A program made the translations under genes and the position numbers. Below the pieces are notes generated by a model, which saw nothing but the letters and a program-made list of their open reading frames with translations, did not search any database and had not been told where the DNA came from. Positions 1 through 47,615 of a stretch of 47,615 nt of DNA are shown piece after piece. How positions within the stretch are numbered: position 1 is the stretch's first letter; each line of letters opens with the position of its first letter. The stretch is from an uncultured Eubacteriales bacterium (GTDB lineage Bacteria > Bacillota_I > Bacilli_A > RF39 > UBA660): assembly GCA_900319955.1 (NCBI GenBank), contig ONQM01000001.1, forward strand, positions 1 to 47,615, written 5' to 3'.

Positions 1-368
1 CTCTTTGAACTTGTTGTTCCATTACTTATATTTGCAAAGCTTCCTACTATTCTCCATAACTCGTTATTAAATCTTACATAGTTGTTTGGATTTGCACCTA
101 TATATCTTAAGTTGTTATCACTTGTACCATCATATACTAAATTTGTTTTATCTATTTTATATAAGTTTGTAATAGTCTCTGTTGCAATCCCAGTTTTTGC
201 ATAAAGTGGATTAGCAATTTTAATATTTAAACTATTTTTACTATCAACAGATTTTGTAAATAATGCATTACTACTACCTATTATCCCAATAAAGTTAATT
301 ACTGTAAGTACTGAAAACACTGCTATACTTGTTTTTAATATTTTCTTTAATTTTTTATCATTTTTCAT
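1..368 (-). CDS. Surface protein, N-terminal part (cut by window edge)
   Basis: Open frame running off the left edge. It starts at the ATG whose complement ends at 368, preceded by AGGATGG about 10 nt upstream. Residues 1-12 are lysine-rich and about 13-30 form a hydrophobic segment, so it is a signal peptide or membrane anchor. Near residue 100 it contains RYIGANPNNYVRFNNELWR, a motif I associate with large secreted proteins of gut Bacilli that precedes a beta-rich extracellular domain (family recognition from memory, not a named Pfam). The C-terminus lies outside the window. The gene is divergent from the XRE regulator at 484, which could control it. Function unknown; likely displayed on the cell surface. 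Confidence 0.6.
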   Translation of the reverse strand, partial: MKNDKKLKKILKTSIAVFSVLTVINFIGIIGSSNALFTKSVDSKNSLNIKIANPLYAKTGIATETITNLYKIDKTNLVYDGTSDNNLRYIGANPNNYVRFNNELWRIVGSFANISNGTTSSK

Positions 369-415
369 ACTCTTATACCATCCTATTTTTAATCATAATA
401 CTATTATATCATAAA

Positions 416-457
416 TCTCACTGAATAGCTGAAATAATTTATAACTAATAAGTGAGA
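416..457. promoter_or_regulatory. Possible operator: 7-bp inverted repeat in divergent intergenic region
   Basis: TCTCACT at 416-422 and its reverse complement AGTGAGA at 451-457 flank AT-rich sequence between the divergent surface-protein gene and the XRE regulator. XRE-type proteins usually bind such dyads near their own promoter, so this could be an autoregulatory site. The repeat is short and the arms are 28 nt apart, so chance is a real alternative. Confidence 0.2.
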
Positions 458-483
458 AAATGTAAACAAGAGGTAATTATGAT

Positions 484-741
484 ATGGATAAGAGCAGTGA
501 AAATTATATTTATTATTTAGTTGCTAGAAATTTAAGAAGATTAAGGAAAAGTAAGCATATGACTCAAAGTGAGTTTGCTGAGAAATGTAATTATAGTCCT
601 GGATTTATAATGAATATAGAAAGTGAAAAATATTATCAAACTTTTAGTTTAGGTACTTTATGGACTTTTGCTAAAGTACTTGATGTCGATATAAGAGAAT
701 TATTTGAACCACTTGATGATGAGGTCCAAAAAAGAAACTAG
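484..741 (+). CDS. XRE/Cro-CI-type helix-turn-helix regulator
   Basis: An 85-residue protein that is almost entirely one HTH_3-type domain (about residues 12-75). The recognition region reads LRRLRKSKHMTQSEFAEKC followed by SPGFIMNIESEKY, matching the Cro/CI pattern in which helix 2 holds TQ-x-E-x-A and helix 3 contacts DNA. The end, FAKVLDVDIRELFEP, is the usual helix 5 and exit of single-domain XRE regulators. GAGG lies about 10 nt before the ATG. There is no sensor domain. It is divergent from a surface-protein gene and convergent with cotE, overlapping the cotE stop by 4 nt, so the shared 3' end may limit both transcripts. The target is unknown. Confidence 0.85.
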   Translation: MDKSSENYIYYLVARNLRRLRKSKHMTQSEFAEKCNYSPGFIMNIESEKYYQTFSLGTLWTFAKVLDVDIRELFEPLDDEVQKRN

Positions 742-1277
742 TTAGTATCATTAGTTTCTTTTTCTTTTATGGTATTATCTTCTAAATAGTCTTCTTTTAC
801 TTCATCTATTTTTTCATCTGGATTATCTAATATTTCATCCCATGGATCTTCTTCATCTACTACTCCTATTTTTACTTTTTGATCTCCAACAAGTTCTATT
901 CCTAATTCTTTTTCTACTGTATAGTTAATTGTATTTCCACTTATACTTGCATTAGTACATGTTGGACCACTTAAGCATTTAATTATTGCAGATGCATCAG
1001 CATTAACATCTTTAATAGTTACTGTTTCATTATAAGTATCAGTATTCTTAGTAACTAGTGTTTCTTTATTATCATTATAACTATACCATATGTTTACATC
1101 ATATGATCCTGTTATATTTACTTTATCTCCTACTAAATCACCTTTAAAATTATGATTTATAATCCAGCATCCAAGTATAGTTGAAGGTGTATGTTCTAGT
1201 TTTATACTATTATTAGTTATAAATTTCTTTTTACCTTTTCCAAGTACTGCACGAGTTACTATTTCTTTATATGACAT
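738..1277 (-). CDS. cotE: Outer spore coat protein CotE family
   Basis: Recognised by the CotE core: YKEIVTRAVLGKGKK, then STILGCWIINHNFKG, then GSYDVNIWYSYNDN, in the order and spacing of Bacillus CotE (which has KGRK, SILGCWVINH, GFYDVNTWYS). In Bacillus, CotE is the morphogenetic protein that directs outer-coat assembly on the forespore. The tail (from about residue 145) is acidic, as in the family. The ATG at 1277 is chosen because GAGGAG stands 8 nt before it; an upstream in-frame ATG at 1307 has no such site. It lies downstream of miaB and ricA, the same order as miaB-ymcA-cotE in Bacillus subtilis. The following mutS-mutL of Bacillus is not found. About 179 residues, close to the usual length. 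Confidence 0.88.
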   Translation of the reverse strand: MSYKEIVTRAVLGKGKKKFITNNSIKLEHTPSTILGCWIINHNFKGDLVGDKVNITGSYDVNIWYSYNDNKETLVTKNTDTYNETVTIKDVNADASAIIKCLSGPTCTNASISGNTINYTVEKELGIELVGDQKVKIGVVDEEDPWDEILDNPDEKIDEVKEDYLEDNTIKEKETNDTN

Positions 1278-1324
1278 TTTATCAACTCCTCTATATAATT
1301 TATGCATAATATTAAATAAATAGA

Positions 1325-1357
1325 CAAAAAAAGAAGTTAAACTTATTGTTAGCTTCT
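1325..1357 (-). terminator. Intrinsic terminator after ricA
   Basis: On the minus strand AGAAGCTAA pairs imperfectly with TTAACTTCT and is followed by a run of seven T. It would end the miaB-ricA transcript before cotE. Confidence 0.6.
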
Positions 1358-1359
1358 CA

Positions 1360-1390
1360 ATTATAATAGTCTATTCCGAAAAAACTGCAA
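1360..1390 (-). promoter_or_regulatory. Candidate promoter of cotE, overlapping the terminator
   Basis: Minus-strand TTGCAG, a 16-nt spacer, then TATTAT (or TATAAT three bases further on). Predicted initiation falls inside the left arm of the terminator at 1325-1357, so transcripts started here would lack that arm and escape it. Whether sigma-A or a sporulation sigma factor reads this site cannot be told from sequence alone. Confidence 0.4.
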
Positions 1391-1415
1391 TTTTACATTT
1401 TTTTTAATAGAAGTC

Positions 1416-1760
1416 TTAAAATAATTCTTCATTAAATAGATTATCAAAGTAATTATTTATTTTATTCTTTATTAAATCTAGACTCCCATTTACTTTATTT
1501 AAGTAATAATTATATAAAGTAAAATCATTATAAGTATTTAACTCTTCTACTTTAGTTTCTAACTCTTCTTTTACTTTGCTATCTTTATTTCTTATGTATT
1601 CTTTTTGAAGATCTTTTACTTTTTTTATTAGATTGAGTAACTTTTTATTATCTTTTATTTTATCTTTATAATACATAAGTTTTTTATAGTCATTTGATTC
1701 TTTTATATAAGTAATTATATTATTAAGGCTTTCTTTTTCTTCTTTAGTTAGCATTTCCAT
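1416..1760 (-). CDS. ricA: RicA/YmcA-like protein of the YlbF family
   Basis: A 114-residue, almost fully helical protein with the Com_YlbF/YmcA character: LNNIITYIKESNDYKKLMYY at the N-terminus, then repeated amphipathic helices with KKVKDLQKEY. In Bacillus, RicA acts with YlbF and YaaT as the Ric complex, which stimulates RNase Y processing and affects sporulation and competence. Similarity alone is weak; the placement directly after miaB and before cotE, as in Bacillus subtilis, is the strongest support. The start at 1760 overlaps the miaB stop by 17 nt and has GGAG 5 nt upstream, which suggests translational coupling. The conserved cysteines discussed for Ric proteins are not present here. 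Confidence 0.72.
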   Translation of the reverse strand: MEMLTKEEKESLNNIITYIKESNDYKKLMYYKDKIKDNKKLLNLIKKVKDLQKEYIRNKDSKVKEELETKVEELNTYNDFTLYNYYLNKVNGSLDLIKNKINNYFDNLFNEELF

Positions 1761-3147
1761 CTAAACTCCATGTTTTAGCTTTTGTTATTTTTACGTTTAC
1801 TAAGTCTCCTATTTTAATGTTTTTACCTGTAAAGTTAACAAGTTTCATTTCTTTACTATATCCATAGTACCCATCTATTTTTTCATTTTTACCTTCTACT
1901 AATACTTCAAGTGTTTGTCCTTCTTCTTTTTTATTATTTTCTAAAAAATATTTATTAACTAATTTATTAAGTATTTGTAATCTTTCTTCTTTTGTTTTTT
2001 CATCTACTTGATTTTTAAATTTAGCAGCAGGTGTATTTTCTCTTGGTGAATATATAAATGTATATGCATTATCATAATTACAATGATTTACTACGTCAAG
2101 TGTTTCTTGAAAGTCTTCTTCTGTTTCTCCTGGAAAGCCTACAATAATATCTGTTGATATATGGCAATTTGTGATTTTACTTTTCATTTTATCAAAAAGT
2201 TTTAGATAGCTTTCTTTTGTATAACGTCTTCCCATACTCTTTAGTACTTTGTCTGATCCTGACTGTAGTGGAAGATGAATAGATGGCATTATATTAGGAT
2301 ACTTTGCAATTGTATCTATCATTTTATCTGTAAAGTTCCATGGATGCGATGTTGTAAATCTAACTCTTGGAATACCAGTTTTTGCAACATCTTCAAGTAG
2401 TTCTCCAAATGAATAATCATTGTAAAGATCATGACCATATGCATTAACGTTTTGTCCTAAGAGTGTTACCTCTTTATAACCATCAGATGCTAAAGCTTCT
2501 ACTTCCCTTAGTATATCTTCTTTTTTTCTAGAATGCTCTCTTCCTCTTGTGTAAGGCACTATACAATATGTACAGAATTTATCACAGCCATAAATAATAT
2601 TTACATATGCTTTAAAATTGCTTACTCTTCTTACAGGAATATTTTCTATTATTTCATCTGAGAATGTCTTAACATCTATTTCTTGCTTTCCTTCATTTAT
2701 CGCTCTATCAAGTATTTCTGGTAAATCTGCTATATTATGTGTTCCGAATATAAAGTTTACAAATTTGTATTTTTCTTTTATTTCTTTAATGACTCCTTCT
2801 TCTTGTGCCATGCATCCACAAAGACCTATTACTAAATCTTTCTTTTCTTCTTTTAAATGTTTAAATCTTCCAAGCATACCAAATGCTTTATTATGTGCAT
2901 TTTCTCTTACTGAACATGTATTAAGAAGAACTAAATCTGCATCTTTATATTCTTCTACTTCAGTAAATCCCATTTCTTCGAGTAAAGCTTTTATGTTTTC
3001 ACTATCATGCTCATTCATTTGACATCCATATGTTTTTAGAAAATATTTTTTACCACTATATTTTAATTTGTAATTTGGATCTAGTTCAAATTTCTTTGTC
3101 TTTATTTTATCTTTTTTAAATACATCTTTATAATTAGGTAATTCCAT
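1744..3147 (-). CDS. miaB: tRNA-2-methylthio-N6-dimethylallyladenosine synthase MiaB
   Basis: Radical-SAM methylthiotransferase that adds the methylthio group to i6A37 of tRNAs reading UNN codons. The N-terminal UPF0004 domain supplies three iron-sulfur cysteines in KTYGCQMNEHDSE, LNTCSVRENA and GLCGCMAQEEG. The radical-SAM core has the CxxxCxxC motif in YGCDKFCTYCIVPYTRGRE. The C-terminal 65 residues form a TRAM domain that holds tRNA. At 467 residues it is a little shorter than Bacillus MiaB. It heads the miaB-ricA pair. The YGCQMN and YTRGRE signatures separate it from MtaB and RimO. Confidence 0.96.
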   Translation of the reverse strand: MELPNYKDVFKKDKIKTKKFELDPNYKLKYSGKKYFLKTYGCQMNEHDSENIKALLEEMGFTEVEEYKDADLVLLNTCSVRENAHNKAFGMLGRFKHLKEEKKDLVIGLCGCMAQEEGVIKEIKEKYKFVNFIFGTHNIADLPEILDRAINEGKQEIDVKTFSDEIIENIPVRRVSNFKAYVNIIYGCDKFCTYCIVPYTRGREHSRKKEDILREVEALASDGYKEVTLLGQNVNAYGHDLYNDYSFGELLEDVAKTGIPRVRFTTSHPWNFTDKMIDTIAKYPNIMPSIHLPLQSGSDKVLKSMGRRYTKESYLKLFDKMKSKITNCHISTDIIVGFPGETEEDFQETLDVVNHCNYDNAYTFIYSPRENTPAAKFKNQVDEKTKEERLQILNKLVNKYFLENNKKEEGQTLEVLVEGKNEKIDGYYGYSKEMKLVNFTGKNIKIGDLVNVKITKAKTWSLDGNAN

Positions 3148-3157
3148 AGTAATCCCC

Positions 3158-3604
3158 CTATCTCATTTGTAATACTTTAAAATCTTCTTTAGGTGAAAAT
3201 ATTATTTTTTTATTTTTTCCAATTTCATTTTTTAATATGACTCCTCTTTCATTAATATACATATTAATATCTGCTGGAACATTGCAATCAAGCTCCAGTT
3301 TATCAAAATATGTTTTTAATTTTCCTATAGGAGTTTCTTTTGTTTCAAGAAAAAGACTTCCATTTAAAGAAAGTTCTTTTATAGTATTTAGTCTTATTTC
3401 TTCTTTTAATTTTTCATATTTTTTTATGTTATGTTTGTTAATTTGATAGCATTCATTTGTTTTTCTTATTTTTATATAGTCATTATAATTATTATTTTTA
3501 ATTCTTATTATGTTTGAATTTCTTATTTTTTTATACCACCAATTTGATACAAATTCTGCTATTTCAATTATTTTTCTATATTCATCCTGCTCCACTAATT
3601 TCAC
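3158..3604 (-). CDS. Hypothetical protein, 148 residues
   Basis: I do not recognise this family. It is basic in its first 80 residues, rich in Asn, Lys and Ile, has no membrane segment or signal peptide, and ends with a short beta-rich stretch (VILKNEIGKNKKIIFS). The GTG at 3604 directly abuts the stop of the lipoprotein gene; a second in-frame GTG at 3595, with AGGTGA 5 nt before it, is an equally good start and would shorten the protein by three residues. It sits between the lipoprotein gene and miaB with 10 nt to miaB, so it is likely in one transcript with them. Confidence 0.55.
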   Translation of the reverse strand: MKLVEQDEYRKIIEIAEFVSNWWYKKIRNSNIIRIKNNNYNDYIKIRKTNECYQINKHNIKKYEKLKEEIRLNTIKELSLNGSLFLETKETPIGKLKTYFDKLELDCNVPADINMYINERGVILKNEIGKNKKIIFSPKEDFKVLQMR

Positions 3605-4018
3605 CTACTTACAACTATAGCCACGCTCTTCCATAGTTTTTTTTACTTTTTCTTTTGTTTTTTCTTTAATGTTTAATATTTTAAGAAGTTTACTATTACT
3701 TTTACTATCTGAAACTAATTTAAAGTTAATATTATTATTTGAAATAGTTGCACTATAGTCAAATCCTTTATTTTTATATGTTTCATCAAGACTTTCTTTA
3801 TAACTATTTATATATTTTACATATGTTTCATCAAATGTTATTGTACCTTCTTCATAAACTGATGATATTTTATCATTTACAAAGTTAAATGTAATATTTA
3901 AGTTATTACTTGATCCAGTATCAGTAACACTTGTTTTACATGATAATTTTTCTTTTTTATCACATCCTGTTACTATAAATAATGTTAGTAGTATTACTAA
4001 TATAAATTTCTTTTTCAT
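3605..4018 (-). CDS. Small lipoprotein
   Basis: Classic lipoprotein signal: MKKKFILVILLTLFIVTGC, with lipobox VTGC and Cys19 as the expected diacylglyceryl attachment site, then a charged linker DKKEKLSC. The mature part of about 118 residues contains an N-terminal and a C-terminal cysteine (LSCKTS, GYSCK) that may form a disulfide. It resembles the DUF1307/YehR type of small lipoproteins only in general shape. The ATG at 4018 is preferred over an upstream start at 4057 because AAGGAG lies 6 nt before it and the signal peptide begins there. Probably anchored to the outer face of the membrane; function unknown. Confidence 0.72.
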   Translation of the reverse strand: MKKKFILVILLTLFIVTGCDKKEKLSCKTSVTDTGSSNNLNITFNFVNDKISSVYEEGTITFDETYVKYINSYKESLDETYKNKGFDYSATISNNNINFKLVSDSKSNSKLLKILNIKEKTKEKVKKTMEERGYSCK

Positions 4019-4092
4019 GTTAATCTCCTTACTTATATTAAACACTTTAAGCAACATTTACAATTATATTAAAGTTATATTGTATTGTCAAA

Positions 4093-4896
4093 TTATTTTG
4101 ATAATGTAATCACTGGTCTTATTCCAATTACAAATCCAGCATTTCTAGCATCTAGAAGTATGCTACTTGCATTTATATCAACTGTCCATGCTAGTTTTCC
4201 TGATGCTGTCGTTGACGTATAATAACCAAAGTAGCTTTCATTTTGTATATTATCCCAAAGATATGAACAATTTGATGATGTAAGATCATATGATTTTGCA
4301 GCATCAAGTGATGAAAAGTTTGTAACTAGACAAGATGCTGCAACCTCACTTGCCATAGGAAGTCTTGCAGCATAACCTGAATAGTTTATATTATTAAACA
4401 TGCCTACTTCACTTACATTTGTCCAAGTACTTGTCTTTGGTAAGTGTTTAATTGCATTTAACGGTCCAAGATTTGCATTTTCTATCCCATCTTCTTCAGT
4501 TGATGGTTCTGAAAAAGATGCTGAACTATAATCTCTATCCATTATTAAATTTACTCTTCCATCATCTTCTGCATCATTAAGTACATAGAATTTATAAGAC
4601 TTACCATCACCTAAGTTATTACAATTATATATTGTTCCCTTTTTATAAGGTGATTTACTATTTGTTTTACAAACTTCTTCTTCACTTGATGCATCTTTAT
4701 ATAAATTGCCCTCTTTATGCATCTTTATATTTTCTTCTTCTTTTTGAATATTCTTTTTATCACTTTTATTTACTTCGTAATTTTCTACTTTAAAGAATTT
4801 ATCATATAAAACAAGTCCACATAAAACTATTATAACTGCTATTAATATCATAATGGTTGCATATGCTGTTTTTATTTTCTTATCATTTTTTTCCAT
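4093..4896 (-). CDS. Membrane-anchored surface protein with C-terminal RPVI motif domain
   Basis: N-terminal anchor: a short lysine-rich cytoplasmic part followed by a transmembrane helix at about residues 12-32 (ATIMILIAVIIVLCGLVLY). A charged, likely extended linker follows to residue 75, then an extracellular domain of about 190 residues ending in FVIGIRPVITLSK. The RLPMASEVAA and GIRPVITL elements recur in secreted proteins of gut Firmicutes related to DUF6273-type domains (recognition from memory). Four cysteines (CKTN, YNCNN, ASCL, SNCS) could pair outside the cell. No catalytic motif is visible. Its neighbours give no functional hint. Confidence 0.6.
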   Translation of the reverse strand: MEKNDKKIKTAYATIMILIAVIIVLCGLVLYDKFFKVENYEVNKSDKKNIQKEEENIKMHKEGNLYKDASSEEEVCKTNSKSPYKKGTIYNCNNLGDGKSYKFYVLNDAEDDGRVNLIMDRDYSSASFSEPSTEEDGIENANLGPLNAIKHLPKTSTWTNVSEVGMFNNINYSGYAARLPMASEVAASCLVTNFSSLDAAKSYDLTSSNCSYLWDNIQNESYFGYYTSTTASGKLAWTVDINASSILLDARNAGFVIGIRPVITLSK

Positions 4897-4940
4897 ATTC
4901 TTTCTCCTACGATACTATTTTATCATATTTTTTTATTTTT

Positions 4941-7900
4941 TTACTTAACTTCTCTTATTTTACTGTCAAGTATTGAATATAAATATGTATATACTTTTTT
5001 ATGAGTTAAAGATTCTATATATTTCCTATATCCATTTAATTGATCATCATAGTGTTGGTCATCTATTCCTTTTAGTTTATAGTCAAATATATATAAGACA
5101 TTATCATATTCTATCATTAAATCTATTATACCATGATATTTTACACTATTTTCCTCATAAATAAATTCATACTCTTTATATATTTTACCGGTTTTTATTT
5201 TATTTATGATGTCACTATTTATAAATTTATTTATTTTATCTTTAATATAATCATTTATATTAAATAGTGTAAAGTCAGGATTTTCAAAGTCTATTTCTTC
5301 AAGTATTTTATGACACTTTGTACCAAGTTCTAAAAGATTTTTTTCATCTTTAGTTTCTATTTTTAATTCTTCTTTTGAAAAGTGTTTTTCTTCTTCTTTT
5401 TTATTATTTAACTTTATTTCTTTTACATCTAGTTTAATATTACTTTTATTTATATTATTTTCTTTTTGACTTATAATATAGTTTTTTGTTAAATTAGGTT
5501 CTTTTAATGTTATATATTCTTCTAGATTTCCAAGTATACTATTAAGCATTAAATAAAATGATGAATATTTTGATCTTACTGAATCTGGTACTAATTCACT
5601 ATAGTTTTCTCCTTCTCCATTTTTCATTACTATTACGATTTTTTCTCTGCTTCTTGTAAGAGCAACATATAAAAGTCTTATTCTTTCCCCAATATCTTCT
5701 AATTTTTCTTCTCTATCATAAAGTATTCTTGTTATTAAACTTTTATATCCATAATTAAATATTGGTATCATAAATCCATATTTTCTATCAAATGCTATTT
5801 TTCTTCTTGAGTCTTCTCTATTTGCACCATCACTCATTGATCCAAAGTAGCATACTGGAAACTCAAGCCCTTTTGATTTATGAATTGACATTATTTTTAC
5901 ACTATCTATGTCTTCTAGTGTTTTATCATAAGACATTTTATATCCATTTTTTATTGTTTCATCTAAATATTTAAGTACACTATTATTGTTATACTCTTTT
6001 TTTTCTAGACTATCTATTACATCAAATAAATAATATATAGATTTTTCTTTTTCATCTATCATTTCTGTTTTTAATATATTATAGTTTATATCAAATACAT
6101 CAAGCACTTTTAAATAGAATTCTTTTGGTGAAAGATTTATAAAATCATTTTTTAAAGATATTCCTTTATTATATATATCTGTTTCTTTAAAATTATTTTC
6201 TTTAAATATTTTTAGTATTTCTTCATCTGTTAAATTACTTAAAAATGATCTTGCAATAGACAAAAATGCATATTTAGTATTTTCATCAAATATGTTATTT
6301 GATATATCACTTATAAATTTATAAATATTATGTATAACATATATAAATGGTGTATTATTGATATTTTCTTCTCTATATATTGTTATAGGAATGCCTAAGT
6401 ATTCAAATATTTTTTTATACAAATCAAAATCTTTTTTCTTTGATAACAATACTACAAAATCTTTATATGATATTTTTCTAAATTTATTTTCATCTTTATC
6501 AAATATCATTTTTCCTTCATTTACTCTTTTTTTAATATCATCTGCTATTATAAAGATTTCTTTTTCAGTATTTGTATATTCTTTAGTTTTATCTTCATCA
6601 TATGTTAATATATCAAGATTATATTCTCCTTCTTTATAATCATTATAAGTAGTGTTACCAAATACTGCTTCTCCATCTTCTTTATAGTTTGATCCTCCTA
6701 TTTCTTCATTCATGACAAGATCAAATACTTTGTTAATATTATTAAGTACTTCTTCTCTACTTCTAAAGTTTTTATTTAAGTCTATTTTTATTCCACCATC
6801 TTTTTTACTATATTTTTTATATTTTTCTCTAAAGATATTAGGATTTGCATTACGAAATCTATAAATAGATTGTTTAACATCTCCTACCATATAAAGATTA
6901 TTATTTGAAATTAAATCTAATAGTTCTTCTTCTATATCAGATGTATCTTGATATTCATCTACCATTATTTCATCAAATGATTTTTTTACATCTTCTCTTA
7001 TAGACTCATTTTCTTTTAATAAGTTAATTACCATTATACTAATATCAGAAAAGTCATAAAGAGATTTTTTCTTTCTTTCTTCATCGTAGAATTTATATGT
7101 ATTTGTTATTATTCTAATTAATGCTTCTGCATCAGGTTTTGTTTTCATAATATCTTCTATCATATATTCTTCTTTAGGATAGTTTGATGTTAGTTTTTCT
7201 ATTTCTTTTTTTACTGATCCCATATCATCATATATTTTTTTAGCATCTACAGGAAATTTATATGCTTTAAATGATAAGCTTTCAAAGAATGTTTTTATAT
7301 CACTATATGTTTTTACAGTATTTATATTTTTAAATGCTTCAAGTAATTTATCTAATGTTTTACCACTTAAATGGTTTTCTAATTCTTCTAGAAGGCTTTT
7401 GTATTTTTTAAATAAATCATATACAAGACTTATGTATTTGTCTTTATATTTAGTTAAATTTTCTATATTATAAAATGCACTTATATAACTTTTTAAATAT
7501 TCATCTCTATCTGACATTAAATCAAGTTTAGAAAGTATATTTAGTACATTACCTTTAAAATCATCATCACCTTTTAAAGACATATTTGTAATTAAGTTTT
7601 CAAAGTCTTTTAAGTCTTTTTGATATTCTATATCAAGTGCTTTATCAAGTGATTTTCTTTTAATTATATCTAGAAGTGTACTATCACATATTTCTATATT
7701 ATTGCTTATATTTAATGCATAATGATATTTTTTTAATAAACTTAATGAGAAACTATCAAATGTTGTTATATATGCTTCATCTACATATTTAGCTTCTTCT
7801 AAAAAGTTATTTTCTATTAGGACTTTTCTTACTCTATCTTTCATTTCTTTTGCAGCATCTTTTGTAAATGTTAAAAGAAGAAGTCTTTTTACAGTAAAAC

Positions 7901-8030
7901 CATCTGATACTTTTCTTAAAACTCTTTTTGAAAGTACTGCTGTCTTACCAGATCCTGCTCCTGCTGAAACTAATATGTTTGTATGTGGTTCTATTTCAAC
8001 TGCAAGAGCCTGTTCTTTAGTTAGTGCCAT
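4941..8030 (-). CDS. addA: ATP-dependent helicase/nuclease subunit A
   Basis: UvrD-family helicase with a C-terminal nuclease, the motor of the AddAB enzyme that processes double-strand breaks for RecA. Helicase motifs in order: SAGAGSGKT (Walker A), TFTKDAAKEMKDR (Ia), DEYQDTSDIEEELL (II), GDVKQSIYRFR (III), LNKNFRS (IV), IMSIHKSKGLEFPV (V) and RLLYVALTRSREK (VI). The nuclease has GTKCHKILEE, then HGIIDLMIEY and FDYKLKG, the D...DYK pattern. At 1029 residues it is about 200 shorter than Bacillus AddA. The ATG at 8030 with AGGAGGT 7 nt upstream is chosen over a GTG at 8039. It overlaps addB by 14 nt. Confidence 0.95.
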   Translation of the reverse strand: MALTKEQALAVEIEPHTNILVSAGAGSGKTAVLSKRVLRKVSDGFTVKRLLLLTFTKDAAKEMKDRVRKVLIENNFLEEAKYVDEAYITTFDSFSLSLLKKYHYALNISNNIEICDSTLLDIIKRKSLDKALDIEYQKDLKDFENLITNMSLKGDDDFKGNVLNILSKLDLMSDRDEYLKSYISAFYNIENLTKYKDKYISLVYDLFKKYKSLLEELENHLSGKTLDKLLEAFKNINTVKTYSDIKTFFESLSFKAYKFPVDAKKIYDDMGSVKKEIEKLTSNYPKEEYMIEDIMKTKPDAEALIRIITNTYKFYDEERKKKSLYDFSDISIMVINLLKENESIREDVKKSFDEIMVDEYQDTSDIEEELLDLISNNNLYMVGDVKQSIYRFRNANPNIFREKYKKYSKKDGGIKIDLNKNFRSREEVLNNINKVFDLVMNEEIGGSNYKEDGEAVFGNTTYNDYKEGEYNLDILTYDEDKTKEYTNTEKEIFIIADDIKKRVNEGKMIFDKDENKFRKISYKDFVVLLSKKKDFDLYKKIFEYLGIPITIYREENINNTPFIYVIHNIYKFISDISNNIFDENTKYAFLSIARSFLSNLTDEEILKIFKENNFKETDIYNKGISLKNDFINLSPKEFYLKVLDVFDINYNILKTEMIDEKEKSIYYLFDVIDSLEKKEYNNNSVLKYLDETIKNGYKMSYDKTLEDIDSVKIMSIHKSKGLEFPVCYFGSMSDGANREDSRRKIAFDRKYGFMIPIFNYGYKSLITRILYDREEKLEDIGERIRLLYVALTRSREKIVIVMKNGEGENYSELVPDSVRSKYSSFYLMLNSILGNLEEYITLKEPNLTKNYIISQKENNINKSNIKLDVKEIKLNNKKEEEKHFSKEELKIETKDEKNLLELGTKCHKILEEIDFENPDFTLFNINDYIKDKINKFINSDIINKIKTGKIYKEYEFIYEENSVKYHGIIDLMIEYDNVLYIFDYKLKGIDDQHYDDQLNGYRKYIESLTHKKVYTYLYSILDSKIREVK

Positions 8031-10332
8031 CTTCCTCACCTCCTAGAAAATCTAAGTTTTGTATGTCTTGTAATATTCTATAATCTTTTTCTTCTTTATA
8101 GCATATATCTTTATAATTACACTTATTGCAAGCATCAACTTTTTTGCCTATTCTTACTGGACTTATTTTAAAGTCTCTTAAAAGTATATTTTTAAAAGTG
8201 TTATGTACTAAATCTTCTGTATATTTATAAAGATTTTTTACTTCATCTTCATTAAGTACTCTTGCATAACGACCAAATGATCCATCTTTCTTTATAGACA
8301 TTCCTTTTATTAGTTTACTATTTTCATATGTTTTATCAAACATATATACCTCTTCTTTATCATTAACCGAATATCCTTGGTATTTTAAATTATCTCTTAA
8401 TTCTTCTTTATAATCTTTATTTTCTTCTTTTTTATCATTCATAATAACACTTTCAAAATACATTCCATTAAATACAGGACTTTCAAATATATTTCCTTTT
8501 ATTATTAGATAAAGATATGTTGCTAGCTGGGAAGAAAGACCATATCTCATATAGTAAAGATTTGGATCAAATGATCCTGTTTTATAATCAATTACATCAA
8601 AATATGTTTTATTAAGCTCTTTATGATAAAGTATTTTGTCTATCTTACCTTCAAATATAAGCTTTGGTAAGTTTTCTTTATAAAGTAGTGTTATTTTCTT
8701 TTCAAACATTCTATTATGAAACATTGTATAAGAATCATTTTCTTTTATTATTTCTATTTCATCTTTTATTATTCTTTTTAGTTTTTTTAGAAAGAATCTA
8801 TCTTTCGTATCAAGCGTATATTTTTTTAATCCTTCATTAAAGATGCAATCAATATCAAAATTATCATCATATGAATGTTCTAAAATGTAATGAAATAAAT
8901 TACCAATTATTGATGCAAATGTTTCTTCAAATGGATTTACTTTAAGAATATAATTTACATAGTATTCAAATGGACATGAATTATATGCATTCATACTTGT
9001 ATATGATAGTTTTATTTCATTTACATATTTATTAAATTGATTTTCGCATATTTTTTTATAATCATGACTATATGTGTTATATATTTGTGAATAATTATTA
9101 CTAAGTATATCTAATTCTTTATCATAAATATTATATCTGTAAAGATTATCTATTTCTTTATTAAATCTTCTTTCATTAGCTTTGTTACTTAATTCTAAAT
9201 TATTTGTATATTTTTCTTTATTCATATTAAGTTCTTTTATTAAAGGTGAATCATAAAACTTATCTTTATATGTTGCTTCTTTTAAACTAATATATATATT
9301 AGGTATATTTGTTATATAGTTAATTGCATACTTTTTTTCTCTTTCATTTTTATATGTTGTATTATATAAATTTTCTTTAATAGAATCATTTATAAACATA
9401 TCATCTTTATATGTTTTGGGAATAGATCCATAATTAAATCCTAATAAGAAAACATAATCTTTACTAGTGAAGCTTCTATCAAATAGATTACATATTTTTA
9501 CACTTTCAGTATATTTATCTCTTATATCAACATCTTTTATTATGCTTCTTAATATTTTTTCATAAGATTCATCTTTATCTAAATAACTAATACTATTTAC
9601 TTTATTAATGAATTTCTTTAATATTTTAGAATTATTTTCATTTATTTTAGGTAGTTCATCATTTTCTAAATAGTTATTTACAAAACTATAACTATTTAAA
9701 TTAACTGTTTCTTTTAAATCTACATTTATGTTATATAGTTTAAATATGTTTCTAATTGGAAGATAGTAATTATTATCATAGTTTACTAAATAAATGTTGT
9801 TAAGTGAAACACCTTTTTCTTTTAATATGCATATTTGTTGAGCGACAAATTCTACTTCATCATCTATTTCTCTAAATTTGTAATATGATAGATTTTTTTC
9901 TTTTCTAGCTGGTCTTCTTACTTCCGCATTTAATTTTTTAAATAAATCATCCATATATTTTTCTATTATAGGATAGTCTATCACAATTATTTTTTTATCA
10001 CTTATATATTTTTTAAAGTAATTATTAAATTCTAAAAGATTATTTTCTATAAGTTCTCTTTTTAAATTACTTAAGAATATCAATTTATCTTCTTCATACT
10101 CTTTATTTTCATCTATTGTATATAATGATTCAATATACTCTTTTGAAACATCTACATCATATTTATATTTATTATAAAGATAACTTATCGCTCTATAATC
10201 ATATGAAAAGAAATAATTTGACTTAAACTCATTAATATCCATAAATTTATAATTATGAAGTTCTTTATTTTTATTTAATTTTTCAAGTATATTTATTTTT
10301 TCATCATTTGTACATATTATTAAAGTATTCAT
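8017..10332 (-). CDS. addB: ATP-dependent nuclease subunit B, shortened
   Basis: Partner of AddA. The C-terminal nuclease carries the four cysteines of the iron-sulfur staple: one in AYNSCPFEYYVNYIL and three in DACNKCNYKDICYKE. Between them are FEGKIDKILYHK and FDVIDYKTGSFD, the D...DYK nuclease motif. At 771 residues it is far shorter than Bacillus AddB (about 1,160), and no Walker A loop is visible at the N-terminus, so like RexB it probably has no ATPase role. It precedes and overlaps addA, the usual operon order. GGTGAT lies just upstream of the ATG. The loss is mainly from the inactive helicase-like part. Confidence 0.9.
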   Translation of the reverse strand: MNTLIICTNDEKINILEKLNKNKELHNYKFMDINEFKSNYFFSYDYRAISYLYNKYKYDVDVSKEYIESLYTIDENKEYEEDKLIFLSNLKRELIENNLLEFNNYFKKYISDKKIIVIDYPIIEKYMDDLFKKLNAEVRRPARKEKNLSYYKFREIDDEVEFVAQQICILKEKGVSLNNIYLVNYDNNYYLPIRNIFKLYNINVDLKETVNLNSYSFVNNYLENDELPKINENNSKILKKFINKVNSISYLDKDESYEKILRSIIKDVDIRDKYTESVKICNLFDRSFTSKDYVFLLGFNYGSIPKTYKDDMFINDSIKENLYNTTYKNEREKKYAINYITNIPNIYISLKEATYKDKFYDSPLIKELNMNKEKYTNNLELSNKANERRFNKEIDNLYRYNIYDKELDILSNNYSQIYNTYSHDYKKICENQFNKYVNEIKLSYTSMNAYNSCPFEYYVNYILKVNPFEETFASIIGNLFHYILEHSYDDNFDIDCIFNEGLKKYTLDTKDRFFLKKLKRIIKDEIEIIKENDSYTMFHNRMFEKKITLLYKENLPKLIFEGKIDKILYHKELNKTYFDVIDYKTGSFDPNLYYMRYGLSSQLATYLYLIIKGNIFESPVFNGMYFESVIMNDKKEENKDYKEELRDNLKYQGYSVNDKEEVYMFDKTYENSKLIKGMSIKKDGSFGRYARVLNEDEVKNLYKYTEDLVHNTFKNILLRDFKISPVRIGKKVDACNKCNYKDICYKEEKDYRILQDIQNLDFLGGEEDGTN

Positions 10333-10365
10333 TTAATCACCATCTTTATAATTATTTTATCACAG

Positions 10366-10401
10366 AAATAAAAGTAGAAAAACATTATTTCTACTTTTAT
10401 T
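10366..10401. terminator. Hairpin between addB and the serS region
   Basis: ATAAAAGTAGAAA at about 10368-10380 pairs perfectly with TTTCTACTTTTAT at 10388-10400 across a 7-nt loop. Very AT-rich, but 13 bp long; it would end the serS transcript before addB. It covers the final codons of the decayed ORF. Confidence 0.5.
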
Positions 10402-10693
10402 CTAAACTATTTAAGTAATTATTAAATTCTTTAAAAGTTAATCCTTCTTTAGAATCAAAATATTCTGTTTAATTTTCCATATGATATACTTTAGAATCTT
10501 TAAAATATAGAATAAAGCATTGCATATGTTCTTCTTCATCTAAATTGTTAAAGTCATTGTTTTCATATATTCTTGTTGAATACATTTTTTTATATTTAAT
10601 TCATTAAGTAAAATATGTTCTAAAATTTTTTAGAGTATTTATGTGAATGTTTCTTTCATAATCTAAATATCCATATTTTATATATTTAATCAT
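10397..10693 (-). pseudogene. Decayed small ORF after serS
   Basis: Reading the minus strand from an ATG 2 nt after the serS stop gives 99 codons in one frame interrupted by TAA-TGA at codons 30-31 and by a TAA about 40 codons later. The pieces look like protein: MIKYIKYGYLDYERN, then MYSTRIYENNDFNNLDEEEH followed by MQCFILYFKDSKVYH, then TEYFDSKEGLTFKEF. I do not recognise the family. The interval is too regular in codon use to be random spacer, yet no continuous gene exists, so a recently inactivated gene is the simplest reading. Confidence 0.45.
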
Positions 10694-10695
10694 AA

Positions 10696-11982
10696 TTATT
10701 TCTTAGGTTTAATTACTTCTTCACCACCCATATATTTTTGAAGAACTTTAGGAATTTTTACTGATCCATCTTCTTGATAATTATTTTCAACAACAGCGAT
10801 TAGACCACGTGGTGATGCAACAACTGTATTGTTAAGTGTATCGACAAAGTAGTTGCCATTTTCCCCTTTTGCTCTAATGCCTAATCTTCTAGCTTGTGCA
10901 TCTCCAAGCGTTGAGCATGATCCAACTTCAAAGTATTTCTTTTGTCTAGGACTCCAAGCTTCAACATCACATGATTTAACTTTTAAGTCTGCTAAATCGC
11001 CACTACAACATTCAAGTGTTCTTACTGGTACATCTAGGCTTCTAAAGAAATCAACTGTGTATTTCCACATCTTATTGTACCATTCCATTCGTTCTTCTTT
11101 TTTGCAAAGGACAACCATTTCCTGTTTTTCAAACTGATGAACTCTATATAATCCTCTTTCTTCTAGTCCATGTGATCCTCCTTCTTTTCTAAAGCATGGC
11201 GAATAACTTGTAAGTGTTATAGGTAAATCTTCTTCTTTTACTATTTGCCCTTTAAATTTGCCTATCATAGAATGCTCTGATGTTCCAATTAAGTATAGAT
11301 CTTCTCCTTCTATTTTATACATCATTTCTTGCATTTCTGGAAACGACATAACACCTTTAACAACATCTCCATGTATCATGAATGGAGGTACTGCATAAGT
11401 AAAACCTTTATCAATCATAAAGTCTCTTGCATATGCTAGCATAGCTTCATGAAGACGAGCGATATCTCCTAAAAGATAATAGAATCCTTCTCCACTAGTC
11501 CTACCAGCAGATGCTTTATCCATTCCACCAAGTCTTTCTATTATATCAGCATGATATGGTATTTCATATGGTGGTACATATGGATTTCCAAATTTTTCTA
11601 TTTCAACATTATGTGTGTCATCTTCTCCTATTGGAACAGATGGATCCATAATATTTGGAATTACCATCATTATTTCATTTATTCTTTTATTGTATTTTTC
11701 TTCTTCTTCTTCAAGCTCTTCTATTTTCTTTGAAAGTTCTCCTACTTCTTTCTTTGTTTTTTCAGCATCTTCCTTTTTACCTTCTTTCATAAGCTTTCCA
11801 ATTTCTTCTGAAAGTTTTTTCTTCTTGCTTCTTAATTCATCGCCTTCTGTTTTTGCTTTACGTGTCTTTTCATCTAAATCTTTTACTTCATCAACAAGTG
11901 GAAGTTTTTCATCTTGAAATTTTTTCTTAATATTTTCCTTTACTAAATCTTCATTTTCTCTAATTAATTTAATATCTATCAT
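10696..11982 (-). CDS. serS: Seryl-tRNA synthetase
   Basis: Class II synthetase that charges tRNA-Ser. Residues 1-110 form the long antiparallel coiled-coil arm that holds the tRNA (lysine/glutamate-rich heptads around residues 30-100). The catalytic domain has TSEHSMIGKF, motif 2 in SPCFRKEGGSHGLEERGLYR and motif 3 in NNTVVASPRGLIAVVENN. The NNT-x-ASPR form of motif 3 resembles the Thermus-type enzyme more than the NGSGLAVGR form common in Bacillus. Length 428 is standard. The gene follows the DUF1653 gene by 13 nt and both lie under the serine T-box at 12245-12438. Confidence 0.96.
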   Translation of the reverse strand: MIDIKLIRENEDLVKENIKKKFQDEKLPLVDEVKDLDEKTRKAKTEGDELRSKKKKLSEEIGKLMKEGKKEDAEKTKKEVGELSKKIEELEEEEEKYNKRINEIMMVIPNIMDPSVPIGEDDTHNVEIEKFGNPYVPPYEIPYHADIIERLGGMDKASAGRTSGEGFYYLLGDIARLHEAMLAYARDFMIDKGFTYAVPPFMIHGDVVKGVMSFPEMQEMMYKIEGEDLYLIGTSEHSMIGKFKGQIVKEEDLPITLTSYSPCFRKEGGSHGLEERGLYRVHQFEKQEMVVLCKKEERMEWYNKMWKYTVDFFRSLDVPVRTLECCSGDLADLKVKSCDVEAWSPRQKKYFEVGSCSTLGDAQARRLGIRAKGENGNYFVDTLNNTVVASPRGLIAVVENNYQEDGSVKIPKVLQKYMGGEEVIKPKK

Positions 11983-11995
11983 AATAATTTCTCCT

Positions 11996-12235
11996 TTATT
12001 TTTTATCTATTTCTACTTCTTCAAATCTATATTTTTGTTTTGAATTTGGATATTTTTCTTTATCTACTTCTGAAAGAAACATATCTTTTGGCCTAACGTA
12101 TAGTCTATTATTACCATATAATGCTCTATATACTACCATTTCTTCTCCAGTTTCCGAGTGATATGCAGTATCAAGAACTAAATACAAATTTCCTTTAAAA
12201 TGTTTATAAATGTGATTAATAAGTAATTTTCTCAT
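11996..12235 (-). CDS. DUF1653 family protein
   Basis: A 79-residue protein with the DUF1653 pattern: [20 protein letters not shown], then [10 protein letters not shown], then [14 protein letters not shown]. The family is small, beta-rich and without assigned function. The ATG at 12235 is chosen because GGAGG stands 6 nt before it; a longer frame up to 12283 would start inside the T-box terminator. It is the first gene behind the serine T-box and is followed closely by serS, so it should be expressed when charged tRNA-Ser is scarce. Whether that link matters functionally is unknown. Confidence 0.8.
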
Positions 12236-12244
12236 ATTTTCCTC

Positions 12245-12438
12245 CAACAAAAAAGGAAAGTGCCTAAGGAGTGCATGGTGCACGGTACCATCCTTTTATA
12301 CTTTTTTTCTTTAACGGCTTTGCCGGGATATAATCCATCTCCAAGATCAGACTCAAAATAACTTTTTAAAACTATTTGCACCAACCATAGTCTCTCTTAA
12401 TTAAAAATGTTATTTCGTAATCTCTTCATTGACTTTAT
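12245..12438 (-). promoter_or_regulatory. T-box riboswitch, serine specifier, upstream of DUF1653-serS
   Basis: The minus strand shows AGAGAGACTATGGTTGGTG, the AG-bulge and distal-loop segment of Stem I, then the specifier loop with UCU (complement of 12349-12351) followed by G and a stem-closing AUCU. The T-box motif is AAAGGATGGTACCGTGC near 12280-12296, with AAGGA/TCCTT as antiterminator arms, and a competing hairpin ends in CCTTTTTT just before the DUF1653 ribosome site. UCU is a serine codon, in agreement with serS downstream. Confidence 0.92.
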
Positions 12439-12444
12439 ATACTT

Positions 12445-12473
12445 AGTATAATTTTTTTTTAATAATTTTACAA
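12445..12473 (-). promoter_or_regulatory. Promoter of the serine T-box transcript
   Basis: Minus strand TTGTAA, 17-nt spacer, TATACT. Initiation about 7 nt downstream would start the T-box leader just ahead of Stem I. Confidence 0.6.
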
Positions 12474-12522
12474 GCATAAAATAATATTTTTTGAATAAAT
12501 TTAACTTGAAAGGACTGAATTT

Positions 12523-12789
12523 ATGGAAATATTAAAGATTTCATCAAAATCAAATGTTAAAAAAGTTGCAGGTGCTCTTGCAAATATTATTAGAAGAGAT
12601 AATGAAGTGGAAGCTCAAACTATTGGTGCAGGGTCTTTAAATACATTAGTTAAATCTGTTATTGTTGCTAGAGGCTACCTTGCTCCATCTGATATTGACC
12701 TTTATATGGTACCATCATTTACTGATATAAAAATAAATGATGATGAAAAAACTGCAATTAAGATTATTGTGAAAGCTAGAGAAAAATAA
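12523..12789 (+). CDS. spoVS: Stage V sporulation protein S
   Basis: An 88-residue protein matching SpoVS nearly end to end: MEILKISSKSNVKKVAGALA, then VEAQTIGAGSLNTLVKSVI, then ARGYLAPSDIDLYMVPSFTD and a closing TAIKIIVKARE. SpoVS has an Alba-like dimeric fold that probably binds nucleic acid; in Bacillus its loss blocks spore coat and septation steps. It also occurs in non-sporulating Thermus and Deinococcus, so it does not prove spore formation. AAAGGA lies about 9 nt before the ATG. It is one of few plus-strand genes here and has its own terminator. Confidence 0.95.
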   Translation: MEILKISSKSNVKKVAGALANIIRRDNEVEAQTIGAGSLNTLVKSVIVARGYLAPSDIDLYMVPSFTDIKINDDEKTAIKIIVKAREK

Positions 12790-12820
12790 AGATATGAGCT
12801 TAACTCATATCTTTTTATTT
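12788..12820. terminator. Bidirectional terminator after spoVS
   Basis: Perfect 11-bp stem AAAGATATGAG / CTCATATCTTT with a 5-nt loop, followed by T-rich sequence on the plus strand and by an A/T run serving the convergent gene on the minus strand. Confidence 0.85.
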
Positions 12821-13981
12821 TTATCTTGGAATATTTACTGAATCAATACTTGTAAGTCCTGATGGATTTGCAGGATTTGTTGCTGTTTGAATTACTGGTT
12901 CAGATGCTTGCTGCTGCACATTTTGTTGTGGTACTGCTGTTACAACTGGCTGAGGTGCAGGCTGTACGGTTTGCTCTGGAGTAATATTTACAGCACTTAC
13001 ATTATTATTAACTGCTGCAGCATTTGCTGCATTAAAGTTATTTGCATTATTTGCATTATTTGCAGTTATTTCACTTATTGGAATATTTTGTGTTGATTCA
13101 AGTGGATTTGCACCACCATATATTTCATGCTTTACTTCTTCTTTTGGTGTTTCATTAATTACTGGACTTGCTCCACCATATATTTGAACATTAGGTGTTG
13201 CTGGTACATCTTGTACAGTATTAACTGCAACAGGTGTTTCTTGAATAGTAGGTGTTATAACTGGTTCAGGAACTACTTGCTGCATGGCTTGTGTATCTTG
13301 CATTTCAGGAACTACTTGTTCAACTGATGGAACAGTTGAAACAGCAGGTGTTTCAGGAATATTTACAGTATCAATTGTTGGTATCACAGGAGTAGCTGGC
13401 TCTTGAGGTTCATTCTGCACATTTGTATCTTGCATTTGAACTGCTGGATTTGATGCATTATCTGCAACTGGTGTTTGAACTGTATTTGTAACAGTTGTAA
13501 CATCTGGTATTTCTACACTTGGAACACTATTTGGTGTTGCAGAATAAATATTTGTAGGTTCACCATTCGTTTCTGAAACATTTTGAGTAGCATCAATATA
13601 TGGAGATACTGGTACATCTTGAGAAACACCTGGAACTGATACATTTATAGAATCTGCATTTGTTGCAACAGGACTTGGTATATTTGTAATATCAGGAACT
13701 GTATTATTTACACTTGTATTTGTTTCTCCTGGAATTGATGCATAAACATTTGTACCTGGAACTTCTACAGTAGCAGGATTAGCTGGATCTGCAGGTATTT
13801 CTGTCTTAGGAATATTTGCAGCTTTCTCACTTTCATCTTTTGTGGTATTAGGTTCACCTTTTTCTCTCTTTTTATCTTTTAAACTTGTAATAATAAATAT
13901 CACTAATGCTATTAAAAGTAGTAGCACACCAACTGTAATTAAAATACCTGGTACAGTTTTAAACCAATCTAATGAAAACAT
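12821..13981 (-). CDS. Single-pass membrane protein with long low-complexity tail
   Basis: One transmembrane helix at about residues 10-33 (TVPGILITVGVLLLLIALVI) is followed at once by a strongly basic stretch KDKKREK, then about 340 residues rich in Pro, Val, Thr, Ala and Asn with almost no predicted fold. The positive-inside rule puts the tail in the cytoplasm (N-out, C-in), the topology of ZipA or EzrA, but no globular end domain is present. Short motifs recur: IYGGASP/IYGGANP, IDTVNIPE, SIDSVNIPR at the very C-terminus, and ITNIPSP. Such motifs could be partner-docking sites. A promoter stands at 14021-14049. Family not recognised. Confidence 0.7.
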   Translation of the reverse strand: MFSLDWFKTVPGILITVGVLLLLIALVIFIITSLKDKKREKGEPNTTKDESEKAANIPKTEIPADPANPATVEVPGTNVYASIPGETNTSVNNTVPDITNIPSPVATNADSINVSVPGVSQDVPVSPYIDATQNVSETNGEPTNIYSATPNSVPSVEIPDVTTVTNTVQTPVADNASNPAVQMQDTNVQNEPQEPATPVIPTIDTVNIPETPAVSTVPSVEQVVPEMQDTQAMQQVVPEPVITPTIQETPVAVNTVQDVPATPNVQIYGGASPVINETPKEEVKHEIYGGANPLESTQNIPISEITANNANNANNFNAANAAAVNNNVSAVNITPEQTVQPAPQPVVTAVPQQNVQQQASEPVIQTATNPANPSGLTSIDSVNIPR

Positions 13982-14020
13982 AAAATCATTTCTCCCATCT
14001 TTATTCTATACTCTATTAGT

Positions 14021-14049
14021 ATAATAGCAAAAAAAAAGAACTTTTGCAA
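14021..14049 (-). promoter_or_regulatory. Promoter of the low-complexity membrane protein gene
   Basis: Minus strand TTGCAA, exactly 17 nt, TATTAT, about 40 nt upstream of the start codon. Confidence 0.6.
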
Positions 14050-14067
14050 CAAATTTTGCAAGTAAAT

Positions 14068-14577
14068 TCATTTTTCTAAGTAATCTGCACCCTTAAATGG
14101 CTCTTCAAAAAGTAAATTTTTAAAGTTTTGCTGTCTTAAAACTTCATATATTACAATGGCAACTGAGTTTGATAAATTAAGTGCTCTAACATTACCACTC
14201 ATTGGTATTCTCATACAATGTTCCAAGTCTTTCTTTAATATTTCTTTTGGTATTCCAGTTGACTCTTTTCCAAATATAAAATACATGTTTTCTCCATTTG
14301 TATTACTATAATCAAAGCTTGTGTGAGGTTTTCTTCCATATCTGGTAAAATAATAATACGTGCCTTTATTTTTTGATTTAAAATCATCAAAGTTATCGTA
14401 AACATAATATTTTAGTTTATCTATGTAGTTTACACCACTTCTTTTAAGATGAGCATCATCAAGTGTAAACCCAAGTGGTTTAATTAAGTGTAAAGTAGTG
14501 TTTGTTGCAACACATGTTCTCATAATATTTCCAGTATTGCCTGGTATTTCTGGTTCAAATAAAACTATGTTATTCAT
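14068..14577 (-). CDS. trmL: tRNA (cytidine/uridine-34-2'-O)-methyltransferase TrmL
   Basis: SPOUT-class methyltransferase that methylates the ribose at wobble position 34 of tRNA-Leu. It carries the TrmL landmarks: VLFEPEIPGNTGNIMRTC at the N-terminus, IKPLGFTLDDAHLKRSG, the knot segment FIFGKESTGIPKEIL, and the C-terminal MRIPMSGNVRALNLSNSVAI that forms the S-adenosylmethionine pocket. At 169 residues it is the standard minimal length with no extra RNA-binding domain. The ATG follows a thioredoxin-like gene after 9 nt, so both may share a transcript. Confidence 0.94.
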   Translation of the reverse strand: MNNIVLFEPEIPGNTGNIMRTCVATNTTLHLIKPLGFTLDDAHLKRSGVNYIDKLKYYVYDNFDDFKSKNKGTYYYFTRYGRKPHTSFDYSNTNGENMYFIFGKESTGIPKEILKKDLEHCMRIPMSGNVRALNLSNSVAIVIYEVLRQQNFKNLLFEEPFKGADYLEK

Positions 14578-14586
14578 GATTTGCCT

Positions 14587-15117
14587 CTAATAATTTTCTA
14601 TACTTTTAATATGATTAACTTTAATAAACTCTTCTGCATCATTTACTGTTAAATGTTTCTTACTATTACCCTCAATTAATCCTGTTACTTTTCCATCAGT
14701 AAATGTTACAAGTGCTGGAAATCCTTCTGTTAATTTAACTTTATACTTATAACTTATATTGAAATTATTTACAAATGCACTTATATCATAATTAGATAAG
14801 TTTACGTAAATAATTTTTTCTTGTAATCCATCTTTTGTAACTAACTTTTTAAAACTCTTTTCAAAGTTTCTACAGTTATCACTTTCTGATGTACACATAT
14901 AAAAAGTACTTGTAGGATTTTCCATTAAAACATGATCAAAGTCTGCTGCAGTTATTTCAAATGAAAGTGTTCCACGTATTACTGGAGTTTCTTTTTTATA
15001 ATCATTATATACTTTGTACCAACTTCCAATATATATTATTACAAGTATTGTTGCACATATAATAATACCTAAAATAAAATAATTTCTTACAAGTTTCTTT
15101 TTCAATTTAGTCACCAC
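14587..15117 (-). CDS. Membrane-anchored thioredoxin-like protein
   Basis: Residues 1-11 are basic and about 13-32 form a transmembrane helix, so the remaining 140 residues lie outside the membrane. They follow a thioredoxin-like pattern: a beta strand STFYMCTSESDNC, a helix, KIIYVNLSNYDIS, then the cis-Pro region TEGFPALVTFTDGK. The active-site CxxC is replaced by two cysteines six residues apart (MCTSESDNC), so it may not act as a simple thiol oxidoreductase. Similar proteins in Firmicutes are placed in DUF6568 (from memory). It lies directly before trmL. Confidence 0.68.
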   Translation of the reverse strand: MVTKLKKKLVRNYFILGIIICATILVIIYIGSWYKVYNDYKKETPVIRGTLSFEITAADFDHVLMENPTSTFYMCTSESDNCRNFEKSFKKLVTKDGLQEKIIYVNLSNYDISAFVNNFNISYKYKVKLTEGFPALVTFTDGKVTGLIEGNSKKHLTVNDAEEFIKVNHIKSIENY

Positions 15118-15154
15118 TTTCTATATTTCATTTTAGCATAAATCTCTTAATAAG

Positions 15155-17197
15155 TCACTCTAAATTATATCTAATATTACAGTTTACATTATTTACACAT
15201 GTTTCTTCATAATTATAAATATATGTTAAACCATTTATATATATTACTTTAAATCTTAGTTTATTTATGTTTTCTAAAGTATATTCTTTTTTCTCTTTTA
15301 TATTCAAAATATTATCTTTTATTGTCATTACTTTAACTCTTTCTTTTCCTAGTACTTCTACATTTGGATAAAACTTAAATTTATTATAAAAATTATTTAT
15401 TAAGTTATTACATTCAACCTCTTTTAGCTCAGGGCTTAGTGTTACACAAGTATATCCTAATTGTTCTAAGAAATATACAGTATAAATATTAAATACATTA
15501 AATGAATAGTCTGCTATAGAATTATTCGGATAACCAAAGTAGTTTCTAACAGTTCCTTTTAAATTATCATTTTTAAATTTACATCTTTCTTCTATATAGT
15601 ATATGTTATATTTATCTTTATATTTATTAAATAAATTATAGTCATATGTGTAAAATCTATCAAAGTCTTTAGTTAAATCATTTAAATTATTAGTTACTAG
15701 TGTTTTATAGTGTGCTATAGGGATTTCTAATTTATCAAACTTAATTTCTTTTCTTATATTTCTTTCTATTTTAAGTATGCTTTCTTCATAATTTTTAATA
15801 GATTCTCTTCTTAGATTATTTAAGTAAGATAGTGGTACAAATATATTATCATCTATATCACATTTAAAACTTTCTATATAGTAAGGTGTATCTCCAAGTT
15901 TGCTTATTTTAGAATAAATATCTTCTTTAGTTGTACTTCTATTTAATGCTCTATCTACTTTTTCTCCATATGTTTTAATACCATTAATATCAATTAATAA
16001 TTTTTCTCCAGCAATTGCTTTTACATATATATTAATTGGTACTTTTTTATCTACAAAGTTTAATATTTTTCTCTTTAAATAAAGACTACTTGTTAAAAAT
16101 ACTTTATCACTTTTTTTAGTTTTAAATGTATTTTTTATAAAACATTTTCCATATATTTCATTTACTAAATTTAATTTATCATCATATAAGTAGTTAACTG
16201 TTAAGCCATGATTTCCTATTCTTATACCATCACCTTGTCTTATGTGTTTTACATTAAGTTCTATATATTTATTATTTATATTAGTAACTTTTCCTATTTC
16301 TAATCCAATATGACTAGATGACTTTCCATTAATAATATTTTCATTAAATAAGTGACCTTCTGTAAAGCTTCTATTAAAAAGTATTTTTAATATATCTACA
16401 TCTTTAGAGTTTTTCTTTTTACCATCAATTAGATTTCTATAAAATTTAGTTACAAAATATACATATTCAGGGCTTTTCATTCTTCCTTCTATTTTAAAGC
16501 TTGTAATGTTACTATTTAGAAGTTCATTAAAGTTTTCTCCTTCATAAAGCTCTTTAGTTGAAAGAAGATAGTTTTCTTTAATTAATTTGTTACCATCATA
16601 TAGTTTATATATCATTCTGCATGGATATGCACACGATCCTCTATTTGCAGATCTTGATCCTATCATAGAAGACATAAGACAAAGCCCAGAATAGCATACA
16701 CAAAGTGCACCATGTATAAAGCATTCAATTTCTATTGGTACATCAATAGATTTTATTTCATCAAGTGTAAGTTCACGAGATACAACCACTCTCTTTATTC
16801 CTATATCATATAAGAATTTAATCGTATCAATACTAGAATTATTAAACTGAGTTGATGCATGAATGTTAAAGTCAGGATACATTTTTCTAACTAACATCAT
16901 CATTCCAAAGTCTTGCATTAAAACTGCATCAGCACCATTTTTATAAATAAAATCTATATCATCTAAAAATAAGTCAACTTCATTATCTTTAACTAAAGTA
17001 TTCATTGTAACATATACCTTTACTCTTCTTAAATGGCAGTATTTTACTGCTTCTATAAATTCTTCTTTATCAAAATTTTTTGCAAAAGATCTTGCACTAA
17101 AACTTTTTAGTCCTAAGTATACTGCATCAGCACCAGCATTAACAGCAGCACTTAAAGATTCCATATTTCCTGCAGGTGCAAGTAGTTCATGTATCAT
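15155..17197 (-). CDS. U32 family protein, RlhA/YdcP-like (23S rRNA C2501 hydroxylation family)
   Basis: The N-terminal TIM-barrel is U32: ELLAPAGNMESLSAAVNAGA, YVTMNTLVKDNEVD, NIHASTQFNN, and the family signature ECFIHGALCVCYSGLCLMSS, followed by NRGSCAYPCR. The four cysteines of this part fit an iron-sulfur site. The C-terminal half fits the extra DUF3656-type region. At about 680 residues it matches the long form represented by Escherichia coli RlhA, which introduces 5-hydroxycytidine in 23S rRNA; the older label is collagenase-like peptidase. The ATG at 17197 has GGAAG 8 nt upstream and is preferred to a TTG at 17212. The exact substrate here is inferred. Confidence 0.85.
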   Translation of the reverse strand: MIHELLAPAGNMESLSAAVNAGADAVYLGLKSFSARSFAKNFDKEEFIEAVKYCHLRRVKVYVTMNTLVKDNEVDLFLDDIDFIYKNGADAVLMQDFGMMMLVRKMYPDFNIHASTQFNNSSIDTIKFLYDIGIKRVVVSRELTLDEIKSIDVPIEIECFIHGALCVCYSGLCLMSSMIGSRSANRGSCAYPCRMIYKLYDGNKLIKENYLLSTKELYEGENFNELLNSNITSFKIEGRMKSPEYVYFVTKFYRNLIDGKKKNSKDVDILKILFNRSFTEGHLFNENIINGKSSSHIGLEIGKVTNINNKYIELNVKHIRQGDGIRIGNHGLTVNYLYDDKLNLVNEIYGKCFIKNTFKTKKSDKVFLTSSLYLKRKILNFVDKKVPINIYVKAIAGEKLLIDINGIKTYGEKVDRALNRSTTKEDIYSKISKLGDTPYYIESFKCDIDDNIFVPLSYLNNLRRESIKNYEESILKIERNIRKEIKFDKLEIPIAHYKTLVTNNLNDLTKDFDRFYTYDYNLFNKYKDKYNIYYIEERCKFKNDNLKGTVRNYFGYPNNSIADYSFNVFNIYTVYFLEQLGYTCVTLSPELKEVECNNLINNFYNKFKFYPNVEVLGKERVKVMTIKDNILNIKEKKEYTLENINKLRFKVIYINGLTYIYNYEETCVNNVNCNIRYNLE

Positions 17198-17224
17198 GTA
17201 AATCACTTCCAAGAAGAGTATATC

Positions 17225-17258
17225 AAAAAATAGTTAACTTTTAAACATTAACTATTTT
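17225..17258. terminator. Terminator after fucO
   Basis: AAAATAGTTAA (17227-17237) pairs with TTAACTATTTT (17248-17258); the minus strand continues into a T run. It separates fucO from the U32 gene. Confidence 0.7.
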
Positions 17259-17262
17259 ATTT

Positions 17263-18414
17263 TTAATATATTTCTTTAAATAATTTTAATATATCTTCTT
17301 TTGATGCTTTTCTAACATTTCCTGGGGTACAAATGTCATTATACGCTTTTTCTGCAAGAACTCTTAAGTCTTCTTCTCTTACTCCTACTTCTCTTAAGGT
17401 TCTTGGTATTAATAATTTTCTTTCTAATATATTTATTGCATTAACTACTCTGGTGGCAGCCTGATCATCTGTTACTTCTTTCATATTAAGTCCCATTGCA
17501 CTTCCCATGTTTCTAAATAGATTAGGACAAACTTTTCCATTAAACATCATAACATGAGGGAGTACTATTGCGTTTGCAAGTCCATGAGGTATATCATAAA
17601 CTGCACCAAGTGCATGTGCCATAGAATGTACTATTCCAAGTCCTGAGTTTGAAAATCCCATACCTGCTATATACTGACCCATTGCAACACTGTCTACTGC
17701 ATTTTTATCTTTTTCATTAACTGCTTTATCTAAGTTTTTATAAATAAGTGCAATAGCATTTAAGTGATACATATCTGTTATTAGCCATGCTCCTCTATTT
17801 AAATATCCTTCCATAGCATGAGTTAGTGCATCCATTCCAGTAGATGCTGCAAGGCTCTTTGGCATAGAATCCATTAAATCTTCATCTATTATTGAAACAA
17901 TTGGTACAGAGTGAGTATCAATACATACCATCTTTTTAACTCTTGACGTATCTGTAATTACATAGTTCATTGTAACTTCTGCTGCTGTTCCAAATGCTGT
18001 ATCAAGAGCAATTATAGGTACACCTTTATTTCTTGTTTTCGCAAGTCCATCAAGTGACACTACATCTTCATGTTCTGGATTATTTGCAATTATACTTATA
18101 GCTTTCGCAGTGTCTATCGCAGATCCACCACCAAGTGCTATTATAACATCTGCTGCACTTCCTTTAAATTTTAAAACACCACGCATAACATTCTCAACTG
18201 TTGGATTAGGTTTTACATCACTATAAACTTCATAAAGAATTATATTTTTATCTAATAGTCCTGTTATCATAGATAAATTTTTACTATCTATCATGCCTCT
18301 ATCTGTTACAATAAATGCTTTTCTATAGTGTCTATCAATAATTTCTGTAACAATCTCTTTTCTTGATCCTCTTCCAAAGTATGCAACCTCATTTAGTACC
18401 ATTCTATTTATCAT
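17263..18414 (-). CDS. fucO: Lactaldehyde reductase-like iron-containing alcohol dehydrogenase
   Basis: Group III (iron-dependent) alcohol dehydrogenase, 383 residues, with close resemblance to FucO throughout: NRMVLNEVAYFGRGSRKEIV, IALGGGSAIDTAKAISIIAN (NAD loop), FGTAAEVTMNYVITD, GMDALTHAMEGY (Asp and His iron ligands), and MAHALGAVYDIPHGLANAIV (two more His ligands). FucO reduces lactaldehyde to 1,2-propanediol with NADH, or acts on similar diols. No fucose or rhamnose pathway genes are nearby, so the physiological substrate is open; redox balancing during fermentation is a plausible role. It has its own terminator. Confidence 0.9.
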   Translation of the reverse strand: MINRMVLNEVAYFGRGSRKEIVTEIIDRHYRKAFIVTDRGMIDSKNLSMITGLLDKNIILYEVYSDVKPNPTVENVMRGVLKFKGSAADVIIALGGGSAIDTAKAISIIANNPEHEDVVSLDGLAKTRNKGVPIIALDTAFGTAAEVTMNYVITDTSRVKKMVCIDTHSVPIVSIIDEDLMDSMPKSLAASTGMDALTHAMEGYLNRGAWLITDMYHLNAIALIYKNLDKAVNEKDKNAVDSVAMGQYIAGMGFSNSGLGIVHSMAHALGAVYDIPHGLANAIVLPHVMMFNGKVCPNLFRNMGSAMGLNMKEVTDDQAATRVVNAINILERKLLIPRTLREVGVREEDLRVLAEKAYNDICTPGNVRKASKEDILKLFKEIY

Positions 18415-18450
18415 ATTATCACATCCCTTTTTATAAAATTAGTATATCAT

Positions 18451-20406
18451 TTATTTACTTTTTAATCTATCATTTAGAAATAAAATTATTAAAAATGGAA
18501 GTGTAAATATAACAGGCACTGCATATCTAAAGTATGTATTTGCAGGTGATACTAGACATACAAGTACTGATAGATAAAGTGGAATAAGAATAAGTTTATA
18601 ATTTTTATTTTTTAAATATACGGAAGTTATTAGTAAGAGCCACGTACTAAATCCTATTGATACTATTAATCCTATAAATGGTATGTAAGGGAATATATTT
18701 CCATATGCTATAAGTATATTTCTTAATCCTTCTAATCTATTAAAATGGTAATTAACTAGTGGTTTATCAAATTTTAAATAATATTCTGTTGTGTATTTTT
18801 TTCCATGATTATAATTTTTCTTTTCAGTAATACCTAAATCTTTATATTTATCATCTTTAATGGTTTTTTTCTTTTTTTCTTTCATATCTAGATATTTTTC
18901 TTCACCATATTTATCATATCCATAAACTATTCTAGAATCATAGTTAGAATATAAATACCCACTGTGAGTATTTGGATAAATGTATCCATATGTATTATTA
19001 AGTGTTGCATCTAGGTATATAAGAGGCTCTTTCTTTAAGTATTTAAACCATACTTTAAAGTAATCTTTTAATTCTTCCTTAGTCGTATATTTGTTATATT
19101 CATTTTTAACGTTATCTGCTAAGTTTGGATTATACCTTTTTGCAAGTGTTTTATAGTTAAGTACTTTATCAATTGTTTTTTTGTCTTTCTTATCTATTTC
19201 TTCTCCATCGTACTTTGCAAGTCTTGCAGTCTGCTGAAAAGGTACTGAAAGTGCTTCTCTAATGCTTCCATCAGATATACCAAAGCTTGGAATTAATACT
19301 TTGTTATAGTATGTGATAGACACTAAAAAAATTACAAACACAAGTGATAAGTTTTTCATATTAACTTTAGAATAAAATATTATAAATATAAAAGTAAGTG
19401 CTATTACATAAAGTCCATTATTTCTAAACATAGATGCAAGAAGAGATACTACTAAAAGATATATTAAACTTTTTATACTTAATTTTTTATCTTTATAATT
19501 TTTAACAAATTCATATAAAAATATAACAAACATGATTATAAAGCATGTATAAAATGTATCTTTAACTGCAGTCATTGCATAAAATGGAAAACATGGAACA
19601 AGTGAGTATATTAATATAAGTATTAATTTAATTTTATTATTAACTTTATTTCTATCAAGTTCTTTTATTGTTAAACTAAGTGTAAATGAAAGCGTAAGTA
19701 TTTGTAAAATACTATAAGTAAAGAGTCCTAAATTATCACTGCCAAGTCTTCTTCCAAAAAGAATAGATAAGCCTAATAAAACAGTCTGAATAACAGGATG
19801 ATGTGTTGTCATATTAACATTTGAATTTCTTGGAATAACCCACTCTATATATTTTGTTTTAACATTAAAAAACTGCATTATTTGAAATGATGAATCTGGA
19901 TTTAATATTATAGGATAAAATGCTATTATATATGGACTCCAAAATATAAGCATTGTAATCAAACTTGTTCTTAATGGATACTTTTCTAGTTTTTCTATAT
20001 ACCATTTAAAGAATTTATTTTTAGGCTTAAAATCAGTTAATTTTATTTTATCAAGTATTATATCAAGTACATAAAAAAGTGAAATAAACATATATGTATA
20101 TCCTACTAATTTTATTATAAAAAATATAATATTTATACTAAATATTGTTCCACTATAAGTAAGAGTTTCTCCTATTATCATAAAAATAGAAAAAAGTATA
20201 CTAAGTACTATTTTGCTTTTCTTTATTTCATAGTCTTTTCTATTTATATATAATACTAATAAAAAAATTATACTTAAAATAAATACATTTGTTATACTCA
20301 TAAATAATTTAATATCAAAATATTTAAAATTTATAAATGGTATAGTAGCTGAAAAAGCTGCTAAAATACTTAGAATAATTTTAGAAAACTTAATATTATT
20401 TTTCAT
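18451..20406 (-). CDS. Polytopic membrane protein, DUF6020-like
   Basis: A 651-residue integral membrane protein with about 11-13 hydrophobic segments over residues 8-360 and again at 575-645. A soluble loop at about residues 385-560 is tyrosine- and lysine-rich. The segment MTTHHPVIQTVLLGLSILFG plus GSDNLGLFTYSILQ matches what I recall of DUF6020 proteins, whose topology resembles GT-C glycosyltransferases with an HHPV motif near the outer face. The early ILNPDSSFQIMQFF could supply the acidic catalytic residue typical of GT-C enzymes. If so, it would use a lipid-linked sugar to modify a cell-envelope polymer; that is inference. Confidence 0.6.
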   Translation of the reverse strand: MKNNIKFSKIILSILAAFSATIPFINFKYFDIKLFMSITNVFILSIIFLLVLYINRKDYEIKKSKIVLSILFSIFMIIGETLTYSGTIFSINIIFFIIKLVGYTYMFISLFYVLDIILDKIKLTDFKPKNKFFKWYIEKLEKYPLRTSLITMLIFWSPYIIAFYPIILNPDSSFQIMQFFNVKTKYIEWVIPRNSNVNMTTHHPVIQTVLLGLSILFGRRLGSDNLGLFTYSILQILTLSFTLSLTIKELDRNKVNNKIKLILILIYSLVPCFPFYAMTAVKDTFYTCFIIMFVIFLYEFVKNYKDKKLSIKSLIYLLVVSLLASMFRNNGLYVIALTFIFIIFYSKVNMKNLSLVFVIFLVSITYYNKVLIPSFGISDGSIREALSVPFQQTARLAKYDGEEIDKKDKKTIDKVLNYKTLAKRYNPNLADNVKNEYNKYTTKEELKDYFKVWFKYLKKEPLIYLDATLNNTYGYIYPNTHSGYLYSNYDSRIVYGYDKYGEEKYLDMKEKKKKTIKDDKYKDLGITEKKNYNHGKKYTTEYYLKFDKPLVNYHFNRLEGLRNILIAYGNIFPYIPFIGLIVSIGFSTWLLLITSVYLKNKNYKLILIPLYLSVLVCLVSPANTYFRYAVPVIFTLPFLIILFLNDRLKSK

Positions 20407-20471
20407 ATGTTATCTCCACAAATAATATTATACTATTATTTTTGTTTAAATCAAATCTTTAAATTAAGATA

Positions 20472-20837
20472 TTATTTATTTATTTCTCTTTCTATCCATG
20501 TAATTAAAAGTGTGTAAATATAATTTTTTTCATTTCTTGTTAATTCTCTCCCCATTGGTATATGATGCCACTTTTCTAGACATGAACGGCAGCAGCAGGC
20601 GCAGGCGTGCATTGCAATAAAGGTTGGATGATTTTTCATTGGTGTTTGTTTTCCATCATTTTTAGGATTTGCTGGTGCAAGTTTCTCATTAATAAAATCT
20701 ATTGTATGTTTTTTAATAGTTTCCATACCCTTTTCATTTATAAAATCAATCATATACTTTCTTAAATGAAAACTAGATCTAAACTTTGATTTAGATAGTT
20801 CACTTAATTTTTTATTAATTATTTCTTTTCTTGTCAT
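20472..20837 (-). CDS. DUF4186 family protein
   Basis: A 121-residue protein with the DUF4186 core: KFRSSFHLRKYMIDFINEKG, then LAPANPKNDGKQTPMKNHPT, FIAMHACACCCRSCLEKWH and PMGRELTRNEKNYI. The CACCCRSCLEKWH cluster with conserved His and Cys suggests a metal site; function is unassigned. It is a cytoplasmic, soluble protein with no signal peptide. Its neighbours are a membrane protein and an OB-fold membrane protein, neither of which suggests a role. Confidence 0.85.
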   Translation of the reverse strand: MTRKEIINKKLSELSKSKFRSSFHLRKYMIDFINEKGMETIKKHTIDFINEKLAPANPKNDGKQTPMKNHPTFIAMHACACCCRSCLEKWHHIPMGRELTRNEKNYIYTLLITWIEREINK

Positions 20838-20867
20838 TTTATTCCTTATTCCTCAAAAAAAGATTAT

Positions 20868-21635
20868 CTACTTAATAGATGCTCTATCAATATAAATAAT
20901 CTTACTTTCTTTATCATAATCATCAAGCATACCATTTATTGTTACAGTATCTTTTTCTTTTACATCTTTATGATTTAAAAGACTGCATTTATAAATAGTT
21001 GTATACTTGCCACTTTCATCTTCATACTCTAAATAAATTACATTATCATTTACTTTATAAACATTTCCTGTAATACTAATATATTTATTTAAATATTCAT
21101 TCGTAAATTTATCAAAATCATTATTAAATAATAGTGATAAATCAAGTGTATTTGTCTTAATTGCTTTATCATCATACTTAAGTGAACTGCCACCTATTTC
21201 AATTGTGTTTTTACCACCATCTATATGATAGTAATATACTTTATAACCTATTCCTTCATAAAGATCATATTTTTTATTTGATACAGTATGATTTGCAAAT
21301 ATAGGGGTTTTATCATATCTACTTGTTCTAATTACATCAAATAAAATTATAAATGCTACTATTATTACTATTACAAGGACAATATTTAAAAGAGTATTTA
21401 TAAGATTTTCATTATCTATTTTTATATTTTTTATTTCTTTTTCTTTTTTTAGTCTATTTTTCTTTTCTTTCTTAACCTTAACCTTTTTTTCTTTCTTTTC
21501 TTCAGTATTAAAACTAACATGAGTATTATACTTATTATTAGCTTCATGTTCATTTATTTTTACATCATCATCAAATCTAAAAAGGTCTTCTTCAGAATTA
21601 ATATAATCAGGTATTTTGTCCTTGTTCCAAAACAT
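20868..21635 (-). CDS. Membrane protein with C-terminal OB-fold-like domain
   Basis: Residues 1-80 are charged and cytoplasmic, with a lysine/glutamate block (KKEKKVKVKKEKKNRLKKEK) just before a transmembrane helix at about 84-104 (LLNIVLVIVIIVAFIILFDV). The external part ends in a tRNA_anti-like OB fold: KYISITGNVYKVNDNVIYL, then IYKCSLLNHKDVKEKDTV and TINGMLDDYDKESKIIYID. Such OB domains outside the cell occur in Firmicute proteins of unknown role. The start is the ATG at 21635 after a short AT-rich spacer. Confidence 0.65.
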   Translation of the reverse strand: MFWNKDKIPDYINSEEDLFRFDDDVKINEHEANNKYNTHVSFNTEEKKEKKVKVKKEKKNRLKKEKEIKNIKIDNENLINTLLNIVLVIVIIVAFIILFDVIRTSRYDKTPIFANHTVSNKKYDLYEGIGYKVYYYHIDGGKNTIEIGGSSLKYDDKAIKTNTLDLSLLFNNDFDKFTNEYLNKYISITGNVYKVNDNVIYLEYEDESGKYTTIYKCSLLNHKDVKEKDTVTINGMLDDYDKESKIIYIDRASIK

Positions 21636-21696
21636 AATAATTCCCCCTATAAATTAAGCATTAGTATAGCACTAAAAGGTTAGTTTGTAAATAAAT

Positions 21697-23762
<2,066 letters not shown>

Positions 23763-23764
<2 letters not shown>

Positions 23765-24407
23765 AGTTATCACGACTATTTCCAAATAATTGTAATAAAT
23801 TAATAAATATATTAATGAAATCTAAGTAAAGTTCAAATGCTCCATAAATAGGTGCAACTTCATAGTTTACCATTTCTAGTACTTTAAGACACTTAATATC
23901 ATATATTGTATATCCTAAGAATATTAGTACTCCAATAATTGTGAGTACAAGTGCTAACATACTTGATCCTATAAATATATTGATTATTGATAATATAATT
24001 ATTGCAATTAATCCAACAAATAGTATTGTACCAACAGATGTTACATCTTTATTTGATTTAATACCAATTAAAGCGAGTACTCCAAATATACATGCTGTTA
24101 CTAAGAATATTGTAATTATACTAGAGATACTAAATACTGCAAATATAGATGCAAATGTAAGTCCTGTTAAGAATGTATAAAGTATATAGCATATAACTGC
24201 TTCTCCTTTAGACATCTTAGGAAGTTTTACTCCAAAGAATATTGCAAGTGCTATTTCAAGTATCCATATTATTTCTGGCCCTCCACTTAAAATATTTGAA
24301 AGCATTACTTCATTTAAAGAAACAGTATATCCTGTTACAAATGTTATTAAAAGGCCAAGAGATAAATACATAAATGTCTTAGAATATAATTCATTTTTAT
24401 TTTCCAA
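23763..24407 (-). CDS. Bax inhibitor-1 family membrane protein
   Basis: A 214-residue protein with seven hydrophobic segments and the BI-1/YetJ order: MYLSLGLLITFVTGYTVS, VICYILYTFLTGLTFASIF, TSVGTILFVGLIAIIILS, IFLGYTIYDIKCLKVLE and ALELYLDFINIFINLLQLFG-like end (here GAFELYLDFINIFINLL). The conserved aspartates of the pH-dependent calcium leak are present in YTIYDIK and LYLDFIN. The bacterial family (YetJ, YbhL) is thought to form such a channel in the cytoplasmic membrane. The hydrophobic length and C-terminal motif make the assignment firm. Confidence 0.88.
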
Positions 24408-24505
24408 TTTTATCCCTCCTATAATTATTATATAATATAAAATAATTTTTTTCTATAAAAGAGACAATTTTCACATACTTTTACATTAATCATGTAATAA
24501 ACTTA

Positions 24506-25056
24506 TTACTTTAGTTTCATTATTTTTTTATATTCTTTAGAAGCTTTTTTTCTAAGTCCTTTTATTATCTCATTTCTAGCATCTGTTATCATTTTCACAA
24601 GCTCATTATCAGTAATAGTAAGTAAATTTTTTTCTTTTATTTCTTTTTCTTCTTCATTTTCTGGATGAAGTCTTATAGAATCTTTAAGTGATATATCTAA
24701 TTTGTCATCTTTAAACTCTATAAAATTTCTGTTTTCTTCTATTATATAATGATTCTTTTTACTGCCATCACTTTCAAGTTCAGTATAATTCTTTTCGGTA
24801 GTCTTTACTACAGAAATGCTATTATTTCTAGTTAATACAAAAGATATACTTTTTAAACAGTTATCCTCTTCTCTCCTTCTGGTAAAGCAGTAAAACTTCT
24901 ATTCCCCAATTTATAACATATGCCATCTCCACCATATGCTAGTTTTAAATCATCTTTTTTTATACTTTTTATATCTTCTTTAGTAATAGCACTATTGCAT
25001 TCAGATATAAATGCCATTATATACTCCATATTTTTAATTAATTTATTTTCTTTCAT
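24506..25056 (-). pseudogene. Gene split by a -1 frameshift (about 183 codons)
   Basis: The first frame starts at the ATG at 25056 (AGAAGG 7 nt upstream) and reads MKENKLIKNMEYIMAFISEC to GNRSFTALPEGEKR before a stop at 24853. Shifting by -1 at the purine run GGAGAGAAGAGG opens a frame of about 120 codons without any start codon near its beginning: EDNCLKSISFVLTRN, KNHYIIEENRNFIEFKDDKL, and KMITDARNEIIKGLRKK to the stop at 24506. The two parts are clearly one gene. Family not recognised; soluble, charged. No classical slippery heptamer or pseudoknot is evident, so mutation or assembly error is likelier than programmed frameshifting. Confidence 0.7.
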
Positions 25057-25087
25057 AACAAACCTTCTCAACGCAGGCATTATAACA

Positions 25088-27187
25088 CTAATCTTCTATT
25101 TTAGAAAGTTTCTTATGATTCTTCATGAGCTTTTTAACACCATATGGATGTTTAAATGCAACTGTAACTAAAGTATTTGTAACTTCAACAACACGACCTG
25201 TTCCAAATGTTTCATGGTAAACTAAGTCTCCTACTTTATAATCAACATCTTCATCTCTATAAATATCACTAGTATTAATCTTTTGCTCTCTTATATCAGT
25301 TTCTTCCTTAACTTCATTTTCAATTAAATCTTTATTTATTTCTTTAATAAATCTGCTAGGAGGATTAGCACTTTCTCTTCCAAATAACATTCTTTGCCTT
25401 GTGTTTACTAAATACAAATCTTTTTTGGCTCGTGTTATTGCAACATAACAAAGTCTTCTTTCTTCTTCAAGCTCAGAAGATGACATCATACTATTCATAT
25501 GAGGAAAAATACCTTCTTCAAGTCCTACAATAAATACATAATCAAATTCTAATCCTTTAACTGAATGTATTGTCATTAAGCTTATTCTATTTTCATCTTC
25601 AGAGTATTCTTCTTTATCGCTAACTAAACTTATTTCAAATAAGAAGTCTTCAAGTGAAATCAATCCCTCTCTATCTTCAAATCCTTTTGTTATTGATTTA
25701 AATTCCTCTAAGTTTTCAAGCCTTATTTCACTTTCTAATGTCTTCTCATTTTTTAATTCTTCTCTAATTCCTGTTAAATCAAGTATTTTATCAATAAGAT
25801 CTGTTAAAGTTACTCCTTCTGATATTTTAATCAATTCTTCAATTGTATTTTTAAATGCAAGTTCTTTTCCACTTTCTATTGCGGCATAAAGTGATGTATT
25901 CATACTATCAGCTCTTTCTTGTAGTGCCTCTATTGTTTTTAATCCAATACCTCTTTTAGGAGTATTTATAATTCTTAAAAGTGATACATCATCATCTTGA
26001 TTATGAATAAGTCTTAGATATGCGATTAAGTCTTTTATTTCTTTTCTAGAATAGAAGTAAAAACTACCTACTACTTTATATGGAAGATTTTCTTTAAGCA
26101 TTTCTTCTTCTAGTACACGTGATTGTGCATTTGTTCTATAAAGTATTGCAATATCTTTATAATTTATACCTTTATTTACTAATTCTTTTATTTTACGAGC
26201 ACAATATGCTGCTTCATCTTTTTCATTAAAGGCTCTATAATATTTTATTTTTTCACCTTTTTCATTGTTAGTCCATAGTCTTTTGTCTTTCTTTTCTTTG
26301 TTATTTTTAATTACATCGTTTGCAGCATCAAGAATAGTTGATGTTGATCTGTAATTTTGTTCTAGAAGTATTGTTTTAGTATTTGGATAATCTTTTTCAA
26401 AATTTAAAATATTTTTATAATTAGCACCTCTAAATGAATAAATAGACTGAAAGTCATCTCCAACAACCATTATATTTTTGTATTTAGCTGCAAGAAGTTT
26501 TGTTATCTTATATTGTGCTTCATTTGTATCCTGATATTCATCTATCAATATATATTTATATCTTTCTTGGTACTCATTTAATATATCTTTATGCTCTTTA
26601 AAAAGTTTAATTGGAAGAAGTAGTAAATCATCAAAGTCTACACTATTATTCTTAAAAAGTTTTTCTTCATATTTAGTATAAACTTCTTCTGTAACCTCTT
26701 CAAAATCACTTGTGACATATCTTTTATAATCGATAGGCGTTACCATAGCATTTTTATTAGAACTAATAATGTTTCTAATTGATCTAGGATTATACTGTTT
26801 AGGATCATATCCTTTATCTTTTAATATTTTTTTTACAACGGTTAAAGAATCATCTGAATCCATTATTACAAAATTTGATTTATATCCTAAAACATTTGAG
26901 TTTTCTCTTACTATTTTTAAGCCAAAACTGTGGAAAGTTGATATTTGTATATTTTTAGCAGTTTCACCAACTAAAGTGTATACTCTATCTTTCATTTCTT
27001 TTGCTGCTTTATTAGTAAATGTTATTGCAAGAATATTATATGGGCTTACATTAAGTTCATTTATTAAGTATGCAATCTTTGTTGTCAATACCTTAGTTTT
27101 TCCTGATCCTGCGCCTGCAAGGACAAGTTCTGGTCCATCATTATATAAAACTGCTTCTCTTTGTTTATCATTTAATTCATCTAACAT
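25088..27187 (-). CDS. pcrA: ATP-dependent DNA helicase PcrA (UvrD family)
   Basis: Superfamily 1A 3'-5' helicase that removes RecA and RNA polymerase and acts in repair and rolling-circle replication. Motifs in order: LNDKQREAV (Q), LAGAGSGKTKVLT (I), ITFTNKAAKEMKDRV (Ia), LIDEYQDTNEAQ (II), GDDFQSIYSFRGAN (III), LEQNYRST (IV), LMTIHSVKGLEFDYVF (V) and CYVAITRAKKDLYL (VI). The C-terminal segment YKVGDLVYHETFGTGRVVEV is the Tudor-like RNA polymerase-binding domain. Two ATGs stand in tandem; the second, at 27187, is 6 nt from GGAGG and is preferred. It belongs to the pcrA-ligA neighbourhood. Confidence 0.95.
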   Translation of the reverse strand: MLDELNDKQREAVLYNDGPELVLAGAGSGKTKVLTTKIAYLINELNVSPYNILAITFTNKAAKEMKDRVYTLVGETAKNIQISTFHSFGLKIVRENSNVLGYKSNFVIMDSDDSLTVVKKILKDKGYDPKQYNPRSIRNIISSNKNAMVTPIDYKRYVTSDFEEVTEEVYTKYEEKLFKNNSVDFDDLLLLPIKLFKEHKDILNEYQERYKYILIDEYQDTNEAQYKITKLLAAKYKNIMVVGDDFQSIYSFRGANYKNILNFEKDYPNTKTILLEQNYRSTSTILDAANDVIKNNKEKKDKRLWTNNEKGEKIKYYRAFNEKDEAAYCARKIKELVNKGINYKDIAILYRTNAQSRVLEEEMLKENLPYKVVGSFYFYSRKEIKDLIAYLRLIHNQDDDVSLLRIINTPKRGIGLKTIEALQERADSMNTSLYAAIESGKELAFKNTIEELIKISEGVTLTDLIDKILDLTGIREELKNEKTLESEIRLENLEEFKSITKGFEDREGLISLEDFLFEISLVSDKEEYSEDENRISLMTIHSVKGLEFDYVFIVGLEEGIFPHMNSMMSSSELEEERRLCYVAITRAKKDLYLVNTRQRMLFGRESANPPSRFIKEINKDLIENEVKEETDIREQKINTSDIYRDEDVDYKVGDLVYHETFGTGRVVEVTNTLVTVAFKHPYGVKKLMKNHKKLSKIED

Positions 27188-27204
27188 CATTTACCTCCAT
27201 GAAG

Positions 27205-27228
27205 AAAAAGCTATTTTGTAAGCTTTTT
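27205..27228. terminator. Terminator after the HD-domain gene
   Basis: AAAAAGCT (27205-27212) pairs with AGCTTTTT (27221-27228). The same region holds the pcrA ribosome site, so pcrA may also be transcribed by readthrough. Confidence 0.5.
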
Positions 27229-28271
27229 TATTTTTTATTTATATCATCAAAACTAAAATCTAAGTAAACATAATTATCCATATTATAAGATAAATTTTTA
27301 TCTATGTTTTCTTTAGCTTTTATACTTATATCATAAATTCTTTTACCACTTGCAAGTGGATTTATATATCTTATTTTAGCACCATGATTAACATAGTAAA
27401 CACCTTCTTGTTCTTTACCTGATACATTTACTTTCTTAGCATTTTTCCATTTATCAAATAAAACTCCATATTTAGAATTTTCAATTATATCTATTATTTC
27501 ACTTTCTTTTTTTTCGTATAAGTCTTTTTTTTCTATTACACCATCACTATTTAATTGTTTAATTATGTCTGCTAGAAACTGCATAGAAAATCTTGTTTTG
27601 TCATCTCTATATAGTACGCTCATCTTGCTTGTTAAATTAACAAAGTCTTCTGCTATTTCTTTTGTTTTAAAGCCAAGTTCAAGATTTTCTTTTTCATCAT
27701 GTTCTACTTCTACATCATCATACATTCTTTTTATGTCTTTAAGTTTTAATATTTTATACTGAAAAAGTGCATTTGAAAGTGAATACTCTAGTCTATCTGA
27801 GGAAAGATGAGGCGTATCATTATCAGCGATTGGATAAATGTGATAGTTATTAACATCACTTAGCTTTATTCCATCTCTTTTTAAAAGGTTCATTATATCT
27901 TTATCACTTTTAATAAAATATGTTGTTAATTCTTCAGTTGACTCTTGCATCATATAGTCTCCATTTAAAAAATCAATTGAGTGTTTAAAAACAGGCGTTG
28001 CAATGTCATGAAAAAGTCCAGAAAGAGTCTGTTTCTTATCATGCGTAAAGTGCCATATGATAAGTGCTACTGCAACTGAATGATCAAGGCTTGAATAAAA
28101 TTTATGACTACTATACATTTTAGAATAAATCGTTCCGCATGATACACTTATATATTTTTGTTTTTGAAGTCTTTTTGTTTCAATGTAGTCATTTAAAAAT
28201 AATGGGTATTCTGGCTCTAATAAGTTAAAGTATTCTTTTATGTCTTTATCTACTTTATCAATATAGCTCAT
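27228..28271 (-). CDS. HD-domain phosphohydrolase
   Basis: HD superfamily protein, 347 residues. The metal-binding signature is SSLDHSVAVALIIWHFTHD followed by TLSGLFHDIATPVFKHSIDF, giving the H...HD...D set of the family. The remainder is alpha-helical and ends in a beta-rich tail (DNYVYLDFSFDDINKK). Members of this family hydrolyse nucleotides or phosphate esters; this one looks like the dGTPase/deoxynucleotidase-like branch by general layout, but the substrate cannot be set from sequence. It follows the DUF362 gene by 8 nt and is probably co-transcribed with it. Confidence 0.8.
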   Translation of the reverse strand: MSYIDKVDKDIKEYFNLLEPEYPLFLNDYIETKRLQKQKYISVSCGTIYSKMYSSHKFYSSLDHSVAVALIIWHFTHDKKQTLSGLFHDIATPVFKHSIDFLNGDYMMQESTEELTTYFIKSDKDIMNLLKRDGIKLSDVNNYHIYPIADNDTPHLSSDRLEYSLSNALFQYKILKLKDIKRMYDDVEVEHDEKENLELGFKTKEIAEDFVNLTSKMSVLYRDDKTRFSMQFLADIIKQLNSDGVIEKKDLYEKKESEIIDIIENSKYGVLFDKWKNAKKVNVSGKEQEGVYYVNHGAKIRYINPLASGKRIYDISIKAKENIDKNLSYNMDNYVYLDFSFDDINKK

Positions 28272-28279
28272 GATGCCTC

Positions 28280-29179
28280 CTATTTATCTAAATCTATAAC
28301 CTCATAAAATGTTGTTCCAAGTCCAAGTGTTACTGCATGTTCAATTGTATGTGCACCATGACGAGTTTCAACACGTTCTAAGAAGTGATCACGACCTGGG
28401 TCATTTGATTTATAAATTAAATCAAGTGATGCTCTATCAAGGGCAACAGGGTCAAGTGATGCCATAATACCAATATCTTTCATACATGGTGTTTCTGGAT
28501 TTGCATCACAATCACAATCTATACTTAAATTATTTATAACATTAATATAAACAATTCCGCCTCTTTTATTGTAATAGTCAATTACTGCACTATCAGCTTC
28601 TGCCATTGACTCTAAAAAGTCATCTTGCTCTGGTAAATGACTCCATACATATGCTTCATCTTGGTTTTCTGCTCCTGCTGAATGAATATTTAGTTTTCCA
28701 GAGTGACTTGCCATACCAATTGATTCATTTTTTAATGCTCCTCCAAAGCCTCCCATTGCATGACCTTTAAAATGTGAAAGCATAAGTATTGAATCATAGT
28801 TTTTTAGATGTCCTCCAATTGTATCATGATCAAGATGTCTTGATCCTTTTCTTGTTGGAATATCAAACTCATCATCTTCATCTAAAAGATCAACTTTAAA
28901 ATACTTTGTAAATCCATGATTTTCAATTGTTTTCCAGTGATCTATAGATTTTTCTCTAGATCCTCTATATGCCGTATTATTTTCAATTATTGTACCATTT
29001 ACATACTCTACTAAATCTTTGATTAGTTCTGGCTTTAAATAGTTGTTTCCTCCCTGCTCTCCTGTTGATATTTTGACACCAACATTTCCTTTTAATTCTT
29101 TGCCAACTGCTTTATAAATATCTACTAGAGCTTTAGGTGTAATATTTTTTGTAAAAAAAACTTTTTGTTTTGCTATCAT
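28280..29179 (-). CDS. DUF362 domain protein
   Basis: A 299-residue protein with the DUF362 pattern: VGVKISTGEQGGNNYLKPEL, IENNTAYRGSREKSIDHWKT, MLSHFKGHAMGGFGGALKNE and IGMASHSGKLNIHSAG. Three cysteines in DCDCDANPETPCMKDIGIM lie where many DUF362 proteins carry a ferredoxin-like cluster, though there is no full 2[4Fe-4S] domain here. The end, DPVALDRASLDLIYKSND, is also typical. The family is of unknown function, often annotated as an iron-sulfur protein. It is first in a two-gene unit with the HD hydrolase. Confidence 0.88.
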   Translation of the reverse strand: MIAKQKVFFTKNITPKALVDIYKAVGKELKGNVGVKISTGEQGGNNYLKPELIKDLVEYVNGTIIENNTAYRGSREKSIDHWKTIENHGFTKYFKVDLLDEDDEFDIPTRKGSRHLDHDTIGGHLKNYDSILMLSHFKGHAMGGFGGALKNESIGMASHSGKLNIHSAGAENQDEAYVWSHLPEQDDFLESMAEADSAVIDYYNKRGGIVYINVINNLSIDCDCDANPETPCMKDIGIMASLDPVALDRASLDLIYKSNDPGRDHFLERVETRHGAHTIEHAVTLGLGTTFYEVIDLDK

Positions 29180-29232
29180 ATTTCTTACCTCCTACAATTA
29201 TTTTATCATTTTTACCCTTTTAAAAAAAGCTC

Positions 29233-29261
29233 TTTTTATAATTTATTTTGTATGCTATAAT
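29233..29261 (+). promoter_or_regulatory. Promoter of gmk
   Basis: TATAAT at 29256-29261 with an extended -10 (TATG before it) and a weak TTTTTA 17 nt upstream; start codon 26 nt downstream of the -10. Confidence 0.65.
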
Positions 29262-29286
29262 ACTAGTACATTTTAAGGAGGAACTT

Positions 29287-29967
29287 ATGAAAAATATTAT
29301 AAAAGATAAAGGTAAAGGAAATCTAATTGTGATATCAGGGCCTTCTGGTGCTGGAAAAGGAACTATTGTTGAAGGATTAAAAAAAATTAATAAAAATATT
29401 TGGGTATCAATTTCTTGTACATCAAGAGCACCTAGAAAAGGAGATGCTGAAGGTGAAACATATTTCTTCTTAACAAGATCAGAATTCGAAGAAAAAATAA
29501 AAGAAGGAGACTTTTTAGAGTATGCAGAATATAGTGGAAATTATTATGGAACGCCTAAGTCTAAAATACTTGATAAGATTAATTCTGGAATAGATGTAAT
29601 ACTAGAAATAGAAATACAAGGAGCTTTAAAAGTAAAAGAACTTGTGCCTGATGCAATTTTTATATTTATTCTTCCACCTAGCATGACAGAGCTTAGAAAA
29701 AGATTAGTAAATAGAGGTACAGAAGATAAAGAAAAACTTCTTAAAAGATTTGAAAGAGCTTATAAAGAGATAAATGAAGTAACTAAATATAATTATGTTG
29801 TTATAAATGATGAAGTAGATGCTGCAGTTGATAAAGTTAATTCAATATTAAAATCAGAAAGATGTAGAGTTGATAGAATCGAAGATATATACTTAGGTAA
29901 TAAAGAAGAAGAATTGCATGAGTTATTAGTAGATAAAGATCTTCAAAATAATGATATGACAATTTGA
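29287..29967 (+). CDS. gmk: Guanylate kinase
   Basis: Phosphorylates GMP to GDP with ATP. The P-loop is ISGPSGAGKGTIVEGL at about residues 15-30; the GMP-binding region is SISCTSRAPRKGDAEGETYF and FLEYAEYSGNYYGTPKSKI; the lid includes RLVNRGTEDKEKLLKRF; the end NYVVINDEVDAAVDKVNSIL is standard. The ATG at 29287 is used because AAGGAGG stands 5-6 nt upstream and the promoter lies just before it; an upstream ATG at 29248 falls in the promoter. The last 30 residues extend past the usual end and are acidic. Confidence 0.96.
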   Translation: MKNIIKDKGKGNLIVISGPSGAGKGTIVEGLKKINKNIWVSISCTSRAPRKGDAEGETYFFLTRSEFEEKIKEGDFLEYAEYSGNYYGTPKSKILDKINSGIDVILEIEIQGALKVKELVPDAIFIFILPPSMTELRKRLVNRGTEDKEKLLKRFERAYKEINEVTKYNYVVINDEVDAAVDKVNSILKSERCRVDRIEDIYLGNKEEELHELLVDKDLQNNDMTI

Positions 29968-30080
29968 AAAATATAAACCATAAATTAATAAATCGAATGA
30001 AATATCAATACTTATTGTGCATTTAGCAGGATTTATATTTGATAAATATAATATACTTTGTGAAAAATTCTACATTTTTC

Positions 30081-30110
30081 TTTACAATATATTATTTTTT
30101 ATATTAAAAT
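30081..30110 (+). promoter_or_regulatory. Candidate promoter of the secreted thioredoxin-fold gene
   Basis: TTTACA, 18-nt spacer, TAAAAT, 20 nt before the start codon. The long spacer between gmk and this gene agrees with a separate promoter. Confidence 0.45.
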
Positions 30111-30130
30111 ATATAAGAAAGGAGTTTAAG

Positions 30131-30946
30131 ATGAAGAAAAAATTTATTGCAGTATTTCTAGTTACTTTAAGTTTTCTATTAATTGGTGTTCCAAATGTTA
30201 GTGCTAAAGAAAAAATGACTAACTTTAAAGAAACAGTTGATGAAGAAATATCAACATTTGAAAGTAATAGTGATGCTAAAGAGTTTGTAGATACTATGAA
30301 AAATGCAGACTTTACAGGTTACAAGGAAGATGATCCTAATAAGATAAACGTTTATATTTTTAGAGGTAGTACTTGTGGTTATTGTTTAAAAGCTGTTTCA
30401 TTCTTCTCAAGCATAATTAAAGATTATGGAAAATATTTCAACTTAAAAACATATGAAGTTTGGAATAATCAAGATAATAGTGAATTATTTAGTAAAGTTG
30501 CTAGTGTACTAGGAGATAGTGCTGATGGAGTTCCATATATTGTAATCGGAGACAAGTCATTTTCTGGTTATGCTTCTTCTATGGATAGTGATATAGAAAA
30601 GCAAATTAAAGCTGAATATGATAAAAAGAAAAGTGAAAGATATGATGTTATGGATCATTTAGATAAAGCTAAAGCAACTACTAGTGATGACACATCAAGT
30701 GATGATACAACTGCTAAAAAAACATCTAAGTCATCAAGTCTTTCTGTTATAGATTTCTGGTTTATAATAATTGTTATTATTCTTGCAGATATAATTTATA
30801 CAGAACTTCGTGTAAGAAGTGTAAAAAAATATGCTGAAAAAGAAATAAATGAAATTAAGAAGGCAAGTAAAAAAGCTGAAGAACCAGTTAAGAAAGCTGT
30901 TAAGAAAGTACAAGAAAAGCATAAGAAAAAGGCAGTTAAAAAATAG
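30131..30946 (+). CDS. Exported thioredoxin-fold protein with C-terminal anchor
   Basis: Residues 1-24 are a signal peptide (MKKKFIAVFLVTLSFLLIG ... VSA). The domain from about residue 70 reads INVYIFRGSTCGYCLKAVSF with a CGYC active site, then a helix, and a cis-Pro loop GVPYIVIGDKSFSGY, which is a thioredoxin/glutaredoxin fold. A Ser/Thr/Asp linker follows, then a transmembrane helix (VIDFWFIIIVIILADIIY) and a lysine-rich cytoplasmic tail. It is thus held outside the membrane with the redox site exposed. The ATG at 30131 has AAAGGAG 6 nt upstream. Convergent with trxB-trxA. Confidence 0.78.
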   Translation: MKKKFIAVFLVTLSFLLIGVPNVSAKEKMTNFKETVDEEISTFESNSDAKEFVDTMKNADFTGYKEDDPNKINVYIFRGSTCGYCLKAVSFFSSIIKDYGKYFNLKTYEVWNNQDNSELFSKVASVLGDSADGVPYIVIGDKSFSGYASSMDSDIEKQIKAEYDKKKSERYDVMDHLDKAKATTSDDTSSDDTTAKKTSKSSSLSVIDFWFIIIVIILADIIYTELRVRSVKKYAEKEINEIKKASKKAEEPVKKAVKKVQEKHKKKAVKK

Positions 30947-30969
30947 AAGTGAATAACTTCTATTTTTTT
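30941..30969. terminator. Bidirectional terminator between thioredoxin-fold gene and trxB
   Basis: AAATAGAAGT (30941-30950) pairs with ACTTCTATTT (30956-30965) with T runs on both strands. Confidence 0.8.
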
Positions 30970-31870
30970 ACTTATTTAATTCTCTAATAGCAGTTGTTGC
31001 AGCAATTGCGCCATCTGATGCTGCAGTAACTAGTTGTCTTAATCCTTTTTCTCTTATGTCTCCCGCAACATAGACATGCTCTATATTTGTGTGAAGTGCA
31101 TCATCTTTTGCAATGATATATCCTCTTTCATCAGTATCAATAATATCTAGTATATTGTTATTTTCGGGTATTTGCCCTATTGCTACAAAAAGAGCTGAAA
31201 CAGGTATTTCTTTTTTGCTTCCATCATTATTAGTAACTTCTATACCTTCAAGTTTTTCTTCACCAATTAATTTAGTTACATTACTATCAAGAATAAATTC
31301 AACATTCTTTTTATTTTTTAATTTGTTAACAGTTTCTATGTTTCCTCTAAATTCAGATCTTCTATGTATTAAATACACTTTACTTGCTAAATCACTTAAA
31401 TATAGAGCATCATCAAGTGCTGTATTTCCACCACCATTTACTGCAACTTCCTTATCTCTAAATAATGCTCCATCACATGTTGCACAGTAAGAAATTCCTT
31501 TTCCTATTAACCTTTCTTCTCCATCTAAATTTAACTTTCTATTAACAACACCTAGTGCTAAAATACATGCTTTAGTATTATATTTATTTTTTAAAGTTTT
31601 GATTTTTAAAGGATTACCTTCAATCAAATCAACTGCTTTTTCATACTTTATTTCTGCACCTAAGTCTTCTGCTTGATGCAAAAGTTTCATAGAATAATCA
31701 TATCCAGATACATGAAAAAGTCCTGGGTAATTATCTATCTTATTTGTATTAACTATTTGTCCACCTGCTGCTAAAGTTTCTAAAACTAACACTTTTTTTC
31801 CACTTCTAGATGCATATATAGCTGCAGTAAGTCCTGCTGTTCCTGCGCCAATTATTATTATATCATACAT
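30968..31870 (-). CDS. trxB: Thioredoxin reductase
   Basis: NADPH-dependent flavoenzyme that reduces thioredoxin. FAD loop IIGAGTAGLTAAIYASRSG at the N-terminus, redox motif SYCATCDGALF at about residue 132, NADPH loop NGGGNTALDDALYLSDLA, and the C-terminal FAD site YVAGDIREKGLRQLVTAASD. Length 300 is standard for the low-molecular-weight class. It starts 1 nt after the trxA stop region, so trxA-trxB is one operon, with the thioredoxin made first. Confidence 0.95.
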   Translation of the reverse strand: MYDIIIIGAGTAGLTAAIYASRSGKKVLVLETLAAGGQIVNTNKIDNYPGLFHVSGYDYSMKLLHQAEDLGAEIKYEKAVDLIEGNPLKIKTLKNKYNTKACILALGVVNRKLNLDGEERLIGKGISYCATCDGALFRDKEVAVNGGGNTALDDALYLSDLASKVYLIHRRSEFRGNIETVNKLKNKKNVEFILDSNVTKLIGEEKLEGIEVTNNDGSKKEIPVSALFVAIGQIPENNNILDIIDTDERGYIIAKDDALHTNIEHVYVAGDIREKGLRQLVTAASDGAIAATTAIRELNK

Positions 31871-31871
31871 A

Positions 31872-32171
31872 TTATTTCAAGAATTCCTCCACATCACTTT
31901 GTGATCTCATACCAACAAATCTATCTTCTTCTTTTCCATTAATAAACTTAATAACACAAGGAATAGAAGATACATTAAACTCTTCTGCTAAATCCATATT
32001 GTCATCAACATTTACTTTATAAATAGTTTTTTCTTTTCCTACTTCATCAAGGATTGGTGAAAGCATTTTACATGGTGCACACCAGTTTGCAAAAAAGTCT
32101 ACAGTAACTAATCCTTTAGATTCTCTAACTAACTTCTTAAATTCATCTTTATCTTTTATTATCTTATTCAT
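31872..32171 (-). CDS. trxA: Thioredoxin
   Basis: A 99-residue thioredoxin. The active site is DFFANWCAPCKMLSPIL with CAPC in place of the usual CGPC; the cis-Pro loop is FNVSSIPCVIKFINGKEEDR, with an additional cysteine right after the cis-proline. It keeps protein disulfides reduced and gives electrons to reductases. AAGGAG about 9 nt upstream lies inside the 3' end of the decayed DUF3592-like gene. It forms a pair with trxB. Confidence 0.93.
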   Translation of the reverse strand: MNKIIKDKDEFKKLVRESKGLVTVDFFANWCAPCKMLSPILDEVGKEKTIYKVNVDDNMDLAEEFNVSSIPCVIKFINGKEEDRFVGMRSQSDVEEFLK

Positions 32172-32174
32172 TTT

Positions 32175-32723
32175 CTATTTCTCCTTCTTAATTATTTTAT
32201 CATCTTTAGAATTTGTGTCAACTGACATATATAATATTTCTAAAATAAATATTATTATTACATTTATAATAATTGTTTTAAATCTACTTCCACCATATGA
32301 ATTTCTACCAAAACTATGGTAATAAATTATCATGTCACAAGTTTGATTCTGGGGTTCAATTGTTGTACTAGAAATAAACCCATATTCTATAATTGAATCT
32401 TCACATATGATGATAAAACATATATAAACATATTATCATAAATGTCATCCCTATTAACTCTTATTTTTACACTACCATTTATCCTAGAAGGAATAATTCC
32501 ACTTTCAACTTTATATTTCTTATTATTATACTTGTATACATAAAGTGTTTTGTTACAATTTCCAGGACTTAAACCACTACTGATACAACTTGTTTTTGCA
32601 ACCACTTTTTTATAATTAGAAAAATAATCATTTAGTCTTACAATTAAACCAATTGCAAGACTAATAGAAATAATTGTAAATACAAGTATTAAAAATTTTG
32701 TTTTACCATTCCCACTTCTTCAT
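32175..32723 (-). pseudogene. Decayed DUF3592-like membrane protein gene with two frameshifts
   Basis: From the ATG at 32723 (overlapping the scpB end) the frame reads MKKWEW then a stop. A +1 shift opens KTKFLILVFTIISISLAIGL (a transmembrane helix), NYKKVVAKTSCISSG, YVYKYNNKKYKVESGIIPSR and MFIYVLSSY, ending at 32387. A -1 shift near there opens CEDSIIEYGFISSTTIE, CDMIIYYHSFGRNSYGGSR, a second transmembrane helix and a stop at 32175. The whole span is 549 nt, exactly 183 codons, as expected if one insertion and one deletion broke an intact gene. The TM-beta-TM layout with a GKKY-type strand is that of DUF3592. Confidence 0.65.
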
Positions 32724-33291
32724 TTTGATTCTCTCTGTATTTAGAGTGATAAAGATCAACCTCATCACTATCATCTTCTTTAACTTCTTCTATAAAGTCG
32801 TCCATATTAGGCAAATCTTCTATTTTGCTAAGTCCAAAGAAGTCTAAAAACTCTGATGTAACCTCATAAAGAATGGGTCTTCCAGGAAGCTCGCTTCTAC
32901 CTGCTTCTTTGATTAGTCCTTTACCCACTAGTTTTCTAATCATTGAAACACTTCCTACTCCTCTTATCTTATCAATATCTGCTCTTGTAATTGGTTCATT
33001 ATATGCAATAATTGCAAGTGTTTCAAGTGCAGCGTTTGAAAGTGTGTTTGTTTCAGGATTTTCAATTAATTTTGCATAGTAATCTTTATGTTCTCTTTTT
33101 GTTGTTAATTTTATTTTATTACCAAGAAAGTCTATTCTTAATCCTCTTTCTGGACTTTCATAATCATTTTTTAAACTTCTTACTAACTCTTTTGCTGTTT
33201 CTTCATCTATATCAAGTACTTTTTCAATTTGATCTAAGCTTAATCCATCTTCACCCACAACAAATAATAATCCTTCTAGAACTGCTTTCAT
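32689..33291 (-). CDS. scpB: Segregation and condensation protein B
   Basis: Subunit of the bacterial condensin Smc-ScpAB. Two winged-helix domains: LEGLLFVVGEDGLSLDQIEK at the N-terminus and SNAALETLAIIAYNEPITRA, the most conserved family segment, followed by DIDKIRGVGSVSMIRKLVGK and GRPILYEVTSEFLDFFGL. The C-terminal 40 residues are acidic and probably unstructured. Its ATG overlaps the scpA stop (TAATG), so the two are translationally coupled. It binds the middle of ScpA as a dimer. Confidence 0.95.
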   Translation of the reverse strand: MKAVLEGLLFVVGEDGLSLDQIEKVLDIDEETAKELVRSLKNDYESPERGLRIDFLGNKIKLTTKREHKDYYAKLIENPETNTLSNAALETLAIIAYNEPITRADIDKIRGVGSVSMIRKLVGKGLIKEAGRSELPGRPILYEVTSEFLDFFGLSKIEDLPNMDDFIEEVKEDDSDEVDLYHSKYRENQNEEVGMVKQNF

Positions 33292-34007
33292 TATACCGCC
33301 TCACATTCAAAGTCATCAAATAAGTTTTTCTGTACTATTTTTAAATCTCCTTCTTTAGCAAGCTCTAAAACTGCTAAGAAAGTTGCTATTATATATTCTT
33401 TGTTATAGCTTTCAAATAATGAGAAAAAACTTATATGTTTTTTTGTTTTTAATATATCTTTTATAGATTTTTTTCTATCACTTACTTTTATTTCTTTTTC
33501 AGTTACTTTTGTTTTTAGTGGTTTTTCTTCTTCTTTTCTTTCTAAAAATTTCTTAAATGCATTAACTAAGTCATCTAAAGTAACATCAGAATTAATTTTT
33601 TCATCATCTTCAATATAATTTTTTATGTTTTCTGGTGCTTTAGTATATATTTCTGATCTTAATTCTTCTTTATTTTTTAATACATTTGAAATATCTTTAT
33701 ATGTTTGGTATTCTAAGAGTCTATTAACTAAATTTTCTCTTGGATCTTCTTCCTCTTCTTCACTTTCTTCTTCCTCTTTCTTAGGTAAAAGCATCTTAGA
33801 TTTAATATATAAAAGTTCACTTGCCATAACAAGATAACTACTAGTAATTTCTAGGTTCATCTCTTCCATCTTATCAAGGTATGCTATATACTGATCTGTT
33901 ATTTTTTCTATTTCTATATCTAATATGTTCATTTTATTTTGTTTTATTAAATATAAAAGTAAATCAAGTGGACCTTCAAAGTCATTTATTTTAAAGTCTA
34001 TTTCCAT
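33291..34007 (-). CDS. scpA: Segregation and condensation protein A (kleisin)
   Basis: Kleisin that closes the Smc ring and recruits ScpB. N-terminal signature FEGPLDLLLYLIKQNKMNIL followed by DIEIEKITDQYIAYLD and YLVMASELLYIKSKMLLPKK, which bind the Smc neck; an acidic linker (EEEESEEEEEDPRENL); then ScpB-binding helices and a C-terminal winged helix (ATFLAVLELAKEGDLKIVQK) that binds the Smc cap. Length 238 is standard. It starts the scpA-scpB pair; glyS lies downstream after 60 nt in the opposite transcript order, separated by a terminator. Confidence 0.95.
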   Translation of the reverse strand: MEIDFKINDFEGPLDLLLYLIKQNKMNILDIEIEKITDQYIAYLDKMEEMNLEITSSYLVMASELLYIKSKMLLPKKEEEESEEEEEDPRENLVNRLLEYQTYKDISNVLKNKEELRSEIYTKAPENIKNYIEDDEKINSDVTLDDLVNAFKKFLERKEEEKPLKTKVTEKEIKVSDRKKSIKDILKTKKHISFFSLFESYNKEYIIATFLAVLELAKEGDLKIVQKNLFDDFECEAV

Positions 34008-34038
34008 ACTATCATTCCTAACATATTTATTATAACAG

Positions 34039-34069
34039 AAAAAAAAGATTTAAGATAGATAAATCTTTT
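34039..34069 (-). terminator. Terminator after glyS
   Basis: Minus strand AAAAGATTTA pairs with TAAATCTTTT, followed by eight T; it overlaps the glyS stop codon and isolates glyS from scpA. Confidence 0.8.
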
Positions 34070-35441
34070 ATTCAAATTTAATTCTTTCATTAATATATGA
34101 TGCAACTTCATCAAGTTTTAGTGTTATTTGGTTCATTGTATCTCTATTTCTTAATGTTACAGTATTGTTGTTTAATGTGTTTTCATCTATTGTAATACAC
34201 CATGGTGTTCCCATCATGTCTTCTCTTCTATATCTCTTACCAATTGATCCAGACTCATCATAGTGACAGTTAAATTCTTTTCTTAATTTGTCATAAACTT
34301 CTCTTGCTTTTTCACTATGATTTTTTTTTACAAGAGGAAGGACAGCAACTTTATATGGTGCAATATATGGATGAAAACTCATGTATTCTCTTTCCTCACC
34401 ATTTTCTAGTGTTTCTTTATGATATGCATTAAATAAAAGTGCAAGTGTTAGTCTATCTGCTCCAATAGTTGATTCAATAATATATGGAATGTATTTTTCA
34501 CCAGTTGCTTCTTCTTTATATTCCATATTTTCTCCACTATATTCCTGATGTCTTGAAAGGTCAAAGTCTGTTCTATTGTGAGTTCCATTTATTTCGCCAA
34601 AACCAAATGGGAATTTATATTCGATGTCACATGCTTCTTTTGCATAGTGAGCTAGTTTTTCATGTGGATGAAATCTTAGCATATCTTTAGGTATTCCTAA
34701 ATCTTCTAAATATTTTTCTGCATAATTCATAAAGTATTCATAAAGTTCATGATCTGTACCTGGCTTACAGAATGTTTGATATTCCATTTGTTCAAATTCA
34801 ATTGTTCTAAATGTAAAGTTTCCTGGTGTAATCTCATTTCTAAATGCTTTACCTACTTGTCCTATTGAAAATGGAAGAGTTGCTCGCGTTGTTCTTTTAA
34901 CATTTAGGTAGTTAACGTATTCACCTTGTGCATTTTCAGGTCTTAAATAAATTGTACTTTCTTTTTCTTCTACAACTCCACGATTTGTTTTAAACATTAA
35001 ATTAAAATCTCTTATTGGAGTGAAATCTGATGCTCCACATTTTGGACATGGTACTTTATGATCTTTTATATATTTCATCATTTCTTCTTCTGTCATTGCA
35101 TCAGCATCTGCTTTGGCATCAAAATCATCAATTAGGTTATCTGCTCTGTGACGTGTTTTGCATTTTTTACAATCAATTAATGGATCACTAAATGATGCAA
35201 CATGGCCTGATGCTTCCCATACCTTTGGATGCATAAGAATTGCAGCATCAACTTCATAAGCATTATCACGTTCTTCAATAAATCTTTTTTTCCATGATGC
35301 TTTAATATTATCTTTTAACACACTTCCTAACGGACCATAATCCCATGTATTTGCTAGTCCTCCATATATTTCACTTCCTTGATAAATATATCCATATTGT
35401 TTACAAATATTTACCATATCTTTCATAGTTATTTCTTCCAT
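34068..35441 (-). CDS. glyS: Glycyl-tRNA synthetase, single-chain alpha2 type
   Basis: Class II synthetase that charges tRNA-Gly. The N-terminal segment QGSEIYGGLANTWDYGPLGS and the zinc-ribbon-like CKKCKTRH ... CPKCGASDF insertion are typical of the homodimeric (eukaryote/archaea-like) form rather than the alpha2beta2 form. Motif 2 is QVGKAFRNEITPGNFTFRTI plus EFEQMEYQTFC; motif 3 is IIESTIGADRLTLALLF. The C-terminal anticodon-binding domain reads YKVAVLPLVKKNHSEKA and SGSIGKRYRREDMMGTPWC. It stands alone under a compact T-box at 35455-35579. Confidence 0.96.
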   Translation of the reverse strand: MEEITMKDMVNICKQYGYIYQGSEIYGGLANTWDYGPLGSVLKDNIKASWKKRFIEERDNAYEVDAAILMHPKVWEASGHVASFSDPLIDCKKCKTRHRADNLIDDFDAKADADAMTEEEMMKYIKDHKVPCPKCGASDFTPIRDFNLMFKTNRGVVEEKESTIYLRPENAQGEYVNYLNVKRTTRATLPFSIGQVGKAFRNEITPGNFTFRTIEFEQMEYQTFCKPGTDHELYEYFMNYAEKYLEDLGIPKDMLRFHPHEKLAHYAKEACDIEYKFPFGFGEINGTHNRTDFDLSRHQEYSGENMEYKEEATGEKYIPYIIESTIGADRLTLALLFNAYHKETLENGEEREYMSFHPYIAPYKVAVLPLVKKNHSEKAREVYDKLRKEFNCHYDESGSIGKRYRREDMMGTPWCITIDENTLNNNTVTLRNRDTMNQITLKLDEVASYINERIKFE

Positions 35442-35454
35442 ATATAATTCCTCC

Positions 35455-35579
35455 TCAAAATAAAAAGGATTTCTTTATTCTATAGAGACGACATATGCCG
35501 CGGTTCCACTCTATTTATTCATAAAGAATCCCTTTTAAATATATAACTGCTAGGCTTTCCACACCCGTCTTCGTTTCAT
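35455..35579 (-). promoter_or_regulatory. T-box leader of glyS with unusually short 5' domain
   Basis: The minus strand contains AGAGTGGAACCGCGG (complement near 35498-35512) followed by CGTCTCT, the antiterminator bulge of T-boxes, and a competing terminator made of AAGGGATTCTTTAT and ATAAAGAAATCC before TTTTT. Upstream, only about 43 nt remain between this terminator and the predicted transcription start; no AGAGAG or GGTTGGTG Stem I elements are present. The 5' part reads GACGGGTGTGGAAAGCCTAG, which has possible glycine codons (GGG, GGU, GGA) but no clear specifier loop. Confidence 0.75.
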
Positions 35580-35585
35580 GTATTT

Positions 35586-35614
35586 GTTATATCATTTTTT
35601 TATCTATTTTTCAA
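35586..35614 (-). promoter_or_regulatory. Promoter of glyS
   Basis: Minus strand TTGAAA, exactly 17 nt, TATAAC. Predicted start about 35579. It overlaps the last codons of the decayed tail at 35600. Confidence 0.6.
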
Positions 35615-35910
35615 GTAAATTTTTTTATTAGTTACTCTTTCTTTTATTCCTAGATTCCAAAAGTAAACGCACACTTTTTTTAATTCATTTTCTAAGAATT
35701 CATCTAATGATATTTTTTTATTTTCTGGTCTTATATTGCATTCACATTTGTTTATAACTTCTTTTAATGCATTAAATACATCTTTCTTATATTCGGAACT
35801 CCTAAAATAATATTTGTTATCATTATCTTATGTCATCAAGAGTTTTAATCCTATTAATTTTAATACCATTTATATATCTTTTAAAATCCGACTCTTTCAT
35901 ATACTTCTTA
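35600..35910 (-). pseudogene. Frameshifted 3' continuation of the 35908-36381 gene
   Basis: Past the stop at 35908, another frame continues the same protein style: VRYFKKYMKESDFKRYING, KINRIKTLDDI, then after a +1 shift DNDNKYYFRSSEYKKDVFNA, LKEVINKCECNIRPEN, KKISLDEFLENELKKVC and VYFWNLGIKERVTNKK to a stop at 35600. None of these parts has its own start with a ribosome site. Together with the upstream frame this suggests an original protein of about 260 residues, broken twice. Confidence 0.5.
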
Positions 35911-36381
35911 AAGTACCTTACTTTTTTCTTCTATTAATATATCTTTATATGATTTTACTCTATCAAATTCTTTTGTTTTGTCAGGGACAAGTCCAAATCT
36001 ATCTAAAAGATCTTCATAATAAGACTTTAGGATATTATATTTAGAATCAATGTCTTTAACAGCATCAAGTGATTCTCTATCATAATAATTTATTACATTT
36101 TTAAATCTATCATAACTATATAGTCCATTACTTTCAATAATATTTATGATTAAATTTTCATCACCTTTATCATTGTCATTGAATCTAAATGACACATTTG
36201 GAAGAGTTAGTATTGAACTTTGAAGTCCACCATTTTCTGATGGAACATTTTCACTATATTCTTTTGATTCACTAAAATTCTTTGGTGATATATTAATTTT
36301 TTTTAGAAATTCTTTTTCTGATTCATATAATTTTTCCTTGCCATATTTATATTTTAACCATTCATTAATATCTGTCTTCAT
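35908..36381 (-). CDS. Hypothetical protein, probably 3'-truncated by frameshift
   Basis: A 157-residue soluble, charged protein with no recognised domain. It contains a short hydrophobic-polar block LQSSILTLPNVSFRFNDND and helical C-terminal parts such as ILKSYYEDLLDRFGLVP. The last residues IEEKSKVL continue naturally in the -1/+2 frame as KVRYFKKYMKESDF, so the stop at 35908 is probably not the ancestral end. It follows the gene at 36390 by 8 nt, and three such unknown genes lie in series between valS and glyS. Confidence 0.5.
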   Translation of the reverse strand: MKTDINEWLKYKYGKEKLYESEKEFLKKINISPKNFSESKEYSENVPSENGGLQSSILTLPNVSFRFNDNDKGDENLIINIIESNGLYSYDRFKNVINYYDRESLDAVKDIDSKYNILKSYYEDLLDRFGLVPDKTKEFDRVKSYKDILIEEKSKVL

Positions 36382-36389
36382 TTATTCTC

Positions 36390-36989
36390 CTATTTAGCAT
36401 AATAACGATTTCTTACATTTTGTGCAGAATTTTCATTTATATCAGTTTTTGCTATATCATTTGCAATTTTTAAACTTTTTTTTGTAAAATCATTAAAAGC
36501 CGCATTTATTGCAAAAGAATCAACCATTGATAAACTATCATACTCTAAAATTTCCTCATCTATTAGCTTACCTTCTTCTTCATATGTCATACTAGAATAT
36601 TTTCTTATTTTTTCTCTAGCTTCTTTTAATTCATCCATTGTTAGTTTATCAAGCATCAATTTAATAAGACTATGTTCTGTTAAAAAGTTAAATGCTTCCT
36701 TAGACTCTTCCATGCTTGATTCATTATTGTTATATTTTTTTAGTACTGGTAATATTCTTTTTCTAGTATTATATTCATTTATAAATTTTAATTCATTTTC
36801 TTCTAAATTATAAATTCCCTTACTACTATATTCATTCATTTTTTCTTTTTCAAAATCTGGTTCAAAAGATAACCATTTAATCCATTCATCTACTGGGTTT
36901 AGTTTACCTGATATAAACATACCTGGCTTTGAAATAATTTTTTTTCCGTTATTTAACATTTTTTCATCTATTGCACTACTAACATTCAT
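36390..36989 (-). CDS. Hypothetical protein, 199 residues
   Basis: Not recognised. Soluble and mostly helical, with an acidic-basic alternation and no cysteine cluster, signal peptide or membrane segment. The N-terminal third includes SGKLNPVDEWIKWLSFEPDF; the rest is helices such as LIKLMLDKLTMDELKEAREK. AAAGGAG stands about 8 nt before the ATG. It is the middle of three unknown genes read in the same direction (37532 to 35908), closely spaced, so probably one transcript. The lack of any core-gene feature and decay of both neighbours suggest accessory status. Confidence 0.6.
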   Translation of the reverse strand: MNVSSAIDEKMLNNGKKIISKPGMFISGKLNPVDEWIKWLSFEPDFEKEKMNEYSSKGIYNLEENELKFINEYNTRKRILPVLKKYNNNESSMEESKEAFNFLTEHSLIKLMLDKLTMDELKEAREKIRKYSSMTYEEEGKLIDEEILEYDSLSMVDSFAINAAFNDFTKKSLKIANDIAKTDINENSAQNVRNRYYAK

Positions 36990-37007
36990 TTTAATTCTCC
37001 TTTTTAA

Positions 37008-37532
37008 TTATTCGTTATAATATATACCATTAACTTTTTTCATTATAAGTTTTTTAGCATTATTTCTTGTTTTAGAAGTTGCAAAATTTTCTCTTTCGTT
37101 TAGAGAAAGGTCATAAATAGAAAATAAAACATTATCCAAAAATTTATTTATATTTAATAAATAGTCATTGGGTATTTTCTTACTATTTAACTTTATTATA
37201 TTTCTATCTTTATTATATATTTTCATTATTTCAACAATGTTTTTATGACTATTAAAATTATCATATACAGTTATACCTGTTTTAATATTATTTATAAGAG
37301 CAAAAGTAGAATTAACTGATTTAATTAAATATCTTTCTTTATCAAAGTTAATTTTCTTTTCTTTACAAATTTTATCAAGTAAAGAATAATCATAATAGAA
37401 ATCTTCTTCTATTGGAATATCATAAAGATTATATTCTAAAAACTTATGCTCTAAAAGTACTATTTTATCTTTATATTTTTCTTCTAAATTGTAAATAACT
37501 CTTTCTATTAAATTCTTTGTATTCTTTTCCAT
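37008..37532 (-). CDS. Hypothetical protein, possibly N-truncated by a nonsense codon
   Basis: A 174-residue soluble protein, lysine- and asparagine-rich, family not recognised. The ATG at 37532 lacks a clear ribosome site. The same frame extends upstream as KTLEGQRAPIN to a TAA at 37572, then 22 more codons (MNKIEKNSNAILISTSKIKG) up to an ATG at 37640 that has an excellent GGGGGT site. This looks like a gene whose codon 23 became a stop, with possible restart at 37532. It leads the series of three unknown genes. Confidence 0.5.
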   Translation of the reverse strand: MEKNTKNLIERVIYNLEEKYKDKIVLLEHKFLEYNLYDIPIEEDFYYDYSLLDKICKEKKINFDKERYLIKSVNSTFALINNIKTGITVYDNFNSHKNIVEIMKIYNKDRNIIKLNSKKIPNDYLLNINKFLDNVLFSIYDLSLNERENFATSKTRNNAKKLIMKKVNGIYYNE

Positions 37533-37571
37533 ATTGATAGGTGCTCTTTGACCTTCTAAAGTTTTTAATAA

Positions 37572-37640
37572 TTAAAATTCTCCCTTAATTTTACTTGTTG
37601 ATATTAATATGGCATTACTATTTTTTTCTATCTTATTCAT
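37572..37640 (-). other. In-frame upstream segment ending in TAA (nonsense remnant or short leader ORF)
   Basis: Twenty-two codons with a strong GGGGGT ribosome site, in the same frame as the 37532 start. Either the original N-terminus of that protein or a leader peptide; the shared frame and absence of a site at 37532 favour the former. Confidence 0.4.
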
Positions 37641-37654
37641 AACCCCCTTCTCTA

Positions 37655-40189
<2,535 letters not shown>

Positions 40190-40209
40190 ATTTTTCTCCT
40201 CTTTTCTAT

Positions 40210-40941
40210 TTATATTTTTTCATTTATATATTTATTAACTTCTTTTCCCATTTCTTTTAATACTTTCTTAGTATTTATATTATTTGTTTTATTAATGTAT
40301 TTTAAAATAAGTTTATCAATAAGTTTTGTCTTCTTTAAATAATTAAATGTATATTTAAAATTGAAGTCAAATACAAAACATACCCATACAATAAATCTAT
40401 CTGCTTTTGTCTTTTTACTTCCTAATGATAATAAATGTTTTTCTTTAAATGCTTTAATAGCATTTTCTGATATATCATCATCTGCAATATCTAGTTTAAT
40501 ATTATCATTAAGTGCACTATTTAAAATATCTATTTTATCACTATCTCTTACTATTTTTACTATTTCATCTTCTTTAGAATCAGTTAGTTTATCCATTGTT
40601 CCATGATATTTACACACTCGAAGAATCACTTTTTTTTCATAAGGATTACTTGTAAACTTTGAAATTAAATCATTATTAATAAGTACTTTTACACCAATAT
40701 CACCATGATACTCACTTTTATTATCAATAAACGTATGATATTTATTAAACTGTTCAAATCTTCCTATATCATGTAAAAGTGATGCTTTTGAAACAAGCTT
40801 TTCATCTTCATCAGAATAATTTAAGCTTTTTGCAATACTCTTTGCAAAATCCATAACTCTCTTAGAATGTTCAACTTTAAATTTGCATTCAGGATAGTTA
40901 AATTTACTTGTATAATTTATAAATTCATTATAATAATCCAT
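40210..40941 (-). CDS. HD-domain hydrolase linked to valS
   Basis: A 243-residue HD-superfamily protein. KVEHSKRVMDFAKSIAKSL gives the first His; ASLLHDIGRFEQFNKYHTF gives the HD pair; YHGDIGVKVLIN and CKYHGTMDKLTD further His; and IVRDSDKIDILNSALN the final Asp. This is the layout of metal-dependent phosphohydrolases. It lies between the valine T-box and valS, so its expression should rise when uncharged tRNA-Val accumulates. Its substrate is unknown; unlike RelA/SpoT proteins it has no synthetase, TGS or ACT domain. Confidence 0.82.
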   Translation of the reverse strand: MDYYNEFINYTSKFNYPECKFKVEHSKRVMDFAKSIAKSLNYSDEDEKLVSKASLLHDIGRFEQFNKYHTFIDNKSEYHGDIGVKVLINNDLISKFTSNPYEKKVILRVCKYHGTMDKLTDSKEDEIVKIVRDSDKIDILNSALNDNIKLDIADDDISENAIKAFKEKHLLSLGSKKTKADRFIVWVCFVFDFNFKYTFNYLKKTKLIDKLILKYINKTNNINTKKVLKEMGKEVNKYINEKI

Positions 40942-40951
40942 AAAATCATCT

Positions 40952-41155
40952 CCAAAAAAAATCTTTCATCCATAAGGACGAAAGATCGTGGTACCACCTT
41001 AATTTGTTATTAAATTTAATAACCTCTAATAGTTTATAAAGCAACTACCTATTATGCTCCACTTGCAACAAGAAATACTTTGTTTAACTATTTGCACCAA
41101 CCATAGTCTCTCTTTAAAACTCTATTATTTCACCTCAAGTATCTTTGCATCTCTA
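40952..41155 (-). promoter_or_regulatory. T-box riboswitch, valine specifier, upstream of HD gene and valS
   Basis: The minus strand has AGAGAGACTATGGTTGGTG in Stem I, a specifier loop with GUU (complement of 41067-41069) followed by G and closing CAAGU, which pairs with ACUUG near the 5' end. Downstream comes AAGGTGGTACCACG, the T-box motif, and a terminator ATCTTTCGTCCTTATGGATG... with ATCTTTC/GAAAGAT arms and eight T before the HD gene. GUU is a valine codon, agreeing with valS. Confidence 0.93.
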
Positions 41156-41161
41156 TTTGTA

Positions 41162-41191
41162 ATTATATACTAAAATATAAAGTAATTTCAA
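41162..41191 (-). promoter_or_regulatory. Promoter of the valine T-box transcript
   Basis: Minus strand TTGAAA, 18-nt spacer, TATAAT; start expected about 41155. The short region to tmcAL must also hold the divergent tmcAL promoter, of which I see only AT-rich candidates. Confidence 0.6.
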
Positions 41192-41230
41192 GTAAAATAT
41201 GTTAAAATATATGAAAAAGGAGTGATTTTA

Positions 41231-42352
41231 ATGGCAGTTGGTGTAATTGCAGAATACAATCCATTTCATAATGGACATCTTTATATGCTAAAGAAAATAA
41301 AAGAAATGTATCCTGATGATACAATTATATTAGTACTTGGTGGAAACTTTACACAAAGAGGAGATGTTTCAATAATTGATAAATGGACTAAGACAAATAT
41401 TGCTAAACACTATGGAATAGATTTAGTTATAGAACTTCCACTAATTTATAGTATTCAGTCTGCTGATTATTTTGCAAAAGGTGCACTTGAAATACTTAAT
41501 AGTTTGAAAGTAAACAAATTAGTTTTTGGATCAGAAATTAATGATATAGATCTTTTAAAAGAAATTGCGAGTGTTCAGCTTAATAATAATGAACTTGATA
41601 AGCTTGTTAAAATATATATGCGTATGGGTTTAAACTATCCATCAAGTCTTTCTAATGCAATATATGACATAACTGGTAAGAAAGTTGATACTCCTAATGA
41701 TTTACTCGGAGTCTCTTATATGAAAGAAATACTTAAAAATGATTATAATATAGAGGCAGTAATAATTAAAAGAGAAAACAACTATCACTCTAAAGAAATA
41801 AAAGAAATAACAAGTGGTGAAGCTTTAAGAAAAGCTTTAAAAGAAGGTAAAGAAATAAAATGTTCTGTTCCAGAGTTTACTTACAAAAATTTAAATAATC
41901 TTCACTTTATGGATGAATACTTTATTCTTTTAAAATATAAAATATTAACAGAAAAAGACTTATCTAAATATCATGGAGTAGAAGAAGGCATTGAAAATAA
42001 AATAAAAAAAGAAATAATTAATTCATCTAATTATGATGAACTAATAAATAAAGTTAAATCAAAAAGGTATACTTATAATAAGATAAAAAGGATTCTTCTT
42101 TATATACTTCTTGATATTACTAAAAAAGATATGAAAGAAATAAATAATTGGAACTATATTAGAATATTAGGTTTTAATGAGAAAGGAAGAAAATATTTAA
42201 ATAAAGTAAAAAAAGATTCAGGCCTAAAAATAATATCTAAGTTTGAAAGAAATAATAAGCTTTTAAATTTAGAGCTTAAAAGTACTATCATTTATTCTAT
42301 TCCTCATAATGAACTAAATTTAATAGAAAAAGAATATAAAAATAATTTGTGA
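41231..42352 (+). CDS. tmcAL: tRNA(Met) cytidine acetate ligase
   Basis: Nucleotidyltransferase-like enzyme that uses acetate and ATP to make N4-acetylcytidine at the wobble base of elongator tRNA-Met. The N-terminus is VGVIAEYNPFHNGHLYMLKK with the HxGH motif, followed by LGGNFTQRGDVSIIDKWTK and AKHYGIDLVIELPLIYSIQSAD, all typical of YlbM/TmcAL. SGEALRKAL is the conserved SG-x-x-IR-like element. Length 373 is slightly short of Bacillus (about 415), mostly at the C-terminus. The ATG at 41231 has AAGGAG 8 nt upstream and is preferred over a GTG at 41222. Confidence 0.94.
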   Translation: MAVGVIAEYNPFHNGHLYMLKKIKEMYPDDTIILVLGGNFTQRGDVSIIDKWTKTNIAKHYGIDLVIELPLIYSIQSADYFAKGALEILNSLKVNKLVFGSEINDIDLLKEIASVQLNNNELDKLVKIYMRMGLNYPSSLSNAIYDITGKKVDTPNDLLGVSYMKEILKNDYNIEAVIIKRENNYHSKEIKEITSGEALRKALKEGKEIKCSVPEFTYKNLNNLHFMDEYFILLKYKILTEKDLSKYHGVEEGIENKIKKEIINSSNYDELINKVKSKRYTYNKIKRILLYILLDITKKDMKEINNWNYIRILGFNEKGRKYLNKVKKDSGLKIISKFERNNKLLNLELKSTIIYSIPHNELNLIEKEYKNNL

Positions 42353-42358
42353 AAATGA

Positions 42359-42388
42359 AAAGATATCTAATTTTAGATATCTTATTTA
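42359..42388. terminator. Bidirectional terminator after tmcAL
   Basis: AAGATATCTAA (42360-42370) pairs with TTAGATATCTT (42373-42383), followed by T-rich sequence; shared with the convergent surface-protein gene. Confidence 0.8.
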
Positions 42389-44244
42389 TTTGTTATAACT
42401 ATTCTTGTTCCATATGATGCATTTGCAGACCCATCTGCTGCTTTCATTGTAAATATACTTGATGTTGTATCAGATACACTATCACCTCTCACTATGAAGC
42501 TTGCTGCAGCACTTGGTGCAGTAAATGCACCATTATATAAATTCTTAGTAACGGTAAATACATTACTTGCAAGTGATGAATCATCATAATTATCATAATA
42601 TTTAGAATCAGGAAGTGTTGTAAATCCGGAGTTACCTACTGTTCCATTATAAAGTCCCATAACATATTCTGATGAACCACCAACCATATCATATATTCCT
42701 GTTGTGTTACCTGTTGTTGATGCTCCACTAGCTGTTAAATAAGATGCATTTGAATTTTTTTCAATTGCTCCGTTTATACCATATGATGATTCTGCAAGTA
42801 TTGCGGCCATTTCCCATTCAGAATTCTTTGCCATATGAATATCTCCATTAAATGAACTAATGTTTGTTGTCATACTACTTATTGCATTTGAAAGTGTACT
42901 TACGTTTGCAGATCTTAATGATGCAACTCCTGGAAGTGATGTTACAGCACTTGCTGTCCCTGTTGCTTCATATTTGGAAATATAGAATCCATCTAAGTCT
43001 GTATCAAATGTAAATGCTCCACTTGTATAGAAGTTTTCTGGTGTTGAACCTGTATATACTACATCTCCATCTTCTGATGTTGTTTTACTTATGAATCTTA
43101 CATTAAATGGTAAAGTTTTATATGAATATGACATTCTTGGTATCCAAACAAAGTATCCAAGTACCTTACTACCATCAAGACTTGTACCTACTGGACTATT
43201 ATTTAATGTATCAAGATATGTACTATCATTTATCAAAGCAATATTTGCCCAATTTTTATTTGTGTAATTATACCAGTTGTCAGTTACTGTTCCATCTGCT
43301 TTTACAAATGATCCTTTTGCACTATCATATGTTACTGGAACCATTCCTGCAGAAATATTAGGTTCATTTGGTGTTAGACTTAACTGTTCTCCTTTCATAT
43401 TAATTGATGCTGCAAAGGAAAGTCCAGATGAATCTGTTGCGACAGCTTCATCAATCCATACTCTTAAATCAAAATTAATTGTCTCATTTGGATCTATTGT
43501 ACCTGTTGCTAGAACTCTTCCATTATCAGTAGTTGTTAATGTATTAAGTGCTTTAGCACCTGTATAAATGTTTTTATCTTTTACTAAACTATATTTTAGT
43601 TTGTCATCACCAATTCTTGTTTTTCCATCTGCTAAATCATTGTCTTTTAAATAAATAGTATATGATGATGCAAGTGTTCCATTATTTGTTATACTAAATG
43701 AATATGGACTACTTTTTAATCCTGTTGCATCTTTTACTGGGTAAGAGTTTGCTAGTGAAAGAGATGCAGTATCTTTAAGAGCTAGTGAAAGATCTCCACT
43801 TGTAATTGTATTTGTTTTATCACTTGCGTTAGTTGCAGATAGCCATGCATAACTTGACATAGTAAATGTAAGTGCAACAGCTGCTATTAAAACAATTATT
43901 GCAATAGATTTTTTACTTAAATTAATATTTTTAAAGTTAAATTTTTTATTTTTACTCTCCTTATCTTTATTAAAGTCTATTATTATTGTACTTGTATTTT
44001 CTTCTTTGTTTTCTTTTAATTCTTCTTTATTTTCTTCGTTTTCTATTATTTCTTCATTACTTGTTTTGTTTAGTGTGTATCCATTTTCAGTTTTAGAAAT
44101 TATAGAGGCATCTTCTAGTTCTTTTAAATTTTCATTTAAAGCATCAAGTTCTGATACTTCAATTAGGTCAAGCTCAGACTCAAAATCATCTAGTGTTACT
44201 GCATTAGTACTATTTTCAAGTATGGCAAGAATTTTGTCTCTCAT
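42382..44244 (-). CDS. Composite transmembrane protein: winged helix, TM, TasA-like region, FGE-like domain
   Basis: Residues 1-62 look like a winged helix: MRDKILAILENSTNAVTLDD, helix SELDALNENLKELEDASI and wing ISKTENGYTLN, as in the N-terminus of RNase R. A Glu/Lys-rich linker leads to a transmembrane helix at about 112-130 (KKSIAIIVLIAAVALTFTM). Next, SSYAWLSATNASDKTNTITS and GDLSLALKD match the mature start of TasA/CalY-type filament proteins. From about residue 310 the protein resembles the formylglycine-enzyme/C-type-lectin fold: GYFVWIPRMSY, GFYISKYEATG, NSEWEMAAILAES, GIYDMVGGSSEYVMG, ASFIVRGDS. The catalytic cysteines of true FGE are absent. Could be a transmembrane DNA-binding sensor or simply an anchored surface protein. 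Confidence 0.7.
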   Translation of the reverse strand: MRDKILAILENSTNAVTLDDFESELDLIEVSELDALNENLKELEDASIISKTENGYTLNKTSNEEIIENEENKEELKENKEENTSTIIIDFNKDKESKNKKFNFKNINLSKKSIAIIVLIAAVALTFTMSSYAWLSATNASDKTNTITSGDLSLALKDTASLSLANSYPVKDATGLKSSPYSFSITNNGTLASSYTIYLKDNDLADGKTRIGDDKLKYSLVKDKNIYTGAKALNTLTTTDNGRVLATGTIDPNETINFDLRVWIDEAVATDSSGLSFAASINMKGEQLSLTPNEPNISAGMVPVTYDSAKGSFVKADGTVTDNWYNYTNKNWANIALINDSTYLDTLNNSPVGTSLDGSKVLGYFVWIPRMSYSYKTLPFNVRFISKTTSEDGDVVYTGSTPENFYTSGAFTFDTDLDGFYISKYEATGTASAVTSLPGVASLRSANVSTLSNAISSMTTNISSFNGDIHMAKNSEWEMAAILAESSYGINGAIEKNSNASYLTASGASTTGNTTGIYDMVGGSSEYVMGLYNGTVGNSGFTTLPDSKYYDNYDDSSLASNVFTVTKNLYNGAFTAPSAAASFIVRGDSVSDTTSSIFTMKAADGSANASYGTRIVITNK

Positions 44245-44276
44245 TATTATTCACCTTCTATCTTACATTATACTAT

Positions 44277-44300
44277 AAAAAAAGTCTTGAGAAAAGACTT
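44277..44300 (-). terminator. Terminator after comN-like gene
   Basis: Minus strand AAGTCTT, loop TTCTC, AAGACTT followed by TTTTT. Confidence 0.75.
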
Positions 44301-44319
44301 ATTTTTTTGTTTTATAAAT

Positions 44320-44526
44320 TTACACATTTTTAATGTCAAATTTCATTATATTTAAAACTACATCGTAAAGTGTTAAATTATGACTTTTACTAAAAACATT
44401 TTTAGAAAGGCTATTCCAAATATCTTCTTTACTAATATTATAACCAAATCTTTTTAGTTCATTACATTTTGAATTTAGTGCAGGTTCTACTCTTTTTTTT
44501 AAATCATCAAGTGAATCAAATTCCAT
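44320..44526 (-). CDS. ComN-like post-transcriptional regulator
   Basis: A 68-residue helical protein resembling the Bacillus ComN family (post_transc_reg): VEPALNSKCNELKRFGYN, then ISKEDIWNSLSKNVFSK and LTLYDVVLNIMKFDIK follow the family order. In Bacillus, ComN controls stability of comE mRNA and is found at division sites and poles. No competence gene is near here. It follows xerD by 8 nt in an operon with the unknown gene at 45413. The assignment rests on pattern and length, so it is moderate. Confidence 0.65.
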   Translation of the reverse strand: MEFDSLDDLKKRVEPALNSKCNELKRFGYNISKEDIWNSLSKNVFSKSHNLTLYDVVLNIMKFDIKNV

Positions 44527-44534
44527 ACTTCCTC

Positions 44535-45428
44535 CTATTTCATTTTAGCTCTTGGAAATGCTTTGTAATAAACATCCTTAAGATGAGCTTCAGATACATG
44601 TGTATATATGCTTGTTGCAGCGATACTTTCATGTCCTAAAAGTTTTTGTACTGCTAAGACACTAGCTCCTTCATTTATTAGGTGTGTTGCAAATGTATGT
44701 CTTAACATATGTGGTGATATATTTTTATCAATACTTGTTTTCTTAATTAATCTTGTAAGTATATCTCTTACACCACGCTCTGTAAGATGTGTTCCTCTAT
44801 TGTTTATTAATAAATAATCTAAATTATTTTTATTAAGCTTAGGATATCCATTATTTAAATAATCATTTAAAGCATCTTCACAGTACTCACCATAATATGT
44901 AACTCTTTCTTTATTTCCTTTTCCAAGAATAATTATTTTCCTTTCTTTTCTATCTATATCAGATACTTTAACACTACAAAGTTCTCCTACTCTCATACCA
45001 CTTGCATATAAAAGTTCAAGTATTAGTCTATCTCTTTTACCTAGTGGTGTTTTTAAGTCAGGTGCTTTAAAAAGCTGTTCCATTTCATTATATTCAAAGT
45101 ATCTTGGAAGACGTTTTTCTTTTTTAGGTCCACTTACATATACAAATGGATTATCAGTAGTATATCCTTTATTTAAAGTATAATTATAAAATGTTCTAAG
45201 TGCAGATAAATTCCTGCATACTGAAGAATTTTTTTCATTTAAATCTTTCTTTAAGTACATTAAATATCTTCTAATATCGCCATACTCAATTTTTTTATAA
45301 TTTAAATTTTCTCTTTTTAAAAAATTATTAAACTTTTTTAAATCATCTTTATAATTAATAATTGTGTATTCTGAATAATTTCTTTCATATTTTAGAAAGT
45401 CAAAGAATTTATTTAGTACTTCTTCCAT
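44535..45428 (-). CDS. xerD: Tyrosine recombinase XerD/XerC type
   Basis: Site-specific recombinase, probably resolving chromosome dimers at dif. The N-terminal SAM-like domain is FFDFLKYERNYSEYTIINYK; the catalytic domain shows Arg in LLYASGMRVGELCSVKVSDI, Lys in LGKGNKERVTYYGE, HxxR in ISPHMLRHTFATHLIN, His in VQKLLGHESIAATSIYTHV with the nucleophilic Tyr in IYTHV. Length 297 is standard. No dif-like sequence was found here and there is no second recombinase or phage gene, so a housekeeping role is likelier than an integrase. Its start overlaps the upstream unknown gene by 16 nt. Confidence 0.9.
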   Translation of the reverse strand: MEEVLNKFFDFLKYERNYSEYTIINYKDDLKKFNNFLKRENLNYKKIEYGDIRRYLMYLKKDLNEKNSSVCRNLSALRTFYNYTLNKGYTTDNPFVYVSGPKKEKRLPRYFEYNEMEQLFKAPDLKTPLGKRDRLILELLYASGMRVGELCSVKVSDIDRKERKIIILGKGNKERVTYYGEYCEDALNDYLNNGYPKLNKNNLDYLLINNRGTHLTERGVRDILTRLIKKTSIDKNISPHMLRHTFATHLINEGASVLAVQKLLGHESIAATSIYTHVSEAHLKDVYYKAFPRAKMK

Positions 45429-46201
45429 GTCCTTTCATCATCCTTTTCTTCTATATAAAAGTCATCTATTTCATTCTGCTCTTTAACTTTTTCTCTTTCT
45501 TTATAAATTGGTAATACATCAAGTTCTAGACTCGACTCTTTTATGGTTCCTTTAATAGCTTTCTTACTAAGCTTTTTATTATTATTGTCTAAGTTACCAA
45601 GTCCTATGCTACTATCAATACCATATTCTTTAAAAAAATCATCCATTAACCTTATATAAGTATAAGATAAATCACTAATGCTTCCATCTTCATTATTTCT
45701 AATTTTTAAAGAAGATCTTATATTTGATATTAATCTGTTAAAGTTCTTAGGATTTGCTGCATATTCTAATAAATAATCTCCACCATTTGCAAAAAATGCT
45801 TCTGGCTCTAATAATCTATTAAATTTATTATATAGTTTTCTTATTATTCTTATCTTGTTTTTATTACTTCTTAAAAATTTAATATCTCTTTCAAGTACTA
45901 AATTAGAGTTTTTCTTTCTTTCATCTTTTTTATAAAGTATAGAAATATCACCATCATTTACCTTAATTTTACTATCATCACTACTCATAATAAACATCTT
46001 AGGCATATCTCCTCTATGCTTTAAAAGTCCATTCATATACCCATAGTTTCTATTAATAAAGTCATTTATCTTATCATTATATTTAAAAAATATTCCATTA
46101 GAATTATTAAGTGTTGTAGTTACATTATCTATTTCTTTTAAAGATCCCTTTTTTAGTATGACACATTTATCTTTATCATATCCATAACATAAGTAAAACA
46201 T
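45413..46201 (-). CDS. Hypothetical protein upstream of xerD
   Basis: A 262-residue soluble protein with no domain I can name. Acidic/basic helical character; segments include FYLCYGYDKDKCVILKKG at the N-terminus, IRIIRKLYNKFNRLLEPEAF, and NRLISNIRSSLKIRNNEDG. The C-terminal 40 residues are strongly charged and probably disordered. Its stop overlaps the xerD start, so expression is coupled to xerD. Its GGAGG ribosome site lies within an inverted repeat (46205-46245) that could fold and hide it. Function unknown. Confidence 0.65.
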   Translation of the reverse strand: MFYLCYGYDKDKCVILKKGSLKEIDNVTTTLNNSNGIFFKYNDKINDFINRNYGYMNGLLKHRGDMPKMFIMSSDDSKIKVNDGDISILYKKDERKKNSNLVLERDIKFLRSNKNKIRIIRKLYNKFNRLLEPEAFFANGGDYLLEYAANPKNFNRLISNIRSSLKIRNNEDGSISDLSYTYIRLMDDFFKEYGIDSSIGLGNLDNNNKKLSKKAIKGTIKESSLELDVLPIYKEREKVKEQNEIDDFYIEEKDDERTWKKY

Positions 46202-46204
46202 AAG

Positions 46205-46245
46205 AAAACTACCTCCAATAAAATTATATTATTAAAGGTAGTTTT
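46205..46245 (-). promoter_or_regulatory. Hairpin enclosing the ribosome site of the 45413-46201 gene
   Basis: AAAACTACCT (46205-46214) and AGGTAGTTTT (46236-46245) are perfect 10-bp inverted arms; on the minus strand the downstream arm contains the end of GGAGG 10 nt before the ATG. Either a translation switch or the terminator of the Rpn gene. Confidence 0.45.
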
Positions 46246-46277
46246 AATCAAGCTTCTCTATTTTTCTTTTTTTAAAA

Positions 46278-47147
46278 CTATAGTTTAATTTTTTCAATTT
46301 CACTTGTCTTAAGACCAGTTATTTCAGAAATATCTTTAATACTAAACTTTTTCTTAAGCATATTCCTAGCTGTTTCTAGTTTAGATTTCATAATACCACT
46401 TTTTTCGCCTTCTTTGATGCCTTCATTTTTACTTTCTTCTACACGTTTATCCATAATAGTATTTTGCATCATTTCTTTATCTTCTGCTTCACTCATAAAA
46501 TCTTGGAAATCTGGATCCTCATTTAATGATTCAACTTCATCTTTAAATTTAGACATAATCTTATCTCCCTTCGAATACTTATCTAGTTCTTCTAAACTAT
46601 AGTCTAGCATTAATAAGTATTTATATTTTTTTCTTTCTTCTTCATTGTAGCACGATTCCTTTAGTTTTTCCATATTAATGCTAAGTATCTCTAGATCTTC
46701 AATCCATTTTTTATTATTATCTGTTTGAAAAAAATAAGTTTCAAATAATTTATCACTACTTTTTCTATATGATAAATTAATTTGGAGTGTTAATACATCA
46801 CTTTTATAGCTTTTGCTTCTTTTTGTTTCATTGTTATAAAGTGTAAATAAGAAGCATGCATTTCTTTTCTTAACATCATTTTCATTTTCTGTATTTAATT
46901 CTACTTGATAAATCTTTTTTTCTCCTCTAAATACAGCATCAACAAACTTTCTTTTTACATGAACATTAGAACTTAATAGTTCACCATTTCTAGTTTTATC
47001 TGGATTAATTTTAACTTTCTCTCCAAATATTTCACTAAGTATTGCTTCTAATATATCATTATTTTCTTTTTTAAAGAATAAGCATTTAAAAGTATAGTCA
47101 TACTTAGCACTCCAAAACTTATAACCATTTTCTTTATTCTCTTGCAT
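46278..47147 (-). CDS. Rpn-type PD-(D/E)XK nuclease/transposase-like protein
   Basis: A 289-residue member of the PD-(D/E)XK 'transposase' family (PF12784-like). The N-terminus SAKYDYTFKCLFFKKENNDI and ILSEIFGEKVKINPDKTRN are typical; the nuclease strand pair is KRKFVDAVFRGEKKIYQVEL with Asp and Glu as metal ligands, although the usual E-x-Q is E-x-N here. The C-terminus GIKEGEKSGIMKSKLETARN plus FSIKDISEITGLKTSEIEKI is the coiled helix and helix-turn-helix tail of the family. Rpn proteins stimulate RecA-independent recombination and belong to toxin-like defence-associated nucleases. An inverted repeat lies upstream. Confidence 0.82.
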   Translation of the reverse strand: MQENKENGYKFWSAKYDYTFKCLFFKKENNDILEAILSEIFGEKVKINPDKTRNGELLSSNVHVKRKFVDAVFRGEKKIYQVELNTENENDVKKRNACFLFTLYNNETKRSKSYKSDVLTLQINLSYRKSSDKLFETYFFQTDNNKKWIEDLEILSINMEKLKESCYNEEERKKYKYLLMLDYSLEELDKYSKGDKIMSKFKDEVESLNEDPDFQDFMSEAEDKEMMQNTIMDKRVEESKNEGIKEGEKSGIMKSKLETARNMLKKKFSIKDISEITGLKTSEIEKIKL

Positions 47148-47223
47148 ATTGTATCACCTCCCATCTGTAGATTTTTTCTGCTTGAGTGATACTTTATCAC
47201 ATAGATATTTCAAGTTCAAACGA

Positions 47224-47271
47224 CCAATTTTGCAAATCTGAGTGTTTTTCCTTACAGATTTGCAAATTTGG
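47224..47271. repeat. 17-bp inverted repeat upstream of the Rpn gene
   Basis: CCAATTTTGCAAATCTG at 47224-47240 and CAGATTTGCAAATTTGG at 47255-47271 are inverted copies with one mismatch, separated by 14 nt. Neither strand carries a T run right after it, so it is not an obvious terminator. It lies about 80 nt before the Rpn start codon and could be an operator, a terminal repeat or a folded RNA element. Confidence 0.7.
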
Positions 47272-47290
47272 GGTATTTTAAAAAAAATTT

Positions 47291-47615
47291 TTACCTCAAT
47301 AGAGAGTCTAAAAAATCATTAATAACATTATAATTATCTTTATTATCTTCTAATAGTAAATTAATCTTACTAATTAATACATCACATAATTTAATATCAT
47401 TATACTTATTTTTAGATATTCTTAAATAAGTATTATAAAGATTATTGTCAGTTAGATATTCATCTAATTATTAGATGAACTATCATAGACTATACAACTT
47501 AAATTCTTATCTTTATGTTTACTTAAAACTTTACTATATGAATTACTTCCAAATCCTAATTCATTATCATCTTTAATTTTATAATCAAATAAATTCCAAA
47601 GAATTATAGCATCAT
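47291..47615 (-). pseudogene. Frameshifted gene fragment at the right edge
   Basis: The minus strand enters from outside the window reading LWNLFDYKIKDDNELGFGSN and SYSKVLSKHKDKNLSCIVYD up to a TAG near 47465; a shifted frame then gives LDEYLTDNNLYNTYLRISKN, KLCDVLISKINLLLEDN and VINDFLDSLLR to a stop at 47291. Composition is continuous across the shift. Family not recognised; the 5' part is not visible. Confidence 0.45.

Follow-up and report, generated by a model that had tools for sequence, protein, structure and literature searches.

The window analysed here comprises 47,615 nucleotides from the genome of an uncultured Eubacteriales bacterium (G000 in the comparisons below). A gene on its reverse strand, 42382-44244, encodes a protein of 620 amino acids plus the stop codon (orthologue L009/L072), and both the coordinates and the domain order given in an earlier sequence-only reading were upheld: a winged helix is followed by an acidic linker, one transmembrane (TM) helix, a TasA/CalY-like part and an FGE/C-type-lectin-like part. 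The winged helix, of the HTH_12 type and sharing homology with the RNase R N-terminal domain, occupies residues 1-60 (44065-44244; like all following features, on the reverse strand). The charged linker (residues 61-110, 43915-44064) is acidic over residues 61-98 (net charge -7), and the juxtamembrane residues 99-112 are basic (net +5). They lead into a modelled TM or signal-anchor helix at about residues 111-130 (43855-43914), which is conserved across paralogues, and into a candidate SipW-type cleavage site, S131-Y132-A133/W134 (43843-43854), where the cut would fall after A133. A β-rich segment resembling TasA/CalY (camelysin) spans residues 134-290 (43375-43845), and residues 291-620 (42385-43374) form a predicted FGE-subtype C-type-lectin-like ectodomain; the entire 620-residue protein contains no cysteine.

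The fusion gene is flanked by a terminator-like hairpin at 44282-44300 and by a convergent gene whose end is at 42352. Two synteny anchors precede it, a gene for a XerC/D-type recombinase (44535-45428) and a reading frame of 68 amino acids (44320-44526), the latter separating the recombinase from the gene in question in the window genome and in two relatives, G006 and G005. The start codon is well supported: a ribosome-binding site of the rnr type, GAAGGTGAA (44250-44258), stands a few bases upstream, and the stretch from a TATAAT box to the ATG is conserved in G006. The sole in-frame ATG, GTG, TTG or CTG among residues 2-134 is that of M129, within the TM helix. An Rfam search of the window gave no match.

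The sister species G006 (RUG594, ONSL01000057.1), an uncultured Clostridiales metagenome-assembled genome (MAG) separate from that of the window, carries the whole architecture with 67% identity at the matching locus, after a Xer-type recombinase and a 70-amino-acid frame, so that the search for this architecture in related genomes, suggested with the sequence-only reading, had a positive outcome. Since a separate MAG contains the matching protein at the matching locus, chance and an assembly chimera can be dismissed. G005 (RUG793) has a syntenic orthologue without the winged helix, in which the first ATG lies 38 residues ahead of the hydrophobic stretch; in G001, G002 and G004, the recombinase locus runs on into a gyrB/parE-like gene and the fusion gene is absent there. 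A scan of the genome contigs found no species with the gene beyond G006 and G005. The distance from the first ATG to the hydrophobic stretch has a median of 11 residues among 76 distinct TasA-type reading frames, an automated list from which the G006 fusion is missing (it was read directly instead), and is 112 in the window protein; the other large value, 94, comes from a frame truncated at the end of a contig. In the rest of the TasA-type paralogues surveyed, the start lies near the TM helix and there is no winged helix. Because among the genomes surveyed only G000 and G006 carry the fusion, and the G005 orthologue and the surveyed paralogues are without the domain, a single origin of the fusion, later than the split from G005 and in the ancestor of G000 and G006, is most likely. 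Homologues without the winged helix had been named beforehand as a possible objection; every other homologue surveyed is indeed of this kind, but this dates the fusion rather than refuting it. The fusion is young, being carried by two related rumen bacteria and not by a congener with the matching locus. The rnr gene of the window genome is separate and intact.

AlphaFold2, run with two sequences, predicts a confident winged helix over residues 1-60, consisting of three helices (2-11, 18-24 and 30-45) and a two-strand wing (49-52 and 55-58), with a mean pLDDT of 90-94 per ten-residue block, in agreement with the fold ascribed earlier to residues 1-62; the linker (residues 62-110) is modelled as disordered. 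The best PDB fold match found by Foldseek is B. subtilis RNase R (8cdv_C; probability 1.00, E 9e-3, 24% identity), i.e., the winged helix of the enzyme on a 30S degradation intermediate, and the matches ranking after RNase R include the DNA-binding regulators NiaR and CggR. Searches with the single sequence are weak (TIGR02063 RNase_R, E 0.0032; HTH_12, E 0.12), and the Pfam HTH_12 score of 12.8 bits is below the cut-off of 21.4. A profile built from the N-termini of both fusions matches the N-terminus of RNase R in each of the 8 genus genomes (E 6.5e-15 to 1.5e-8); besides RNase R, its strong matches are the two fusions, with no third fusion in these eight genomes. In the wider family, 195 of 291 genomes are matched; among the matches listed, bar the window itself, the frames have about 680-860 codons, about the size of rnr, and nearly all have about 700-750, and most of the listed matches align from position 1, as expected for RNase R. 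The winged helices of the fusions align end to end with those of genus RNase R at 34-47% identity, e.g., MRDKIIAILTSSDKPLTSYDLEAELNLIDVDEV of the G006 fusion with MRDELIAILGASDKALSSVELEGKLNLIDADEV of G006 rnr. In a maximum-likelihood tree, both fusions form one clade (92/86) placed among the genus rnr sequences, although with 64 columns and long fusion branches this nesting is weakly supported. By profile and predicted fold, the winged helix is real and belongs to the RNase R lineage rather than to the OmpR or transcription-factor lineage, which bears out the RNase R-type domain proposed ahead of the single TM helix.

Some further observations concern RNase R-like proteins and database searches. 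A second RNase R-like paralogue (L097-L100; in G005, G000, G006 and G007), with frames of 740-777 amino acids and a different N-terminus, is found in part of the genus and shares 33-42% identity with canonical RNase R. A phmmer search with the full fusion protein and with residues 1-66 against the PDB revealed no relative; fimbrial and Ski7/FKBP matches were dismissed as compositional or non-significant.

The likeness to rnr extends into the DNA upstream of the start codon. The hairpin, read directly from the sequence, has the arms AAGTCTT and AAGACTT followed by a T-run, and resembles the region upstream of G006 rnr. A TATAAT -10-like box (44267-44272) lies inside TATAGTATAAT, a sequence also present in front of G006 rnr, and AAGTCTTTTTTTTATAGTATAA together with GAAGGTGAA is common to the upstream regions of the fusion and G006 rnr. 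Local alignment of the 60 bases upstream of the fusion with those upstream of G006 rnr scores 59 for G000 and 63 for G006, compared with best background scores of 44 and 38 among 27 other window genes; the likeness is carried by about 50 A+T-rich bases, among them such widespread elements as a poly-T terminator and TATAAT, and the background score of 44 is close to some rnr upstream scores (45-51). An AAGGTGA ribosome-binding site precedes the genus rnr genes and both fusions, and none of the 27 other window genes checked (0/27). The -10 assignment derives solely from conservation with G006 and rnr; no consensus -35 partner was found for the TATAAT box, and a promoter scan gave sites no more numerous than in shuffled sequence. 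The terminator scan, which demands three G-C pairs, did not call the hairpin. The simplest reading of the upstream likeness is a duplication of an rnr 5' block. Upstream of the rnr gene of the window genome itself (L088:60-180, G000:C61), a structured stretch richer in G+C, GGGTAGCGACTATCCAGCACAGG...GTCCGTGAGGACTTC, takes the place of the G005/G006-type sequence and is possibly the end of a mobile element.

Comparison of G000 with G006 shows that the winged helix is kept as a protein by purifying selection, under looser constraint than in rnr. In the fusions, whose winged helices share 49-51% identity, the domain has a dN of 0.38, a dS of 1.27 and a dN/dS of 0.30, with values of at least 1 in 0.4% of bootstraps; the ratios of the TasA-like (0.34) and lectin-like (0.26) parts are comparable. 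The winged helix of rnr shows a dN of 0.17 and a dN/dS of 0.098, and the rest of rnr a ratio of 0.044. Of the columns that are always hydrophobic in genus RNase R, 17/22 stay hydrophobic in both fusions, but only 3/9 invariant polar columns are kept, and the wing motif YHxNKD (YHxNKDRYM), invariant in genus RNase R, is lost in both. This selection could reflect a specific function beyond maintenance of the fold. The net charge of residues 1-60 is -10 in the window protein and -9 in the G006 fusion, compared to -4 to -9 in RNase R, and the presumed recognition helix carries -5/-6; the DNA-binding domain of HrcA from a congener, used as a control, has a net charge of +5. Set beside the RNase R domain (HTH_12, PF08461; 8CDU/8CDV), the N-terminus of the fusion has in common the homologous residues 1-60, the fold, the position from residue 1 and a similar upstream promoter region and ribosome-binding site, whereas the cold-shock (CSD), RNB and S1 domains are absent, with other domains in residues 134-620, YHxNKD is lost, and the domain is somewhat more acidic and evolves fast.

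The full-length AlphaFold model, based on three sequences, is poor beyond the winged helix (pLDDT 40.8, pTM 0.25). It shows a TM helix at about 111-129 and a β-rich stretch at 153-264, is otherwise unreliable, and gives high-probability fold matches for the winged helix only (RNase R, SSo2273); the fold of residues 134-620 is consequently taken from family profiles. The TM helix and the TasA-like part belong to a large protein family within this bacterial family, and own-genome paralogues were retrieved with E 1.6e-18 to 1.5e-14. Among 12 aligned paralogues, three match camelysin M73 (best 3.9e-5), and some match a SipW-dependent matrix-protein model. The window segment itself scores 13.2 bits against the SipW-type signal peptide model TIGR04088, below the cut-off of 19; the proposed TasA/CalY-like segment therefore stands through its paralogues and falls short by its own score. 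SSYAW is invariant in the three nearest orthologues, and a SipW-type peptidase (TIGR02228) is encoded in 8/8 genus genomes, including that of the window (C29:10199-10675). The signal anchor resembles a SipW-type signal peptide, and, judged from the sequence, this peptidase could cut after SSYA133, separating the winged helix from the ectodomain. Cleavage of the TasA signal peptide by SipW in B. subtilis frees an N-terminal strand, with which the next subunit is completed (PMC9674648); if the fusion protein is processed likewise, its mature form would be without the winged helix. The likeness to the TasA/CalY (camelysin, M73) biofilm fibre proteins consists of a signal anchor ending in SSYAW before a β-rich segment, M73 matches among the paralogues and a sipW-calY type gene cluster in the window genome; unlike these proteins, the fusion has an extra cytoplasmic part of 110 amino acids and a C-terminal lectin-like domain, and its segment scores below the family cut-offs. 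In that cluster (L040, G000:C29, 885-2846), the SipW-type peptidase gene has a CalY-like gene and another TasA-like gene as neighbours, and the group looks like a fibre operon.

The C-terminal part of the window protein (residues 290-620) matches FGE with E 5e-4, with PF03781 below threshold, and such a match is found in 5/19 family members. The best PDB match of the family profile is TaqVP (5vf4, E 5e-4; the AlphaFold model is poor across the ectodomain), an FGE-subtype C-type-lectin protein that is the variable protein of a diversity-generating retroelement (DGR) (PMC6328139). Besides this match, the family alignment has the C-terminal R-G-G/D ... R-x-V-x-x ending in common with such proteins. 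An identity as formylglycine-generating enzyme (FGE-sulfatase, PF03781) was rejected, as the catalytic cysteines are absent; the FGE-like domain without catalytic cysteine that had been proposed is thus borne out in its lack of cysteine and favoured by the family profile, but not by the score of the window protein itself. The ectodomain family is common to pseudopilin-type and plain-TM proteins.

These findings are compatible with a history in which a TasA/CalY-type surface gene captured the 5' block of rnr, SipW releases the ectodomain, and the winged helix is a passenger turned docking module, and this account as a whole is considered probable, with considerable room for doubt. In the ancestor shared by the window species and G006, the terminator, -10 region, ribosome-binding site and about 60 winged-helix codons of rnr would have been duplicated in front of a TasA/CalY-type FGE/lectin gene; the winged helices are homologous and the upstream DNA is similar, and that rnr was the source and that a single event took place is presumed. 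The rnr-derived promoter and start would drive expression. From the position and flanking charge of the TM helix, the product is predicted to be a type II membrane precursor with a cytoplasmic winged helix. A SipW-type signal peptidase probably cuts after SSYA133, which would release a surface adhesin or fibre-like subunit and leave the winged helix on a membrane stub. The winged helix, with its retained fold and purifying selection, would have come as a passenger with the start and would now be kept as a folded, acidic protein-docking module, not as a reader of DNA. Donor domain, donor regulatory DNA and acceptor family are all identifiable, as in a clean 5'-end capture from a housekeeping gene by a surface gene. 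The fusion is built from known parts, and its origin is more interesting than the signalling first proposed for it.

For the winged helix, protein docking is likelier than DNA binding, and packing against a cytoplasmic protein, put forward earlier as an alternative, fits better than a ToxR-like role. The partner could in principle be that of RNase R: in B. subtilis, RNase R is anchored through its helix-turn-helix (HTH) to the 30S subunit close to uS11, and less truncated 16S rRNA co-purifies when the HTH is deleted (PMC10901742); the HTH of E. coli RNase R is needed for recruiting HslUV or Lon (PMC12320835). Both roles are directed at a protein or the ribosome, and neither involves the reading of DNA. 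It is rather unlikely that this role was simply kept, with the winged helix binding the 30S platform (uS11/h23 region) or recruiting Lon/HslUV and so keeping ribosomes or a protease at the membrane by way of the precursor or the stub. Homology and fold, as well as purifying selection, are consistent with it; however, the Y-H-x-N-K-D wing motif is lost in both fusions and the domain evolves faster than its rnr counterpart, which makes intact inheritance of the RNase R interfaces doubtful, and the E. coli HTH is not required for ribosome association according to work cited in PMC12320835. The reading given most weight is consequently that of a passenger retained as a folded module for docking. 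Should a partner exist, the domain would be a case of an RNase R winged helix at work outside RNase R.

The winged helix may also have come along with the promoter and start codon and have no function beyond harmless N-terminal folding. The copied block appears to include regulatory DNA plus the domain, the core residues are kept while the surface and wing have diverged, and the domain is present in only two species. Such a domain would nevertheless be difficult to reconcile with a dN/dS of 0.30 (bootstrap 0.004 for values of at least 1) and retention across species at 49-51% identity, and trimming of an unneeded 110-amino-acid extension might be expected in an exported protein, so that this possibility is judged unlikely. 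More ambitious than the preferred docking module, and decidedly improbable, is the proposal that an RNase R-derived docking domain was recruited to the cytoplasmic face of the membrane, where each exported subunit would leave or carry a module that gathers 30S subunits, partners of RNase R or an ATP-dependent protease and so couples the export of surface proteins to the turnover of ribosomes or proteins.

The sequence-only reading had suggested ToxR-type signalling from a surface domain to DNA. In such a sensor, a ligand at the surface would be recognised by the ectodomain, and the protein, remaining uncleaved, would pass the signal across the TM helix to a DNA-binding winged helix. The layout of a cytoplasmic winged HTH, a disordered linker, a single TM helix and a large ectodomain does resemble ToxR and CadC (PMC5430869), NiaR and CggR are among the later fold matches, and selection maintains the domain. 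In contrast to the OmpR-lineage domains of these regulators, the winged helix is of RNase R rather than transcription-factor descent; it has a net charge of -10, with -5/-6 on the presumed recognition helix compared to +5 for the HrcA control, and has lost the wing motif. The anchor looks like a SipW-type signal peptide with a probable signal peptidase site, the peptidase is encoded in the genome, and there is no adjacent target operon, as the gene has a terminator-like hairpin on one side and a convergent gene on the other. Direct signalling from the surface to DNA is therefore very improbable; a protein in which a winged helix precedes a TM helix is not necessarily a transmembrane transcription factor. 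That translation really begins immediately ahead of the TM helix, or that rnr and a surface gene were joined in a contig chimera, is hardly credible: the other TasA-type paralogues surveyed all start near the TM helix, but there is no in-frame ATG, GTG, TTG or CTG between residues 2 and 128, an independent MAG has the matching structure at the matching locus, the window genome has its separate, intact rnr, and selection acts at the codon level.

The window genome also contains a DGR (L084, G000:C70:1-12000, about 334-513 and 936-1592) with a reverse transcriptase of 429 amino acids, an Avd-like frame, a variable region and two template copies, in which mismatches between variable region and template fall almost exclusively at template adenines; its variable domain is small, Cys/Asn-rich and not an obvious C-type lectin or Ig fold. 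A second DGR-like locus (L083, G000:C27:20000-32000, 4138-7177) encodes a reverse transcriptase of 373 amino acids, an Avd-like frame and an exported-type protein, and has an Asn-rich template-like segment (..WNANVFNVNGGGALDDNNATNSNGVRPE); no clear variable region adjoining this template was found, and its target may lie elsewhere. Unlike DGR variable proteins, the fusion gene has no convincing adenine-biased template match at these two loci: its score against the C70 template is 10 (shuffled maximum 13, 15 shuffles), and the score of 16 against the region between the variable-protein and Avd frames of C27 is weak, with a shuffled maximum of 13 from three shuffles only. Across the family, at least three kinds of export start are found fused to the FGE/lectin-like C-terminal domain, a TasA-like signal anchor, a GFTLxE pseudopilin start and a plain TM helix (L015, L016 and L032 versus L011-L013, L022 and L033). 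TasA-like and FGE/lectin-like exported paralogues are unusually numerous for the small genomes of G001, G011, G021 and G028, with 29-49 matches in 1.1-1.6 Mb. Within the window, a further exported protein is encoded at 4093-4896 on the reverse strand, and its C-terminus, ..GIRPVITLSK, is like the ends of the exported proteins of the fusion family.
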